Source: Candidatus Kapaibacterium sp.
GTDB taxonomy: Bacteria > Bacteroidota > Ignavibacteria > Kapaibacteriales > UBA2268
NCBI GenBank assembly: GCA_026390695.1
Contig: JAPLFL010000129.1
Coordinates: forward strand, 1-64,000
Reading direction: 5' to 3'
DNA: 64,000 nt
The notes under the pieces are model-generated. The model made no database searches and was not told the origin of the DNA. It worked only from the letters and a program-made list of their open reading frames with translations. Below are positions 1-64,000 of the stretch, piece by piece. The translations under genes and the position numbers were made by a program. Numbering within the stretch: position 1 is the stretch's first letter; each line of letters begins with the position of its first letter.

Positions 1-197
1 AAAGATTGGCTTAAAAAGATCAGTTGAGAAGCTAAAAAAATGGAGCTTTTAAAAATTCCGAACCCTGAATTTTTAAAAGCTAAAAAAAAACTGTCTCAGG
101 TGAAAAAAAGCTTGGAATTCAACATAAAAGACAGCCTCAACGTATTTTCCATCAGATCTGAATTTTATTTTTAAAGATATTAAAAAATCGTAATTTC

Positions 198-1745
198 TCA
201 GTGTCTATGTAGCTCTTTATGCATCAATCTTCTTGATTCGGTAAGTCGCTCATCGGCACTCATATCTAATAAGCGTTTGTGCAAATTAACATCGTTTTCC
301 TGCTCTAATAAACTTGCAACATAGTTAATCACACTTGCTGGGAAAATATTCTCACGTTCATACAAGCTGCGCTGTTGACGCAATATTTTTGCTGATTCCG
401 CACAACTTGCCGGTAAAGAAGGCAGTCCGGCAAATTTCGCCTTGTTTTCGTTTGAGTTACCGGACGAATAACTTGCAAGTGCTATTTCGGAGGCTTTTTT
501 ATCAGCAAATCCCCAGTCAACTGCCATTGCAATTCCAGCTAATAATAAATGAGAAAATGCACTTCCATCAGGGCTGCGAAGTTCCACTGTCTGACGGGAT
601 TCAACATTATTCAGCGGTTCGGTTTGCTGAGGATTAATTTTCATTGCAAGGTTATTGGTTTTTGTCCAGGCAAGTGGCACTCGAATGAGTGAACTACGGT
701 TCATATCACTCCAGCATACACTTGTAGGTGCTTCCTGATTAGGAACCAAGCGCAAATATGATGAAGAAACAGTGTTTCCATAAGCAGTTAATGAATCAGC
801 ATAATGGCAGAGTCCGCCAATCAATTTTTTGGATTCTGCAGAAAGAACACCATTTTTATCAATCATAATATTTTTGGCATCTTTCATTAAGGCTAAGTGG
901 ATGTGCATACCATTTCCGGCTAAACCTTCTTCCAATTTCGGAGCAAATGTTGCTGTAAGCCCATATTGATAAGCAGTGTTGCGAATAATCCAGCGAGATA
1001 GTGCAATATTATCACCGGCTTCGAGAATAGGAGTCGGAAGAAATTCTATTTCAAGTTGCTCAACACGTTTACCGTTAATCTCAGGATTATCGCTCCGTAT
1101 ATATTCAAGATTTCCAACTTCATAATGTGCATATTTTACATTACCTGTGATTTGTGTCAACATATTTAACATATAATTGAGGATTTCACTTGTTTTGGCA
1201 AATGGTGGCCCCTGATGATAACCCTTTTGTTTAGGAGCAGGATATTCATTGGATTGATTTTCACTTAATAGGAAAAATTCCATTTCACCAAGTGCATAAA
1301 GATCAAGTGATGTCCTTTTATTAAATAAATTTGCAGCATTTGATAGAATATTATCCGGGGCAAATGGGGCAAGTTCACCACTTGGGGTAATGAAACGGCA
1401 AATAAAATCCAAACTGTTTTCATCAAAAGGATTAAGGAATGCTGTTTTATAATCAGGTACTATGTACAGATCAGACATTGAAGTATCGACTATACCTTTA
1501 AATAGTGAAGAGCCGTCACAACGTTCACCTTCTGCTAAAACTGTTTCAATTTGTTTACGGTTGCAGACTGGGACTTTAAGTTCCTTTAATTTACCATCAA
1601 TTGCGGTATAGTGTAGGGTTAGGCGTTCAATCTTCTTTGAAAGAATAACGTTTAAAATATCAGATCGGGTAAGTTCAGCGCGATCTTTATCGCATATCAG
1701 ACTGACAGGATTAATAAGAGCAAAGTTTTCAATTTTCTTAGTCAT
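198..1745 (-). CDS. glnA: Glutamine synthetase, type I-like
   Basis: Predicted cytoplasmic enzyme that makes glutamine from glutamate, ammonia and ATP. The 515-residue product has the GS order of motifs: CDGSS near residue 77 (beta-grasp/active-site region), LGEMEFF (metal-binding Glu), NGMHIHLAL (the GxGMHxH glutamine/metal motif), RLVPNQEAP (the RLVPGYEAP motif) and VELRSPDG near the end. Between HYEVG and the metal-binding QLEIEFLP segment there is an extra ~17-residue insertion relative to the classical HHEVAPGQ-type motif, which I recall from a Bacteroidota/Chlorobiota-type clade of GS. I do not see the tyrosine adenylylation loop of proteobacterial GS. It is transcribed alone, with no glnB or amt beside it. 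Confidence 0.87.
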   Translation of the reverse strand: MTKKIENFALINPVSLICDKDRAELTRSDILNVILSKKIERLTLHYTAIDGKLKELKVPVCNRKQIETVLAEGERCDGSSLFKGIVDTSMSDLYIVPDYKTAFLNPFDENSLDFICRFITPSGELAPFAPDNILSNAANLFNKRTSLDLYALGEMEFFLLSENQSNEYPAPKQKGYHQGPPFAKTSEILNYMLNMLTQITGNVKYAHYEVGNLEYIRSDNPEINGKRVEQLEIEFLPTPILEAGDNIALSRWIIRNTAYQYGLTATFAPKLEEGLAGNGMHIHLALMKDAKNIMIDKNGVLSAESKKLIGGLCHYADSLTAYGNTVSSSYLRLVPNQEAPTSVCWSDMNRSSLIRVPLAWTKTNNLAMKINPQQTEPLNNVESRQTVELRSPDGSAFSHLLLAGIAMAVDWGFADKKASEIALASYSSGNSNENKAKFAGLPSLPASCAESAKILRQQRSLYERENIFPASVINYVASLLEQENDVNLHKRLLDMSADERLTESRRLMHKELHRH

Positions 1746-1927
1746 AATAAACTCAATATTTTCAAAATAAAATTACAAATAACGTATTGCAAAATTACGA
1801 AGAAAATTAATAATATTTGTCCCTTTTCTTATAATAACTCTTTTTGTTTGATAAATGAGCCATTTTATACAAAATTTCCTCTGTTTTAAACGTTTTGATC
1901 TTTCAAATGAATCTGAAATGAAAAATT

Positions 1928-3274
1928 TTAAACAACCGGTAATGTAAATTTAAAACTTGATCCTGCCCCGAATTGACTTTCAACAGAAATTTCTCCTCCG
2001 TGCATTTCAACAAATTCTTTACTCAACAATAATCCTAAGCCGGTTCCCTGCTCACCTAAAGTTCCGATTGTCGAAACTTTATTTTCAATTCTAAATAACT
2101 TTCCAATATCTCTCGGATTTATTCCAACACCTGTATCTATGACAGAAACATTTAAAAATTGATCATCTATACAAGATTCGACCCTAACTTTGCCTTCCGG
2201 ATAAGAATATTTGATTGCATTTATTATCAAATTCCTCAATATTGAAGATAGTTGGTTTGTATCTGCATAAACTTCATTGCTTTTATTTGTATTATTTAGG
2301 ATTTTGATGCTTTTCAAGTCAGCAGCGGTTCTTGTTAAGCCGATAACATGTTCTATGGAGTCATGTAAATTAACTTTAGCCGGTTCAAATTCAATCAGTC
2401 CGCTCTGAGATTTAGCCCATTGCAGCAGATTAACTAACAAATCCGACAAATTCTTAGTTGTTTGATTTAAATCTTTAAATTTTTTAATCTTCTCCTCATC
2501 ATTCAATTTATTATGATGATTGATCAAAAGTTCCGACAACATATTTAGCGCCTGCACTTGATTTTTCAAATCATGCGCTATAATTGAAAAGAACTTGTCT
2601 TTGGTTGCATTAGCAATATTGAGTTCATTATTTCGCTGGTCTATAATCTTCTTTTTAACAAAACTATCTCTATATAGTTTCTCAATTGTATAATTAAATA
2701 TTATTCCACTAATTGTAAGCACAGTATAAATGATCATATAAGTCAATATTATTTCATGTACGGCTCTGAAATTTTGCGACTTCAATGTAATCATTGCAAA
2801 TAAACAATAAGAAATTAACATACAAAAGGTTACAAGCGTTGACATCGTAAATCTTAATCTGGCAAATGAAATAGCATAAACAAAAGCAAGAATTAAACCC
2901 GGAAAATGTATGGATGATTTGGGAATTGTCAGATAATTAATCACAATTAATGATAAACTTACGGTAAACAATAAGGAACTATAAATTACCTGCCCCAATT
3001 TTTTGAATATATCGAGTTTAAAATTGATAAGGTATATTATTACTGCAAATAGAGGACTGATTATAAGCCATCTTAAAATTAAAATGGAAGTCAAATAATT
3101 GCTCTGAGTGTAAAGATCAGCAATTCCAAATAGTATGTACGACAATGCACCTATTAAAATTGCAATTCTCATTTGTTTAAGTGAAACATCAAAATAATAA
3201 TCCCGATATTCCTCTTCAAGGGCTTTATCCGTAAAGTTTAGGCTGAATTTATTAAACTCGTATATTTTAAGCAT
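1928..3274 (-). CDS. Membrane sensor histidine kinase
   Basis: Two-component sensor of 448 residues. Residues about 35-195 hold six or so hydrophobic segments (a 7TM-like input module rather than a periplasmic sensor domain). A short helical linker leads to the dimerisation box IIAHDLKNQ with phosphoacceptor His234, then the N box (NLIINAIKYS, ~348-357), the G1 box (DTGVG, ~380) and the G2 box (GTGLGL, ~410). All catalytic motifs look intact. There is no receiver domain and no response regulator next door, so its partner is encoded elsewhere. The stimulus cannot be read from the sequence. Confidence 0.9.
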   Translation of the reverse strand: MLKIYEFNKFSLNFTDKALEEEYRDYYFDVSLKQMRIAILIGALSYILFGIADLYTQSNYLTSILILRWLIISPLFAVIIYLINFKLDIFKKLGQVIYSSLLFTVSLSLIVINYLTIPKSSIHFPGLILAFVYAISFARLRFTMSTLVTFCMLISYCLFAMITLKSQNFRAVHEIILTYMIIYTVLTISGIIFNYTIEKLYRDSFVKKKIIDQRNNELNIANATKDKFFSIIAHDLKNQVQALNMLSELLINHHNKLNDEEKIKKFKDLNQTTKNLSDLLVNLLQWAKSQSGLIEFEPAKVNLHDSIEHVIGLTRTAADLKSIKILNNTNKSNEVYADTNQLSSILRNLIINAIKYSYPEGKVRVESCIDDQFLNVSVIDTGVGINPRDIGKLFRIENKVSTIGTLGEQGTGLGLLLSKEFVEMHGGEISVESQFGAGSSFKFTLPVV

Positions 3275-3434
3275 AATTCAAAAAAGATTAATTTGATATT
3301 AAACATATTCATTTCATACAAAACTAATTAAATATTCATTATAATCAAAAAAATATTTGGATCTGATTTTAAATTATTTTAATTTTGCTGAATTATAACT
3401 TACTTTATTCTTTATTAATTATTATGGATTTAAT

Positions 3435-4295
3435 ATGAATTTCAATTATTCTAAATTAATTACAATAGTCTCTATCACCCTTTTGATTTACTGTACTAAT
3501 CTTTTCGCTCAGACTGATACAAGCAAGCATTCTGCATGGAAACCAAGCGGTGTTGCGGGTTTCAACGTAAACCAAATGGCGCTCACTAATTGGTCTCAGG
3601 GCGGCGAAAGTTCAATTGTCTGGTCGATAATCGGAAACTTTGGTTTGAAATATCAGGCTGACAGCATAGTTTTCGATAATCGTCTGAAAGCTACATTCGG
3701 TATGTCCAAGCAAGGAACCAATAATTTTATCAATAATGATAACGAATTTTATCTTGAAGATGTGTTAGCATACAAATTCGGTTGGGCAGTCGATCCTTTT
3801 TTCAGTAATTCCGTCAAAACGGTTTTGGCAAACGGCTATGACTATAAAGATAGTCTGCATAAACAAATTTCTGCCTTCTTCGATCCTGCTTACATCACAC
3901 AGAGTCTTGGTTTTAGTTACGGCAATGCTTCAAAATTCGCAACCCGACTTGGTATAGCTTTGCAAGAAATTATTACTCAAAAATTCCATAATTATTCCGA
4001 TGACCCTAAAACAAGTAAGATTGAAACATTCAAGCTCGAAACAGGAATCGAATCTGTTTCAGATTTAACTATGAAACTTGATGAGAATCTATTATATTCT
4101 ACAAAACTGCGCCTGTTCACAAGATTCAAAAATTTAGATGTCTGGGATGTCCGCTGGGATAATATGATCACCGCCAAGATTAACAAATATCTAAATGTGA
4201 ATTTAAACATCTTAGTTGTTCATCAGATAGACCAGACCCTAAAAACTCAGGTTAAAGAAGCACTCCAAATCGGATTAACCTACAATTTATTTTAA
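3435..4295 (+). CDS. DUF3078 family secreted protein
   Basis: A 286-residue exported protein with an N-terminal signal peptide (hydrophobic ~10-24, cleavage likely around LFAQ). The body carries the features of DUF3078: the SAWKPSGVAGFNVNQ opening, a NWSQGGESS motif and repeated amphipathic beta strands rich in Asn and aromatic residues. This family is widespread in Bacteroidota; its exact function is unknown and a periplasmic or outer-membrane beta-rich role is likely. The gene ends 18 bp before mscL, so the two are probably co-transcribed. Confidence 0.8.
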   Translation: MNFNYSKLITIVSITLLIYCTNLFAQTDTSKHSAWKPSGVAGFNVNQMALTNWSQGGESSIVWSIIGNFGLKYQADSIVFDNRLKATFGMSKQGTNNFINNDNEFYLEDVLAYKFGWAVDPFFSNSVKTVLANGYDYKDSLHKQISAFFDPAYITQSLGFSYGNASKFATRLGIALQEIITQKFHNYSDDPKTSKIETFKLETGIESVSDLTMKLDENLLYSTKLRLFTRFKNLDVWDVRWDNMITAKINKYLNVNLNILVVHQIDQTLKTQVKEALQIGLTYNLF

Positions 4296-4313
4296 CTAAT
4301 TTAAGGAACAGAA

Positions 4314-4745
4314 ATGAAAATTTTAAATGAATTCAAAGATTTTGCCATCAAAGGCAATGTAATCGACATGGCAATCGGTATAATCATTGGTGGCGCATTT
4401 GGTAAAATCGTAAGTTCAGTCGTAAATGATGTAATAATGCCACCAGTTGGTATTTTAATCGGTGGAATGGATTTCAGTAATCTATCAATCAAACTCAAGG
4501 AAGCAGTCGCCGCAACCGCTACAAGTCCAGCTATACCGGCAGTAGTAATGAAATACGGATTATTCATCAATCATGTAATAGATTTTGCAATAATTGCATC
4601 AATTATGTTCATGATTATAAAATTGATGAATAAAATAAAGAGACAGGCAGAAGAAGTACCAGTATTGGCAGAAGCAACCGAAGAAGTGCTCTTACTCCGC
4701 GAAATGCGAGATCTGATGAAAGAGAAATCGGAATCCACAGATTAG
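4314..4745 (+). CDS. mscL: Large-conductance mechanosensitive channel MscL
   Basis: Homopentameric inner-membrane channel that opens under membrane tension and protects cells from osmotic downshock. The 143-residue length is normal for the family. The N-terminal amphipathic helix and pore-lining TM1 are recognisable ([18 protein letters not shown], then [19 protein letters not shown]), followed by the periplasmic loop, TM2 around residues 78-101 and a charged C-terminal helix. Start ATG follows AAGGAACAG, a plausible ribosome-binding site. No terminator is visible immediately downstream; a small hairpin belonging to a dispersed repeat lies at 4801. Confidence 0.96.
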
Positions 4746-4800
4746 TTAAAGAATATAAACAAAATATTATATGAATGAAAATAAATTATTAAAAAAGTAG

Positions 4801-4820
4801 GGGCAATTCACGAATTGCCC
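4801..4820. repeat. GGGCAATTC hairpin, single copy
   Basis: A 20-bp perfect inverted repeat, GGGCAATTC-AC-GAATTGCCC. The same palindrome with AA instead of AC in the centre is the core of the 42-bp tandem array at 6973-7165, so this is a dispersed repeat family rather than a gene-specific terminator. It could still fold in the mscL transcript. Confidence 0.7.
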
Positions 4821-4872
4821 TACTTTGGAAATTCCCCCTGCCTTAATGTTGCCAGAATCAGGATTTTCTTCT

Positions 4873-4983
4873 GTCATTCCTGCGAATGCAGGAATCCCCT
4901 GATTCACAATGGATGGGGATTCCTGCATTCGCAGGAATGACAGATTCACAATGGATGGGGATTCCTGCATTCGCAGGAATGAC
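4873..4983. repeat. 27-bp palindromic repeat, three copies
   Basis: Copy 1 (4873-4899) reads GTCATTCCTGCGAATGCAGG plus AATCCCC; copies 2 (4916-4942) and 3 (4957-4983) are its reverse complement. Copies 2 and 3 lie in a 41-bp direct duplication that includes the spacer AGATTCACAATGGATG. Each unit contains the internal palindrome TCCTGC-GAAT-GCAGGA. The same unit occurs at 10.7 kb and 42.6 kb. It resembles REP/MITE-like intergenic repeats; no transposase is present in the window. Confidence 0.85.
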
Positions 4984-5069
4984 AGATTCAAACTTGTAAT
5001 CAATATTGAGCCAGCCTCATCTCATCTTCCATCATTTTGCATTCTACATTTTGCATTCTACATCCATCC

Positions 5070-6290
5070 CTACGTAGGATTCACCGGAACATCAATATAA
5101 ATCGCTGCACTCGCTGCGCTTTCAAGATAATCATTCACAGCAATTATATAATAATAAAAACGCTTATTCTCGACCGATACCTCTGAATAAGAATTTGTTG
5201 CAGCCAATTCCAAATATGAATAAGTACCCGGAGCCGCACTCACATTCACTATCGAGCGATAAACCTTATATCTCGTTGCGCCTGCAACTGCATCCCAACC
5301 CACATCAATATTTTGCGGAAATCCCGCTCCTGATAAGCCAATCGTAAGATTTGACGGCGCAGAAAGTGAATCATAATAAGTAAATAATAATTCGGTCGCA
5401 AAATCTCCAAAACCTGCCGAATTACGCGCCCTGACCCGGTAATGCTTTGAAACGCCGGAACTCGGTATATAATTAAATATTGTCGCAGCATCTGCATAAA
5501 TCTCAGCCCAATCAGTGCCGTTATCGCTGGCTTCAATCTGATAACTCGTGGCATTCGTAACCGTATCCCACGAAAAATCATTTGAAACAAAATTATATGC
5601 AAAATTCGTAGGGGCAGTTAGAGCGCCACCGCCACCACCCGCGCCGTAAATCACATAATCATTATATTTAGCCGAATTAGTATTAGCATAAATCCGCTTG
5701 CCAACGTCGCAATACATCGCAATCTTGGCATACAGCGTATTTCCTTCATTAATCCGCTCGACTTTCTTAGTATCACGCAGATTCATTTCGTCATTCTGCT
5801 CATTACGCGCATCTTCATAAGCATCAATTGCATCGGCAAAATCACTCAATAAACCGGAAGTCAAACCAAATGGAGTTAAATCAGACAGAAAGCCAGTCAT
5901 AGTATGATGAACGCTGCGAGCCGTAACAAGCATCTTATCTTCAGAGAAATTATTCAAACCGGCAATGCCAAGTTTGCGATATTGACCCGAATTCTCGCCC
6001 CATTTCATTGCGACACGAACAGCCATAGTGCGGATAATCTCCTTTACTATCTCAAGTTTTGCATTTTTATCCTGAGTAGCAATCATAACATCCCCGATAA
6101 GTGAATCATCCGTCGGGAAAACTTCAAAAGAATCAACAAGTGAGTGTAAATTGGTAACGGCGAGAGCAGTAATACCAAAATTAGCGAGATCGGAAAGATC
6201 GCGAGTCATAGTACTGGTTAAATTAGAACCAAACATACAAAGTTCTGAATCAAGCAAACTATAATTTCTTCTTTCAATTGAGGTAGGCAT
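5070..6290 (-). CDS. Duplicated helical domain plus two Fn3 domains
   Basis: A 406-residue protein of unknown function. I see an internal duplication: residues ~27-111 (TMTRDLSDLANFGITAL... ending LGIAG) align with ~130-216 (TMTGFLSDLTPFGLTSG... ending YVIYG), sharing TMT-LSDL-FG near the start and a Tyr/Asn-rich end; both are predicted mostly helical. A GAGGGGG linker (~216-222) follows, then two fibronectin type III domains (~224-306 and ~311-402) with the usual Trp, Tyr-x-Val and NxAG/Asn-rich loops. No signal peptide, lipobox, T9SS tail or membrane segment is evident, which is odd for an Fn3 protein. The heptad-repeat ORF lies 30 bp upstream on the same strand. Confidence 0.75.
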   Translation of the reverse strand: MPTSIERRNYSLLDSELCMFGSNLTSTMTRDLSDLANFGITALAVTNLHSLVDSFEVFPTDDSLIGDVMIATQDKNAKLEIVKEIIRTMAVRVAMKWGENSGQYRKLGIAGLNNFSEDKMLVTARSVHHTMTGFLSDLTPFGLTSGLLSDFADAIDAYEDARNEQNDEMNLRDTKKVERINEGNTLYAKIAMYCDVGKRIYANTNSAKYNDYVIYGAGGGGGALTAPTNFAYNFVSNDFSWDTVTNATSYQIEASDNGTDWAEIYADAATIFNYIPSSGVSKHYRVRARNSAGFGDFATELLFTYYDSLSAPSNLTIGLSGAGFPQNIDVGWDAVAGATRYKVYRSIVNVSAAPGTYSYLELAATNSYSEVSVENKRFYYYIIAVNDYLESAASAAIYIDVPVNPT

Positions 6291-6320
6291 AATATAATTC
6301 CTTAAAAAATTTATAATAGA

Positions 6321-6800
6321 CTAACAATAAATATTCACATAACAACAACTTGATAAATTATATATACAAAATATTCTATCATATAGAAATAAATAATAAA
6401 CATAATGTTCTGATAGAGATTTCTTGTATTCTGTTGACACTATCTCTCTTTCCGATGAGGCTATCTCTCTTTCTGATGAGGCTATCTCTCTTTCTGATGA
6501 AGCTATCTCTCTTTCCGATGAGGCTATCTCTCTTTCTGATGAAGGTATCTCTCTTTCCGATGAAGCTATCTCTCTTTCCGATGAGGCTATCTCTCTTTCT
6601 GATGAAGCAAATTTTCTAATCAACGGTATTATTTTTCCCCATGATGAATTTATTTCAAGATATGATAGCAAATATTTAGGCATGATTAACAATAATGTTA
6701 TATCAGTATAAATAAATTCAAATAAAAATAAAGAATTATCTTCCGTGAAATGATTGATTTTTTCGCGTTTTATAGATTGACTTATTTTTTTTGTTATCAT
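6321..6800 (-). CDS. Putative heptad-repeat (ASSEREI) protein
   Basis: A 159-residue open frame, doubtful as a gene. It begins with ATG preceded by AGAGGATTTT, a reasonable ribosome-binding site, has a hydrophobic patch (~25-45), then eight exact seven-residue repeats (ASSEREI, one PSSEREI) encoded by the 21-bp tandem repeat, and a Tyr/Cys-rich tail. Because the unit is a multiple of three, other frames across it are open too, so openness alone is weak evidence. The heptad period with Ile at one position could form a coiled coil. It sits 30 bp upstream of the Fn3 gene, which would allow one transcript. Confidence 0.35.
   Translation of the reverse strand: MITKKISQSIKREKINHFTEDNSLFLFEFIYTDITLLLIMPKYLLSYLEINSSWGKIIPLIRKFASSEREIASSEREIASSEREIPSSEREIASSEREIASSEREIASSEREIASSEREIVSTEYKKSLSEHYVYYLFLYDRIFCIYNLSSCCYVNIYC
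6440..6607. repeat. 21-bp tandem repeat, eight units
   Basis: Eight contiguous 21-bp units of the form STATCTCTCTTTCYGATGAR(G) with no indels. Units differ only at a few positions: C or T in the middle (TTCCGATG versus TTCTGATG), GAGG versus GAAG at the end, and G instead of C as first base in unit 6. The variants are interspersed, suggesting slippage or unequal exchange. On the minus strand each unit encodes ASSEREI; the single substituted first base gives the PSSEREI unit. Confidence 0.95.
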
Positions 6801-7336
6801 AAAATCCTCTAATGAGAAATTATCAAATCAAAATATTGTCAAATTTTCTAAAAACAAAGCAATATTTATAATAAATTCATCATATACATTGCTTGGGTAC
6901 AAACATAATAAAAAAAATAGAATCATGCAAGTTTTTTTTTACCTTTTCTAAATATTTTTTTTATTTCCCTATATGGGCAATTCAAGAATTGCTCCATTTA
7001 TCAAAAAATTCTTAATGGGCAATTCAAGAATTGATCCGTTTATCAGAAAATTCTTAATGGGCAATTCAAGAATTGCTCCGTTTATCAAAAAATTCTTAAT
7101 GGGCAATTCAAGAATTGCTCCGTTTATCAAAAAATTCTTAATGGGCAATTCAAGAATTGCCCCTACAAAGGATCTTTCATTTTACAGTTTTAATTCTGCT
7201 TTTTTTAAAAATAAATTTGCTTAATAATAAAAAACATGTTAATTTTGTAAGTATTTCTTTTAAATATTTGTTGGGTTCGGAATATTTGATGGAAATAAAA
7301 GAAATTATTTACTTGAACCCACAAAATGAACTTGAT
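6801..7336. other. Gene-free stretch with a tandem array
   Basis: Between the heptad ORF and the ChaN-M1 gene. 6801-6972 is very AT-rich with long homopolymer runs and no recognisable site. 6973-7165 is the 42-bp tandem array. 7166-7336 is AT-rich leader sequence. The open frame through the array continues in frame into the ChaN-M1 gene, but its repeats (MGNSRIAPFIKKFL) are a by-product of the array and the signal peptide sets the true start at 7337. Confidence 0.7.
6973..7165. repeat. 42-bp tandem array with palindromic cores, five cores
   Basis: ATGGGCAATTCAAGAATTGC begins at 6973, 7015, 7057, 7099 and 7141, exactly 42 bp apart, separated by a conserved spacer (TCCGTTTATCAAAAAATTCT and close variants). 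Each unit carries the inverted repeat GGCAATTC-AA-GAATTG(C/A)(C/T); only the last copy has the complete GGGCAATTC/GAATTGCCC arms followed by CCTAC, like the dispersed single copy at 4801. The array lies 170 bp upstream of the ChaN-M1 start. Confidence 0.93.
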
Positions 7337-10300
7337 ATGAAAACTTTAATTGTTTATTCGTTATGTTTTTTGGCATTATTAACTAATTCATTGAAATTGA
7401 TGGGACAACAGGAATACTTCATCTATGATGTGAAGGCAAAAAAGACAATCTCCGTGAAAGAAATGGCGGAAATTACTGCTAAAAATGATGTAAATTTCTT
7501 TGGGGAATTTCATGATGATAGTTTGATACATCTGCTGCAGTTCGAGTATTTGAAGGAGTTGTATAAAACGGAACCGAATGTTGCAGTTTCGGTCGAAATG
7601 TTTGAAAGGGATGTTCAGAATATTATTAATGATTATCTTTCCGGCAAGATTAATGAGGAGGAATTTTTGAAGAATTCGCGTCCATGGCCGGATTATAAGA
7701 AGTTTTACAAGCCAATTTTGGAGCTTGCCAAGGAGAATAAACAGGCTTTGATTGCCGCTAATATTCCTCGGAAGTTCGCTGCGATTTATTCTAATCAGGG
7801 GATGAGCGGGATTGATACGGTTAATGCTGCCGATCGCAAGTTTATTGCTCGTGAAATGGTTTTGCGCGAGGATGATTATCAAAAGAAGTTTTTTGAGACG
7901 ATGATTGATAAAAAGGAGAAGCTTTCCGACAAAACACCGAATCAGATTAATACTTTGTATCTGTATTTTGGCGCTCAATGTATTAAGGATGAGACGATGG
8001 CGGAGAGTATTTTTGATTTTTTGAAGCAAAATAGCGGGAAACGGGTGTTGCATTTCAATGGCGATTTCCATTCTAATTCTTATCTGGGGACTGTTCAGAA
8101 ATTGGCGGACAGGAATAAGAAGCTGAAGATCGGGGTTATAACGCCTGTTTATTACGATAAGAAATCCGAGATCACATATAATGATTCGCTTGCACAAATG
8201 GCTGATTTTGTTATATTTTTGACCGAGCCAAAGCGTGAGCAAATGCCTGCAATGACGGGTATTAGCGGTGCAACTCATTTGGGTGAAAATTATGTGGAAT
8301 CGCATAATATTGAAATTACGATTGATCCTGAGAAATCGTATTTATCTGGATCGGATGCGCTTAAATTTAAGAATCCGATAATAAAAAAGAGCAGTTTGTC
8401 GCTATTGAAAAGCCTTGAAATTGATAAAATTGAGTTTCAGGGATATAAATTAGATTATAAAACTGTCTCAAAGGATGATCTCTACAATGAGATTATCTTT
8501 GAAAATCCATCGTTTACAAATCAGCGATATGGTGCTGATGGTATCAAGGAAGTTCGTGAAGTTAAAATCACTTACCATGGAAAGGTCTTTAATAAACCTT
8601 CGGAGACTAATCTTATCCAGAGGCATTCCAATTCGGCAGGTATCATCTCCGGTGCAAAAGGTGAAGGAATCTATCTGCCCGGTGGCTCATTCTATCCGAA
8701 TGCTGAGTATGATATGGCAAATTTTAAAGTTAAAGTGGCGGTTCCCAAGGACTTTTTGCTTATTAGCAGCGGAAATTCTGAGATGAAACTAAGTGATAAT
8801 TCAAAAGTTTACACTTTTTCAACCGATTTTCCAATTGATGATATAATTCTTGTTGGTGGGCGATATTTGGAAGCCACAAAATCTTATGATGGTAAAAAGT
8901 TTTCGATGTTCACTTTGGATTCCACCAATTTAGCTGATAAATATCTTGATGCTTCTATCGATTATTACAAATATTATACGAAACTTTTCGGGAAATACCC
9001 TTATAAAGATTTCTCAATTGTCGAAAATTTCTTTGCAACTGGCTTTGGCATGCCGGGTTATACTTTATTATCCGGTAAGCTTATGGTTATGCCATGGGTT
9101 ACTTTGTCTCCCGGATCGTTGGCACATGAATTTGTTCATAATTGGTGGGGAAATAGCTGCTTTGTTGATTATCAGTCGGGTAATTGGTGCGAGGCATTGA
9201 CATCATTTTCATCAAATTATTATTATAACATTATAACCAAGAACGAAAAAGATGCTATCGACTGGCGTAAGAAATCATTAATTTCAATAGATGCACTTCC
9301 TGAAAAAAGGAACTATCCTGTGAGTGAATTCAAATATCAGAAAGATACTTACGATGCAACGGTCGGTTATAACAAAGGTGGATTTATATTCTATGAAGTG
9401 ATGAAATTGATGGGAGAAGAGCCTTTTTTCAATGCACTTAAAGCATTTGCAGAAAAATATAAGGGAAAACGCGCATATTGGTCAAATCTTGCCAGTGTTT
9501 TTGAAACTCAGGCAAAGAAGGATAGCATCAAGCATCCTGTAAAAAAAGTTCTAAGCGCCTGGCTTAATAATAAAGTAGTTCCGACCATTAATCTTGATAA
9601 AGTAGATTTTGCTAAGGATTCACTGATTATAACAATCAATCAAACCGGTAAATTTTATATGTCAATTCCGGTGCTATTAACGGGAGACGGACAAACCAAA
9701 AAGGAATATATCATTATAAAAGATTCAATAAATAACATTATAATAAAGACAAATTTTGCTGTCGAGAAGGTTCGTTTGGATCCTGATTATGAATCATTAA
9801 GGAAATTATATTATTGGGAGAAGCCCTTTAGTTTCAGTCGCACTTTAAATGATAATCCTATTGTTGTTATGCCGGACGAGAAATCAGCAGATTATAAGGT
9901 CTCAGAAAAATTCTTTGATTTGCTAAAAGAAAGCGAATATGATTTCAAAAAAGTCAATAATTCCGAATTAACCGAGGAAATGATAAAAAATAATTCTTTA
10001 ATAATATTGGGAAATTACGGAAATAATAAAATACTAAAGGATTTTTCCGAACCAATCAAAAAATATCTTGCTAATGATGGAAAAAATATTGAATTGGATG
10101 GCAAAAAATCTGAACTCAAGGATTTTGTTGGCTTGCTAAATATTGATCATCCAAAAAGTAAAGATAAACTTTGCACAGTATTATATTTTCAGGATTTGCC
10201 AAATGCCGATGCTTTCAAGCGTATTTTCCATTATTTGTCATATTCCAGTTTACTATTAAATAATAATAAGCCCGGTCGTCCTGCAAAGCAAGCCGAGATA

Positions 10301-10357
10301 TTTCCTGCCACTACTGATAAATCAGAAATGGAGAAGCAGCGAAAAGCAATTAAATAG
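7337..10357 (+). CDS. ChaN-like domain fused to M1 aminopeptidase
   Basis: A 1006-residue exported protein. The start ATG at 7337 gives a proper signal peptide (MKTLIVYSLCFLALLTNS); the longer upstream reading runs into repeat DNA. Residues ~22-340 resemble ChaN (DUF399, haem-binding/iron-regulated family): NFFGEFHDD near the start and an FNGDFHSNS motif later. Residues ~380-820 are an M1 metallopeptidase with HEFVHNWWGN (zinc ligands His597 and His601, catalytic Glu598) and Glu619 in GNWCEALTSF as likely third ligand. The C-terminal ~180 residues are unassigned. Codon use differs between the two parts (see findings). Likely periplasmic or surface protein/peptide degradation; a role in haem or metal binding is only inferred from the ChaN family. 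Confidence 0.85.
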   Translation: MKTLIVYSLCFLALLTNSLKLMGQQEYFIYDVKAKKTISVKEMAEITAKNDVNFFGEFHDDSLIHLLQFEYLKELYKTEPNVAVSVEMFERDVQNIINDYLSGKINEEEFLKNSRPWPDYKKFYKPILELAKENKQALIAANIPRKFAAIYSNQGMSGIDTVNAADRKFIAREMVLREDDYQKKFFETMIDKKEKLSDKTPNQINTLYLYFGAQCIKDETMAESIFDFLKQNSGKRVLHFNGDFHSNSYLGTVQKLADRNKKLKIGVITPVYYDKKSEITYNDSLAQMADFVIFLTEPKREQMPAMTGISGATHLGENYVESHNIEITIDPEKSYLSGSDALKFKNPIIKKSSLSLLKSLEIDKIEFQGYKLDYKTVSKDDLYNEIIFENPSFTNQRYGADGIKEVREVKITYHGKVFNKPSETNLIQRHSNSAGIISGAKGEGIYLPGGSFYPNAEYDMANFKVKVAVPKDFLLISSGNSEMKLSDNSKVYTFSTDFPIDDIILVGGRYLEATKSYDGKKFSMFTLDSTNLADKYLDASIDYYKYYTKLFGKYPYKDFSIVENFFATGFGMPGYTLLSGKLMVMPWVTLSPGSLAHEFVHNWWGNSCFVDYQSGNWCEALTSFSSNYYYNIITKNEKDAIDWRKKSLISIDALPEKRNYPVSEFKYQKDTYDATVGYNKGGFIFYEVMKLMGEEPFFNALKAFAEKYKGKRAYWSNLASVFETQAKKDSIKHPVKKVLSAWLNNKVVPTINLDKVDFAKDSLIITINQTGKFYMSIPVLLTGDGQTKKEYIIIKDSINNIIIKTNFAVEKVRLDPDYESLRKLYYWEKPFSFSRTLNDNPIVVMPDEKSADYKVSEKFFDLLKESEYDFKKVNNSELTEEMIKNNSLIILGNYGNNKILKDFSEPIKKYLANDGKNIELDGKKSELKDFVGLLNIDHPKSKDKLCTVLYFQDLPNADAFKRIFHYLSYSSLLLNNNKPGRPAKQAEIFPATTDKSEMEKQRKAIK

Positions 10358-10382
10358 ATTATCAAGTATAAACTGCTTACCA

Positions 10383-10410
10383 ACAGTCAGAAATTTTTTC
10401 TGACTGTTTT
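10383..10410 (+). terminator. Rho-independent terminator after ChaN-M1
   Basis: Perfect 11-bp stem ACAGTCAGAAA / TTTCTGACTGT with a TTT loop, followed by a further T run. It lies 25 bp after the stop codon. Confidence 0.85.
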
Positions 10411-10605
10411 CAAAGTCAAATTGATAAACTGAGATTAGTGGAAATTTATTTTGGATTTTCACTAATCATTTGACTTTAATCCCACGCTGATTTTGAATAT
10501 TTGTAAGATCATCTTGCAGAAGCGATTCAATCAATGTGTATATTTTTCACTTTTTAAGCGACTGTCTCAAAAATATAAATTTTGCCAAATTTGTCGTTGC
10601 CGTGC

Positions 10606-10793
10606 ATGAGCTTGTGTGAAAACTGCAATTTCTTGTCATACCTGCGCATGAGACTGTGTAAAAACACGAAATATTCATGTATCTGTCATTCCCGCGAATG
10701 CGGGAATCCCCTTCCATGGCGCAATTGGGGATTCCTGCATTCGCAGGAATGACAAGAAAAGGTAGTTTTCACACACTCTCGCATGCGGGAATC
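10606..10793. repeat. Compound nested palindromic element, degraded copy
   Basis: From left: GAGCTTGTGTGAAAACT at ~10608, GAGACTGTGTAAAAACA at ~10650, the 27-bp palindromic unit (GTCATTCCCGCGAATGCGGG, ~10685), its reverse complement (ATTCCTGCATTCGCAGGAAT, ~10731), then AGTTTTCACACACTCTC at ~10764 followed by GCATGCGGG. The outer motifs are inverted copies of each other and are inserted where the centre of a further palindrome would be. The order matches the better-preserved element at 42491-42691. Confidence 0.75.
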
Positions 10794-10886
10794 CCAACCA
10801 GTAGCACTTTAGGAGATTCCCACATTACATCAATGACAGAAACGAGACTTTTGAGATAGCTTTGGATTTCATAAAATAACCTAAAA

Positions 10887-11885
10887 CTAAGGAACTTCAA
10901 CCGTGTTTAGAATCTCATTTATAATATCTTCGGTTGTTACGTTTTCTGCTTCTGCTTCATAGGTCAGACCGATACGGTGACGCAAGACATCTAATGCTAT
11001 TGCTCGGATATCTTCGGGAATAACATAGCCACGACGTTTGATAAAAGAGTATGCTTTAGCAGCTAAAGCAAGATTAATTGAGCCACGAGGAGAAGCGGCA
11101 AAGGAGATCAATTGCTTCAATTTGCCAAGTTTATATTGTTCGGGGTATCTTGTAGCGAAAATAATATCGAGAATATATCCTTCGATTTTCTCATCCATGT
11201 AAACTTCTTTTACGAGATTTCTGGCTTTTAGAATATCTTCAGGCTGCAATACGGGATTTACCGTGGGATATTCCTGTTGCAGATTCTGGCGCATGATAGC
11301 CCGTTCATCTTCACGTGAAGGATAACCAATCACGAGCTTCATGATAAACCTGTCCACCTGAGCTTCAGGCAGCGGATAAGTACCTTCCTGTTCTATCGGG
11401 TTTTGGGTGGCAAGAACCAAGAAAGGCTCATCCAATTTATAGGTATGTTCTCCGATAGTAATCTGCCTTTCTTGCATAGCTTCAAGCAAAGCACTTTGAA
11501 CCTTGGCAGGAGCGCGGTTGATTTCATCAGCAAGAATAAAGTTCGAGAAAATCGGCCCTTTTTTAACAGTAAATTCCTCACGTTTCTGACTGTAGATCAT
11601 GGTTCCCACAAGGTCAGCCGGTAAAAGGTCAGGCGTGAACTGGATTCTACTGAATTTGGCATTAATAGCCGATGACAGAGTTTTAATCGCAAGAGTTTTA
11701 GCAAGTCCCGGTACACCCTCAAGCAGTACGTGACCATTTGACAATAAACCGATTAAAAGGCGTTCGACCATAGATTTCTGACCGATAATCACCTTTCCGA
11801 TTTCCATGTTTAAAATATCGACAAAAGCGCTCTCACGCTGTATCCTTTCATTTAATTCTTTAATATCCATTTGTAAAAAATCCAA
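10887..11885 (-). CDS. MoxR-family AAA+ ATPase
   Basis: A 332-residue AAA+ chaperone-like ATPase. Walker A is GVPGLAKT (~58-65), Walker B is ILADEINRAPAKVQSALLEAM with DE as the catalytic pair, and the ATQNPIEQEGTYPLPEAQVDRF segment is the MoxR signature including sensor 1. MoxR proteins usually act with DUF58 and von Willebrand A proteins in assembling or activating complexes; no such partner lies here, so the target cannot be named. The gene stands alone, divergent from the small membrane protein at 12033. Confidence 0.92.
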   Translation of the reverse strand: MDFLQMDIKELNERIQRESAFVDILNMEIGKVIIGQKSMVERLLIGLLSNGHVLLEGVPGLAKTLAIKTLSSAINAKFSRIQFTPDLLPADLVGTMIYSQKREEFTVKKGPIFSNFILADEINRAPAKVQSALLEAMQERQITIGEHTYKLDEPFLVLATQNPIEQEGTYPLPEAQVDRFIMKLVIGYPSREDERAIMRQNLQQEYPTVNPVLQPEDILKARNLVKEVYMDEKIEGYILDIIFATRYPEQYKLGKLKQLISFAASPRGSINLALAAKAYSFIKRRGYVIPEDIRAIALDVLRHRIGLTYEAEAENVTTEDIINEILNTVEVP

Positions 11886-12032
11886 AATGAAACAAAATTG
11901 TAAATAAAAATAACCGATTAGTTATGACGAATAAATTGAAGTTCCATTGTTAATATTTTAATATGTCAAAAAGTTTAACTAATTTCGAATAAGTAAATCT
12001 AAATATTAATAATCACTTATTGGGTAGATATA

Positions 12033-12416
12033 ATGAATTTTTTCAAGAAAGCAATATTACCGATACTACTGTCAACCGTATGGATTAGTGTTTCAGAATT
12101 TGTACGAAATGAATTTATATTAAAGTCTTATTGGGTTGATCATTTTAAAAAATTAGGGATTGTATTCCCTTCCGAGCCGATAAATGGAGCTATTTGGGGA
12201 ATATGGTCATTGTTATTTGCAATTGCTGTTTTTATTATTGCTAAAAAATTCACTTTGCTTGAATCAACATTAATTGCATGGTTTGTAGGTTTTGTACTTA
12301 TGTGGTTCGTCATTGGTAACTTGGGTATCTTGCCATATGGAATCTTGTTATTTGCAGTACCGTTAAGTTTTCTGGAATCATTTATAGCCACATATATAAT
12401 AAAAAAATTATTTTAG
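12033..12416 (+). CDS. Small multi-pass membrane protein
   Basis: A 127-residue protein of no family that I recognise with confidence. It has four hydrophobic helices (~7-22, ~54-72, ~80-97, ~101-122) with a polar loop after the first (FVRNEFILKSYWVDHFKKLG). A promoter-like TTTA-N19-TAATTTCG lies at 11957-11987, 45 bp before the start, and a terminator-like hairpin follows at 12506, so it is probably a monocistronic gene. Codon use is typical of the window. Confidence 0.65.
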   Translation: MNFFKKAILPILLSTVWISVSEFVRNEFILKSYWVDHFKKLGIVFPSEPINGAIWGIWSLLFAIAVFIIAKKFTLLESTLIAWFVGFVLMWFVIGNLGILPYGILLFAVPLSFLESFIATYIIKKLF

Positions 12417-12466
12417 AACGATGATAAGTAAAATCATTCCCTATTTCAGAAGAATAAGATCAAGCT

Positions 12467-12525
12467 CAGACGAGGACGGTTAAGCTACTATAAATCAAAG
12501 TAGAACAGACGTCCTCGTCTGTTTT
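12467..12525 (+). terminator. Inverted repeat and terminator-like hairpin
   Basis: CAGACGAGGAC (12467-12477) is repeated inverted as GTCCTCGTCTG (12511-12521). The right arm contains its own hairpin CAGACG-TCCT-CGTCTG (12506-12521) followed by TTTT. It could terminate the small membrane protein transcript. The arms look like a dispersed short repeat rather than a site evolved for this gene. Confidence 0.55.
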
Positions 12526-12624
12526 ATCGATTAATTTCAAATAGGAAATGATATAAAACAGCACAAAAAGCAATCAATACTTATGTAGGAGCAGAAATCT
12601 GGCAAAATTCAAAATGGATAATGT

Positions 12625-13884
12625 TCAACCATTAACCATTGCCAACTCACCATTAATCCATGTCTGGCTTACGTGATTTACTCCAAAATGATAGAAAATA
12701 TCTGTATATGAAGCCCCATCCAAAACGAGGAAATTGGCATCCTTACCAACTTCCAGACTTCCCATAGAATCCGATTTGCAAATTGCTGCAGCCGCATTGA
12801 TTGTTGCCGCATTCAGTGCTTCTTCTGCGGTCATATTCATATTTAATGTTGCAAGACTTAAAATTTGCTGCATGTTTTCAGTAAAGCAGCTTCCTGGATT
12901 GCAATCAGTGGCTAAGGCAACAATATTCCCATTCTTTAAAATTTTTCGTGCAGGAGCATAAGGCAAACGAATAAAATAAGCTGTTCCCGGAAGAAAAGTA
13001 GCAATTGTCCCAGACTTCTTCATATTCTCAATACCCGAATCAGATATGAACAGCAGATGATCGGCAGAAACTGCTCCCATTCGCGCAGCAAGTTCAGCTC
13101 CATTAACACAGGCTAATTCATCGGCATGAACCTTCAATTTCAGACCAAGGTCAGTAGCACCTTGAAATATTTTTTCTCCCTGTTCAATTGTATAATATCC
13201 CTGATCGACAAAAGCATCACAAAACTCGGCTAAACCATGCTCTACAACTTGCGGCAACATCTCCTCACAAATTAAATCAATATATTCATCACGACGGCCA
13301 CTATACTCAGGTGGGAAATCATGTGCTCCAAGAAATGTTGAAGAAATTTGCAATTTCTTTTCTTTTCGAAGCTTTTTAATGACCCTTAAAATTTTTAGTT
13401 CTGTTTTAGTATCCAAACCATAACCGCTTTTTGTTTCAAAGGCTGTAGTACCATGTTTTATAGCATTATTAATAAGTTTTTCTGCAGATGCAAAAAGTTG
13501 TTCCTCACTGGCAGCGCGAGTTTCACGAACAGTATGTTGAATCCCTCCGCCCTGCTCTGCAATTTCGCGATAAGTGGCTCCACGCATACGTTTTGCAAAT
13601 TCATCTGATCTATTGCCACCAAATACCAAATGAGTATGAGAATCGATAAATCCTGGAATTACGGCTTTGTTTGCAGCATCAATCGACCTAAATTCTTTAA
13701 TATTACTTCCAGATAAAATATTTTTATACTCTTGATTTAAGCCAATCCAACGAATTTTAGAATCAAATAAAATTGCTGCATTTTTAATCTCGCCTACATT
13801 TTGCATCTGACTACCTGTTTTGAAAAGTTCACCATTAGCCGAACAAGTAGCAAGAGAGGAAATATTTTTTATCAGAGTCAGCAT
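12625..13884 (-). CDS. hutI: Imidazolonepropionase
   Basis: Third enzyme of histidine degradation, hydrolysing 4-imidazolone-5-propanoate to N-formimidoyl-glutamate; cytoplasmic, metal-dependent amidohydrolase. The 419-residue length is normal. Signature motifs are PGFIDSHTHLVFGGNR (metal-binding HxH), the RMRGATYREIAEQGGGI segment typical of HutI, KVHADE and ATDCNPGS near the C-terminus. It is the last gene of a six-gene minus-strand run; hutH, hutU and a formiminoglutamase gene are not adjacent, although the speB-like ureohydrolase upstream belongs to the same superfamily as formimidoylglutamase HutG. Confidence 0.95.
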   Translation of the reverse strand: MLTLIKNISSLATCSANGELFKTGSQMQNVGEIKNAAILFDSKIRWIGLNQEYKNILSGSNIKEFRSIDAANKAVIPGFIDSHTHLVFGGNRSDEFAKRMRGATYREIAEQGGGIQHTVRETRAASEEQLFASAEKLINNAIKHGTTAFETKSGYGLDTKTELKILRVIKKLRKEKKLQISSTFLGAHDFPPEYSGRRDEYIDLICEEMLPQVVEHGLAEFCDAFVDQGYYTIEQGEKIFQGATDLGLKLKVHADELACVNGAELAARMGAVSADHLLFISDSGIENMKKSGTIATFLPGTAYFIRLPYAPARKILKNGNIVALATDCNPGSCFTENMQQILSLATLNMNMTAEEALNAATINAAAAICKSDSMGSLEVGKDANFLVLDGASYTDIFYHFGVNHVSQTWINGELAMVNG

Positions 13885-13886
13885 TT

Positions 13887-14102
13887 TTATTTAATAATTT
13901 GTGGGGGATATAATTTTTTCTTAAAATGATTAAGAACAAAAATCGAAGCAAAAGCCATTGCAAAAGATAACAGAGAAACTATCAAAAAAGTAATTTCTTT
14001 AATTAGTAAATATGATCCTAAAAAGGCAATAGCTGCAATAATGTTCGAAGAAAATATAATAATTTGAGTGGTTCGGAATTTCTTTAAAGCAGGATCAATC
14101 AT
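13887..14102 (-). CDS. Small two-helix membrane protein
   Basis: A 71-residue protein with two hydrophobic helices (~15-34 and ~36-56) and a basic C-terminus. Its ATG overlaps the dapD stop as ATGA, and it ends 2 bp before the hutI start, so it is clearly translated within this operon. No recognised family; function unknown. Confidence 0.6.
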   Translation of the reverse strand: MIDPALKKFRTTQIIIFSSNIIAAIAFLGSYLLIKEITFLIVSLLSFAMAFASIFVLNHFKKKLYPPQIIK

Positions 14103-14935
14103 CGTAAAGCCTCCTCCAGAGCTACTCTGGCATCCGTTTTTTCATCACGGTATTTTATAATTAGAGGTGACGAAATTGATAAACCATTTTTCTTGCCATA
14201 AGGACTGTTGATTGTCCTCGAACCTGGCACAACAACTGCTCCTTCCGGTATTTCAAGGGGTTTCCCGTTTTCAGATTGAATTACCCTTTCATTTACCAAA
14301 TCAAAAACCTTAACCGAATTTGTAAGAATTACACCAGAACCAAGAACTGCTCTGCGTTTAATTCTAACACCTTCATATACTCCGCAATTACCACCAATGA
14401 GTACATCATCTTCGACAATAACTGGCATTAAGCCAGCAGGTTCAAGCACTCCACCAATCTGACTGGCTGCGCTTAGATGAATTCTCTTACCTAATTGCGC
14501 ACATGTGCCTACCAGAGCATGAGAATCAATCAAAGTATCAGAATCAACATAGGCTCCAACATTTATATATGAAGGTGGCATACAGATAACACCTCGTGCA
14601 ATATAGCTACCAGTGCGAATAGATGATCCACCCGGAACAATTCTGACTCCATCTCCGATATTAAACGGACGCAATTCAAAAAAGTGTTTATCATAAAATT
14701 TATAAACATGAGATTCAGTCATTTTAATAGTTTTACCATATCTGAATAGTAAAATAATTCCCTTCTTAATCCATGTATTCACAGTCCAGTTGCCAAATTC
14801 ATCAGGTTCAGCAGCTCTGATCTGCCCTTCATTCAGGAGTCCTAAAAAATGATCTGCAAATTCTTCAGTTTCATGCACTGAATTAACATCAGGATTATCA
14901 AAAATCCGTTCTATCGTTTCCCTTAATAATTTCAT
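14099..14935 (-). CDS. dapD: Tetrahydrodipicolinate N-succinyltransferase
   Basis: Transfers succinyl from succinyl-CoA to 2,3,4,5-tetrahydrodipicolinate in the lysine/diaminopimelate pathway, using the product line that starts with DapA (dapA lies at 55761-56663). The 278 residues show an N-terminal helical domain and a left-handed beta-helix built of hexapeptide repeats (NVGAYVDSDTLIDSHALVGTC, VIVEDDVLIGGNCGVYEG), with the DapD-specific RIVPGGSSIRTGSYI and VVVPGSRTI segments. Cytoplasmic trimer by family. Nine bp separate it from speB upstream. Confidence 0.95.
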   Translation of the reverse strand: MKLLRETIERIFDNPDVNSVHETEEFADHFLGLLNEGQIRAAEPDEFGNWTVNTWIKKGIILLFRYGKTIKMTESHVYKFYDKHFFELRPFNIGDGVRIVPGGSSIRTGSYIARGVICMPPSYINVGAYVDSDTLIDSHALVGTCAQLGKRIHLSAASQIGGVLEPAGLMPVIVEDDVLIGGNCGVYEGVRIKRRAVLGSGVILTNSVKVFDLVNERVIQSENGKPLEIPEGAVVVPGSRTINSPYGKKNGLSISSPLIIKYRDEKTDARVALEEALR

Positions 14936-14944
14936 AAAATCCTT

Positions 14945-15838
14945 TCAATTAAAAGAATAATTTAGCAATTTATATACCAATCTGGCACATGTAAGATTCG
15001 GATGATGTAAATTGTCCATAGGAGCCAATTCTACAACATCGAATCCGATTATTTTCTTGCCCGCATTTCTCATCTCTCTGAATATATTGAGTGTCTCGGA
15101 ATATAAAAATCCGTCCGGTTCGGGTGTACCGGTTGCTGGCATGATCGATGGATCAAAGTAATCAACATCAAAGCTAATATAAACATTATCAGAAAGCGTT
15201 TCTGCAATTTTTTTTTGCCAGTTATCGCCATGAATCCCCCTTCTGATTGCCGAGGCATAAAATGTGTTAATATTATATTTTTTTATAAATTCAGCTTCTT
15301 CCCTGCACTGAGCGCGGATTCCAACTTGTGTTATCCTTTCGTGTGGGAAAAACTCGCAAACTCTGGACATAAAACAAGCGTGTGAATAAGGTGAACCCTC
15401 GTAACTCTCCCTTAGGTCTGAGTGTGCATCGAAATGTAATAATGACATATCAGGGTATTTCCTGAAGTGTGCTGCTATCGGTGCGATTGATATAGTATGT
15501 TCACCTCCGAGAGTAACAACAAATTTATTCAGTTCAAGTAATTTATCGACCTGCTCTTCAATTTGATCCAAAGCAGCTTTATCGATATTTTCACCGAAAA
15601 TTATCGGCTCAATTGTTGCTATACCGGTATCAAAGCAGATTTCGGATTCAAATTCATCATCATAAAATTCAACATAAGCACTCGCATTTATTATTTCCTC
15701 AGGGCCATGACCAGCTCCGCCTCCATAGCTAACAGTGTGTTCATAAGGAGCTGATACTATCGCAATACCAGATTTATCCAAAAGAGAAAATTCATCCTCA
15801 ATTGCTAAAAAATTTTTAAGTTCTTGTATCGTAATCAA
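14945..15838 (-). CDS. speB: Agmatinase / ureohydrolase family
   Basis: Binuclear manganese hydrolase of the arginase-agmatinase superfamily, 297 residues. Metal ligands are visible in GGEHT, FDAHSDLR (DxHxD) and SFDVDYFDPS (DxD). The length and the TGTPEPDGF segment fit agmatinase, which gives putrescine and urea from agmatine. The superfamily also includes formimidoylglutamase, the step after HutI, and hutI is in the same operon, so that alternative deserves consideration. One bp separates it from the DUF4340 gene upstream. Confidence 0.85.
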   Translation of the reverse strand: MITIQELKNFLAIEDEFSLLDKSGIAIVSAPYEHTVSYGGGAGHGPEEIINASAYVEFYDDEFESEICFDTGIATIEPIIFGENIDKAALDQIEEQVDKLLELNKFVVTLGGEHTISIAPIAAHFRKYPDMSLLHFDAHSDLRESYEGSPYSHACFMSRVCEFFPHERITQVGIRAQCREEAEFIKKYNINTFYASAIRRGIHGDNWQKKIAETLSDNVYISFDVDYFDPSIMPATGTPEPDGFLYSETLNIFREMRNAGKKIIGFDVVELAPMDNLHHPNLTCARLVYKLLNYSFN

Positions 15839-15839
15839 A

Positions 15840-16727
15840 TTAATCTTCCTTTAATAATTCATCTTTTTTATATAATACTTTTCCTGCCTTTGAGGCTAAA
15901 ACCATAAACCATTGCGATGTTTGAGAGGTTTTTACAAGAAATCTTTCATTATCCAATCTATAGAATCTGATACTTAAAGTCTCAAATTTAATTTCATCAT
16001 ATTTTTCAGGCAACAAAGTAGGAGCTTCTTTTAAGAAAAAATCTGTTTCATAATTAGTTAAAGCAGAAAGAATATCCTTGATTTTATCGGGAACAGCCAC
16101 AAGAGAGCCTATCATCCATTTCCCTTCAATCTTTTTACATGAAAAATCTTCGCCAGCTACCTTGAATTTTATTTCTGATAATTTACTTGTATCGACTGCA
16201 AATATTGTCCTATTCTGCCAATCCTTCAAAGCTCCATTTAAAGTATAAAACCATGTTCCGTTGAGCAAAACAATTTTATTATCACCTTTCAAGCGAACGT
16301 GGGTTGCAGTAAAATCAGGTCCGGGTTTACCTGCCAATAAGTGTATTTTCAAAGTACTATCCTCAAATATCTGTAATTCCATTGCATTGGAATCAAGATT
16401 AAACAAATGGAAATTTGAGGCATTTTCAGTTACTTCGGATTTGATATACATTCTGCTACTCATTCTTAAAAGGCTTTCCAAGCGAATGGAATCAACCCTA
16501 TAATGGATAGGAGAAACAATAAACCAGCCGTCAGTCTCCTTTTTAAGGATAAAAGTACCGTTTTTATTCTTGATAATATACTTGTTGAGTTTAATCGAAT
16601 CCAATTTTACAAAGAATTTCCTATCTTGAGCTGTTAAGTTTCTCTCATCGGTATTCCGCAGTAAAAGCATTGTGACAAAAATCAAAATACTAAAACAAAT
16701 CAACAAAATAATATTCTTTTTAGACAT
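15840..16727 (-). CDS. DUF4340 domain membrane-anchored protein
   Basis: A 295-residue protein with one N-terminal membrane helix (~5-22) and a long extracytoplasmic beta-rich region. It matches DUF4340 in layout: repeated WFIVSP / GTWFYTL / GKWMIGS blocks, each a Trp-containing strand flanked by Lys. Members often occur near ABC-type gliding or export genes; their role is not established. It lies 20 bp after the OmpA-family gene in the same operon. Confidence 0.7.
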   Translation of the reverse strand: MSKKNIILLICFSILIFVTMLLLRNTDERNLTAQDRKFFVKLDSIKLNKYIIKNKNGTFILKKETDGWFIVSPIHYRVDSIRLESLLRMSSRMYIKSEVTENASNFHLFNLDSNAMELQIFEDSTLKIHLLAGKPGPDFTATHVRLKGDNKIVLLNGTWFYTLNGALKDWQNRTIFAVDTSKLSEIKFKVAGEDFSCKKIEGKWMIGSLVAVPDKIKDILSALTNYETDFFLKEAPTLLPEKYDEIKFETLSIRFYRLDNERFLVKTSQTSQWFMVLASKAGKVLYKKDELLKED

Positions 16728-16747
16728 TACTTATTTCAACCTTCAAC

Positions 16748-18760
16748 TTATTTTTTAGTAATTTTGAATTCAACACGGCGATTAAGCTTTCTCCCTTCTT
16801 CAGTTCTATTGTTTGCGACAGGTTTTGTTTGTGCATAACCCTGCACAATCATTCTTTTCTGAGGAATTCCTAATGACAATAAATAATCTGCAACGGCTTT
16901 GGCTCTGCTAAAAGAGAATAAATAATTCCTTTGATTTGATCCTATATTATCTGAATGACCGGCAATTTCAATCTCAATTGATTTATGAGATTGAAGAAAA
17001 TTCGCAACTCTTTTAAGTGCGGGAAATGACTCTGATAGCAAGGTTGAGTCCTTGAAATTGAAAAATATATTAGTTAATTTAATTGTTTCCCCTACCTCAA
17101 TCGGAACCAAGATTAAATCCCGCTGCATTTCTAAATATTCATCAATACCATGTAAATCAATATTGTCCTCAACAGCAAAATGTTTGTCAACTTCGGCTCT
17201 GAATCCATAATTTTCACCACTTGGTAAAACAATTGAATAGTCACCTGTTATAGGATTTGAATGAGCTATACCGGCTTCTTTTCCCGAAGGTAGCAATTCA
17301 TAACGGATAGTAGCTCCTAATGGTATATTTGAATGAGATTCGAGGACACGACCACTTAACATTATAACTTTTTTAGGTTTAAGTTGTTCAATTAATTTAA
17401 TACGATAAATGTCTTCATTTTTACTTTGATTTCTATCCGAAGAAATATAAGCGTAAGCGCCGGATGCAGGAATGGAAAAATAAGCGTCCCAACCTTCAGT
17501 ATTGATGACTGGCCCAATGTTTTCAGGTTCAGTCCAATTTTTCCATGTTGAATCAAGTCTTCTTGTAATAAAAATATCATAGCTACCATAGCCGCAGAAG
17601 CCAGGACTGGCAAAGTAAAGACTAACTCCATCAGAGGCTAAAAATGGAGATGCCTCATCAGCTGCGGTGTTGACAGTTGCTCCCAAATTTTTAGGTTCAC
17701 TCCAAACTCCTTTATCGTCTAAAAAGCTAACATATAAATCCAGCCCACCATAAGAATCATTTGTTTCGATGGTCAGAAGCAAGGTTTTACCATCTGCAGC
17801 CATATAATAACCTGTTTCGGTATTTAAATTATAAAGATTTTTAATAACAAGTTTTTCTGGGAAAGACCATTTCTCGCCATTATACCTTGATGTTGAAACA
17901 CCTGAAGAAACAGTACCATCCTTATTATATTCATTACCTACTAATAAGGTCATGCCGTCGGGAGATAAAGAAAAAGCAAAATTATTAAATTCATTATTCA
18001 AAGGTGGCCCAATGTTTACAGCCTTAGAAAATTCTCCATTTTTATCAATTTCCGAAAACCAGATATCTTGTTTTTTCATGCTACCAATGTTCTCAGGATG
18101 ATAAGTTCTGGTAAAAAATAATTTCTTTCCGTTCTGTGAAATAACTGGTGCAATGTCATTATATTGTGAGTTTACATTTGAGCTTAATCTCTCAGGCTCG
18201 TAAATATCAACGGCAAAATCATAAATATTGAGTTCGTAATCTGTTGGTGACTGCGAGTCTGAAATTCCTATTGCATCAATTTCCTTCCAACCTGAAACCA
18301 AATTTGTATTTAGAATAATTTTAACCGATGCCACTTTAAAATTTGTCATCGGGAAAAATATATTATTCATTCTACCGCTACTATGGCTGACTGTATCGGT
18401 TTCGATATCAATATCCAAAAATTCTTTTCTGGTAGAATCCATCAGAAATATCTTCTCAACACAGCCATAGTTGAAGTTTTCCGCAATAGATAGCTGGCAG
18501 GCTTTCATTGGCTTTTGAAAAGTAACATGAATCCATTCGCTTTGGTTATTATTTTGTGTCTGGGGGCGCCATGCACATGGAGAACTGCCAAAGTCGGGCA
18601 TCACACTCGGTTTTCCAAGAACTTGCTGAGCTGAATATTGCTTTTTCCCATATTCGGACGAAAAATCAATTACCTTCCATGCCCATTGTGATTCGTATGA
18701 TAGACAAGGAATATTTATTAAAATAAACAGAACAATAGTCAATAAAAATTTTGAAAGCAT
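16748..18760 (-). CDS. OmpA-family protein with PD40 repeats
   Basis: A 670-residue cell-envelope protein with signal peptide (~1-20). Order: an N-terminal discoidin-like (F5/8 type C) domain (~22-165); several WD40-like PD40 strands (GKKLFFTRTYHP, LSPDGMTLLVGNE, YMAADGKTLLLT, LASDGVSLYFASPG) forming a beta-propeller to ~450; a carboxypeptidase-regulatory-like beta sandwich (~455-545); and a C-terminal OmpA peptidoglycan-binding domain (~555-670) with GHSDNIGS, FSRAKAVADYL and GRKLNRRVEF. It probably tethers the outer membrane or a surface complex to peptidoglycan; related proteins occur in T9SS organisms. First gene of the six-gene operon. Confidence 0.88.
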   Translation of the reverse strand: MLSKFLLTIVLFILINIPCLSYESQWAWKVIDFSSEYGKKQYSAQQVLGKPSVMPDFGSSPCAWRPQTQNNNQSEWIHVTFQKPMKACQLSIAENFNYGCVEKIFLMDSTRKEFLDIDIETDTVSHSSGRMNNIFFPMTNFKVASVKIILNTNLVSGWKEIDAIGISDSQSPTDYELNIYDFAVDIYEPERLSSNVNSQYNDIAPVISQNGKKLFFTRTYHPENIGSMKKQDIWFSEIDKNGEFSKAVNIGPPLNNEFNNFAFSLSPDGMTLLVGNEYNKDGTVSSGVSTSRYNGEKWSFPEKLVIKNLYNLNTETGYYMAADGKTLLLTIETNDSYGGLDLYVSFLDDKGVWSEPKNLGATVNTAADEASPFLASDGVSLYFASPGFCGYGSYDIFITRRLDSTWKNWTEPENIGPVINTEGWDAYFSIPASGAYAYISSDRNQSKNEDIYRIKLIEQLKPKKVIMLSGRVLESHSNIPLGATIRYELLPSGKEAGIAHSNPITGDYSIVLPSGENYGFRAEVDKHFAVEDNIDLHGIDEYLEMQRDLILVPIEVGETIKLTNIFFNFKDSTLLSESFPALKRVANFLQSHKSIEIEIAGHSDNIGSNQRNYLFSFSRAKAVADYLLSLGIPQKRMIVQGYAQTKPVANNRTEEGRKLNRRVEFKITKK

Positions 18761-19057
18761 AAGTACATAAATAAATTAAAGATATAAATGCAAGATATGA
18801 AAAACTTTTGAGACTTGTTTCAGAACTGTGTAACTTTTTCCACACTTTTTTTTATCAAACCTGACACTTTTTTTAATTTCTATCAAATCAACTATCATTT
18901 TAAAGGATTTAGAGCTGATAATTAGTGGCATAATTATTGGCAATAAATGAACTGGTATAGTAATTTTTTAATCAAATTATTATCGTAAGATAAATGATAA
19001 CTTAATTTTTGTTAATTTTGAGTTTTTTAAAATTTTAAGTAAGAACGAAACAACAAT
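18761..19057. promoter_or_regulatory. Divergent intergenic region, OmpA and gltX
   Basis: AT-rich region between two divergent genes, so promoters for both should lie here. A TAATTTTG at 19013-19020, 37 bp before gltX, matches the Bacteroidota -7 consensus TAnnTTTG, but I see no matching -33 TTTG at 19 bp. No operator or riboswitch-like structure recognised. Confidence 0.4.
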
Positions 19058-20533
19058 ATGAGCGTCAGAGTTAGATTTGCACCATCTCCCACAGGTTATT
19101 TGCATGTAGGTGGTCTCAGAACAGCCCTTTATAATTATCTTTTCGCCCGTAAGCAAGGCGGAGTCTTTATTTTAAGAATTGAAGATACTGACCGCTCTCG
19201 TTATGTTGAAAATTCCGTGGAAAATCTGATTGAATCTTTAACATGGGCTGGACTGGATTTTGATGAAGGTCCTCATATCGGAGGAGCATTCGGGCCTTAT
19301 TTCCAATCCCAGCGCTTAGATATTTACCAAAAATATACCGATTTACTTATCAAAACCGGAAAAGCTTATTTTGCTTTCGATACACCTGAAGAGTTAGAGC
19401 AGATGCGCAATAGTAACTTCTCAGAAAATCAACGGGACTTCAAATATAAACGCTCTGAGGGTAAAAACCAATATACTTTGGGAACTGCTGCTACTGACGA
19501 GCTTATTTCCAAGCAAACTCCTTTTGTTATCAGACTTCTTGTTCCTGAGAATAAGAATCTTGTTTTTCATGACTTGATACGAGGTACAGTACAGGTTCAT
19601 TCTTCAGATATAGACGAGCAGGTGCTATTAAAGTCCGATGGTTTTCCAACATATCATCTTGCTAATGTTGTTGATGATCATTTGATGAAAATCACCCATG
19701 TAATTCGTGGTGAAGAATGGCTACCATCCACGCCAAAACATATTTTATTATATGAAGCCTTCGAATGGGAAGCTCCACTTTTTGCACACCTGCCATTATT
19801 ACTTAATAAGGATAAATCTAAACTCAGCAAGCGTCAAGGCTCAGTTGCAGTGGAAGACTTTCGTAACAAAGGCTATCTACGTGATGCATTTCTCAATTTC
19901 ATTTCTTTATTGGGCTGGAACCCAAGCGGAGATCAAGAGATTTATAAGATTAATGATTTAATTTCAAAATTTGATGTAAGTAAAGTCAATAAGGGTGGTG
20001 CTGTATTTGATGTGCAGAAGTTAGACTGGATGAACGCCCAGTATCTAAAACAAGAAACCAATGACAATATTGCTATCATGCTCAAAAACGAGCTCTCAAA
20101 GCGTGCAAATGATAATTTCTCAATCGAATATTTGAATAAAATTGCCAGTTTATTTAAAGAGAGAGTTGTATTTATCCATGAAATCCCTACCATTGCCGAA
20201 TATATGTTCTCAGAGCCAAAGAATTATGAGATCGAATATTTCAAAAAGCATTGGAAAGAGAGTTCATACGATCATCTCTGTGCTCTGAATGAGCTTTACA
20301 GTGAATTAGAAAATTTTACTCATGATGAATTGTTAAATTTAACAAAATCATTTTCAGAAAATCATGGGATGAAACTGAAAGATGTGATTCATCCTTTGAG
20401 ATTGGCTATAACTGGTAAATCAGCTGGTGCTGGCATGTTTGAGACTATGGAAGTTCTTGGGAAATTAGAATGTACAATTCGCATTTCCCATTTTTTAAAA
20501 ATTAGCGATGAACTTAAAAATTATGAACAATAA
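19058..20533 (+). CDS. gltX: Glutamyl-tRNA synthetase
   Basis: Class I aminoacyl-tRNA synthetase charging tRNA-Glu, 491 residues (normal). The HIGH-type motif is APSPTGYLHVGGLRTALYN at the N-terminus and the KMSKS-type motif is KLSKRQGS (~250). RIEDTDRSR is the usual GluRS segment. Whether it is discriminating cannot be judged by eye. The stop codon overlaps the start of the downstream lipoprotein gene. Confidence 0.97.
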   Translation: MSVRVRFAPSPTGYLHVGGLRTALYNYLFARKQGGVFILRIEDTDRSRYVENSVENLIESLTWAGLDFDEGPHIGGAFGPYFQSQRLDIYQKYTDLLIKTGKAYFAFDTPEELEQMRNSNFSENQRDFKYKRSEGKNQYTLGTAATDELISKQTPFVIRLLVPENKNLVFHDLIRGTVQVHSSDIDEQVLLKSDGFPTYHLANVVDDHLMKITHVIRGEEWLPSTPKHILLYEAFEWEAPLFAHLPLLLNKDKSKLSKRQGSVAVEDFRNKGYLRDAFLNFISLLGWNPSGDQEIYKINDLISKFDVSKVNKGGAVFDVQKLDWMNAQYLKQETNDNIAIMLKNELSKRANDNFSIEYLNKIASLFKERVVFIHEIPTIAEYMFSEPKNYEIEYFKKHWKESSYDHLCALNELYSELENFTHDELLNLTKSFSENHGMKLKDVIHPLRLAITGKSAGAGMFETMEVLGKLECTIRISHFLKISDELKNYEQ

Positions 20534-20999
20534 ATCAACCTTTTTCATTAATATTTTTATTATCTTCAGTCTTGTATTATGCTCTGCATGTAAGACCAAT
20601 TGCCCTTATTGTATTGGTGAGAAGCACAAAGCACTTGAAATCAGATGGGGAAAATTAATTAAAACAAGTTCTCTTGAATATGGATACGTTCTGGATTCTT
20701 ATGGTAATGTTTCAGATTTTACAAGCGACTCAAATCTAAATATCATTAATAAACAAAAAATTGCAGTTTTTAAAGATAGCTCGTATTGTCGGCTCTTAGT
20801 GCAGGCTTACAAGGTCATTATGCAAACACAGGTATTAAATGAGCCGGGTGATACATGTTCATTTTTTGAGTTAAAAGATCCCAGTACCGATTATTTTAAA
20901 AGAGGAATCTGGAATAAATATAATACAGTAAATTCACTTGGATTTCGCACTCTGTGCGACTCTTTAAATGCTGCAGTTGAAATATCCGTAGCACATTGA
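20523..20999 (+). CDS. Small lipoprotein of unknown function
   Basis: A 158-residue protein starting at the ATG at 20523 (MNNKSTFFINIF); an upstream in-frame ATG at 20508 would add five residues. A hydrophobic signal ends in the lipobox LCSAC, so it should be lipid-anchored in the envelope. The next residues KTNCPYC add a CPYC pair, the form of a thioredoxin-like active site, but the rest does not look like a thioredoxin fold, so I do not assign activity. Overlaps the gltX stop; a sigma-54 regulator follows 25 bp later. Confidence 0.7.
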   Translation: MNNKSTFFINIFIIFSLVLCSACKTNCPYCIGEKHKALEIRWGKLIKTSSLEYGYVLDSYGNVSDFTSDSNLNIINKQKIAVFKDSSYCRLLVQAYKVIMQTQVLNEPGDTCSFFELKDPSTDYFKRGIWNKYNTVNSLGFRTLCDSLNAAVEISVAH

Positions 21000-21024
21000 A
21001 TTATTAATATAAGTAGGTGAAATA

Positions 21025-22425
21025 ATGAAAGTACTGATAGCTGATGATAACCATGATTTCTGCACAACCATTGCGGAAATTGTAAGAAGTTACGGCCATG
21101 ATACACATACAATAAATAATCCGGAAGATGCACTCACTTATCTTGATAAGTTTCATAGAGGAATTAGTCTAATTCTACTTGATATTGAATTCGGGCCGGA
21201 AGCTAAAATTAATGGGCTTGATGTGCTTGATAAGTGTCGGCATAAATTTCCGGCTATCCCTGTTGTGATGATCTCTGGAAAAGGAACTATTGAAACAGCA
21301 GTGAAAGCCACTAAGTTAGGTGCAATCAATTTCATTGAGAAAAGTATTATCACAAAAGAACGTTTAAAAGATGTTATAAAAAGCGCAGCTAATCGCACTG
21401 GACTTGGTTCCGATGCAAATGATATTTTACACTTTCTTGAGTCTCACGGCATAATTGGCAAGAGCAGAGCGCTAATCGAAGTCGGAGATAATATTATACG
21501 TTTTGGCAGAACTGATCTTAATATTCTTATTACTGGCGATACCGGAACAGGAAAAAAACTTGCAGCACATGCAATTCATGCAGTTAGCCGTCGTTTAAAA
21601 GGATCATTTGTTACAGTTGATATTCCGAATATTCCCAAAGACCTCTTCCAAAGCGAACTTTTCGGGCATGTTAAAGGAGCTTTTTCAGGAGCAACGGAAA
21701 GTAAACGTGGATTATTTCATCAAGCCAATAAAGGTACACTGTTTCTTGATGAAATCGGTGATCTATCGCTCGATCTGCAATCAAATTTATTTATTCCGAT
21801 TGAGGAAAAAGTTGTTCGCCGCGTTGGGTCGGTCGAAAGTGAAGAAATGGATGTTAGGTTTATATCCGCTACTGATAGAGACCTTGTCCAGTCCATGAAA
21901 GACGGGAAATTCAGAGAACAACTCTATCATAGGTTACGTGAATGCGAAATCAATATTCCTCCTATTAAAGAAAGACGAGAAGATATACCATTAATCATAG
22001 AATTTTATGTCAAAAAACATAATGTTGAATTTGATGATTCAAGAATAATATCTTCTTCAGCTATCGAATACATGCAGGAATTAGAGTGGGACGGCAATAT
22101 CAGAGAACTATCCAGTGTTGTACGTGTAGCTCTTCAGACGGTTCAAAGTGAACAGATCGAAGTTACTGATATTTCTCGCTTCATCAGAAAGAAAGCTACA
22201 CTCACTGCACATGAAGTGTCGTACAATGAAGATTCGCTATTCGGATTGGGCAGAACTTTAAAGGAAGACCTTGCTCAAACAGATAGAAAAAAAATTGAAA
22301 AAACATTAAAAATGACTTATGGCAATGTAAGTAAAGCAGCCGCGGCTCTTGGAGTAAGCCGCGAAACTTTACACAATAAAATCCGTCGTTATGGGATAAA
22401 CGTAACAGAATTTCGTGGAGTCTGA
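21025..22425 (+). CDS. Sigma-54-type response regulator (NtrC family)
   Basis: A 466-residue transcription activator. Residues 1-120 are a receiver with the acidic pair in ADDN and phosphoacceptor Asp53 (LLLDIEFG context). An AAA+ domain follows: Walker A GDTGTGKK (171-178), GAFSGA (218-223) at the sigma-54 contact loop, Walker B LFLDEIGDL (~239), and the REQLYHRLRECEINIPPIKERREDI arginine-finger segment. The C-terminal Fis-type helix-turn-helix is NVSKAAAALGVSRETLHNKI. The usual GAFTGA is GAFSGA here. Its cognate kinase is not adjacent. It ends base to base with the convergent acyl-CoA dehydrogenase gene. Confidence 0.93.
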   Translation: MKVLIADDNHDFCTTIAEIVRSYGHDTHTINNPEDALTYLDKFHRGISLILLDIEFGPEAKINGLDVLDKCRHKFPAIPVVMISGKGTIETAVKATKLGAINFIEKSIITKERLKDVIKSAANRTGLGSDANDILHFLESHGIIGKSRALIEVGDNIIRFGRTDLNILITGDTGTGKKLAAHAIHAVSRRLKGSFVTVDIPNIPKDLFQSELFGHVKGAFSGATESKRGLFHQANKGTLFLDEIGDLSLDLQSNLFIPIEEKVVRRVGSVESEEMDVRFISATDRDLVQSMKDGKFREQLYHRLRECEINIPPIKERREDIPLIIEFYVKKHNVEFDDSRIISSSAIEYMQELEWDGNIRELSSVVRVALQTVQSEQIEVTDISRFIRKKATLTAHEVSYNEDSLFGLGRTLKEDLAQTDRKKIEKTLKMTYGNVSKAAAALGVSRETLHNKIRRYGINVTEFRGV

Positions 22426-23574
22426 TTAATACTTCTTCATCAACTCCCTTGCAATGACGATTGTCTGTATTTCAGATGTGCCCTCATAAATTTCAGTTAC
22501 CTTAGCATCTCTGTAATATCTCTCTACAAGATATTCACGTACATAGCCATATCCTCCGTGAATTTGCACTGCCTCACGAGTAACCTCCACAGCAGTTGCT
22601 GAAGCGAACATTTTTGCTTCGGCCGAATCCTGAATAAAATTCTCGTGCATATCTTTTTTATGTGCAGCTTTAAGTACCAAAAGCAGGGATGCATCAATCT
22701 TAGCTGACATCTGTGCTAACTTTGATTGGATCATCTGATGCTCAATTATAGGTTTTCCGAAAGTGATTCTTTCCTTAGCATATTTAACAGATGCTTCAAA
22801 TGCTGCTTCAGCTATTCCTACAGCCTGTGCGGCGATACCTATCCTTCCTCCGTTTAAACTTTCCATAGCCAGGGTAAACCCTTGACCGACGCTCCCAATA
22901 ACATTTTCATCAGGAACAAAGCAATTAGTAATAGCTATAGAGCAAGTATCGCTCGCTCGCATACCCATTTTATTTTCTCCTTTCAAAGGTTCCCAGCCCT
23001 GAGTACCTCTTTCAACAATAAAACAAGTAATACCCTTATGCTTTAATTCGGAATTAGTCTGAGCAAAAACAATATTTAAATCAGCATTTATGCCGGTTGA
23101 AATCCAATTTTTCATGCCGTTGAGTATCCAGCCCCCATCTGTCTTAGTGGCTATGGTATGCTGTTGAGTGGCGTCAGATCCAGCTTCCGGTTCACTTAAA
23201 CAATATGAGCCTATTTTGATGCCCTGAGCAAGTGGTTTAAGAAATTTTTCCTTTTGAGTATCATTGGCATAATATTGCAAAATCCAGTTTACAAGTGAAT
23301 TTTGAACGGATAAAACTATACTTACAGAAGCATCTGCTTTTGCAATTTCTTTGATGGCAAGTGCGTAACTGACTGCATCGAATCCCGCACCACCAAGCTC
23401 TTCAGGTACCATCATACCTAAAAATCCAAGCTCGCCTAATTTATTTAAAATATCTCTTGAAAACTCTGCATTGGCGTCACGTTCGACTGAGCCGGGGAAA
23501 ACTTCTTCCTTTGCTATTTTTCTTGCTGCCAGCATTATTTGTTCTTGAGTTTCTGATAAACTTGTTGAAAACAT
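22426..23574 (-). CDS. Acyl-CoA dehydrogenase
   Basis: FAD enzyme of 382 residues oxidising acyl-CoA to enoyl-CoA. Family signatures: YCLSEPEAGSDA (FAD/substrate), GMKNWISTG, RITFGKPIIEHQ and QIHGGYGYVREYLVERYYRDAK, with the catalytic Glu in IYEGTSEIQ, the arrangement of short/medium-chain butyryl-CoA-type enzymes. Chain-length specificity cannot be read. Monocistronic on the minus strand; stop codon abuts that of the sigma-54 regulator. Confidence 0.93.
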   Translation of the reverse strand: MFSTSLSETQEQIMLAARKIAKEEVFPGSVERDANAEFSRDILNKLGELGFLGMMVPEELGGAGFDAVSYALAIKEIAKADASVSIVLSVQNSLVNWILQYYANDTQKEKFLKPLAQGIKIGSYCLSEPEAGSDATQQHTIATKTDGGWILNGMKNWISTGINADLNIVFAQTNSELKHKGITCFIVERGTQGWEPLKGENKMGMRASDTCSIAITNCFVPDENVIGSVGQGFTLAMESLNGGRIGIAAQAVGIAEAAFEASVKYAKERITFGKPIIEHQMIQSKLAQMSAKIDASLLLVLKAAHKKDMHENFIQDSAEAKMFASATAVEVTREAVQIHGGYGYVREYLVERYYRDAKVTEIYEGTSEIQTIVIARELMKKY

Positions 23575-23767
23575 AATTCCTCTAATAAATTTAAAATTTT
23601 ATGAAACTTTTTTCTATTTTTGTACTCTATTATATTGAATGAAATAATAAAGAAACTAAACAGTCTTTAATTCTGAATTTTTTCAATTATTAAAATTAAC
23701 CAAAACTGGAAAATAATAATCTATATTCAATAAAATTTAATCATTTTTAATAAAATCCGGAGGACTG

Positions 23768-24577
23768 ATGAAAAAACTATTTCTTATGGTTGCTGCTATT
23801 GCTTTAATTTTTAGCATTAAAGCAAAATCTGATAATACCGTTCAACCTGCTGCCAAAGCTTCAAAAATCGAAATTGATGGTGGCGATACTTATAATTGGG
23901 GCAAGGTTAAACCTGAAAAATTACCACTCAAAGCTATAATCAAAATCTTTAACCGCGGTAATGATACACTTAAAATCGGCGAAGTAAAGCCCGGTTGTGG
24001 CTGTACTACTGCTCCTTTAGATAAAAAGGATATTGAACCGGGTGGTTTTGCTTCTTTGAATGTTACCATAAATGTTAATAATGATGGCAAAATTACTAAA
24101 AGTATAACCATTCATTCAAATGATCCTCATAATGAATCTAAAATTCTTATGTTAGAAGCCGAGATCACTCGTGCACTGGCTCGTTACCCTCAATTTTTGA
24201 GTTTTCAGCCAGTTGACTTGAATAAACAAGCATCTGCCGAAATGACATTAAAGAATAATTCTGATGTATCTATTACAATAAAAGATGTGAAAGTCGAGCC
24301 AGAAGGTGCTACCACTAATCTGAAGCATAATGATGTTATTGCGCCAGGTGCAGATTACAAAGTTAAAGTTTCTTACACGCCCACTAAATTCGGTGGATTC
24401 ACTTGTAAATTAAATTTCAAAACCGATCATCCGGAAGTTCCTTCTGTTGAATCCAATGGCTGGGGTACAGTTAATCAACCTGCTCCCGAACTTAAAGCAG
24501 ATTCACCGGTCGTAGCCCCTGCTCCTGTTGTTAAAGACGGTACCAATCCAAATCCAGCAGGTCAGATTAAAAAATAA
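23768..24577 (+). CDS. DUF1573 periplasmic protein
   Basis: A 269-residue exported protein with signal peptide (1-~20). Residues ~35-135 are a DUF1573 Ig-like domain: DTYNWGKVKPE, FNRGNDTLKIGEVKPGCGCTTAPL and HSNDP are hallmark motifs. A second, more divergent copy of the fold occupies ~140-235, and the tail is Pro/Ala-rich. The start is well supported by a strong Shine-Dalgarno sequence, CCGGAGGACTG, directly before ATG. Function in the family is unknown. A terminator follows at 24600. Confidence 0.85.
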   Translation: MKKLFLMVAAIALIFSIKAKSDNTVQPAAKASKIEIDGGDTYNWGKVKPEKLPLKAIIKIFNRGNDTLKIGEVKPGCGCTTAPLDKKDIEPGGFASLNVTINVNNDGKITKSITIHSNDPHNESKILMLEAEITRALARYPQFLSFQPVDLNKQASAEMTLKNNSDVSITIKDVKVEPEGATTNLKHNDVIAPGADYKVKVSYTPTKFGGFTCKLNFKTDHPEVPSVESNGWGTVNQPAPELKADSPVVAPAPVVKDGTNPNPAGQIKK

Positions 24578-24599
24578 CTCATTGATCTACTTATTTAAA

Positions 24600-24630
24600 A
24601 AGGTTCTGAATTTTTTCAGAACCTTTTTTT
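24600..24630 (+). terminator. Rho-independent terminator after DUF1573 gene
   Basis: Perfect 11-bp stem AAGGTTCTGAA / TTCAGAACCTT with a TTTT loop and further T run. The convergent DHODH-like gene ends at 24636, and an A run upstream of the stem is short, so it serves mainly the plus strand. Confidence 0.88.
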
Positions 24631-24635
24631 ATAAA

Positions 24636-25757
24636 TCATTTTATCAATCTTTCGTAAAGATTATGCCCATATCTTGCGAAATTATCAAAATATCCGGTGA
24701 ACCACTGATTCAGAGGAATATTTAATTTTGAAGATAATTCCAAATCTTCGGGTGAATCAACTCCACCGGTTCGAATTAAATGAAATTCCTGAGGAATTTG
24801 ATGATTTGCCAGATAATGTGATGCAATTGAGCATAAATTCAGAGATTTATCTTTCAGAAATGATCCGGATAATCCGCCACCAAACTGGTTTATGAAATAA
24901 TCAAAATGTTTCTTTTCTTGATTGGCAATCATTTGGAAAGCTGAAGAATAATCGGTAGAAGTATTTCCAAAGTTTGCGCCATCAAAGCCAAGACTAATAA
25001 GAATCTCAATCAAAAACGGTATCTGTTCGGGACATGTATCATTTGAAAATTTGACTATTACAGGCAAATTTCTTGTCCTTTTCTTCAGAAACTGCTGTGA
25101 GACATATTCCAATCGCATTATAAGTGAGGAATCGATACCATTAATTAGTTCTGTTCCATGTTCATGGCTAACATTGGGACAGGATTCATTTATTTCTATA
25201 AAATCAACATTTGCTTTATTAAATAATTTTAAACCTTGACACAAGTATTCGACTGCAAGCTCACCTATTTGTTCTGGAGCTATTGCCAGACTGACACCAA
25301 GCGGACAGCCTTTCTTCTTTACAATTTCGGAAACAGTTTTTGCAAGTTTTCCGTGTCCTTCGTTTGGCAGTCCCATCCAGTTTGAAGCGATACCACTAAT
25401 AGGATAAGGTGCAAAAGGATGTTTGATGTTATTTTTAGTATTGCCATTTCGCGCTAACGAAGTGGACGTTCCTGCAAGAAAGGCTCCTGCTCCTTGTTTT
25501 CTGCAAACCTCATATCCTAAGCCATTTTTAAACATTCCGGCAGAATTGAAAAGTGGGAAATTGAATTCAATATCCCAGAGTTTTTGTTTGTATATATCAG
25601 AAGGAACAAAAGATTGCTCTGGTACTTCGGTTTGAAGTATTTTTAGGAAATACTTTCTACCATTTGAATAAAAATACGAATAAAGCTGCGGGGATAGTCT
25701 TAGAGCAAGTCTTCGTAAATAAAAATCAAATCTGGCTATTTGTTCGGATACTTCCAT
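24636..25757 (-). CDS. Dihydroorotate dehydrogenase-family protein
   Basis: FMN-dependent TIM-barrel protein of 373 residues, starting at the ATG at 25757 that overlaps the manC stop as TGATG (a TTG one codon upstream is less likely). Family motifs: NSAGMFKNGLG, NWMGLPNEG, EINESCPNVS, PVIVKFSNDT, FGGGLSG and IRTGGVDSPED. It looks closest to class 2-like or divergent DHODH; the catalytic Ser/Cys cannot be assigned confidently. It may make orotate in pyrimidine synthesis or act on another dihydro-substrate. Long extra N-terminal region (~40 residues) precedes the barrel. Confidence 0.72.
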   Translation of the reverse strand: MEVSEQIARFDFYLRRLALRLSPQLYSYFYSNGRKYFLKILQTEVPEQSFVPSDIYKQKLWDIEFNFPLFNSAGMFKNGLGYEVCRKQGAGAFLAGTSTSLARNGNTKNNIKHPFAPYPISGIASNWMGLPNEGHGKLAKTVSEIVKKKGCPLGVSLAIAPEQIGELAVEYLCQGLKLFNKANVDFIEINESCPNVSHEHGTELINGIDSSLIMRLEYVSQQFLKKRTRNLPVIVKFSNDTCPEQIPFLIEILISLGFDGANFGNTSTDYSSAFQMIANQEKKHFDYFINQFGGGLSGSFLKDKSLNLCSIASHYLANHQIPQEFHLIRTGGVDSPEDLELSSKLNIPLNQWFTGYFDNFARYGHNLYERLIK

Positions 25758-26854
25758 CAAAATTTATTAATATGTTTTCTTCTCATGTAATCAGTAATTG
25801 ATTTAACTTCTTCTGAATGTCCCCTCTTGCACACTAAAAGCGAATCTTCGCTATCAATAACTATTAAATCTTTCACTCCGACTATACCAATAATCCTTTC
25901 GCTTGCACTGACAAAGCAATTATTATTATTTACGGATATAACATCTCCGATGATTACATTATTTCTGGCATCTTTCATGGACAAGCGATATACTTCATCC
26001 CAATTCCCAACATCACTCCAGCGAAACGATGATTGAACAACAAAAACATTATCTGCTTTTTCCAAAATTCCGAAATCAATAGAAATATCAGGTATCTGTC
26101 GATATATGATTTCAATTTCTTTATTGAATGATTCCTTTCCGATGCTTGATTCAAGTTGGCGGAAATAAATTGATATTTCCTTCATATATTTATCTAAAGC
26201 ACTCCAAAATGTTGAAAAGCTCCAAATACAAATTCCGCTATTCCAAAGGAAATCGCCCGATTCGATAAAACGTTGAGCAGTAGCAATATCCGGTTTTTCA
26301 GCAAATGTCGTAGTGGCTCTTACTCCTTGTGAATGAAGCTCAGAGTCAGGAATTTCATCATTTTTTATTTGAATGTATCCATATCCAGTTTCTGGTCTGC
26401 TTGGTTGAATGCCGATTGTTACAATTCTATCAGCTTGATATGCAGTATTGAAGGCAGTTTCGAGGCTTTGATAAAATTCTCCTTTGTTATAAATCACATG
26501 ATCTGAAGGAAATGAAAATATTACTGTGTTGGGTGAATATTTTTTTCCTAAGAGTACTGCTGTCAGAGCTATACATGAAGCTGTATTTCTTCCGAAAGGT
26601 TCAATGATTATATTCTCATGAGCCAATTTACTGACTTGTTCGGTCAATAAAGTGTGATGTAGCGAGGTACAAACTATATAAATATCTTCAGGATCAAAAA
26701 AGCCTAATAATCTATCAACAGTATTTTGAATCATCGTTCCTTCATCAAGCAGATAGACGAATTGCTTTGGATTTTTTTCCGTGCTTTTTGGCCATAGTCT
26801 CGCACCAAGACCACCTGCCATTATTATTGCAACTTTATTTTTATTATCAGTCAT
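25757..26854 (-). CDS. manC: Mannose-1-phosphate guanylyltransferase
   Basis: Makes GDP-mannose from mannose-1-phosphate and GTP for surface polysaccharides. The 365 residues carry the nucleotidyltransferase signature MAGGLGARLWPKS, EPFGRNTASCIALTA, FPSDHVI and FAEKPD (the ManC substrate motif). It is the single-domain form: the phosphomannose isomerase domain of ~470-residue bifunctional enzymes is absent. The downstream DHODH-like gene overlaps by one base. Confidence 0.92.
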   Translation of the reverse strand: MTDNKNKVAIIMAGGLGARLWPKSTEKNPKQFVYLLDEGTMIQNTVDRLLGFFDPEDIYIVCTSLHHTLLTEQVSKLAHENIIIEPFGRNTASCIALTAVLLGKKYSPNTVIFSFPSDHVIYNKGEFYQSLETAFNTAYQADRIVTIGIQPSRPETGYGYIQIKNDEIPDSELHSQGVRATTTFAEKPDIATAQRFIESGDFLWNSGICIWSFSTFWSALDKYMKEISIYFRQLESSIGKESFNKEIEIIYRQIPDISIDFGILEKADNVFVVQSSFRWSDVGNWDEVYRLSMKDARNNVIIGDVISVNNNNCFVSASERIIGIVGVKDLIVIDSEDSLLVCKRGHSEEVKSITDYMRRKHINKF

Positions 26855-27034
26855 TTTTTAATTCTAAATATGAACAAATTCCATTTACAAAATTAATAAA
26901 AAAATACTTGAATATTATTAAGTTATGAAAATTGCATGATTTGTATGAAAATGATTTTAGGAATTGAAATATTGTTCGGTATGTTACTTAAAATAGCAAA
27001 TGGATTCCAATTATTTTTTTAAACATTAATGGCT

Positions 27035-27065
27035 TTTGTACTTTCTGAAAAATTTATTATATTTC
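27035..27065 (+). promoter_or_regulatory. Bacteroidota-type promoter TTTG-N19-TATATTTC
   Basis: TTTG at 27035-27038, exactly 19 bp, then TATATTTC at 27058-27065, matching TTTG-N19-TAnnTTTG in eleven of twelve... specified positions except the final G. It lies 30 bp before the lipoprotein gene start, a fitting distance. Prediction only. Confidence 0.5.
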
Positions 27066-27094
27066 ATTTTTCTAAATAGTCAAACAGGATTAAA

Positions 27095-28627
27095 ATGAAA
27101 ATTTCTTACTTTTTTATAAAATATATTTTAATAATTCTTTCATTTATAGCTGTTTTTAGTTGTTCTGATTATCCAACCAGTTTGAATGTGCCACAGTGGA
27201 AAACAGACATCAATCTACCTTTAACTAAAAGAAATTTTTCATTACAACAGCTCATCAAACCTGATAAATATATTAGAATCGATTCAACAGATAAGGGCAA
27301 TCTTAAATATCGTATTCAAACCGACACATTAAAAAGAGTTCAATCAGTTGAAGAGTTTATTAAAGGACATCTTGACGGATCTTTTACAAATATTAAACTC
27401 GTTATGTCAAATGCTCAGGGACAGGCAGGAGTAGATTTATTGAGCGGTGTAAAGCTTGATTCTGCTTATCTTACAGGCGGACAATTTTCTCTTACAATTT
27501 TCAATACATCCACTACGACAATGAATTATACCGTCGAGCTACCTGCTTTCCAGCAGCTTAACGGCACTGTTTTCTCTGTATCCGGCACTATACCTGCCGG
27601 TCAGAGTTTTACCAAAAACGAATCTCTCGCCGGGTACGCCTATTCTACTTTTAATCAATCTGATAAAAGTAAATTACTGATTAATGGTAAGGTCAGCACT
27701 GGATCACCAATAAGTTCTTTTACCGTTTCTCTGGTTATAAGCGGCACCAGATTTAATTACATATCGGGTGTTATTCCTCCAAAACAGCTCAGTCCTATCG
27801 TTGCAGGAATTGGACTTCCAATGAATGCGGATGTGAAAAAATTTCAAAATCTTTTAATACCATTTGACTGTAATCTTCAGATAAACGGACTTTATATTAC
27901 TCAATTCCCAGAACCTTTCGAGGTTTTACTTAAAAATGTTCATGTTACCGGACGTAGAAATGATGGAGCATCCCAGCCTTTGACTGATAACAACGGTAAA
28001 TCTAATCTGGATACAATGCTTATTAGAAACGGGAAGTTTAATCGCTTGTTTACTGCTACTAATTCCAATGTCTGCCAACTCATCAGCTTCATGCCCGATT
28101 CTCTGTTTATCAATGCCGACGTTGTAATGAATCCGAATACAAAGCATGGTATTGCCTCGATGAGTGATTCAATCAGTGTGAAATGCCTATTTACTGCTGG
28201 TGCTATTTTAACATTAAAAACAATAAATCTCTCAGACACATCAAAACTTGATATTTCAGAAAGCGATCGATCCAAAATCCGCGATGCAGATTCAATCATA
28301 ATGACCTTTGATATTACTAATGGCATTCCGCTACAGGCGGGACTCTATATAAAGTTCACAGATAATAATTTAAAAGAATTTTTCCATAAAGAAGTAAATG
28401 TACCCGGTGCCCATACCCGTGCCGATGGTAATGGAGCTAATCCTATTGAAAATAAAGTTGTTATCAAACTAAGTTCAACCGAGATAGTCCAATTCTCGAA
28501 ATGCAATAATATATTGATTGATATTAAAACCGCAACCTCCGATGAACAACGTGCTGTACTGACTCCCGATGAATTTTTGAATCTTATCGGATATTTTGAA
28601 ATATTTTATAAAATGAAGACCAATTAA
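27095..28627 (+). CDS. Lipoprotein, beta-rich, unknown function
   Basis: A 510-residue putative lipoprotein: hydrophobic signal ~8-25 ending in VFSCSD, where Cys would be lipidated. The body is predicted beta-rich with many Ser/Thr/Asn and no recognised domain; it looks like a large envelope protein of tandem sandwich domains. Twenty bp before the beta-barrel gene, with which and the T9SS cargo gene it forms an apparent operon. A good promoter match precedes it at 27035. Confidence 0.7.
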   Translation: MKISYFFIKYILIILSFIAVFSCSDYPTSLNVPQWKTDINLPLTKRNFSLQQLIKPDKYIRIDSTDKGNLKYRIQTDTLKRVQSVEEFIKGHLDGSFTNIKLVMSNAQGQAGVDLLSGVKLDSAYLTGGQFSLTIFNTSTTTMNYTVELPAFQQLNGTVFSVSGTIPAGQSFTKNESLAGYAYSTFNQSDKSKLLINGKVSTGSPISSFTVSLVISGTRFNYISGVIPPKQLSPIVAGIGLPMNADVKKFQNLLIPFDCNLQINGLYITQFPEPFEVLLKNVHVTGRRNDGASQPLTDNNGKSNLDTMLIRNGKFNRLFTATNSNVCQLISFMPDSLFINADVVMNPNTKHGIASMSDSISVKCLFTAGAILTLKTINLSDTSKLDISESDRSKIRDADSIIMTFDITNGIPLQAGLYIKFTDNNLKEFFHKEVNVPGAHTRADGNGANPIENKVVIKLSSTEIVQFSKCNNILIDIKTATSDEQRAVLTPDEFLNLIGYFEIFYKMKTN

Positions 28628-28647
28628 ATTTAAAAATCGAGACAAAT

Positions 28648-30051
28648 ATGAGATTTTATATTTTACTTTTTTCTTTTGCTTTAATATCAAATTGTTTCGC
28701 ACAAAACGGGACTACCGGCTCTTTGGATGCCCGAAGTCTTGGCATGAGTGAAACCGGCTCTGCGAGCACTCATGGAGTGCTTTGTATAGGTAAAAATCCT
28801 GCACTACTCTCGAAAAACAGAGATTCGGTCAAAAGTATGGAAGTTTTATTACCTTCGTTTTCTGCAAGATTTTATACTAATTCTTTAACAATGAAAAATA
28901 TAAATGACTTTTTCGGCAAAACCGATTCTGCCGGTCATTTATTGACTGAAGCCGATAAAACTAATTTTCTTAATGCCTTTAAAAATGATGGGAAAATATC
29001 AATAAATGTAGTGCCAATCCATTTCGGAATAGTTTATACTCCAAGTGATTTAATCGGTAGCTTCGGATTAGCAGTAATTGATAATGTTTCACAAAATATT
29101 ACAATCCCTCAGCCTCTGGTTGATTTAGCTTTAAATGGCAATGAAGTAAACAAAACATATAATTTCACAGATTTTGGATTTAAATTCTCTTATACACGCT
29201 CATATTCATTAACCTATTCAAGACTTCTGTTCGATAATTTCGGGCCTTTTCAAAAATTTCATATCGGAGTAACTGCTAAGTACCTCCAGGGTTACGCTTA
29301 TACTGATGTAAGTGTGCAGGAAGCATATCTCCATACCGATGACATGCACGTTTTAACAGGAAAAATTATTGCAAAGTCAAAGGGAGCATTTTCAAGAAGT
29401 TTTAATGTTGTTTATGACTTTGATACAGTCAATAAAGGCTCTGGTTCAAATTTCAGTATTTTACCACAACCGGCTGGCTCTGGTTTCGGCTTTGATATAG
29501 GCTCTGCTTTTAGCCTTGGATCAATGTTTTCTTTCGGAGTATCAATTACTGATATCGGATCAATAACATGGGATAAATATAATGCCGAATATACAACAAC
29601 CGGAAATTTTAGAATAGATGATCTTCTTGATAAAAAGCAGATGGACACACTTCAGCATTTATTAAAATCCAAAGGTGAATTTACCGGCAGTTTTACAAGT
29701 TATTCTCCTACGGCACTTCATATAAGCGCATCCATACACATTAATAAAAAAATACCCGGTGATTTGATTGCCGAAGTTCAATATTCCCAAGGGTTCAACA
29801 ATACTTCCTCAAATTCGATCAATCCACGCTTGTCTTTCGGTGCAGAGTGGCTACCAGGGCAGTATTTACCTATACTCTTATTGGGGACTAATTTTGATCC
29901 TTCCGGAACTACAAGAATTTCCGGCGGTATTGGCTTCCATTCTCCTTTAGCGGATGTATATCTGGCAACAGGTGATATTCCTTCTTTATTAAGCGGAGCT
30001 CAGGCAAGCAGTCTTTCTGTTGGATTAAGTGTAGTCTGGAAGCCTTTCTGA
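28648..30051 (+). CDS. Outer-membrane beta-barrel protein, DUF5723-like
   Basis: A 467-residue outer-membrane protein with a signal peptide cut after CFAQ. The opening SLDARSLGMSETGSAS...GKNPALLS is typical of the DUF5723/PorV-like group of barrels in Bacteroidota, and the rest alternates amphipathic strands, ending in the aromatic C-terminus SVVWKPF expected of a barrel. Exact role unknown; the neighbouring lipoprotein and T9SS cargo suggest a surface assembly. Confidence 0.75.
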   Translation: MRFYILLFSFALISNCFAQNGTTGSLDARSLGMSETGSASTHGVLCIGKNPALLSKNRDSVKSMEVLLPSFSARFYTNSLTMKNINDFFGKTDSAGHLLTEADKTNFLNAFKNDGKISINVVPIHFGIVYTPSDLIGSFGLAVIDNVSQNITIPQPLVDLALNGNEVNKTYNFTDFGFKFSYTRSYSLTYSRLLFDNFGPFQKFHIGVTAKYLQGYAYTDVSVQEAYLHTDDMHVLTGKIIAKSKGAFSRSFNVVYDFDTVNKGSGSNFSILPQPAGSGFGFDIGSAFSLGSMFSFGVSITDIGSITWDKYNAEYTTTGNFRIDDLLDKKQMDTLQHLLKSKGEFTGSFTSYSPTALHISASIHINKKIPGDLIAEVQYSQGFNNTSSNSINPRLSFGAEWLPGQYLPILLLGTNFDPSGTTRISGGIGFHSPLADVYLATGDIPSLLSGAQASSLSVGLSVVWKPF

Positions 30052-30117
30052 AATACAAAATAAATTCGATTTTTTTTCGTTTATATATATTATATTTTAT
30101 TATTTGAAGGCAAATTT

Positions 30118-31503
30118 ATGCGTAAGATTTACCAAATTATTCTTTTTGCATTATTTCTAACTCTTAGTTATTCTAATTCAATGGCCCAGACATGGCAACA
30201 GGTCTTCAAAACAGGTTCATGGATTGACCGAATGGTATTTTCCAAAAATACACCCGGCACTGTTTACATTGTTCTTGATTCTATTCCTGTTGATATTGTA
30301 GCACGGGATTTTTCTTTTTATACCATGTTCGGTTACGGTTACAGAACAAGTACTGATAATGGAATTAGCTTCAGTGATCCAAAGCTTTCGGGCTATTATA
30401 TTCTTGACATTTTTGAGGATCCTGTTAATAAAAATATTTTGTTAGCTTCCGGTTACAAGATGGGTTTATCGGGTGTGCTTAAATCAGCCGATAAAGGTAT
30501 AACTTGGTCGGATGATTTTGTAAGCAGTCCAGCCACTTATTCAATTTTAAAATTTTCAGAGTCAAAAGCGAATCCTAATAGAATATTTGCAGCAGCTGTG
30601 AACGGGACTTACGGACTACTTAGTTCTGATAATTATTTTACAGATTGTATTTTCAAGGACAGCATAAAAGTTCAGGCACGTGATTTGAAGATCTCAAGAT
30701 CAGATAATAGACTCATGTTCCTTGCCGCTGACTCCAAAAATGAAAACGGAGTCTGGCACTCAAAAGATAGTGGTGAACACTGGATTAAATATGAAACCGG
30801 ATTGAAAGGATTAAGAGTTTTTACCGTTCAGCCTTCGACCTTTTTCCCGGGTTGTGTTTACTGTGGTGCTGATTCTGTCGGTTCGGACGGAAGCAGCTAT
30901 GGATGCGGAATTTATATGAGCCTTGATACGGGGAAAAACTGGAAGAGATTAGCCTTGACAGGTTTCAGAGTATTTTCTATAGAAGAAAATCCTTATAACC
31001 CCAAATTCTTAGCCGCTGCCTGTGATAGTGGAGGAGTCTATTTCAGTGGAAATTACGGACGTTACTGGACATCATCAAATAGTGGACTACCTACTGGCTC
31101 ATCTGTAAGATCAGTTGCATATCCATACATTGTTCCTGATACAGCTGGTGCATCAATTTATTGTACTGTCGATAACAAAGGAATCTACAAATCAATTCCG
31201 GTAACGACGGAAGTGTCCGATTTAATGCAAAATAATTTTTCCAATATCAGCATTGAAAGCCTTTATCCGCAGCCAGCAAGCTCTTATGCTAATATAATAA
31301 TTAAAAGTAATCTTCCTCAAAACATCAGATTATATTTAAGTGATCTTACAGGTAACTGTGTTAAAGAAATCTTTGATGGATTTTATTTGGATAGTTATCA
31401 GTCGTTAAATATTGACACCGAAGATTTAACATCCGGCATTTATATTCTTAAATTAGAGGCTGGTGCAGCAATTATCAATAAAAAACTTATAGTGAATAAA
31501 TAA
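30118..31503 (+). CDS. BNR/sialidase-like repeat protein with T9SS tail
   Basis: A 461-residue secreted protein: signal peptide (~1-24), then a propeller of BNR-type repeats seen as Asp-box-like motifs (SADKGITWS, SKDSGEHWIKY, SLDTGKNWKRL, GNYGRYWTSSNSG), and a C-terminal type A sorting domain (~385-461: SLYPQPASSYANIII, LYLSDLTGNCVKEI, SGIYILKLEAG, INKKLIVNK). Such tails direct export by the type IX secretion system and surface attachment. The substrate is unknown; BNR propellers need not be glycosidases. Confidence 0.85.
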   Translation: MRKIYQIILFALFLTLSYSNSMAQTWQQVFKTGSWIDRMVFSKNTPGTVYIVLDSIPVDIVARDFSFYTMFGYGYRTSTDNGISFSDPKLSGYYILDIFEDPVNKNILLASGYKMGLSGVLKSADKGITWSDDFVSSPATYSILKFSESKANPNRIFAAAVNGTYGLLSSDNYFTDCIFKDSIKVQARDLKISRSDNRLMFLAADSKNENGVWHSKDSGEHWIKYETGLKGLRVFTVQPSTFFPGCVYCGADSVGSDGSSYGCGIYMSLDTGKNWKRLALTGFRVFSIEENPYNPKFLAAACDSGGVYFSGNYGRYWTSSNSGLPTGSSVRSVAYPYIVPDTAGASIYCTVDNKGIYKSIPVTTEVSDLMQNNFSNISIESLYPQPASSYANIIIKSNLPQNIRLYLSDLTGNCVKEIFDGFYLDSYQSLNIDTEDLTSGIYILKLEAGAAIINKKLIVNK

Positions 31504-31528
31504 TTTTAAATAAAATTTAGGAAAAAAC

Positions 31529-32618
31529 ATGTTCGAAATACAAAAGCAGCAGATTGAATCTTTGAAAACTCGAAGCGGAGAACTTCGGAGGTTTCTTTGA
31601 CATTGATTCAAGAACTGCTGCTATTGCTGAATTAAAAATAATATCCGAGAAATCGGAATTCTGGGATGATCCCCAAGCTGCGTCTAAAATTATGCAGGAA
31701 ATCAGTTCCCATGAAGACTGGATCAAACAATGGGATGTGTCCAACACCTCAATTGATGATGCCGAAGCTATGCTTCACCTTGCTGACGAAGCTGAAGACA
31801 ACGACCTTGAACCTGAAATTGATCATGAAATTAAAATTGCTTCCTCACTTGTTGAAACCCTCGAATTAAAGAATATTCTATCTGGTCCCGACGATGCCCG
31901 CACTGCTATTTTGACAATTCACTCAGGAGCAGGTGGTACAGAAGCTCAGGATTGGGCGGAAATGCTGTTAAGAATGTACACTCGCTGGGGTGAAAGGCAT
32001 AATTATCAGGTATTCCTTTTAGATGAACTCGAGGGTGACGGAGCCGGTATCAAATCAGCTTCAATTGAGGTTGTCGGCAAATATGCTTTCGGCTATCTTA
32101 AAGCTGAAAATGGGGTTCACCGACTTGTCCGAATTTCTCCATTTGATTCTAACGCCCGTCGCCACACTTCTTTTGCATCTGTTTTCGTATATCCTGAAAT
32201 TGAAGATGATGTTGAAATCGAAGTTAATCCTGCCGACGTTGAAATGGATACTTTTCGCAGTGGTGGCAAAGGCGGTCAGAACGTCAATAAGGTTGAAACC
32301 GCAGTTAGATTGCGACATATTCCATCCGGCATTATTGTTGCATGCCAGCAGGAACGTTCTCAGTTCCAAAACCGTGAACGAGCAATGAAAATGCTAAAAT
32401 CAAGATTATATCAAAAAAGAAGAGAAGAAGAAGATGCCGCCAAAGCCGTAGTTGAGGGAACAAAAAAGAAGATAGAATGGGGCAGCCAGATTCGTTCCTA
32501 TGTTTTTCAGCCTTATACAATGGTTAATGATCACAGGTCAGAAACCAAACGAACAGATATAAATGCTGTTATGGATGGTGATCTTGATGAATTTATTAAA
32601 GCTTATCTTCTTTCATAA
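31529..32618 (+). CDS. prfB: Peptide chain release factor 2 (programmed +1 frameshift)
   Basis: RF2 terminates translation at UGA and UAA. The gene opens at the ATG at 31529 and reads 23 codons ([20 protein letters not shown] then RFL) before an in-frame TGA at 31598; a +1 shift on CTT continues as [14 protein letters not shown] and runs to 32618, giving 362 residues, the normal RF2 length. A +1 reading frame starting at the internal ATG at 31692 would miss the N-terminus. Motifs: [13 protein letters not shown] (the RF2-specific SPF recognition tripeptide) and [11 protein letters not shown] (catalytic GGQ). It follows the T9SS gene by 25 bp and overlaps convergent fbp by 23 bp. Confidence 0.95.
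31586..31601 (+). promoter_or_regulatory. RF2 autoregulatory frameshift site
   Basis: CGGAGG (31586-31591), an internal Shine-Dalgarno, then TTT, then the slippery CTT (31595-31597), stop TGA (31598-31600) and C (31601). The layout aligns base for base with the known E. coli site AGGGGG-TAT-CTT-TGA-C: same spacing, same CTTTGAC heptamer. Low RF2 would favour the shift to the GAC frame and so raise RF2 synthesis. Confidence 0.93.
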
Positions 32619-33621
32619 ACTCTAACAATTCCGTTATATTATCAGGACTGCCGACAAAAAACGGTACTCTTTGATGAATTGATTCAGGAATAATGTCCAA
32701 AATACGTTCATTGCCGGTGCTGGCTATCCCACCGGCTTGTTCAATTATCATCGCTAACGGATTTGCTTCGTAAAGCATACGAATTTTACCTTCCGGTAAT
32801 TCAGGCAAGGATGGAAACAAATAAATTCCGCCTGTATGCAGAAGTCTGTGAACATCAGCGGCAACGGTTGCCAAATATCGCATACAATATGCCTTTCCGT
32901 CGGCTGTAGTATAAGATTTGATATTGTGCATATACTTACGGATTCCGGTGCTCCAGCGATGCGAATAAGCCTCATTACAGCTATAATACAATCCGAACTT
33001 TGGTATTTTAATATTCTCATAAGTTAAAACAAACTCACCAATAAGAGGCTCATAAGTAAAAATATGCACACCTGCACCGGTTGTATAAGCTAAAATAGTA
33101 CTGGAGCCATAAAGAATATATCCAGCAGCAACCTGATTATAGCCGGCTTGAAAAATATTTTCCTCTGTACAAGCGGATACTTCAGAGCTATTAACGCTTT
33201 TTAAAACTGAAAAAATTGTTCCTATTGTTGAACAGACATCAATATTGGTTGAGCCATCCAAAGGATCGAAAGCAAGAATATATTCTGCCGATTTTAAATG
33301 ATCCGGTACTTGAATTATTGCTTCATTTTCTTCGCTTATCATACCGTAAACATGTCCGCCGTTTCGCATGGATTCAATTATAGCAAGGTTTGCGTAAACG
33401 TCTAATTTTTTGACGACCTCTCCGTGCAAATTAATTTCGTGAGTTAGCCCTAAAAGGTCATTCATTCCGGTTCTGCGTATATTACTGGCAATCAATTTAA
33501 CAGCAAAAATAAAATCCAGCATCATTGATGAAAATTCGCCCGACTCGTGTGGATTATTCTTTTCTTCGATTTTTATAAATTTATCAAGAGTATAAAGCTT
33601 AGAGGTTCGGAAAATTGGCAT
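32596..33621 (-). CDS. fbp: Fructose-1,6-bisphosphatase, class I
   Basis: Gluconeogenic enzyme hydrolysing fructose-1,6-bisphosphate; cytoplasmic. The 341-residue length fits class I. Metal-binding motifs: SEENEAI (Glu cluster, ~95) and [11 protein letters not shown] (the DPxDGS signature, ~116-126); [11 protein letters not shown] and the [20 protein letters not shown] segment are also typical, as is the C-terminal [15 protein letters not shown] (a metal-binding Glu). Convergent with prfB, overlapping it by 23 bp. Confidence 0.95.
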
Positions 33622-33745
33622 ATTGATTAAATTTTATAATTAACTGAGTTAATTGTTTTAAAAAAAGTAAATTTGTAATTGAGATAAAATCTAATTTACG
33701 ATTAAGTGAAATAATTAAAAAATAATTTAATAAATAGGTTCAAAT

Positions 33746-34276
33746 ATGTCTGTAGTTGCAGTTTTCGGTTCATCAAATCTAAAAAAAAATCTAATTGATT
33801 ATGAAAAAGCGGTTCATCTGGGAAAATTAATTGCTCAATCAGGGTACGATATTGTGACAGGTGGTTATGACGGCACAATGGAAGCTGTGTTAAAAGGTGC
33901 TGATTCTTATCCTGTGAATAAATTAGGAGTAACAACTGAATTTTTTAGTACTCGTGAGAAAAACGATTTTGTTCATGAAGAAATTAAGGTTCAGACATAT
34001 TTACAAAGATTAACTAAAATGATTGAAATGGCTGATGCGTTTATTTTTCTGCCAGGTGGAACAGGTACTTTGCTTGAATTGGCGGCTGTATGGGCTTTAA
34101 AGGAGCGTGGTATGTTTGAACAAAAACCGCTTATTTGTATTGGAGAGCAGTGGAGCGAGGTTATCCAGACTATGGGATTTTATTCCGAAACGGTGATTGA
34201 CAAATTTAATTTAATTAAGCATGTTGAATCAATTGAAGATGCAATCGTTCATTTAAACAATAAAATGAATTTATAA
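33746..34276 (+). CDS. LOG-family nucleoside phosphate hydrolase-like protein
   Basis: A 176-residue Rossmann-like protein. It has the N-terminal AVFGSSN and GGYDGTMEA segments and the LOG hallmark PGGTGTLLEL (PGGxGTxxE) preceded by the Arg/Lys-bearing LQRLTKMIEMADAF. LOG proteins typically cleave nucleoside 5'-monophosphates to base and ribose-5-phosphate; here I would not claim cytokinin activation. Translationally coupled to the J-domain gene by a TAATG overlap. Confidence 0.82.
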   Translation: MSVVAVFGSSNLKKNLIDYEKAVHLGKLIAQSGYDIVTGGYDGTMEAVLKGADSYPVNKLGVTTEFFSTREKNDFVHEEIKVQTYLQRLTKMIEMADAFIFLPGGTGTLLELAAVWALKERGMFEQKPLICIGEQWSEVIQTMGFYSETVIDKFNLIKHVESIEDAIVHLNNKMNL

Positions 34277-34653
34277 TGGGACAAATATTAAGAAGAATTT
34301 CACGAATTACTAAAACCTATTTAAGCGAGGAACGATCAGCAATTCCACACGATTTGCCAGATCCTGATTATGAGTTAAAAAAGGAATTTGAGAAATTGAA
34401 AGAAACTAAGTCGTCAAATCATGAAAATTCTGAAACAGTTAAAAATAATTCAGTTATGAACAAGGCTCTTGCTTATTCTATTCTTGAAATACCTACAAAT
34501 TCAAGTAAGGAACAAATTAAATCAGCTTATATTAAAAAAATCAAAGAGTATCATCCTGATAAAGTCGCATCTATGGGCACGGAACTCAGATTGTTGGCTG
34601 AAAAGAAGACAAAAGAAATTAATGAAGCATATAGTTTTTTAAACCGAATTTAG
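34276..34653 (+). CDS. C-terminal J-domain protein
   Basis: A 125-residue DnaJ-like protein. The first ~60 residues are charged, probably disordered or helical; the J domain is at the C-terminus (~65-125): ALAYSILEIPTNSSKEQIK, helix II, then YHPDKV containing the HPD tripeptide that stimulates DnaK ATPase, and INEAYSFL. No zinc-finger or substrate-binding domain, so it is a specialised co-chaperone, perhaps for the LOG protein encoded by the overlapping upstream gene. Confidence 0.85.
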   Translation: MGQILRRISRITKTYLSEERSAIPHDLPDPDYELKKEFEKLKETKSSNHENSETVKNNSVMNKALAYSILEIPTNSSKEQIKSAYIKKIKEYHPDKVASMGTELRLLAEKKTKEINEAYSFLNRI

Positions 34654-34673
34654 AAGTTATAAATTTAAACTGA

Positions 34674-35240
34674 TTACCCTATTTCCGATAAATCTATATC
34701 CGAATGTTCCATCAATTCTTTCATTATTCTCTTGGATGTTGCTCTGGTAGATGCTTGATCATATTGTGTAAATGGCATTATCACAGAGGCTAATTCATAT
34801 TTTAACTCAGGATATAACCTGAATATTCTATAAAGTATTTCCATGGCATAATTTTGAATAGCCACCCTTGTAACTTTTGTTGTGAGTGAATTGAAACATA
34901 TTCTCGTAAGAAGCCACAAGCGTGATTTAATCAATGTCAGGTCAATTTCTGTAAAAATCTTTAAAAAGTTGAATTTGATAGATTCATGTTTTATAGATTC
35001 AAGTTTATCTAACACTAATTCTATTTCGTTAAGATATTTTTCCTGATTTCTTATTAAAGAAAAACACAAAACCCTCGATGCGCGATGATCGGTCTTTGTT
35101 TCTTGTTTGAAAGATAGTTCGAGAAGATCATCAATAAGTTTGTTATTCAAACTGACTAATTTAACTGCATGTTCAATACATTCGGTTGAACTATCATACA
35201 GAATACTTTTCCAATCAATTTTTACGGAACTTGGCTTCAT
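34674..35240 (-). CDS. All-helical protein of unknown function
   Basis: A 188-residue, entirely helical, soluble-looking protein. The pattern of paired amphipathic helices (NKLIDDLLELSF, RASRVLCFSLIRN, INFLKIF-type, NYAMEILYRIFRLYPELKYEL) suggests HEAT/armadillo-like repeats, often protein-binding scaffolds. No family recognised. It begins 6 bp after the ABC ATPase gene and is probably co-transcribed with it. Confidence 0.65.
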   Translation of the reverse strand: MKPSSVKIDWKSILYDSSTECIEHAVKLVSLNNKLIDDLLELSFKQETKTDHRASRVLCFSLIRNQEKYLNEIELVLDKLESIKHESIKFNFLKIFTEIDLTLIKSRLWLLTRICFNSLTTKVTRVAIQNYAMEILYRIFRLYPELKYELASVIMPFTQYDQASTRATSKRIMKELMEHSDIDLSEIG

Positions 35241-35246
35241 AACTCA

Positions 35247-36194
35247 TTAATGGGGTTGGGTTAATTTATGAAAAACATCTTCTAAGCCGGATTTTGATGT
35301 ACGTATTTCACTTAAAATCCAAGAATTTTCGACGACCTTTTTAAAGAAATTCTCACGAAATTCTGAATCTGAAGAGGATTCCACAATATATTGGAAGACA
35401 TTTTCGGATTTGCTTTCCTCTTTGATACTAATTATATTTTTGGTCGATCGAATAATTGACATTATGGTTTCTGAATCAGCCTCAGTGCTTGTTCTAAGTT
35501 CAATAAAGAATGAATTGATATTCTGGCTTAGTTTTTCAAATTCGCTCAAGGAGGAATCGGCAACAATTTTACCTTTATTAATAATAATCACACGGCTGCA
35601 CGTAGCCTGCACTTCAGATAATATATGGGTTGAAAGGATTACAGTTTTGGATTTCCCAAGTTTCTTGATGAGGTTACGAATTTCAACAATTTGATTAGGA
35701 TCAAGTCCGCTTGTTGGCTCATCCAAAATTATAACTTCAGGATCATGTATGAGAGCCTGAGCCAATCCGACTCTTTGTTTAAATCCTTTTGAAAGTTGCG
35801 ATATTATTTTATTTTTTACTTCATTTAAACCGCAATCAGTGAGCATTTCATCCAATCTGACGGATAATTTACCTTTTGGAATTTGGTGAAGTTTAGCGCA
35901 AAATTTCAAAAATTCTGTGACAGTCATATCTGTGTAAAGAGGATTCTGTTCAGGGAGATAGCCAATCTTTTTTCTGATTTCAAGTGAATCAGTATTAACG
36001 TTTAATCCTTCTACCTCAATCAAACCGCTTGTAGCAGGTAAAAAGCAAGAAATCATTTTCATTGTTGTTGTTTTACCGGCTCCATTCGGGCCAAGGAAGC
36101 CAAGTATCTCCCCACTGCTCAATTCAAAGGAAATATCATTTACGGCAGCATTAGTACCATAATTCTTACAAATGTTCTTAACTAAAATACTCAT
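35247..36194 (-). CDS. ABC transporter ATP-binding protein, GldA-like
   Basis: A 315-residue ABC-2-type ATPase. Walker A GPNGAGKTT, Q-loop LPEQNPLY, signature LSKGFKQRVGLAQAL (LSxGxxQR form), Walker B VIILDEPTSGLDP and the H-loop STHILSE are intact. The C-terminal ~90 residues are the extension found in GldA/NatA-type subunits. GldA works with GldF and GldG in gliding Bacteroidota; no permease gene lies beside this one, so gliding function is only a possibility. Confidence 0.88.
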   Translation of the reverse strand: MSILVKNICKNYGTNAAVNDISFELSSGEILGFLGPNGAGKTTTMKMISCFLPATSGLIEVEGLNVNTDSLEIRKKIGYLPEQNPLYTDMTVTEFLKFCAKLHQIPKGKLSVRLDEMLTDCGLNEVKNKIISQLSKGFKQRVGLAQALIHDPEVIILDEPTSGLDPNQIVEIRNLIKKLGKSKTVILSTHILSEVQATCSRVIIINKGKIVADSSLSEFEKLSQNINSFFIELRTSTEADSETIMSIIRSTKNIISIKEESKSENVFQYIVESSSDSEFRENFFKKVVENSWILSEIRTSKSGLEDVFHKLTQPH

Positions 36195-36349
36195 TAAAAC
36201 TTTGTTCCATTAATTGTTGATTGTCCACCTTGAGTCTGCTTCAAAAGCCTTATGATTGTCATTTTTACATATATTGAAATCTTCAAAAGTGACTCATCAA
36301 GAGATTTCTGCTTTTTTACCAATGATACTTTCAAGAAAATCTCCCCTAC

Positions 36350-36378
36350 CCCTCTTTTACAAAGAGGGTATTTTTTTT
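36350..36378 (+). terminator. Terminator-like hairpin in intergenic region
   Basis: CCCTCTTT-TAC-AAAGAGGG, 8-bp stem, followed by TATTTTTTTT. Oriented for the plus strand although no plus-strand gene lies directly upstream, so it is more likely a dispersed hairpin repeat, or it ends antisense transcription. Confidence 0.4.
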
Positions 36379-36467
36379 GTCATTGACTTTTTATTTAACT
36401 CAGTTAATTAGTCCTTCAATATGACACATTAATCGTATATTAACTTTTTAGATAAGCTCAAGACTAT

Positions 36468-36737
36468 TTAATATTCTCTGATTATAAATGGAAAATCTTT
36501 TTGTTTTGAAATACTTTTGAACAGCATTTCTTTTAATCTATCAGGATTCATCTTAGTATTTATTAATCCTTCAGCTATAATTTGTGAATTAATTACATCA
36601 ATAACTGCATCCATTGCTATTTTCTTTGTCACATCCAGATTATCGGAAAAATAGTTTATTATATTATCACGAATGATATTTTCAATTCTTTGAAGTACCA
36701 TTTCCGATACTGTTTGTTCTTCAATATTTATTTTCAT
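36468..36737 (-). CDS. Small helical protein, unknown function
   Basis: An 89-residue, predicted helical protein (MKINIEEQTVSEMVLQRIEN start), acidic/basic mixed, without membrane segment or signal peptide. No family recognised. Supported by codon use like its neighbours and by ATAACCTCAAATTG-type leader containing, on the coding strand, GAGGTTAT just before ATG, a plausible ribosome-binding site. Follows the hydrolase gene at a gap of 69 bp on the same strand. Confidence 0.55.
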   Translation of the reverse strand: MKINIEEQTVSEMVLQRIENIIRDNIINYFSDNLDVTKKIAMDAVIDVINSQIIAEGLINTKMNPDRLKEMLFKSISKQKDFPFIIREY

Positions 36738-36806
36738 ATAACCTCAAATTGAATTACGATTTATCATAATTTAATCATAATTTTTTTATAAAAAACACTT
36801 CTCTTT

Positions 36807-38162
36807 TTACCAGCTATTAATCCATTCACTTAGATCAATAATAAATTTCTTATCAACATGTCCTTCTTTTAAATACTCTGCTGGTTTAGCTTTTCCAGTA
36901 CCTGTAACAAAAATATGATTCAAATCCGCATAAAGAATAAATTTATTTTGTTTATTGCCTTCTAATGCCATTTTCCAGTTATTAAAATCATCTGTTGTCA
37001 CCTGATAATCTCTCTGTCCTTGAAGAACAAGTATTGGTTTTTGATATTTCTTAATATCCAGACAAGGATTGTAATTTCTCAGATCTTTCCAATAGTTTGC
37101 CGACAATCCCATTAACATATCTGAAACGGGTATATCACTGCTATAGTCGCCACTTTTTATAATAGCAACCTGTTTTTCAATTTGAGTAATTTGTGCTCTA
37201 TTCAATGAATCATTCGACTGATTGCTATCGAGAGAAATAATATATTTAATCTGATCTATATAAGTATCTTCCAAATTCCGGGTTAATCCTGCCATAATCA
37301 CATATCCAAACACTTTTTCAGAACGAGAAATTATTCTGGGCATCATAAAACCACCTTGGCTATGACCAAGAATAAAAATCCGATTTTGGTTTATACTTTC
37401 AAATTCCGAAACAGTCTTAATGGCTGCTATTGCATCATCAACGGTTTCTTCATTCATAGTAAGTGCATTAATTTTATCTACAATTTTCTGACCGTATTCT
37501 TTTGTCCGTTTCTGGTATCTCAGAACAGCAATTCCACGAGAAGCCAGTCCGAATGCAATATCTTTAAATACTCTGGTTCCACCGACCGTTTCATTGGAAT
37601 CATTAGGCCCGGAGCCGTGAACAAGAATAATAAGTGGCACTTTAGAATTACGTTTCGGAATTGATAAAATAGCCGGTAATTCCCACTCTGTGCCATTCCC
37701 TACTTTAGTCTTCACTTCATAGAATGAGCTTGTATCGACATAATCAGGTATTTTATATAAAAGTGGCTTTGAGTCAGCCGGTGACATAAAAAAACCGGAA
37801 ATTCTTTTCAATGAATCAAAAACTAAATGAACATTTAGTTGCATCTTTTCAAATTCACAATTTGCATTGATTACATGAAATTTCTCTTTTTTGCTATAAT
37901 CCATCTTGTTGGTTTTCACAAAATGACCAATTTGAAGAGTTAAATTTGAATGAATAGATTTGAACTGAGCCAATGGTAATTTCTGACTCATTGTTTCGTC
38001 AAAATTCCGATAAAGTTGCTCTAACTCACCATTTTTGAATTTCTGCAAAAAATCGTTTGTTAATGCCTTATATTCTACTTCGTTATTAACCAGCAATAGC
38101 TGCGTAAAAGCAGGGATTGAAAGCCAAAGAATGAATATCTTGATAATTAATAGTAATCTCAT
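36807..38162 (-). CDS. Alpha/beta hydrolase with DUF3887 domain
   Basis: A 451-residue exported hydrolase. Signal peptide ~1-20; residues ~28-130 resemble DUF3887 (a small alpha+beta domain often preceding such hydrolases); ~160-451 is the alpha/beta-hydrolase fold with LVHGSGPNDSNE (oxyanion region), the nucleophile elbow GHSQGG (Ser268), an acid in QGQRDYQV and a His in DLNHIF. Probably a periplasmic esterase or peptidase-like enzyme of unknown substrate. Nine bp after the LCP gene, so likely co-transcribed. Confidence 0.85.
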   Translation of the reverse strand: MRLLLIIKIFILWLSIPAFTQLLLVNNEVEYKALTNDFLQKFKNGELEQLYRNFDETMSQKLPLAQFKSIHSNLTLQIGHFVKTNKMDYSKKEKFHVINANCEFEKMQLNVHLVFDSLKRISGFFMSPADSKPLLYKIPDYVDTSSFYEVKTKVGNGTEWELPAILSIPKRNSKVPLIILVHGSGPNDSNETVGGTRVFKDIAFGLASRGIAVLRYQKRTKEYGQKIVDKINALTMNEETVDDAIAAIKTVSEFESINQNRIFILGHSQGGFMMPRIISRSEKVFGYVIMAGLTRNLEDTYIDQIKYIISLDSNQSNDSLNRAQITQIEKQVAIIKSGDYSSDIPVSDMLMGLSANYWKDLRNYNPCLDIKKYQKPILVLQGQRDYQVTTDDFNNWKMALEGNKQNKFILYADLNHIFVTGTGKAKPAEYLKEGHVDKKFIIDLSEWINSW

Positions 38163-38171
38163 ATTAACTCT

Positions 38172-39464
38172 TTAAAATTTATTTTTAAAAAACTCAATCT
38201 CAGCATCTATAGACTCTTTCACTTTTCTTGCCATATCCGGTTGTTTCTTTTTAATGTAGGAGTTTATTAAAATATTCGATATATTTGATCTCAGGGCTTG
38301 TCTCTTGCCCAAATCTGGCACCTGCAGCCATGCGTGCTGTTCGTAAAATACTTTCAGAGTGTTGATAGAATTCTGTGGCTTTTTTGCAGTATCAAGAGCA
38401 GCTCTGGCGATTGCATTCTTCAAAATTCTCTCAACTGACACGCTATCCTGAGGTTTTTTTGAGCTATCAATGTCATATTGAGATTGATTAAAGAACTCAA
38501 TTTTTTGTTTTAGCTGATTAACAACTTTCTCATCGGAAAAGTCATAAACTTTAAAGTTCGATGGCATCGGGGGACGAACTCTGATGCTAATATCCGCTTC
38601 TGATCGAGGGAAACCTTTACCTTTCAATTTAGCAATAATATCCTTCACATTTGAAGTGCTTAGATTTGTTTCAACCATCGCAATACCGCCACGGATGAGT
38701 ACTTCACCGATCATACCATCCAATCTCCTGAAATTTTTCAAAATATTCTGGCGTATAAACTGTCCCTGATTATAACATCTTTGAAAATCATCACCACCCA
38801 AGCCGGTTCTGGAGCGCAACACCTGAAGATATGATTTACTGTCCTTGAAACCAAGGAATTCGATTATTCCCATTACCTGAGAAAAACTTACCTCGCAATA
38901 ATATTGAATTTTATCAAGTCCGGCAATATCTGCTACTTCTTCAAGATATGCATCACGTCCACGGGCTGATCTGACAATGGTAAGTTTGTTCTGCCCTGAT
39001 GTATCGGGCATTCCCGCATCGGCAGGTGTATCGCGGGGAATTGAAGTTATTTCTATTGTCCCGCTGTCAATTAATATTGAAATAACATGATTTGCATCGG
39101 CATGCTTTGTTGAGGTCCCAACCCTTGAATCGACACCAATAACAGCAATATTTATTCTTCTTCCTGTAAAAATCCTCTTTATTTGCTTTCCGGCATTATT
39201 ATCTAAAGAAAATGGAATATTCATGCCCGATGGATCCGATACCCTGATTATTTTAATATTTGCAGAATCATCGGATGTGACTGATCTGAGATAGTCCTGA
39301 GATAATTTTTGTAAGGAATCTTTGATCCTCAAAGAATCAGACTGAACACTATCAGGGTCAGTATTATTCGATAAATTATGTAGAAAATTATATCCAATCC
39401 AAGCTAAAATTAATATAATAAACAATAATAAAATCAGACTTCCGGACATTTTGTTATTTTTCAA
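38172..39464 (-). CDS. LytR-CpsA-Psr (LCP) family protein
   Basis: A 430-residue protein with an N-terminal membrane anchor (~8-28) and an extracytoplasmic LCP domain (~100-300): INIAVIGVDSR, HADANHVISILID, ITSIPRDTP (key Arg/Asp) and the RSARGRDAYLEEVADIAGLDKI segment parallel LCP motifs. In other bacteria LCP enzymes attach undecaprenyl-linked polymers to the wall. The C-terminal ~110 residues are helical and unassigned. Divergent from the Wzz-like and O-antigen polymerase-like genes, suggesting a surface-glycan role. Confidence 0.8.
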   Translation of the reverse strand: MKNNKMSGSLILLLFIILILAWIGYNFLHNLSNNTDPDSVQSDSLRIKDSLQKLSQDYLRSVTSDDSANIKIIRVSDPSGMNIPFSLDNNAGKQIKRIFTGRRINIAVIGVDSRVGTSTKHADANHVISILIDSGTIEITSIPRDTPADAGMPDTSGQNKLTIVRSARGRDAYLEEVADIAGLDKIQYYCEVSFSQVMGIIEFLGFKDSKSYLQVLRSRTGLGGDDFQRCYNQGQFIRQNILKNFRRLDGMIGEVLIRGGIAMVETNLSTSNVKDIIAKLKGKGFPRSEADISIRVRPPMPSNFKVYDFSDEKVVNQLKQKIEFFNQSQYDIDSSKKPQDSVSVERILKNAIARAALDTAKKPQNSINTLKVFYEQHAWLQVPDLGKRQALRSNISNILINSYIKKKQPDMARKVKESIDAEIEFFKNKF

Positions 39465-39562
39465 ATTTGACTCAACTTTATTTAAATTTTCACATAATAT
39501 TAACCCAAAATTAATATTAATAATTTAGCTAAACAATATAAAATTTATATTCATCATTAATC

Positions 39563-39593
39563 ATTGGTAATTGTCAAAAAATCCTTAATTTTG
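39563..39593 (+). promoter_or_regulatory. Bacteroidota-type promoter ATTG-N19-TAATTTTG
   Basis: ATTG at 39563-39566, 19 bp, then TAATTTTG at 39586-39593, a full match to TAnnTTTG, 35 bp before the Wzz-like start. Prediction only. Confidence 0.5.
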
Positions 39594-39628
39594 AGAATTA
39601 TTATTTGGCTAAATATTAAGGATTAAGT

Positions 39629-40837
39629 TTGAATATATCTGATTCTTCCACCACCAACCTGATCAATAAAGAAGAATTTTCCAGTATGAAAGTCTTATTA
39701 TTGCTCCTAAGGTATAAATATTTTATATTATCAATTGTACTATTGGTAACTGGTTTTACAATTTATACAGCATTACATATCAAAAATCAGTTTGCTTCAA
39801 CAGCAACTGCCGTTCCACCGCGCGTAGCCAATTCTTATGAAGGTTTTTCGGGAGGAACCGCTGCATTGCTACGTGAAATGGGAATATCTCAGTTAGTTGG
39901 AAAAACCGAAGCTACTTATAGTTTTCTTGTAATTTTGCGTAGTCGGTCATTAAAAGATTCCGTAATAAATAAATTTAATCTGAAATCAGCATTTCAATTA
40001 GAAGATACATCTTACTCTGCTGTCTTGAGAGAATTAGAAGATCGGTATGAAATATCAATCGAAAAAGCAGGGAATTATCTGATAACCGCTTGGGATACTG
40101 ATCCGGTAAGGGCAGCCGAGATTTCAAATTACATAATCACTTGTGCAAATAATTTATCAGTAAGTTTATTAAGACCCGAATTATATGCAAACCGAGTGTA
40201 TCTTGAAACAAGGTATAAACAGATTGACAATGAGATTATCGCACTTTCTGATTCAATGAATAGAATTACCGGTTCGAGCCTTATTTTCTCACCTCTGGAT
40301 CAGGCAAAATCATTTAGTTCGGTTTTTTCTGAAATGAAATCCAAGGAAATGGAGAATGAAATCTTACTTAATCTTTACCGATCAAGCTATGGCGTCAATG
40401 ATCCTAATACTAAAATGCAGGAAAATCTACTTTCGGAAATTAAACAGAAATTAGTTGATATTGAGTCTAAATCTGGTGTTATTGGAAATTCAAATATCAA
40501 GGATGCTTCAAGAATTAGCATGAATTACTTAAAACTCTATAGTCTTTATGAGGCAAATATAAAACTCAAAGCCGCAATGATACCAATTATTGAGAAATCA
40601 AAAATCGATGAACAGAGATTTGTTCCTTCTTTGTACATGATTGATTCAGGCAGACCATCGGATAAAAAAGACAGACCAAAACGTTCGATAATGGTAGTGG
40701 GAGCATTTTTTGGATCACTGGTTTTTGCAATAGTTCTGGTTGTTGTAATTGATGCGTTAATTGCTCTTTTCCGGTTAATTAAAACCGAGAAGCAAAAAGA
40801 TTCATTATCTAACAATCAGAGCAGTGATAATGCTTAA
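39629..40837 (+). CDS. Wzz-like chain-length determinant
   Basis: A 402-residue polysaccharide co-polymerase. A short cytoplasmic N-terminus, TM1 (~27-48, LRYKYFILSIVLL), a long periplasmic helical region and TM2 (~352-378) followed by a polar tail fit the Wzz/PCP layout; the first periplasmic helices contain the SFLVILRSRSLKDSVINKFNL segment usual for Wzz. The start is a TTG at 39629 after AAGGATTAAG; the next ATG (39686) would remove the cytoplasmic N-terminus. Six bp before the polymerase-like gene. Confidence 0.82.
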   Translation: MNISDSSTTNLINKEEFSSMKVLLLLLRYKYFILSIVLLVTGFTIYTALHIKNQFASTATAVPPRVANSYEGFSGGTAALLREMGISQLVGKTEATYSFLVILRSRSLKDSVINKFNLKSAFQLEDTSYSAVLRELEDRYEISIEKAGNYLITAWDTDPVRAAEISNYIITCANNLSVSLLRPELYANRVYLETRYKQIDNEIIALSDSMNRITGSSLIFSPLDQAKSFSSVFSEMKSKEMENEILLNLYRSSYGVNDPNTKMQENLLSEIKQKLVDIESKSGVIGNSNIKDASRISMNYLKLYSLYEANIKLKAAMIPIIEKSKIDEQRFVPSLYMIDSGRPSDKKDRPKRSIMVVGAFFGSLVFAIVLVVVIDALIALFRLIKTEKQKDSLSNNQSSDNA

Positions 40838-40843
40838 TTTTAA

Positions 40844-42256
40844 ATGATAAATATGATCCGGTCGATAAATTTCTTGAGCCAATATTTGACAAAAAAATTA
40901 ATATATGAGATTATTGTATTTTTTGTTGTATTAGCTTTATGTTATTTTTTCAGTGGCATTTATTCGCAGATGATGATTTTAGGCGGGTTTCTGGGAATAT
41001 TTATTACTTTTCTGTTATTTATTAATCCAAAGCTTTGGATATACACTGTAACTGCTGTTTCATCGGTATTTCTTGCTGATTCGGGAGTAGGATTAAGTAT
41101 TACCGATATAATGATTGCTGCTATATTCAATCTTGGTGTTATTTACTGGATCTTTTCAAAGGTTTTCCTTGAAAAACAAAAAATAGTAAACAATTTGGGC
41201 GACTGGTTTATCCTGTTTATTTATATTGCGATGTTATCAAATTTCTTTATTTCAATGCTCAACGGTGTTGAAATTACTGAGTGGATTGGAAATTACGGAC
41301 TCTATTCAATGACTTTATTGTATTTCCCGATAAAATATCACTTCCCTGAAATTGAAGATTACAAAAAATTGCTAATTATTCTGACAATTACATCCTTTAT
41401 TCAAAGCGGAAATCACTTCTATAAATATTTATTTGTAAATAATCTGGAAGAAGCAGAGAGTTTCAGAATCAGTAGTGGCGCTGGTGTTAATCAAAGTTTA
41501 TTTTCAGTATGTATCCTTGCGGGAATTGTATTCGGTCTATCCGAAAAAAACAGACTAAAGGCTTTCTATATTTACATCTTTATCTTTATAAATACTTTAT
41601 CATTATTAACACTTATGTCACGAACTTTTTGGATTATGGTGCTTGCCTTAATACCAGTCATTATATTTACATTAAAAAGAAAAGAAATCTTCAAGTTTTT
41701 TATTATAAGTTCATTAACAATTTCTGTAATTTTAACAATTGCTTTTGTATATTTTGAAGATAACATAGCTCAGGTTCAAGCTATTTATTCCTATAGGTTC
41801 TTTTCCTCAACTCAAGGTAAAAAGGATATATCGGTTGAAACCAGATTTTTTGAATATGATGCTGCATGGAATAAAGTTCTTAAATACCCATGGAGTGGCA
41901 ATGGCATGCGCGCAAAGGTTTATACATGGAACCCGATTGAAATTAACTATGTTTACAATAAATATGTTCATAATGGATTTGTTCTTTTTCTTGTAAAATT
42001 GGGATTTCCACTGGCTTTTACGTTTTTTGGTATCCTTTTATATTTTTTAATAAAATCTATCATATTAATTTTTAAAACAAATAATTCAAAATTAAGACCA
42101 TTCGCTCTTTTAGGATTCATTTGTTTAATAGTTACTTTTATTTCAAACATGACCAGCAGCCAGTTTGATGCCCGTGAAGGGATTATAGTTTTAGTTTTCG
42201 GTTTAGCCACAATCAGTATTGTCGAAGGCCAACTCAAACAAGTTAAAAGTTTATAA
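40844..42256 (+). CDS. O-antigen polymerase/ligase family protein
   Basis: A 470-residue integral membrane protein with about eleven hydrophobic helices and a large extracytoplasmic loop in the second half (~300-385) carrying SVETRFFEYDAAWNKVLKYPWSGNG, the pattern of the Wzy/WaaL (O-antigen ligase) family. It either polymerises or ligates lipid-linked glycans. Forms a pair with the Wzz-like gene and lies opposite the LCP gene. Confidence 0.82.
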   Translation: MINMIRSINFLSQYLTKKLIYEIIVFFVVLALCYFFSGIYSQMMILGGFLGIFITFLLFINPKLWIYTVTAVSSVFLADSGVGLSITDIMIAAIFNLGVIYWIFSKVFLEKQKIVNNLGDWFILFIYIAMLSNFFISMLNGVEITEWIGNYGLYSMTLLYFPIKYHFPEIEDYKKLLIILTITSFIQSGNHFYKYLFVNNLEEAESFRISSGAGVNQSLFSVCILAGIVFGLSEKNRLKAFYIYIFIFINTLSLLTLMSRTFWIMVLALIPVIIFTLKRKEIFKFFIISSLTISVILTIAFVYFEDNIAQVQAIYSYRFFSSTQGKKDISVETRFFEYDAAWNKVLKYPWSGNGMRAKVYTWNPIEINYVYNKYVHNGFVLFLVKLGFPLAFTFFGILLYFLIKSIILIFKTNNSKLRPFALLGFICLIVTFISNMTSSQFDAREGIIVLVFGLATISIVEGQLKQVKSL

Positions 42257-42490
42257 AGTTGATTAAATCATTTAATTGTTGAAACGAGTATAATTCAGAG
42301 CTTGTTTCGACTGACTTAGCTCAACGAGCAATACTGTTACCTGAGTGTAGTCAAAAGTAATAGTTTTTCCGAATTCGAATTGAAAATATTATAAAAGGTT
42401 TAGCATCATATTATATCATTCCCTTAATGAATCAGGAATTATTGTCATTGATGCGGATGCAGGAATCCCTTACCAGACACACTTTATGAG

Positions 42491-42691
42491 ATTCCCGCAT
42501 TCGAGACTGTGTGAAAACTTCAATTTCTGTCATTCCTGCGAATGAGACTGTGTGAAAACTACCTTTTCTTGTCATTCCTGCGAATGCAGGAATCCCCTGA
42601 TTGGCACTGGAAGGAGATTCCCGCATTCGCGGGAATGACATTCCAGTGGAATTTCATAGTTTTCACACAGTCTCATTCGCGGGAATGACAG
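42491..42691. repeat. Compound nested palindromic element, well preserved
   Basis: Outer arms: 42527-42561 and 42657-42691 are 35-bp inverted repeats with one mismatch. Each arm consists of half of a palindrome (CTGTCATTCCTGCGAAT) plus GAGACTGTGTGAAAACT. Inside lies an inverted pair of the 27-bp unit (42571-42594 and 42616-42639). A further GAGACTGTGTGAAAACT at 42503-42519, after ATTCCCGCATTC, repeats the left junction. Same order as at 10606-10793. MITE-like in form; no transposase present. Confidence 0.85.
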
Positions 42692-42743
42692 AGATCAAGT
42701 AGGAAACGATATTATATTTTCTAATCAATTACAGAAAATAAAA

Positions 42744-42771
42744 AAGACTGCTTTTGACAAAAAGCAGTCTT
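42744..42771 (-). terminator. Rho-independent terminator after cytochrome gene
   Basis: Perfect 12-bp stem AAGACTGCTTTT / AAAAGCAGTCTT around a 4-bp loop; on the minus strand it is followed by TTTTTATTTT. It lies 25 bp past the cytochrome stop codon. Confidence 0.87.
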
Positions 42772-42795
42772 AAAAAATTTAATCGAATTATTTTC

Positions 42796-43287
42796 TTATT
42801 CTGTTCCGTTACACAAATTCCAATCACCAGTTGCTTTATCATATTTATGGCAATGTCCGCATTCACCCTGGAAAGTTGACATAAACATATTGGTTGCACC
42901 GGTAAGATGAATGGTGTGCATTAATCTTGAAAATGCTGGTGCAGTTTTTGAAGTTTTAGAGTGACACATCATACATTTCTTTGGAACTTCAGTTGTAGGC
43001 ACTTTGGGGTGTTTGCCCTTTAAAGTAAGACCTTCTGGACTTGATGCCTGAGCTTTGGCAAGTAATTCAGGTGTAACAGCATCTGCTATTGCTTTAACAA
43101 TCGTACTGACTTTATGATCTTTGCCGTCAACGACTGTATGACAGCTTACACAACCCTTTGGGAATTTATCATCTGCATTCACACCAGGAATACTACGTGG
43201 TCCTTGTGACAAAGCTTTGAATCCAATTCCGAAAACAAAAACTAAAGTCATAGCTATGGCTGCAACTTTTAATGATTTTTTCAACAT
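42796..43287 (-). CDS. Triheme c-type cytochrome
   Basis: A 163-residue periplasmic cytochrome: signal peptide (~1-28), then three CXXCH haem-binding motifs, CVSCH (46-50), CMMCH (105-109) and CGHCH (143-147). His-rich segments (KDHK, KHPK, MHTIH) may give distal ligands. A multihaem electron carrier of the cytochrome c7/NapC-like small type, not assignable further. Its start is supported by an AGGAGGT sequence before ATG on the coding strand. Maturation needs the Ccm system; ccmB lies at 46.8 kb. Confidence 0.88.
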   Translation of the reverse strand: MLKKSLKVAAIAMTLVFVFGIGFKALSQGPRSIPGVNADDKFPKGCVSCHTVVDGKDHKVSTIVKAIADAVTPELLAKAQASSPEGLTLKGKHPKVPTTEVPKKCMMCHSKTSKTAPAFSRLMHTIHLTGATNMFMSTFQGECGHCHKYDKATGDWNLCNGTE

Positions 43288-43429
43288 AAAAAACCTCCTA
43301 ATATTAAATAAAAAAAAATACCTGCGTAATGCAGTTTTATATGGATTTATAAATTTTCAAAGTACATTTACAAAATTAAAATTATTTTATCTTATTTCAA
43401 ATTATTTTACGATAACTTTTTCAACAATC

Positions 43430-45004
43430 CTAAGAAATCCTTATCTTTTTCTTCAAAGGCAAGCTAATATTAACCGTTGTTCCGATATTCTTATCACTAA
43501 TAATATTAATAGATCCTCCATAAACCTCAATACAACGATGTACAATAAATAAACCCAATCCATAGCCGGAATGGTGTTTAGCGTTAGTTGCTCTGAAAAA
43601 CATTGAATAAATCTCACTAATCTCATTATGAGGAATACCGATACCATTATCTTTTAAACTGATCCTGATAAATTTTTCATCACAAATTACATTAAAAAGT
43701 ATCTCTTTACTTAAATCGGAGTATTTGGCTGCATTAGATAAAATATTTCCTAAAATCAGACCCAAAAGCTCTTCATCAGCATATATGATGTTGTTGATTG
43801 TATTAATTTCTATTTTGATTGTACCTTTGCGTTTAAAAGAAAACTCAATATTATCGGCAATAGTTCGACAAAATGAATTTATATCAAGTTCTTCAAGATT
43901 TGCAGAATATTTTTCAAGATCAATTTTGCTAATCAATTGGACATTCTCCATTAACTGCGTCATTTGAAGAACCGTATCCTGAATTTTCATTAAAAATTTA
44001 TTTCGATCATAAAGTGAATCCTGTTCCGGCAACCTTTTCAATAAATCGACTGAAAGCATAATATTCGTTAGTGGAGTTCTTAATTCTCGGCTTACAAGTG
44101 TAAGAAATTTAGCTTTAAGTTGATTCAATTCTTTCTGGGTATTTAGAATTGTCTGAAACTCATTATTTTTTGTAATTAATAACATTTCAAAGCTGCAAAC
44201 GACTGAATGATAATTTTGTCCGCTGAGAGCTTCAACACAAGAATTAAAAACTAATTCATCAGACCTGCGGACGAGTTCAAACTCACAAGATTCAAACTGA
44301 CCAGCTTTAATTGCTTCTTCATATTCAAAAGAATTTGAAAAAATATTGATTGAGCTTAATGTTGATCCGATAATTTTTTCCTTAGGGAGATAAAATGTAT
44401 CGAGGAATGCTGGATTTACCGCACTGATACTAAGCTCAGGAAATTTTAAAATAACAAGTGGAGTGTGGATAAAATTGAATAATTTATCGAAAATCAATTC
44501 ATTTCCGAATTGCTGAATTAAATTATTAAAAGGTTCACTATCCCGCACACTCTCATTTTTTTTATCTATTGATTGTATAATTTCTTTATTAACTAATAAT
44601 TGTTGACGCTTATTAGTTGTTATCATCTTATTTGTGATTTCAAAGATAACTTCTTTTATCCTTGAATCGACATCTTGGGATATAAATGAGTATGCTCCTG
44701 ATCTGATAGCACGGACAGCCAGATACTCATTTGGATTATTGGAAATGAAAACATAAGGAATATTCACATTCTGACTGTTCAAGTAATCGGATATACTTAA
44801 ATCATTTAAATTTGATATTCCTGCAATTATTAAGTCCCATTGCTCTTTTTCGTAAACACCCGTTAATTCTTCCTCATTGCATGAAAAATAATCAGATTCG
44901 ACCCCACATCGATAAATGATATTAAGAAGACTATCAACCTCATTAAGGTCAAAATTTATAAACAGTATTTTAATTTTATCAAACATTTTTTTTTCGTAAT
45001 TCAT
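43430..45004 (-). CDS. Degenerate receiver-PAS-histidine kinase-like protein
   Basis: A 524-residue protein built as receiver (~8-125), PAS (~165-280), HisKA (~290-355) and HATPase (~375-520), but key residues are changed. The receiver has NFD where the acidic pair should be, Gly62 in place of the phosphoacceptor Asp (DLIIAG), and Gln in place of the conserved Lys (FISQD). The H box reads LVSRELRTPL, with Arg306 in the position of the phosphorylated His. N box NILSNAAKYS, G1 DNGIGIP and G2 GYGLGL are intact, so ATP binding is plausible. A pseudokinase is the simplest reading. No response regulator adjoins it. Confidence 0.88.
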   Translation of the reverse strand: MNYEKKMFDKIKILFINFDLNEVDSLLNIIYRCGVESDYFSCNEEELTGVYEKEQWDLIIAGISNLNDLSISDYLNSQNVNIPYVFISNNPNEYLAVRAIRSGAYSFISQDVDSRIKEVIFEITNKMITTNKRQQLLVNKEIIQSIDKKNESVRDSEPFNNLIQQFGNELIFDKLFNFIHTPLVILKFPELSISAVNPAFLDTFYLPKEKIIGSTLSSINIFSNSFEYEEAIKAGQFESCEFELVRRSDELVFNSCVEALSGQNYHSVVCSFEMLLITKNNEFQTILNTQKELNQLKAKFLTLVSRELRTPLTNIMLSVDLLKRLPEQDSLYDRNKFLMKIQDTVLQMTQLMENVQLISKIDLEKYSANLEELDINSFCRTIADNIEFSFKRKGTIKIEINTINNIIYADEELLGLILGNILSNAAKYSDLSKEILFNVICDEKFIRISLKDNGIGIPHNEISEIYSMFFRATNAKHHSGYGLGLFIVHRCIEVYGGSINIISDKNIGTTVNISLPLKKKIRIS

Positions 45005-45059
45005 TCTAATATCAAATTAGAAAATATTTACTTTATATACAATCTTTTCAAAAAACAGA

Positions 45060-45827
45060 TCATATTTTTCTGTGAACCATTGTGGTAGAAGCCTGAGCTA
45101 CTGGTGTTATTAGAATATCCTGAATACAAACATGAGGTGGCCTGCTTGCACAAAATAATGCTGCTTCCGCAACATCCCTGCCGATTAATGGCTCGAAGCC
45201 ATCATACACTTTCTTTGCTGCTTCGGTGTTGCCATGAAACCGGACTATCGAAAATTCTGTCTCTGCAAGTCCGGGATCGAGATTTGTAACTTTTATCCCT
45301 GTTCCGTTCAAATCCATGGTCATTGCTCTCGATAAGGCTCTCACTGCATGTTTTGTTGCGCAGTAAACATTTCCCGCAGGATAGACTTCCCTGCCAGCCA
45401 AGGATGCTATGTTAATTATCAACCCAGAATTTTCTTTAAGCATCCAATTAATTACGATTTTTGAAACATAAAGTAAACCTTTAATATTCGTATCAATCAT
45501 TGCCTCCCAATCCTGAAGGTCTCCGTCCTGTATTTTAGACATACCTGATGCCAAACCTGCATTGTTAATCAACACATCCACTTTGCGCCATTTCTCATCA
45601 ATCTCAAGAGCAGAGGCTACGTTTTCAGCACTGCGCACGTCACATTCAATTAACAGCGATTCCGTTCCATATTTTGTGTTTAATAGTTGAGCAAATTCTT
45701 CTAACTTTTCTTTTCGTCGGGCAAGAAGAATCAACTTTGCACCGTTTTCTGCGAATATTTCCGCACAAGCCTGTCCTATTCCGGCTGATGCTCCTGTTAC
45801 CATTACAATTTTATTTTTCATTTTCAT
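45060..45827 (-). CDS. Short-chain dehydrogenase/reductase
   Basis: A 255-residue Rossmann NAD(P) oxidoreductase. Cofactor motif VTGASAGIGQA, NNAGLA, active-site Ser in INIASLAG and YxxxK as YCATK. Overall closest in pattern to YdfG-type NADP-dependent 3-hydroxy acid dehydrogenases (LLARRKEKLEE after the second strand suggests NADP preference). Substrate cannot be fixed. Starts 1 bp after the TraB/GumN gene. Confidence 0.9.
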   Translation of the reverse strand: MKMKNKIVMVTGASAGIGQACAEIFAENGAKLILLARRKEKLEEFAQLLNTKYGTESLLIECDVRSAENVASALEIDEKWRKVDVLINNAGLASGMSKIQDGDLQDWEAMIDTNIKGLLYVSKIVINWMLKENSGLIINIASLAGREVYPAGNVYCATKHAVRALSRAMTMDLNGTGIKVTNLDPGLAETEFSIVRFHGNTEAAKKVYDGFEPLIGRDVAEAALFCASRPPHVCIQDILITPVAQASTTMVHRKI

Positions 45828-45828
45828 A

Positions 45829-46704
45829 TTAAAGTTTTGTTATTTTATACTTATTATTTTTGCTAAATAAATTAACCAATCCGTTTTCTCCACACAAATG
45901 AGCAGCACCTAATACAACAAAATATTTGTGCTTTTCGGTCATAAATTCGATTAATTTCGAATACATTCTAATATTTCGTTCATCCAACATTATTGAGTTA
46001 ATTTTCTTTTCCACCGAATCGGAGCTGTCTTCAAGTGCAAGCTTGGTCATTTCTTCGAGTGATCCACGTTTCCACACTTCAAACAGTGTATCTACCATAT
46101 TAGTCTGTGACTCGAAATCATTAATAATTTTCTCGAAGTGCGACGAATCAACCTGATTGAAAACTTTTTCAAATGTGTTTATCTGATCATCTAAAGTTTC
46201 AAGACTTAAAATACTTTTTTTAACTTTTTCTGCATTATTAATAAAGTGCATATCTATACCTTCTTCAGGCGAAAACCCGCTTTTAAGCAAGTCTAACTGC
46301 TGGAGTCTAATAAAGGCTAACCATGGCATCATCTTCTCATAAAAAGGCTCTTTAATGCCTTTGACAGCAAATTTCTTTTTTATAAGCTCATATACATTTT
46401 GGGATATGTGATCATTTAATTTGGAGCCGTCATTATAAAAGGATTTTTTCATTAAAATATTTTTGTCCACGTGATTAACGTCCATTTCAATAACCAGATT
46501 ATCTGAAGACTCAAATGATTTTTCAATTATCGAATCAAGAGGATAAATCGTTTTTTTACCAAAATGAATTGAACCAAGAAGATAGAGTGTGGAATTAGAG
46601 GATTCTATTTTCCAGAAGAAATGATTTTGTGCATTGGAAGATATTATAAAGCTGAGAACTAACAAAATTATTGAACTGATTTTTTTCATTGTATTTTCAA
46701 TCAC
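45829..46704 (-). CDS. TraB/GumN family protein
   Basis: A 291-residue exported protein with signal peptide (~1-25) and the TraB/GumN fold: FFWKIESSNSTLYLLGSIHFG (the conserved GSIHxG near the N-terminus), DNLVIEMD and, near the end, the glycine/histidine motif FVVLGAAHLCGENGLV. These motifs resemble EreA/ChaN-type and Tiki-like metalloproteases; activity here is not established. Lies between ccmB and the SDR gene on the minus strand. Confidence 0.87.
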   Translation of the reverse strand: MIENTMKKISSIILLVLSFIISSNAQNHFFWKIESSNSTLYLLGSIHFGKKTIYPLDSIIEKSFESSDNLVIEMDVNHVDKNILMKKSFYNDGSKLNDHISQNVYELIKKKFAVKGIKEPFYEKMMPWLAFIRLQQLDLLKSGFSPEEGIDMHFINNAEKVKKSILSLETLDDQINTFEKVFNQVDSSHFEKIINDFESQTNMVDTLFEVWKRGSLEEMTKLALEDSSDSVEKKINSIMLDERNIRMYSKLIEFMTEKHKYFVVLGAAHLCGENGLVNLFSKNNKYKITKL

Positions 46705-46755
46705 AAGTTAGTATTTAGATGAATTTAAATTAAAATAAGTTTATTTAACTAATTA

Positions 46756-47430
46756 TTAATCTTTCCAGACAATTTTGAAAAGAAAATATGAAACTACTGT
46801 GATAACTCCACTATAAGCAATCATTATATTAAAATTATCATAAGTTTTCAAAAATTCAGTTCCTTCAATAGCCTCAGCACTTGCCATTATTCCGATAATA
46901 ATAAGTGGAAGCAGAATTGGGAATGAGAGTACAGGAAACAAAGCATTTTTTGTATTTGCTTTTGCTATTATTGCAGAAATAATTGTTGTAGCACACGAAA
47001 TTCCAATGCTACCTAAAAAAATTCCTATTGAAAATTCAAGCGGTGAATTTATCTTAACAGAGGATGAGAATATCAAAAATAAAATTACTGCAACAGCATT
47101 GAGAGCAACTCCGAGAACTAAATTAAAAAATAATTTACCAAAATAAACAGAGTCGGTACTCGCTGTCAAAATTAGTAAGAAACCTGTTCCGCGTTCCTCT
47201 TCACTTACGAAACTCTTTGCAAGTCCTGTCATGGCGGTAAAGAACATAATTACCCAGATAATCCCGGCCGTGAAAGCCGGAGATAAAGATTCGTGTGCTA
47301 ATGAAAAAACAATCATTGTGATAGTAGTAAGAATAAAAAGTAATGTTGAGGATATTGCATAACGAGTCCTGAACTCACTTTTTATTTCTTTGCTAAATAC
47401 AGCAACACTCTTTGAGAAACTATTTGCCAT
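46756..47430 (-). CDS. ccmB: Haem exporter subunit CcmB
   Basis: Inner-membrane subunit of the CcmAB(C) system for cytochrome c maturation. 224 residues with six hydrophobic helices; the N-terminal AVFSKEIKSEFRTRYAISS, the EEERGTGFLLILTAS segment and the FPILLPLIIIG region are CcmB hallmarks. I choose the ATG at 47430 (MANSFSK) because the longer frame (from 47496) overlaps the end of the upstream surface-protein gene, whose stop is at 47435, and adds a non-homologous leader. No ccmA, ccmC or ccmE is adjacent. Confidence 0.88.
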   Translation of the reverse strand: MANSFSKSVAVFSKEIKSEFRTRYAISSTLLFILTTITMIVFSLAHESLSPAFTAGIIWVIMFFTAMTGLAKSFVSEEERGTGFLLILTASTDSVYFGKLFFNLVLGVALNAVAVILFLIFSSSVKINSPLEFSIGIFLGSIGISCATTIISAIIAKANTKNALFPVLSFPILLPLIIIGIMASAEAIEGTEFLKTYDNFNIMIAYSGVITVVSYFLFKIVWKD

Positions 47431-47434
47431 TATT

Positions 47435-49840
47435 TTATAATTTAAATCGTGTACCGAGAATAAAGGAAATTTGCTGTAAATCCCACTGACCGTCATTTAT
47501 CAAGCTTCCTAAATGATAATTATAAAGCATTTCAAAGAACACATTATATTTTTTGGAAAGTTTGAAATTAACACCTGATCCGGCAAAAGCACTCAAATGA
47601 AATGTTTTGAAACTACCAAGTTTATTAATTGAATTGTCCACCTGTTCACGGCTTCCATTGCGGAAAGTATAAGAATCTGGATTTGCAATTGTTCGAGAAA
47701 ATTCTATATTGTCATAAATATTGAAAGCAAAATTAATTCCGCCTATTAGATATAAATAGGACTTAATGTAATACTCGTTAGCCACAGAAATATGCAGATT
47801 CAAAGAATTATTCTTTATAAGGCTGCCAAAATAAACATCTGTAAATTTTCTGTTAACTGTGTCGGTCAAAAAATGTTTAAATGTTGTATCGGTTGACTGG
47901 AGGCTGCCTGAATAGTTTTCCAAAGATAATCTTGCACTTATAAAGTTAGATTCATTATACCTGTACGAAGCTAATATGCCGCCGTAGCCGCAGATTCCGT
48001 TAGATTTACCGAAATTCCCATCAACATTTACATTTCCGCTTTTTGAAAAATCTGCAGAATGAAATGAAAATGATAACTTGCCAAAAGCTCCAAAAACTAT
48101 ACTGGGACTTATCTTACAGTCTTTAACTTCTCCTTCTGATAAAGAGAAAAAATATTTATCCTGTTTGGCATCAAATGAGTAACATAAAGAATAGAGACCT
48201 TTATTTTCTGCCATATCAGAAATTTCGACTAACATCCTTGCTTTCTGATCCCCAAAAGTCGGAACAGCAGATAATAAAACCTGAGCTTGACCATTTTCCA
48301 GAGCTGGCTGGTTATAGAGAAATCCTTCGGAATATAAAATTTTCAATTCCCTTAAACCGGAATCATCAACGCGGTCATCGCGGAAAATAAGCTGTGCATC
48401 ACTGTTAAAATGTGCTTCAATCATCGGTGGCAAAGTATCAAGAGCAGCAGCATTAGGAACAAATGATTGCCCTCCCATTGTTCCGTACGCATCGTTATGG
48501 CTGAAACCGTAGGAATACATTCCGAATGGTGCTCCTGCAGCTATAGTATGAGTTCCATATCTGACTTTGAAGTTGCCCACAGAATATCTTGACAAACCAA
48601 GTTGCGAGAAATTACTATCTTCTTGCGGTTTATTATCAAGGAGCATAGTTTTGATGGCTTTTGTTGGAATCACAACGTTAATATAATGTTCCCAGTCACC
48701 ATTCATGGGAGTTGCAAAGCGATATTTATTTAAAAATTGCAGGGTTGGACTTACCAATATCATCATTGGATCACCAACCAAATCATCAGCTAAGAAGCCA
48801 TGCGAAAACTGTGCGACTAAAACAGGTTTATCGGCTGTTATCTGCACAGGATTTTTGCAAATATTCTCATAATATTTTCCTGGCCCTAATATCCTTACCA
48901 ATTTATTATTTTCAAATATTTTTGTATTTGCTTCATGTGCAAGTACCCGATAGGTGTATCTTGAACGCGATTGAAATTTACCTATATAAAAATGCTTTCC
49001 CCAAGCATTAACAGGAGGCATTTGTTCAACCAAATGATTGCAGTAACCGGTATTACTTGGAATATATGCGCATTTATGGCCACTAAAAACTGCGATTTTC
49101 TTGTTTGATTTAATTAATGAACCTGTAAGATCGCAAGTACTGCGGTCTTCAGCTTGTGCCGAAAGCTGGTAAACATCACCTCGGTTAAGCTTAACAATAG
49201 ACTTATTTCCAGCAAAAGACACAGTTGTATTGACTGTCGGAGTTATTTCAACTACAGTATTATCATCTGTAGCGACTATTGCAAACTGCGACATTGAAAG
49301 ATCAGCACGGTTGTAGCACATTACTCTGTATTCGGTTCCAAGCACTTCCAAAGGCAATCCCAGAAAAGCATCGGTCGTCTGATGGCGACTGTTCAATCCA
49401 TAAACCGTAACCGGTATATCCGATGAAATATGAACAGCATGTTTCTCCTCTACCACAGCAGAACTTTTTATTTCAGCGGTTGGGTCTATAACTACATTTT
49501 TTACAGTACCAGCCGATACTTTGACATTTTTTTTAAAACCAATACTGGGAATTTCAACTTTAATCAGTGCATCATAATCACAGCTTATGAAAAGTTCGAG
49601 ATTAAGCGGGCTTTCCTTCCCTTCTTTAGGGTCATAATCTTCGTGGTTTTTTTCAAAACAAAGCCAAAATTCAGTTCCTTCCACATTTTTGGCAATTAAT
49701 CCTGTGGTCTTAATTTGTTGAGGAAGCTTGGAATCAGCAATAGCCGCTATTTGTGAACTTATAAAATATAAAATTAATAAACAAAAGTAAGTTTGAAATC
49801 TAATCTTTAGATATGTATTAACAAGCAATGGGAGCATCAT
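47435..49840 (-). CDS. IgGFc-binding-domain protein with C-terminal barrel
   Basis: An 801-residue surface protein. N-terminal membrane/signal segment (~10-32), then an IgGFc-binding-type domain (~45-440: EGTEFWLCFEKN, VTVYGLNSRHQTTDAFLGLPLEVLGTEY, ATDDNTVVEITPT, GHKCAYIPSN, CNHLVEQMPPVNAWGKHF), a middle Ig-like region, and from ~580 to the end a run of amphipathic strands (HISVANEYYIKSYLYLIGG, FLSAFAGSGVNFKLSKKYNVF...) ending in ILGTRFKL, which looks like an outer-membrane barrel. Its ATG overlaps the stop of the upstream gene as ATGATG/TGA. Confidence 0.8.
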   Translation of the reverse strand: MMLPLLVNTYLKIRFQTYFCLLILYFISSQIAAIADSKLPQQIKTTGLIAKNVEGTEFWLCFEKNHEDYDPKEGKESPLNLELFISCDYDALIKVEIPSIGFKKNVKVSAGTVKNVVIDPTAEIKSSAVVEEKHAVHISSDIPVTVYGLNSRHQTTDAFLGLPLEVLGTEYRVMCYNRADLSMSQFAIVATDDNTVVEITPTVNTTVSFAGNKSIVKLNRGDVYQLSAQAEDRSTCDLTGSLIKSNKKIAVFSGHKCAYIPSNTGYCNHLVEQMPPVNAWGKHFYIGKFQSRSRYTYRVLAHEANTKIFENNKLVRILGPGKYYENICKNPVQITADKPVLVAQFSHGFLADDLVGDPMMILVSPTLQFLNKYRFATPMNGDWEHYINVVIPTKAIKTMLLDNKPQEDSNFSQLGLSRYSVGNFKVRYGTHTIAAGAPFGMYSYGFSHNDAYGTMGGQSFVPNAAALDTLPPMIEAHFNSDAQLIFRDDRVDDSGLRELKILYSEGFLYNQPALENGQAQVLLSAVPTFGDQKARMLVEISDMAENKGLYSLCYSFDAKQDKYFFSLSEGEVKDCKISPSIVFGAFGKLSFSFHSADFSKSGNVNVDGNFGKSNGICGYGGILASYRYNESNFISARLSLENYSGSLQSTDTTFKHFLTDTVNRKFTDVYFGSLIKNNSLNLHISVANEYYIKSYLYLIGGINFAFNIYDNIEFSRTIANPDSYTFRNGSREQVDNSINKLGSFKTFHLSAFAGSGVNFKLSKKYNVFFEMLYNYHLGSLINDGQWDLQQISFILGTRFKL

Positions 49841-50676
49841 TTACAGTACAATAAATTAATTTTATATATGAAAGATTGAGTCTTCATGGTTAAAAAATAT
49901 TTGCCGGAAGGAATTTCCCAGAAATTCGGAGTAAACTTCAAAAAATACGAACCATGGCTAAAAATCATATCATGCGAATAATTTAAATTAAGGCCTGATT
50001 CATTTGTAATCATGAAATTCTGCATCTGTCCAAATACACCAAAGTCCTGAATAAATTCTCCGTCAATATAGAATAAGGAAAACTGGACTTTAGTGTTCTT
50101 ATTTATAAAGAAAGGTACAGAGACCAGGTCATTAACTAAAAACGGATTCGGACGATTCTGAGCCAATCCCTCAGGATATACAGGAACAATTATTGCATCA
50201 TTAACAATAATTTTTCCTTGTTTTAGATTTGCATTGGTTATTTCTGTGTCATTAATAAAAATTTGCACGGGTTTGATATATGCTAAAGAATCTTCAGAAG
50301 CCAATCCTTCAGTTTCAAGCTCGCAAATGATACCATTAGTCACGGTTTGACCGGTTTTAGAAAAAACTTCAAAAATTGCTGAATCAACTGTTGAATTAAT
50401 ATTAGTTATCTGAGGAAAATTATCTGTCATAGCATAATTCGGTGAACCAAACACCTTTGCTATATCAAGGATTCCGGAATTATATTTAAATCTTATTTTT
50501 ATTGAATTTATCGGACTGATATCAATAGTTCCAGTGACTTGAATTTTTATCTTCGAAGAAACACCGCTTTTGATCATTGTATCCGGAATAGATACCGAAA
50601 CCGCTCCCAAAGCATAATAATTGGGAATTAATATCAAAATTGTTAATAAGAAAAAAATATTTTTTAAAGTTATCAT
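49837..50676 (-). CDS. Cohesin-like surface protein with sorting-type tail
   Basis: A 279-residue secreted protein with signal peptide (~1-24). Residues ~25-160 read as a beta sandwich with cohesin-like strands (IKIRFKYNSGILDIAKV; a domain repeatedly found in surface proteins). The end (~170-279: GLAQNRPNPFLVNDLVSVPFFI, VQFSLFYIDG, SGKYFLTMKTQSFIYKINLL) has the pattern of type A T9SS sorting domains (NPNPFxxxTxIxFxL and a final YxxKxxx strand). Its stop overlaps the start of the IgGFc-domain gene, so the two are coupled. Confidence 0.65.
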   Translation of the reverse strand: MITLKNIFFLLTILILIPNYYALGAVSVSIPDTMIKSGVSSKIKIQVTGTIDISPINSIKIRFKYNSGILDIAKVFGSPNYAMTDNFPQITNINSTVDSAIFEVFSKTGQTVTNGIICELETEGLASEDSLAYIKPVQIFINDTEITNANLKQGKIIVNDAIIVPVYPEGLAQNRPNPFLVNDLVSVPFFINKNTKVQFSLFYIDGEFIQDFGVFGQMQNFMITNESGLNLNYSHDMIFSHGSYFLKFTPNFWEIPSGKYFLTMKTQSFIYKINLLYCK

Positions 50677-50813
50677 TAACTATTTATTTTAAATTCAATA
50701 AAATTCGAGTTTCATTCGGTATAATGTGATAATAACGATTTATTCGGTATTTCATTTGATTTTTATATTCAAAATTCGCTCCAATCCTGATTTTGAGAAA
50801 CATCATATCTTTG

Positions 50814-51668
50814 CTATAGGCTCCTATATATATAATCAGGACTTTTAAATCCTCTGGACCGAGCATAATCAACATATTCTTCAAACTCACCCGGTTCCAA
50901 ATACTTATTTAATGGTGAAATACTTAAAGCTTTATAAGCAGGATGGTACTGATCCAATAGGTTTAAATAAGTTTGAGTGCCAACATTATCGGCAATAAAA
51001 TCAATTATAGCCCTTGTATCACCCTGATTATTTGGGAGAACCAAATGACGAACTAACATTCCGCTAACAGCCCTGCCATTTACTGTATGCAAATCTCCGA
51101 CCTGCCTGTACATTTCAAGAACAGCTTTCGAAGCAAATTCAAAGTAGTTATCGGCTATCGTATATATTGAGCTGTTCTCGGTTTTAACGAATTTAATATC
51201 CGGCATATAAATATCAATCAATCCTTCAAGCGATTTCAAAGTTTCAACTTTTTCATAACAAGAAGAATTCCAAACTGTCGGGATATTAAGACCATTCAAC
51301 TTTGCTTGTTCGATTGCTGCCGCTATAGTCGGTCCATAGTGAGTTGGAGTTACGAAGTTGATGTTATTACAACCGTAGTCTTGAAGTTCGAATATTATAT
51401 CAACAAGCTCGTCACTTGAGATTACTTCTCCCCTACCCTCATGGCTAATCTCATAGTTTTGACAAAATACACAGCGAAGTGAACATCCACTAAAAAATAT
51501 TGTACCACTGCCACCAGAGCCAACAAGTTCTGGTTCTTCACCAAAATGAGGCTGGTAGGAAGCAATTCGCATTTCAGCAGATGAACAACATTTACCACTT
51601 GTTGATGAAAAGCGGTCACTATTGCAGTTATGCGGACATAAGTTGCATGGATTATAACTATTAATCAT
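50814..51668 (-). CDS. Radical SAM protein, PflA-like
   Basis: A 284-residue radical SAM enzyme of the pyruvate-formate-lyase-activating-like group (COG1313 type). The cluster motif is CSLRCVFC (Cys62, Cys66, Cys69), preceded by an N-terminal cysteine cluster (Cys8, 11, 15, 27, 28) that may hold an extra Fe-S centre. TGGEP-like binding is replaced by VTPTHYGP. Substrate unknown. Coupled to the PP2C gene by ATGA overlap. Confidence 0.87.
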   Translation of the reverse strand: MINSYNPCNLCPHNCNSDRFSSTSGKCCSSAEMRIASYQPHFGEEPELVGSGGSGTIFFSGCSLRCVFCQNYEISHEGRGEVISSDELVDIIFELQDYGCNNINFVTPTHYGPTIAAAIEQAKLNGLNIPTVWNSSCYEKVETLKSLEGLIDIYMPDIKFVKTENSSIYTIADNYFEFASKAVLEMYRQVGDLHTVNGRAVSGMLVRHLVLPNNQGDTRAIIDFIADNVGTQTYLNLLDQYHPAYKALSISPLNKYLEPGEFEEYVDYARSRGFKSPDYIYRSL

Positions 51669-52945
51669 ACTTTTTCTTCTATTTGTTCTGGTACATCTCG
51701 TTTTATTACAATAATTGTTTTATCATCATTATAAAGACTTTCGGCAGAAAATTTTTGCACTTCCTCAATAATACTCAGTGCTATAATATTGGCTTTTTCA
51801 TTTCGGAATTTCCTTATAAGGTCTTTCAGTCTATCTTCACCGAACATTTCACCAAGAGCATTATTAGCTTCAGTAATTCCGTCAGTATAGAGGACTAATA
51901 TAGATCCATGGCGCATTCTGATATTTTCAACACCATATTTTTGTTTTTTTGCAACTCCAAGCAATCCACCTGTTGATTTAAGCTCTCTGAATTGATCAAT
52001 ATCAGGGTGATAAAGAAAGGGAGAACAGTGGCCAGCATTAGCATACAAAGCCAATCTGTTTTCAGAATTTGTCAGAGCAATGAAAAACATGGTTACGAGC
52101 CTTTCATAAGGGAATGCTTCGTAAATCAGATTATTCAGGCGTCCAATTAATTGAGAAATTGAAGCATTATACTCAATTCCCATTTTCATTGCACCGGAAA
52201 CGAATAGAGCCTGAATGGCAGCAGGTAACCCTTTGCTTGCTGCATCTGAGATTACTATTCCGAGTCTCTCATTTTCTTCATCAGGATAACTGAGATAATC
52301 GAAATAATCCCCACCTACTGCAGAGTCCGGGATACAAATACCATAAATATCAAAATCCTGAAATCTTCTGAAGTGATCAGGTAACAAGCTGCGTTGAATT
52401 TCAGAAGCTTTATTAATATCCTTTTTTATTTTCTGTTGGGCATCTTGGTTGGAGGCATTACGTAGTGCAACGGTAATTACGGAACTAATCACATTTAATG
52501 TATCAGAAAATGAGCGTGGCAGCTCCTTTGCATTAAATCCCAATAGATATTTGTAATATTTGCCGGATTTTAATCTTAAAATATCTCCTACACCCGTTAC
52601 CGAATACAATTCAATACCAGACTCTCTTAGAAGTTCATCAGTTTCGACTGCAAGCACAGTCCTATTTTTCATTAATGCAGTGTAAACATTATCGTATTCC
52701 TCAACTGGCAAGGTATAGCCGCTTGGAATATGTTTAACTTTACCAAACTGATACATCAGTCGGTATGCCTCACTCGAAGGTACCATTTCCCAAATCCTAC
52801 CGCCAATTATATTCAGTTCTTCGTGATTAACTAAATCACGAATAAATGACTTGAGCATCTTTTCAGGATTTTTAATTTTTCCGGAATTGAAATTTTCAAC
52901 AAATTTATAAGTTAATCGCTGGTCAAAATTGATATTATTGCTCAT
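51665..52945 (-). CDS. PP2C-like serine phosphatase (SpoIIE/RsbU family)
   Basis: A 426-residue protein: N-terminal region (~1-170) of unassigned alpha+beta fold, possibly a sensor, and a C-terminal PP2C/SpoIIE domain (~195-420). The motifs SAVGGDYFDY, DAASKGLPAAI, ANAGHCSPFL and LYTDGITEANN include the metal-binding Asp residues. RsbU-like enzymes control anti-anti-sigma switches; no partner gene is adjacent. Part of the run from dapA to the radical SAM gene. Confidence 0.88.
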   Translation of the reverse strand: MSNNINFDQRLTYKFVENFNSGKIKNPEKMLKSFIRDLVNHEELNIIGGRIWEMVPSSEAYRLMYQFGKVKHIPSGYTLPVEEYDNVYTALMKNRTVLAVETDELLRESGIELYSVTGVGDILRLKSGKYYKYLLGFNAKELPRSFSDTLNVISSVITVALRNASNQDAQQKIKKDINKASEIQRSLLPDHFRRFQDFDIYGICIPDSAVGGDYFDYLSYPDEENERLGIVISDAASKGLPAAIQALFVSGAMKMGIEYNASISQLIGRLNNLIYEAFPYERLVTMFFIALTNSENRLALYANAGHCSPFLYHPDIDQFRELKSTGGLLGVAKKQKYGVENIRMRHGSILVLYTDGITEANNALGEMFGEDRLKDLIRKFRNEKANIIALSIIEEVQKFSAESLYNDDKTIIVIKRDVPEQIEEKV

Positions 52946-52958
52946 TTTTATCAGTCAT

Positions 52959-53918
52959 TTATTTTTTAATCAGTGATAAATTCATCTTAGCACCTGCATG
53001 CCCGGGATTAATTTTCAAAGCATTTTTAAAACAGATTTCAGCATCATCAAATTTTTTCATTTTTAAGTTTACTATACCGATTTGGTTCAGCAGATCCGGA
53101 TTTTTTGGCAAAAATTGGCCAGCAGACTGAAACCCAATTAAGGCTTCACTATATTTTTCCGCCTGTAAATCGCTATTGGCTTTACTAATCAATGCAGTTG
53201 TATAATTTCGTTTGAAATTCTGATTTGTCGGACTCATATCATAAGCAGCCCGAAACCAAACAACCGAAGAATCGTATTTATTCTGATTATAATATAAAAT
53301 ACCCTTCATACCATATAGTTCCGCATTAGGCTCCCGATCAATATTAGAAGCCTCATTAATACTCTTTTCTGCAGCAGCAAAATCTTTATTATTTATCTGT
53401 GAATTGGCTTTATTTATCATGACATTTATCAACAACTTGCTGGCAAATTTGCTGGTATTAGTCTTCCCATTGTCAAGAGTCAATGCTTGTCTTAGTTCTC
53501 TAATAGATGAATCATGTCTTTCAGTCACAAGATAAAGCAATCCTATCGAAAGATGTCCGAAAGGCTCAGTTGGAGCTTCACCAACCAGTTTAACAAGTTG
53601 CTCTTCACCTTTTTTAAAATTTTTAGTTTTCTCAGTTTTTATAGTGTCGGTTATTGCTGTTTTCACATAAGCATTTGCTATTTGAATCGAATTTTTCCAT
53701 TCCAATCCCTGTTCCGATGAAGCTAATAAACCGATCATTATTAATAAGAAAGCAAAAGAAAGAGAAATAATCAGTATAATTAATGGATTTGATTTTGAAA
53801 AGTTACTTATTCGATTTATCAAAGTTGGCGTCTGAACTATGTTATCCGATTTAGTTTCTGATGGATTAATTTCCTGAACCGCAGATTTATTCACAATAAT
53901 ATTTTGCTTCTTTTTCAT
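52959..53918 (-). CDS. Membrane-anchored TPR protein
   Basis: A 319-residue protein: basic N-terminus with one membrane helix (~45-66), then about seven tetratricopeptide repeats (34-residue period) across ~95-319, clearest at the end (ADLLNQIGIVNLKMKKFDDAEICFKNALKINP). Most of the protein is probably periplasmic. TPRs mediate protein-protein contacts, so a scaffold role is inferred. Eight bp after the GT-C-like gene. Confidence 0.87.
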   Translation of the reverse strand: MKKKQNIIVNKSAVQEINPSETKSDNIVQTPTLINRISNFSKSNPLIILIISLSFAFLLIMIGLLASSEQGLEWKNSIQIANAYVKTAITDTIKTEKTKNFKKGEEQLVKLVGEAPTEPFGHLSIGLLYLVTERHDSSIRELRQALTLDNGKTNTSKFASKLLINVMINKANSQINNKDFAAAEKSINEASNIDREPNAELYGMKGILYYNQNKYDSSVVWFRAAYDMSPTNQNFKRNYTTALISKANSDLQAEKYSEALIGFQSAGQFLPKNPDLLNQIGIVNLKMKKFDDAEICFKNALKINPGHAGAKMNLSLIKK

Positions 53919-53926
53919 AGTTTATC

Positions 53927-55735
53927 TTATCTTTTAATTTTAACTCTAAATCCGTCACTAATGGAGTTGCCCCTCAATTCGCAGTTATTAATTTCAGTTT
54001 CGTTTTCTGCATTTGGCAGCGGGCCATAGTTCGGTTGGGAATAAAAAATTTCCTTGTTATCAATAAGTTTAACTTTACCATCGAAATATGGATAATCGGC
54101 AGGAGTAAAGATTCTTTCGCTGGTAAAAACCATTCCGAATTGCTTCATCCTATCCGCAACTTTTGTAATAATTAAATATTCGTGTCCCGAAAAAAGTATT
54201 ACGAATAATATTGATAATATTAGATAAACCGGCTTTGGTAGCAGAGATGGTGATTTTTTTGATTGGTTTGCCCTAATTTTTCTGAATTTTGTAAAAATGT
54301 TAAAAATCCAATATAATAGCTGGAATGCTAACAAAGCAAAAGTACTGAACATAAATCCCCATCCAAAACGAAGATCAGGAGCAGACAAGAACCAATAAAC
54401 CGATCCGGCAATACCCGTCAGATAAGTGATAAGCAGTAAATTATGCTTTTTAATAAAATTCTTCGTTTGAACTGACTTGGCAACGATAAACAAAATAGAA
54501 ATACCTAACATAATCGGAATACCGTATAAAACTATTTTTAAATATTGAAAACTCTGATTCATAAACCATATATTATACCATTTACTAAAAGTTAAATCTT
54601 TAAATTCAACATTTGCTGGTTTTTGAAACCATGCAGGCCATTTTGCCCAGTTTTCTATCCCTGATTTCTCATTTATAACTGATTGAATCGGAACCTTCCA
54701 GTCAAAAGAAAATAAGTCGATTGATGGAAAAGGAAAGATCAAATAACCGCTTAGAATCACGTATCTGAGTAACCAAGGTAAAACAATAAAAAAGAAACCT
54801 GTGGCTAAAATCAGTGAATATTTTATTTTTTTTTCAATCACTAATCTTAGGATTATGTATGCGAATACAATAAAAACAGGTATTGAAGAGAGTTTTATTG
54901 TGATAAGAAAAGAAATAAGAATTAAGATTAGTACTGATGATGAAGAGAAGTAACCATTCTTTTGAACTTCAGAGATTTCTAATAAATTACAGAATAAAAC
55001 CCATAAGAAAATTGTTGTTGGAATATCAGGACTGGGACTAACAATCCAGCCAAGATGCGGATAAAAAAATGAAAAATATGTCAATGGAATAAAGAATAAG
55101 CGCATCCAGTTTGATGCACGAAAATCTTTTGATAAAATCCTATTTACTCCGGTTATAAAATAAAATATTGCGAACAGGAGCAAGAATTGCCCTAAGGCAT
55201 TGAATGACATTTTTCCTAAAAATGAAAAACTAAAGATTGCAGAGGTAATCAGCCATGAATTATTAAATCCGAGACGATGGTAAATGTTGGTCAAACCGGG
55301 AATGGCAGGGTAGTTTTCAATCCATTTTATTGTAATTGCATGATAGCCGTTTGTATCATCGCTCAAAGTCCAGCAAAAAGTCAATAGATATGCAAAAATA
55401 ATTGCTCCTAATGCCAATATCCATGTAGCAGGTTTTATTTTTTTTAATTTACTGATATAAATTGAAAGTGTTTTCCCAACAAATTCTTTATCATAAATCG
55501 AATAAATAAGAATATAAGCAAGCAATATTAGATTGACAAGTAAGCCGGTTTTTGATACAAGTGATAAATACATGCCGATGACAGTTGAAAAACAAAGCCC
55601 GCTAATAACCAGTAAGGACAGCGGTGGAAGCTCTTCTTCAAAATCAAAGACCTTATTTATTATTCGCAGAATTGATAAACCGCTAATTATGCTGATTACA
55701 AATATGTATATCCAAATTCCTGTAGCTACAAACAT
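53927..55735 (-). CDS. Multi-pass membrane protein, GT-C/LIC_10190-like
   Basis: A 602-residue integral membrane protein with about twelve hydrophobic helices. An Asp pair after the first helices (TLSDDTNGYHAITIKWIENYP, ~residue 127) and a C-terminal soluble tail fit GT-C glycosyltransferases, which use lipid-phosphate sugars; I recall a family named after Leptospira LIC_10190 with this layout, but that match is from memory. Role in glycan assembly is inferred. Between dapA and the TPR gene. Confidence 0.65.
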   Translation of the reverse strand: MFVATGIWIYIFVISIISGLSILRIINKVFDFEEELPPLSLLVISGLCFSTVIGMYLSLVSKTGLLVNLILLAYILIYSIYDKEFVGKTLSIYISKLKKIKPATWILALGAIIFAYLLTFCWTLSDDTNGYHAITIKWIENYPAIPGLTNIYHRLGFNNSWLITSAIFSFSFLGKMSFNALGQFLLLFAIFYFITGVNRILSKDFRASNWMRLFFIPLTYFSFFYPHLGWIVSPSPDIPTTIFLWVLFCNLLEISEVQKNGYFSSSSVLILILISFLITIKLSSIPVFIVFAYIILRLVIEKKIKYSLILATGFFFIVLPWLLRYVILSGYLIFPFPSIDLFSFDWKVPIQSVINEKSGIENWAKWPAWFQKPANVEFKDLTFSKWYNIWFMNQSFQYLKIVLYGIPIMLGISILFIVAKSVQTKNFIKKHNLLLITYLTGIAGSVYWFLSAPDLRFGWGFMFSTFALLAFQLLYWIFNIFTKFRKIRANQSKKSPSLLPKPVYLILSILFVILFSGHEYLIITKVADRMKQFGMVFTSERIFTPADYPYFDGKVKLIDNKEIFYSQPNYGPLPNAENETEINNCELRGNSISDGFRVKIKR

Positions 55736-55760
55736 AAACTCTCAGTATAATGATTAATTA

Positions 55761-56663
55761 TTATTGGTTAATTACGTTAAAACCTAAATTATTTAGAATA
55801 TTAATTAATTTTTCTTTATTTTCAATTTTCAAAGGTATAAGTGGTAAACGGAAGTTATTGCTGCACAATCCAGCAAGTGACAAAGCAGTTTTAATAGGTA
55901 TCGGATTCGATTCGATAAAATTGATTTGCATTAAATCGAAAAGATCATAATGCAAACTCCGCGCTAATTCATAATCACCAGCCATAGCTGCATGGATGCA
56001 GTCACCAAATTGCTTTGGAACAATGTTGGATAAAACAGAAATCACACCTTTTCCGCCCATTGCAATTACAGGCAATGCCAGAGCGTCATCTCCGGAAAGC
56101 AAATTAAAACCTTCGGGAGCATATTTCATAATCTGCATCATTTGTTCAAGATTAGCCGATGCTTCTTTGGTAGCCACAATATTAGGACAATCCTGAGCTA
56201 ATCGGATTTGAGTTTCTGCATTGATATTTATTCCGGTTCTTCCGGGAACATTATATATAATCTGAGGTACATCCACAGCATCGGCAATTGCGCGGAAATG
56301 GTGGTATATACCTTCCTGGCTTGGTTTATTGTAATAAGGAGCAACAAGCAATACGCCGTCGCAGCCATGTTCTTTAGCGATTAGAGTCAGATCAATAGTC
56401 TGCTGAGTATTGTTTGACCCGGTTCCGGCAATCACAGCACATCTACCATTTATATAATCGACTGTTTCAGTAAATAAAGCAACTTTTTCTTTATTTGATA
56501 ATGTTGCTCCTTCGCCCGTAGAGCCACATACAACTATTCCATCAACAGCTCCTTCAAGCTGATAATCAAGAATTTTTTTAAAAGCTAAAAAATCAATTTC
56601 CTTTTCATCAGTGAAAGGAGTCACTACTGCTGTTATCAGTCCCGTGAGCTTATTGTTGCTCAT
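55761..56663 (-). CDS. dapA: 4-hydroxy-tetrahydrodipicolinate synthase
   Basis: Condenses pyruvate with aspartate semialdehyde, the first committed step of lysine/diaminopimelate synthesis; dapD at 14.1 kb is a later step. The 300 residues show the TIM-barrel motifs GLITAVVTPF, GSTGEGATLS, YNVPGRTGI (with the catalytic Tyr) and VATKEAS, in which Lys forms the Schiff base. The start ATG is preceded by GAGGTAA on the coding strand. First gene of the long minus-strand run. Confidence 0.96.
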   Translation of the reverse strand: MSNNKLTGLITAVVTPFTDEKEIDFLAFKKILDYQLEGAVDGIVVCGSTGEGATLSNKEKVALFTETVDYINGRCAVIAGTGSNNTQQTIDLTLIAKEHGCDGVLLVAPYYNKPSQEGIYHHFRAIADAVDVPQIIYNVPGRTGININAETQIRLAQDCPNIVATKEASANLEQMMQIMKYAPEGFNLLSGDDALALPVIAMGGKGVISVLSNIVPKQFGDCIHAAMAGDYELARSLHYDLFDLMQINFIESNPIPIKTALSLAGLCSNNFRLPLIPLKIENKEKLINILNNLGFNVINQ

Positions 56664-56854
56664 AAATTTACCTCGTACAAGATTTAAAAATAATTATAAG
56701 ATAAAAGAACTCTGAAATCACTAAATAACTGAAATATCAGATTTATTCAACCTTAAATATATGATATTTTCTTGAATTTTTTAGTATTGGATGCAATAAT
56801 TAAGATATTTTTCGTTTTTTTGTAAGAACTTTAATACAAAATAAATTAAACTTT

Positions 56855-57757
56855 ATGAAATTCTTAAAAACAGCTTACAACAGGCTTAGCATAGTTGATT
56901 TCCTGAATCTTGTTTATTTGGCAATAATGCTAATAATTCTTTTGATTGTTTCGTCAAAAGCAAAATATTTTTCGTTGGGTTTGCTTATTTATGCGACACT
57001 CATAGCTTTTGTTCTTATAATGTCTGCTATTCGGGAGAAGAAGAGTTTTCCTTATAAAAATGTTTTTATGTTTATTTATCCTGTTGTTTACTTTTTTTCA
57101 ATTTTTCAAACTTTAGCTCTATCGTTAACTTACTTCAACAGCAATCGCTACGATGATGTGATGACAAAGATTGATTACTGGCTGGTGGGTGTCAATCCTA
57201 CCGTTTGGATAGAAAAATTTATTAGTCCCGGAATAACTGAAATCATGTATATTCTCTACTTCTTTTATTTTCCTATGCCATTTTTTATTATCATTTACTT
57301 GATTCGTAATAACAGGCTGAAAGAGATTGAAGAGGCATTTTTACAATTCTTTATATGTTATTATAGCGCATATTTATGCTATTATTTCATTCCTGTTGAA
57401 GGCCCCAGATATTACTTAGAAGGGCTTCAGAAGGTTAGTTTGACAGGTTTATGGCTATCAGAACCGATAAGAAATTTTATTAATGCAGTGGAAACAAATA
57501 AGCTGGACTGCTTCCCTTCCCTTCATTCGGCAATAGTTACCGTTACAATGCTGATAACTTATAGGTATCATAAAAAATTGTTTTATTACTTGCTTTTACC
57601 TTCTGCCGGAATAATGATTTCGCTGATTTATTGCCGTTATCATTATCTGATTGACGCAATAGTCGGCTTCTTATGGGCAATTGCAAGTTTTTATTTAGGA
57701 TCTGTCATGCACAAGAAATTATCTCATAAATTCTATTACCATTTCAAGGAAAATTAA
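56855..57757 (+). CDS. PAP2-family membrane phosphatase/transferase
   Basis: A 300-residue membrane protein with about six hydrophobic helices. Its phosphatase motifs are CFPSLHSAIVT (PSLHSA, ~222-230) and YCRYHYLIDAIVG (RxHYxxD, ~258-264); an upstream partial motif EGPRYY marks the first. This spacing resembles the inositolphosphorylceramide-synthase (Aur1) branch of PAP2 as much as classic lipid phosphatases, so the product is a lipid-phosphate phosphatase or transferase. The next gene starts within its stop codon (TAATG). Confidence 0.85.
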   Translation: MKFLKTAYNRLSIVDFLNLVYLAIMLIILLIVSSKAKYFSLGLLIYATLIAFVLIMSAIREKKSFPYKNVFMFIYPVVYFFSIFQTLALSLTYFNSNRYDDVMTKIDYWLVGVNPTVWIEKFISPGITEIMYILYFFYFPMPFFIIIYLIRNNRLKEIEEAFLQFFICYYSAYLCYYFIPVEGPRYYLEGLQKVSLTGLWLSEPIRNFINAVETNKLDCFPSLHSAIVTVTMLITYRYHKKLFYYLLLPSAGIMISLIYCRYHYLIDAIVGFLWAIASFYLGSVMHKKLSHKFYYHFKEN

Positions 57758-58470
57758 TGAAAAAGCTCATCCAGTCTGCTGAATTTGATATAAAAGAAAA
57801 AAATACTTACATTATTTTGCTGAGTGCACCTGTATTATTATCGATTTGGTGGTATTTCGGAAGAGCTGTATCATTTACAAAAATGTTCCCTGAAGCTGTT
57901 CTAAAGCCGAATTTCGATTTTACTGCACACATTTTTCAATTCGCTATGTTCTTCGTCTTGATGTTTATCGTTCCAGTACTAACGCTTAAATTGATTTTTA
58001 AAGAGAAACTTTCCGATTATGGCTTTCAACGCGGAGATAAAAAATTCGGGCTTAGTTTCGTAGCTTTGGCAATTCCTTTAATCATCGCTCCTATCATATA
58101 TTTTGCCGCTGATATGCCAGATATCCGATCAGAGTATCCGCTTGCAAAAATTCTTTTAACAAAACATGAATTTATATTTCAGTATGAAATTCTCTATGTT
58201 TTGTTCTATTATATAGCATGGGAGTTCTTTTTTCGCGGATTCATCCTATTTGGAGTTCAGAAACGTTTCGGTTCATTTAATGCAATCTTGATTCAGACTA
58301 TTTCATCATGTCTGATTCATATTGGTAAACCTGCTGGAGAGACAATAGGAGCTATCATAGTAGGAATATTATTCGGAGTAATTGCTCTGAGAACACGCTC
58401 AATATGGTATGTATTGCTACTTCACGCAGCAATTGGTGTGCTTACAGATTTATTTGTAATTTTTAAATAA
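57757..58470 (+). CDS. CPBP family intramembrane metalloprotease
   Basis: A 237-residue integral membrane protease of the CAAX/CPBP (Abi) family, about seven helices. Motif 1 is WEFFFRG (156-161), with the first Glu of the usual EExxxR replaced by Trp155 but the second Glu and the Arg kept; motif 2 His is His188 (SSCLIHIG) and motif 3 His is His223 (LLLHAAIG). Translationally coupled to the PAP2 gene. Convergent with the DUF1905 gene, 1 bp between stops. Confidence 0.87.
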   Translation: MKKLIQSAEFDIKEKNTYIILLSAPVLLSIWWYFGRAVSFTKMFPEAVLKPNFDFTAHIFQFAMFFVLMFIVPVLTLKLIFKEKLSDYGFQRGDKKFGLSFVALAIPLIIAPIIYFAADMPDIRSEYPLAKILLTKHEFIFQYEILYVLFYYIAWEFFFRGFILFGVQKRFGSFNAILIQTISSCLIHIGKPAGETIGAIIVGILFGVIALRTRSIWYVLLLHAAIGVLTDLFVIFK

Positions 58471-58471
58471 A

Positions 58472-58990
58472 TTATTTTTGGCCAGGATTTTTCTTCCCAT
58501 CTTTTAATTTAAATAAGATGGCAGCAAGTCTTGCATGACGTGTTTCTGTTTTTTTTGCACTTGTAATCCAAACCACATATTCTTTCTGGTTAGTATAGGA
58601 GAGCTTTTCAAAATAAAGCTTTTCCTGTTCGTTGGAATTTAGCAATAGAAGCAGATCTTCAGGGATTTCGATTTTACGCTCATCAAAGTCTTGTTCAAGT
58701 TCAATATGAACTATATCCCCAAAGGTTTTATTATTTTTTTTGCGAATATCTTTTAAAATTCCGATAACATGGGATCCGGTGCCCATATTCGCTAATGAGC
58801 CTCGATAAAACTCACCGTCAATAATGGCTTTAATTTTAACTTGTCCCCTTGTACCGAACATATCGAATGTATCAAAAGGAAATTCAATATACGCTGCATC
58901 CAGAGAGCCATTCTGAATAATTTCAGCATCAAAGGCTATCTTTTCCGAATTTATATTTCCTCTGTTATGGTTCGACAAAGATTTAATCAC
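58472..58990 (-). CDS. DUF1905 and YdeI-like protein
   Basis: A 172-residue cytoplasmic protein. Residues ~15-115 are the DUF1905 beta-barrel (YIEFPFDTFDMFGTRGQVKIKAIIDG, GSHVIGILKDIRK, DIVHIELEQD), followed by a YdeI/OmpD-associated helical domain (EIPEDLLLLLNSNEQEKLYFEKLSYTNQKEYVVWI, then KKTETRHARL). Family members are called bacteriocin-protection-like but function is poorly known. 28 bp before the M48 gene's end on the same strand, so possibly co-transcribed. Confidence 0.85.
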   Translation of the reverse strand: MIKSLSNHNRGNINSEKIAFDAEIIQNGSLDAAYIEFPFDTFDMFGTRGQVKIKAIIDGEFYRGSLANMGTGSHVIGILKDIRKKNNKTFGDIVHIELEQDFDERKIEIPEDLLLLLNSNEQEKLYFEKLSYTNQKEYVVWITSAKKTETRHARLAAILFKLKDGKKNPGQK

Positions 58991-59018
58991 TTACCCTTCC
59001 ATCATTAATCATTAACAA

Positions 59019-60266
59019 TTAACCATTGATAATTATTTTTATTGCTTTTATCCGCTCCAGAACCGGTGGATGAGAGTAATTAAAAAATACGTACAAAGGA
59101 TGAGGAAATAAATTTGATAAATTATTTTCAGTCAATTTTTTGAGTGAATCAATAAACTCCTCTTTCAGACCGGTTGATCGGACAGCAAATTCATCAGCTT
59201 CATATTCATGCTTGCGGGAAAGGGCATTCATAGCCGGTGCAAGTATAAACTCAATCGGTGAATAAAGTAATGCAAAAAATATCATTCCGGCATGAATTGG
59301 CTGCGAATACAGACCGAATGCGGCAAACAGATCCTGATTACTTATAAAAATTGATAATAAATATAACAAAATACCGGTGTGAATATATCCTATTATCATT
59401 CCGGTCAGAATATGCTTTTTCTTGTAATGTCCGACTTCATGAGCAAGAATCGCTAATAGTTCACCATGGGTGTGCTTTTCAATCAAAGTATCGTAAAGAA
59501 CGATTCTCTTATTTTTACCAAATCCTGTAAAAAACGCATTGGACTTGGCTGATCGCTTTGAACCGTCCATCACAAAAATTTTCTTTAACGGAAATTTAAC
59601 CTTATCAGCAAATTTGAAAATTGAGTCCTTTAATTCACCGTCTTCAAGAGGTGTAAATTTATTAAATAACGGCATAATCAGAGTGGGAGCTATATATTGC
59701 ATTATCAATGAAACTACCGATAGAATAATCCACAAATATACCCATGAGTTCGCACCAAAACTATGAATCAAGTAGAGTACGAGCGAGAATATCGGGGCAC
59801 CAATAACAATAGATAATAACAGCCCTTTCAGTGTATCCATCAGGAAAATTTTCCAGGTAGTTTTATTAAATCCGTATTTATTCTCAATTACAAACGTTGA
59901 ATAAAGTGAAAAAGGTGAATTCAGAATACCACCCGCAGCAGCCAATATAGCTACAAAAATGAGGGCTTGGTAAATATAATTATCCGTAAAACTTTTTGCA
60001 ATTGAATCAAGAAAACCAAAACCTCCGGCAAACCAAAATACTAATAATTGAATTAATGAAAAAGTAGAACTCACAAAGCCGAATCTTGTGTTTTCTTTAA
60101 GATATTTTTGTGATAAATCATATCTTTCATCGTTCCAAATTCCTTTGAAATCGTCCGGTAGTTCCGGCTTTATTGCTTTTAAATTAAGATTTTCACTTAT
60201 AAGATCAAAGATAAATGAGATTATCAAAGTTAGAAGAATAATATAAAAATAGCTGTTATATTGCAT
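59019..60266 (-). CDS. M48 family metalloprotease, Ste24-like
   Basis: A 415-residue membrane zinc protease. Several N-terminal helices are followed by the zinc motif HEVGH (276-280) and the downstream Glu in EYEADEFA (~Glu356). The Ste24/HtpX-like layout suggests quality control of membrane proteins; prenyl processing is unlikely in bacteria. Monocistronic or with the DUF1905 gene; divergent from the GWxTD gene with 37 bp between starts, so the two share a short promoter region. Confidence 0.9.
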   Translation of the reverse strand: MQYNSYFYIILLTLIISFIFDLISENLNLKAIKPELPDDFKGIWNDERYDLSQKYLKENTRFGFVSSTFSLIQLLVFWFAGGFGFLDSIAKSFTDNYIYQALIFVAILAAAGGILNSPFSLYSTFVIENKYGFNKTTWKIFLMDTLKGLLLSIVIGAPIFSLVLYLIHSFGANSWVYLWIILSVVSLIMQYIAPTLIMPLFNKFTPLEDGELKDSIFKFADKVKFPLKKIFVMDGSKRSAKSNAFFTGFGKNKRIVLYDTLIEKHTHGELLAILAHEVGHYKKKHILTGMIIGYIHTGILLYLLSIFISNQDLFAAFGLYSQPIHAGMIFFALLYSPIEFILAPAMNALSRKHEYEADEFAVRSTGLKEEFIDSLKKLTENNLSNLFPHPLYVFFNYSHPPVLERIKAIKIIING

Positions 60267-60303
60267 AGTAAAATTATATAAATTGAAGATCGTCTTTAAT
60301 TAA

Positions 60304-61791
60304 ATGAATAAACGGAAATGTATGGATTTGATTGAAAAATATAAAAAAATAGTCAATTGGAAAACAGTCTTTACTCATATTATCTTATTTTTCTCAATTT
60401 CTCTCCCAATTTTTTCCAAAAGCATTCCTTTTTATCTTGAAGCCTCTGTTTACCGAGAAAGCCCGACTATCGGACGCTGGGAGCTATATTACTCTTTCCC
60501 TGATACTGCCATAAAATATATTCCAAATGAATTCGGGTATATCGGCAATATGAAAATTTCCATACAAATCAAGTCTGACAGCCTTCCTGAAATAAAAAAA
60601 GAATGGCTTCTAACAAATCAACTCATTAACCGACCTAATGATTTTGAGAATTTGTTAGTCGGGCAGATGAATTTCAGTATTCCAAATGGCAAATATACAG
60701 CTTATTTAAACATATCCGATGCCAATGACTCAAACACTCGAGACGGAGCACCAATCAAGCTAATTGTGCCAAAATTCCCCGATAATAAGCTCTGTATGAG
60801 CGATATAGAATTTTCATGTTTTATGATTGATCGAAACTCTGATACATCAAAGTTGAATGAAATGTTCGTCAAATGGGGTAAAACAATTATTCCTAACCCA
60901 ACCGATGAATATAATTATCTAAATAAAAATTTGTTTATTTTTTACGAAATTTATAAACCTAAAAGTTGGGATAATAACGCTGTGGTTGCAGTTCATTCAA
61001 TACTCGACGGAATGAAGAGAATTATTTATAAAGATACTCTGACAATAACGGACAGCAATTCAACTGTGCCACTTTTTTATATGTACAAACTTGATTCCTT
61101 CCCAACAGGTGTATATTTTTGTAAAACTCAACTCATAAAATTAAACGATGGGCTGATAGAGGATTCATGTTCAAAACTAAAGAAATTCTATTATACAAAT
61201 CCATTTGTAAAATCCGTTAAAAATACATTGTATCAGGAATCCGAGAGTTTTGAACAGAGCGAATTTGCAAGTTTGACTCCAGAGCTGACCGATTTGGAGT
61301 TCAAAATGGCGTCGGTTATTGCGACTAAGGACGAAAAAGAAAGCTGGAATAATCTAAATGAAATTAAAGGAAAACAAAGATATTTGTATAAATTTTGGTT
61401 GATCCGCGACCCAAATCCGGATACTAAAATTAATGAAAAACGTGAAGAATTCCTGAGCTGCGTGGAAATGGCAAACATGCAATTTGCAGTATCTTTTAAT
61501 AGACAAGGATGGAATACGGAGCGAGGACAAATTCTTCTGAAAATGGGAAAACCGACAAAACGTGATATTCACATAGCTACCCAAGGAAACCGAGCTTATG
61601 AAGAATGGTTCTATGCCGAAAAGTTCGGTGGTGTTTACTATTATTTCGTTGATAAATCTGGATTCAATAATTTCATTTTAGTTCATTCAACGGTACCCGG
61701 GGAAACTTATAATGCAAATTGGTATAATGATAATGTGCCAGAGAATGCACCACAAACAAGAGACAGAAATAATTCATCAATAAAATATTAA
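60304..61791 (+). CDS. GWxTD domain-containing protein
   Basis: A 495-residue protein with a short hydrophobic N-terminus (~20-40, probably a signal or anchor after a basic start). A beta-rich region (~45-320) precedes the C-terminal GWxTD domain (~360-480), recognised by FNRQGWNTERGQILLKMGKP and the YEEWFYAEKFGGVYYYFVDK strand. The domain is common in Ignavibacteria/Chlorobiota-type genomes and unassigned in function. ATG follows TTAATTAA, with no strong ribosome-binding site. Eighteen bp before the receptor gene. Confidence 0.85.
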   Translation: MNKRKCMDLIEKYKKIVNWKTVFTHIILFFSISLPIFSKSIPFYLEASVYRESPTIGRWELYYSFPDTAIKYIPNEFGYIGNMKISIQIKSDSLPEIKKEWLLTNQLINRPNDFENLLVGQMNFSIPNGKYTAYLNISDANDSNTRDGAPIKLIVPKFPDNKLCMSDIEFSCFMIDRNSDTSKLNEMFVKWGKTIIPNPTDEYNYLNKNLFIFYEIYKPKSWDNNAVVAVHSILDGMKRIIYKDTLTITDSNSTVPLFYMYKLDSFPTGVYFCKTQLIKLNDGLIEDSCSKLKKFYYTNPFVKSVKNTLYQESESFEQSEFASLTPELTDLEFKMASVIATKDEKESWNNLNEIKGKQRYLYKFWLIRDPNPDTKINEKREEFLSCVEMANMQFAVSFNRQGWNTERGQILLKMGKPTKRDIHIATQGNRAYEEWFYAEKFGGVYYYFVDKSGFNNFILVHSTVPGETYNANWYNDNVPENAPQTRDRNNSSIKY

Positions 61792-61809
61792 TTCTTAAAA
61801 AGGTTATTT

Positions 61810-64000
61810 ATGAAAATACGTTACAGGCTAATTTTTAGTTATTCAATTCTTACTTTTATTATCTGTTGCTTTTGCTATTTTGGCAATGATTCCATGTCAA
61901 AAATGAATGAAAGCAGTCAAAAAACATTCCTTGACAAATATCCAAAAGTTATTTGGTGTTATCAAATTGACGAACAATTAAATATCGCAGCAAGATCATT
62001 TAGAAATGCGATACTTACCGACGATAATAAAATTGTAAGTGAGCAAATTACAAGATCCATCAAAACATCAGATACTATTAATATTCTGATTGATTCTCTG
62101 AATGCACATGTTAAAAGTGGAACAGGAAAAATATTATTCAATAAACTTTTAACTGCTTTACCTGCTTATAAGGAATCCAAAGATAAACTGTTAGGATTGA
62201 TCAAAACAAATAAGAATAAAGATGCTTTGGATTTTCTTTTCGGGGATATGCGTAAAACTCAAAATGCGCTGTTTGATGCGATAGGTGAACTATTAAGGCA
62301 TCAGAATGACTCTTTTAAGGAAACCGCAACTAATACCGAAACTGTTTTTATAGCATCGCGAAATGAAAATTATCTTTATGCCAGCCTTGCTTTTCTATTT
62401 GCTGTTTTTATTGGAATTTGGATTACCAGATCAATAATGAAACCGGTAAATCAGGCTTTAGATGCAGCTAATGGTATATCAAGAGGCAATTTGGATGTAA
62501 ATCTTGAATCCAAAAGTAAAGATGAATTCGGAAATCTTATTAGAGCAATGAAAACCATGACTGATAAAATCAAGAACATGGTTGAAGATACTGATTTGTT
62601 AGCTCATGCTGCGGCTGATGGCAATCTCAGCAAACGAGCTGATGCAGATAAACATGAAGGTGAGTATAAAAAAATAATTTCCGGCTTCAATCTTGCCTTG
62701 GATAATATCGTAAATCCTTTGAATATGGCTGCCGATTACCTTGAGAAAATTTCAGACGGCAATATTCCTCCCCGTATATCAGAAGATTTGAAAGGAGATT
62801 TCGGCAAAATCGTAAAAAGTTTAAACCATAGTATATATGCAATTAATTTACTTGTTACCGATGCCAAATTCCTTGCTAAATCCGCAGCCGAAGGTAATCT
62901 TGCCGCAAGAGCTGATGAATCTCAACATAGAGGTGAATTCCGGGAAATTATCGAAGGTGTAAATCAAACTTTACATCACGTAATTGCACCTCTTAATGTA
63001 ACTGCATCTTACCTTGAGAATATCTCCAAGGGCAAAATTCCACCTAAAATTACTAAAGAATATAAAGGTGATTTCAATGCCATGAAAAATCATTTAAATA
63101 CCTGCATTGATGCAATTAATTCACTTGTAACCGATGCAAATAAACTTGCTGTTGATGCACAATATGGAAAACTTCGCAGCCGGGTTGATGTTTCCGGTCA
63201 TCAGGGTGATTTCCGTTTAATTATCGAAGGTGTTAACAGAACTTTAGATTCTATGGTTAGATTGATTGATAATCTTCCTATTCCAGCTATGGCTATTGAT
63301 ACTGAATATAATATAGTTTATATGAATGAAATCGGAGCTTCACTTGGTAATGTCAAAGCAAGTTCTTTAGAAAACACTAAATGTTTTGATTTCTTTAAAA
63401 CTTCTGATTGCAAAACAGATAATTGTGCCTGTTTCAAATCTATGAAAATTAATAATGCAGCCAATTCATCTACTGATGCTCACCCTGGTAATTATAATCT
63501 TGATATTGATTATTCAGCAATTCCAATTAATGATGAGAATAATAATGTGATTGGAGCTTTTGAAGTAGTTATGGATCAAACCGCAATTCGCGCAACTCTC
63601 AAAAAGGCTGAGAAAATTTCGGAATATCAGGCTTCAGAAGCTGATAATCTTGTTAAAACACTTGAAAAAGTTTCCAAAGGCGATTTATCCATTTCTCTCA
63701 AAACTGCCGATTCTGACAACGATACCAAAGATTCTGCTAAATTGTTTTCACACATTTATTCTGCCGTAGATTCTACAGTTTCAAGTATAAAATCTCTTGC
63801 AATTGACGTTAATACTCTTATAGTTTCTGCAAGTGATGGACAATTATCAACCAGAGCTGATGCAAACAAACACTTGGGTGAATATAGAAGAATAATTGAA
63901 GGTATTAATCAGACCCTTGATGCCGTTATCAATCCTTTAAATATGGCTGCCGATTATGTTGCACAAATATCTAAAGGTAATATTCCTGCCAAAATTACCG
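61810..64000 (+). CDS. Poly-HAMP/PAS chemoreceptor-like protein, 3' truncated
   Basis: Start ATG at 61810; the frame is open for 730 residues and runs off the window, so the end is missing. TM1 ~5-24, a periplasmic four-helix-bundle ligand region (~30-185), TM2 ~188-206, HAMP ~207-258. Then three similar ~92-residue units follow (poly-HAMP; ~258-349, ~348-440, ~441-485 partial), each with LVTDA, a GNL/GKL turn, RADxxxHxGEF and NQTL. A PAS-like domain (~486-595) carries Cys525, 534, 539 and 541, and two more HAMP-like units follow (~610-730). By family a methyl-accepting signalling domain should follow, but it is not seen here. Confidence 0.85.
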   Translation, partial: MKIRYRLIFSYSILTFIICCFCYFGNDSMSKMNESSQKTFLDKYPKVIWCYQIDEQLNIAARSFRNAILTDDNKIVSEQITRSIKTSDTINILIDSLNAHVKSGTGKILFNKLLTALPAYKESKDKLLGLIKTNKNKDALDFLFGDMRKTQNALFDAIGELLRHQNDSFKETATNTETVFIASRNENYLYASLAFLFAVFIGIWITRSIMKPVNQALDAANGISRGNLDVNLESKSKDEFGNLIRAMKTMTDKIKNMVEDTDLLAHAAADGNLSKRADADKHEGEYKKIISGFNLALDNIVNPLNMAADYLEKISDGNIPPRISEDLKGDFGKIVKSLNHSIYAINLLVTDAKFLAKSAAEGNLAARADESQHRGEFREIIEGVNQTLHHVIAPLNVTASYLENISKGKIPPKITKEYKGDFNAMKNHLNTCIDAINSLVTDANKLAVDAQYGKLRSRVDVSGHQGDFRLIIEGVNRTLDSMVRLIDNLPIPAMAIDTEYNIVYMNEIGASLGNVKASSLENTKCFDFFKTSDCKTDNCACFKSMKINNAANSSTDAHPGNYNLDIDYSAIPINDENNNVIGAFEVVMDQTAIRATLKKAEKISEYQASEADNLVKTLEKVSKGDLSISLKTADSDNDTKDSAKLFSHIYSAVDSTVSSIKSLAIDVNTLIVSASDGQLSTRADANKHLGEYRRIIEGINQTLDAVINPLNMAADYVAQISKGNIPAKIT

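Follow-up and report, generated by a model that had tools for sequence, protein, structure and literature searches.

A multicopy gene superfamily of the Bacteroidota associated with upstream tandem arrays of 21-bp period

We analysed a 64,000-nt stretch of DNA from Candidatus Kapaibacterium sp. (assembly GCA_026390695.1, contig JAPLFL010000129.1, positions 1 to 64,000; hereafter the window). The ORF marked at 5070-6290 in a sequence-only reading of this DNA exists and encodes a protein of 406 aa, but it lies on the minus strand. The gene and its upstream region comprise the following features, all on the minus strand, with the basis for each in parentheses.

5070..6290, minus strand: gene for a 406-aa protein with a duplicated helical domain, a poly-Gly linker and two Fn3 domains (ORF, translation, AlphaFold2 model, paralogues)
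5967..6263, minus strand: helical repeat 1, residues ~10-108, with SGQYRKLGI at its end (hhalign, model helices 14-97)
5658..5954, minus strand: helical repeat 2, residues ~113-211, with the long helix 145-201 (hhalign, model)
5646..5669, minus strand: KYNDYVIY signature, residues 208-215, at the close of the helical domain (alignments)
5625..5645, minus strand: flexible, Gly-rich linker GAGGGGG, residues 216-222 (sole part modelled with low confidence)
5376..5618, minus strand: Fn3 domain 1, residues ~225-305 (model strands, PDB FNIII matches)
5082..5369, minus strand: Fn3 domain 2, residues ~308-403 (model strands, PDB FNIII matches, phmmer)
6291..6428, minus strand: leader from the array to the ATG, where a core promoter is expected by analogy with flavobacterial members (TAnnTTTG enrichment in flavobacteria)
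6429..6608, minus strand: 21-bp tandem array preceding the gene, ~8 units that read TCATCRGAAAGAGAGATAGCY on the gene strand (TRF, conservation across copies and species)
6321..6800, minus strand: 'heptad-repeat ORF', an open frame that runs through the array by chance and is not taken for a gene (closed frames, codon-position variation)

The proposal that the helical part consists of two similar halves with a period of 103 residues was borne out. Comparison of residues 1-112 with residues 113-216 using hhalign, each as a 52-sequence profile, gave 97% probability of homology (E 6e-11, 98 columns), and a true tandem duplication spans residues 10-211. In the full-length AlphaFold2 model (mean pLDDT 95.1), the helices of both halves are offset by exactly 103 residues, with helices 14-30, 32-38 and 42-56 in half 1 and 117-133, 135-141 and 145-201 in half 2; the long helix 61-97 of half 1 is the counterpart of the second part of helix 145-201. 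The poly-Gly linker followed by two Fn3 domains was likewise recovered: residues 217-220 form the sole stretch with pLDDT < 50, and a Foldseek search of the full-length model against the PDB matched FNIII tandems with the Fn3 beta-sandwich fold (best E 1.9e-9). By sequence, phmmer aligned residues 311-401 with the Fn3-like structure 3mpc (E 0.0022), and Pfam fn3 models gave no match to the Fn3 region of the window protein. Reading the translation by eye, we saw neither a signal peptide or lipobox nor a T9SS-type tail at the C-terminus, as had been noted earlier. The C-terminal modules share the Fn3 fold with other bacterial Fn3 proteins; however, in those proteins the domains usually sit on secreted enzymes, whereas here they are optional add-ons to a helical domain without a visible signal peptide.

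The helical unit, which the earlier reading did not recognise, belongs to no curated family, and the window protein had no Pfam match above cut-off. Because Fn3 matches dominated the Foldseek search with the full-length model, the helical domain was also folded alone (216 residues), yielding an all-helical model (pLDDT 94) with no fold match in the PDB at E < 0.1. The sole high-probability match was LemA (PDB 2etd; probability 1.00, TM 0.61 on the target, 131 columns), but with E = 0.38 and covering part of the domain, and the window protein is devoid of a membrane anchor. Pfam and the PDB fold search revealed no DNA-binding fold for the helical domain, and its model had no PDB match of the ToxN-like endoribonuclease fold. 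PADLOC defence models did not match the window protein and gave single weak matches to other members, whereas comparisons with PHROGs produced solely Fn3-type tail or decoration matches plus scattered single weak ones.

Among named families, the closest is NCBIfam NF052641 ('PQLLE family protein'), whose function is unnamed and with which the window protein scores 20.5 bits, far below the curated cut-off of 80. The alignment is weak but colinear (residues 34-187 against 28-185 of 211, E 3e-4), which suggests that the two may be sister families. This model matches eight of 21 members (best E 7e-6), and none of the genomes of the window's relatives contains a PQLLE match above cut-off. No paper in an open-access library, outside which most subscription journals lie, mentions the family. 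The helical domain is without a home in Pfam, NCBIfam, PADLOC or the PDB, and no family or system tested fits it.

The locus had been regarded as the most accessory-like spot in the window, but the gene is not a local peculiarity. The genome (4.63 Mb, 129 contigs) contains ~33 long paralogues, 32-75% identical, plus several fragments, and some copies are truncated or carry internal deletions. They fall into length classes of ~406 aa with two Fn3 domains, ~316 aa with one, and ~230 aa with the helical domain only. Homologues were found in Flavobacterium, Epilithonimonas, Chryseobacterium, Kaistella, Chitinophagaceae, Sunxiuqinia and many Bacteroidota MAGs. The related genomes G006, G012 and G031 contain several copies, and of 296 genomes sampled across the phylum, 20 were positive for the family. 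What stays constant is the helical domain, and the Fn3 domains are optional: most flavobacterial members have none and end soon after the helical domain with a Pro-rich tail, and other members carry CarboxypepD_reg-type or other beta domains in their place. Residue Y212, within KYNDYVIY, is invariant in 73 sequences (three alignments), and the product is acidic, with a pI of ~4.9. Starting from weak matches, we also reached a very distant sister family (loci L192-L215, L150, L151, L153 and L163) of ~230-300 aa, ~10% identical, multi-copy in some genomes and without a Pfam family, whose loci also show upstream 21-bp arrays. Release from the cell by contractile injection or lysis, raised earlier as speculation, gained no support: the neighbourhoods of homologues contained no conserved protein neighbour, whether of an injection system, a phage or any other kind, and there was no homologue in the phages, plasmids and viral contigs searched.

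The same survey, suggested as a way to find a conserved partner, returned no protein; the partner is the 21-bp DNA array. TRF detected arrays with a period of 21 bp or a multiple of it (21k) within 600 bp upstream of 33/34 copies in the window's genome and of 36/40 copies in relatives. Such arrays preceded only 4-5% of control ORFs of at least 150 aa, 9/247 in a 400-kb sample of the window's genome and 12/222 in the relatives' flanks (Fisher p 1e-33 and 2e-29, respectively). The period is 21k in 97/104 and 85/101 near-gene arrays. Tandem repeats cover 51% of the first 250 bp upstream of the copies in the window's genome, falling to a few percent beyond 500 bp, and the flanks of relatives (~370 kb) contain a single period-21 array of at least 60 bp outside the 600 bp upstream of the gene. 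Arrays typically comprise 6-10 units and mostly end 80-240 bp before the ATG. They are also present upstream of 18 of the 29 phylum-survey loci, remote homologues included, and of 14 of the 23 sister-family loci. Among PQLLE loci, TRF found a 21-bp array upstream of L112, which scores above cut-off, but no array was seen at the best-scoring locus, L108. Both L112 and L109 are PQLLE-family loci in a GC-rich genome; at L109 the 7-residue period was apparent by reading only, and TRF made no array call.

The period of these arrays is fixed, and the sequence of the unit is private, differing in every paralogue. Orthologues more than 70% identical share 16.7 of 21 unit positions, but by 60-70% protein identity the similarity of units has dropped almost to background, indicating that co-variation between protein and unit is weak. 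Units degenerate at the array edges and diverge fast, as in slippage or unequal exchange. A universal unit motif was rejected because the unit information (5.43) is barely above that of permutations (5.18, sd 0.10), a slight excess that we put down to related arrays. Intrinsic curvature was likewise discarded, with no signal from one roll table and a weak one from the other (z 0.31, se 0.15). In the arrays of L073, L081 and L093, the two halves are inverted copies of one unit, able to form long hairpins.

To place the array relative to transcription signals, we used TAnnTTTG, the Bacteroidetes -7 promoter element. In flavobacteria, this element lies between the array and the ATG in 13 of 25 loci (1.7 expected from shuffled sequences) and in none of the 25 within the 150 bp upstream of the array. 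The signal is weaker in the window's genome (9/34 versus 3.8), and no exact TAnnTTTG was found in the leader of the window copy. Just before the array, 6/35 relatives carry an intrinsic terminator (0 in shuffles). Between array and gene, such a terminator was found in 0/33 and 0/35 loci of the two sets. The order in Epilithonimonas and Chryseobacterium orthologues is terminator, array, promoter and gene. Terminators before the array, and none between array and gene, indicate that in those relatives the array is upstream of, and not within, the transcript of the gene. Judged by these signals, the flavobacterial array is located upstream of the core promoter, as a predicted upstream control region outside the gene's transcript.

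Many arrays of the window's genome start with a recognisable motif. The sequence CGTTCTTTGA occurs 49 times in this genome, as compared with 14 for the reversed control, and one occurrence, at C119:59058, is 106 bp upstream of a 16S gene (16S starts at C119:59173), a location where a boxA is expected. The motif at array starts comprises the same ten bases as this rRNA-leader boxA, and is a putative antitermination site like those of rRNA leaders and Nus-regulated genes. In gamma-proteobacteria, boxA has the consensus GYTCTTTAANA (PMC5725501). Many copies of CGTTCTTTGA lie at the 5' start of 21-bp arrays, of family genes as well as of other genes, and the exact sequence GTTCTTTGA is found within 200 bp before 8/34 main arrays (0.03 expected; 0 on the opposite strand). 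A boxA with a 21-bp array, and no family gene, occurs at L166:10656-11054, L169:227-550, L180, L182, L164 and L165, with a GT2 glycosyltransferase (L166) and a small membrane protein (L169) behind boxA-headed arrays, and AsnRS (on the other strand) and a PP2C-type response regulator beside others. Three blocks (L059, L096 and L169) start to match one another precisely at CGTTCTTTGA and run on through array and leader into different ORFs. The boxA-like motif is found in this lineage and few relatives, being absent from most relatives' arrays; flavobacterial arrays show no CGTTCTTTGA-type motif, and the rRNA leaders of those bacteria carry other boxA forms. The boxA at the array start suggests that some arrays in the window's lineage are probably transcribed. 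A hairpin, ACTCCTTCGGAGT, lies ~20 nt upstream of several boxA copies (L164, L165 and L167), recalling the boxB-boxA order of rRNA leaders.

The interpretation that we favour, tentatively and at somewhat less than even confidence, is that every copy of the gene, encoding a cytoplasmic scaffold protein whose C-terminal modules are exchangeable, is under the control of a helically phased cis-regulatory array. Gene and array would behave as one unit. The protein would be a soluble cytoplasmic scaffold, with a constant, tandem-duplicated helical platform ending in KYNDYVIY and an exchangeable C-terminal module, which may be none, a Pro-rich tail, one or two Fn3 domains or other beta-sandwiches. 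The array would be a cis-regulatory element upstream of the core promoter. Since 21 bp corresponds to two turns of B-DNA, each unit offers the same helix face, and a DNA-binding factor could assemble cooperatively on the array and so set the expression of that copy; we know of no factor that binds these arrays. Unit sequences would drift and be quickly re-homogenised, so that each paralogue ends up with an array of its own but an unchanged period. The lack of a shared unit motif, together with little or no curvature, means that sequence-specific binding would need its own specificity for each copy, and an acidic product is probably not itself the array binder. We count against this interpretation the boxA-headed arrays and the 21-bp arrays without a gene, both in the window's genome.

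In a rival explanation, the gene product or its oligomer would bind its own array, for autoregulation or locus anchoring, much as plasmid initiators and ParR bind iterons upstream of their own genes; the private units would then be a private address for each paralogue. In its favour, array and gene are not parted even in distant relatives, every copy has a unit of its own and the helical domain is tandem-duplicated; plasmid-initiator iterons, the parC of ParMRC and the arrays described here all consist of direct repeats that lie upstream of a gene in phase with the DNA helix. However, there is no replication or partition gene here and the copies are chromosomal and number in the dozens. The acidic helical domain (pI ~4.9) contains no known DNA-binding domain or fold, and protein-unit co-variation is weak, with units hardly more similar than background at 60-70% protein identity. 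We consider self-binding unlikely. Slightly more doubtful is that, by analogy with type III toxin-antitoxin systems, the array gives rise to a non-coding repeat RNA partnering the protein, and that boxA guards its transcript from early termination. The heading of many arrays of this genome by the 16S-upstream motif, and the excess of GTTCTTTGA before the main arrays, speak for a repeat RNA, and ToxIN, TenpIN and CptIN also have a short-repeat array directly upstream of one gene, with units that vary between systems. Against it, most relatives' arrays have no boxA-like motif and the flavobacterial promoter is on the gene side of the array. A rho-independent terminator between array and gene is a defining feature of type III systems (PMC5086642), but it is missing from all 68 loci, and no ToxN-like fold or toxin was found, so that, despite the upstream array, these loci depart from the type III definition in two features.

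The array-leader block could also be a mobile or recombining module, spreading with or without the gene, which would be a passenger or helper. The blocks of L059, L096 and L169, matching from CGTTCTTTGA on with different downstream ORFs, the solo arrays of the window's genome and the common truncated gene copies are consistent with mobility. Nevertheless, such arrays are almost never found away from the gene in relatives, and comparison of flanks showed that the blocks occur in few copies, with no terminal repeats or conserved ends noticed and no transposase or other shared neighbour; a mobile element with conserved ends was discarded, and mobility in the wider sense is kept as an improbable rival. 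Neutral minisatellites persisting upstream of fast-duplicating genes would account for the fast unit divergence and the degenerate array edges, as in slippage or unequal exchange, but they explain neither the fixed 21-bp period nor the placement upstream of one superfamily across a phylum, and we strongly disfavour them as very improbable. Finally, the heptad-repeat ORF and tandem array noted earlier beside the gene are both present, but the ORF is a by-product of the 21-bp array. If the array and the gene formed an operon in which the array encoded a heptad-repeat (coiled-coil) protein, the 159-aa open frame in the window would be expected, and open plus-strand frames per array indeed number 1.29 as compared with 1.00 in column-permuted arrays (sd 0.08), so that stops are somewhat rarer. 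However, in 11/70 arrays every plus-strand frame is closed, and third codon positions show no excess of variation; on these grounds we rejected coding, to which we assign next to no probability. The mild stop deficit is possibly a dinucleotide effect, and arrays are non-coding as a rule.

At a more general level than the cis-regulatory interpretation, we put at about even the chance that these loci represent an undescribed phylum-wide module, in which every gene of a superfamily is paired with a non-coding array of its own, of fixed 21-bp period and free sequence, that would work through protein-bound phased DNA or repeat RNA, with dozens of copies per genome and exchangeable Ig-like domains inside the cell. 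A gene superfamily tied to an array with conserved period, and not sequence, across a phylum is unusual, and selection seems to act on the spacing of two helical turns and not on the bases. Within the open-access literature, the pairing of gene and array matches no described system, and a search for 21-bp arrays in Bacteroidetes returned no relevant paper. The families are numerous, without a Pfam entry, and present in cultivable Flavobacterium, Epilithonimonas, Chryseobacterium and Kaistella.

Other repeats were seen in the same genome. The density of solo arrays was taken from the 400-kb sample plus the window. Solo 21-bp arrays occur at L126:3647-4079 and L132:16042-16271, between convergent genes, and one of the two has inverted halves. 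A second array in the window, at 6973-7160 (42 bp × 4.5, ATGGGCAATTCAAGAATTGC...), is located 370 bp upstream of the 21-bp array; the unit of this second array is resembled by a hairpin, GGGCAATTCGTGAATTGCCC, in a terminator-like site at 4820-4801. Matches of Rfam microRNA models to the hairpin repeat at 4865-4980 were all below gathering scores and were dismissed as spurious, with no other Rfam match in the region. Lastly, a 41-42 bp tandem or palindromic repeat around GTCATTCCTGCGAATGCAGGAATCCCC is scattered over the genome, being found in the window at 4880-4990 and 42503-42586, and also in L120 and L121; it is a source of spurious Rfam microRNA matches.
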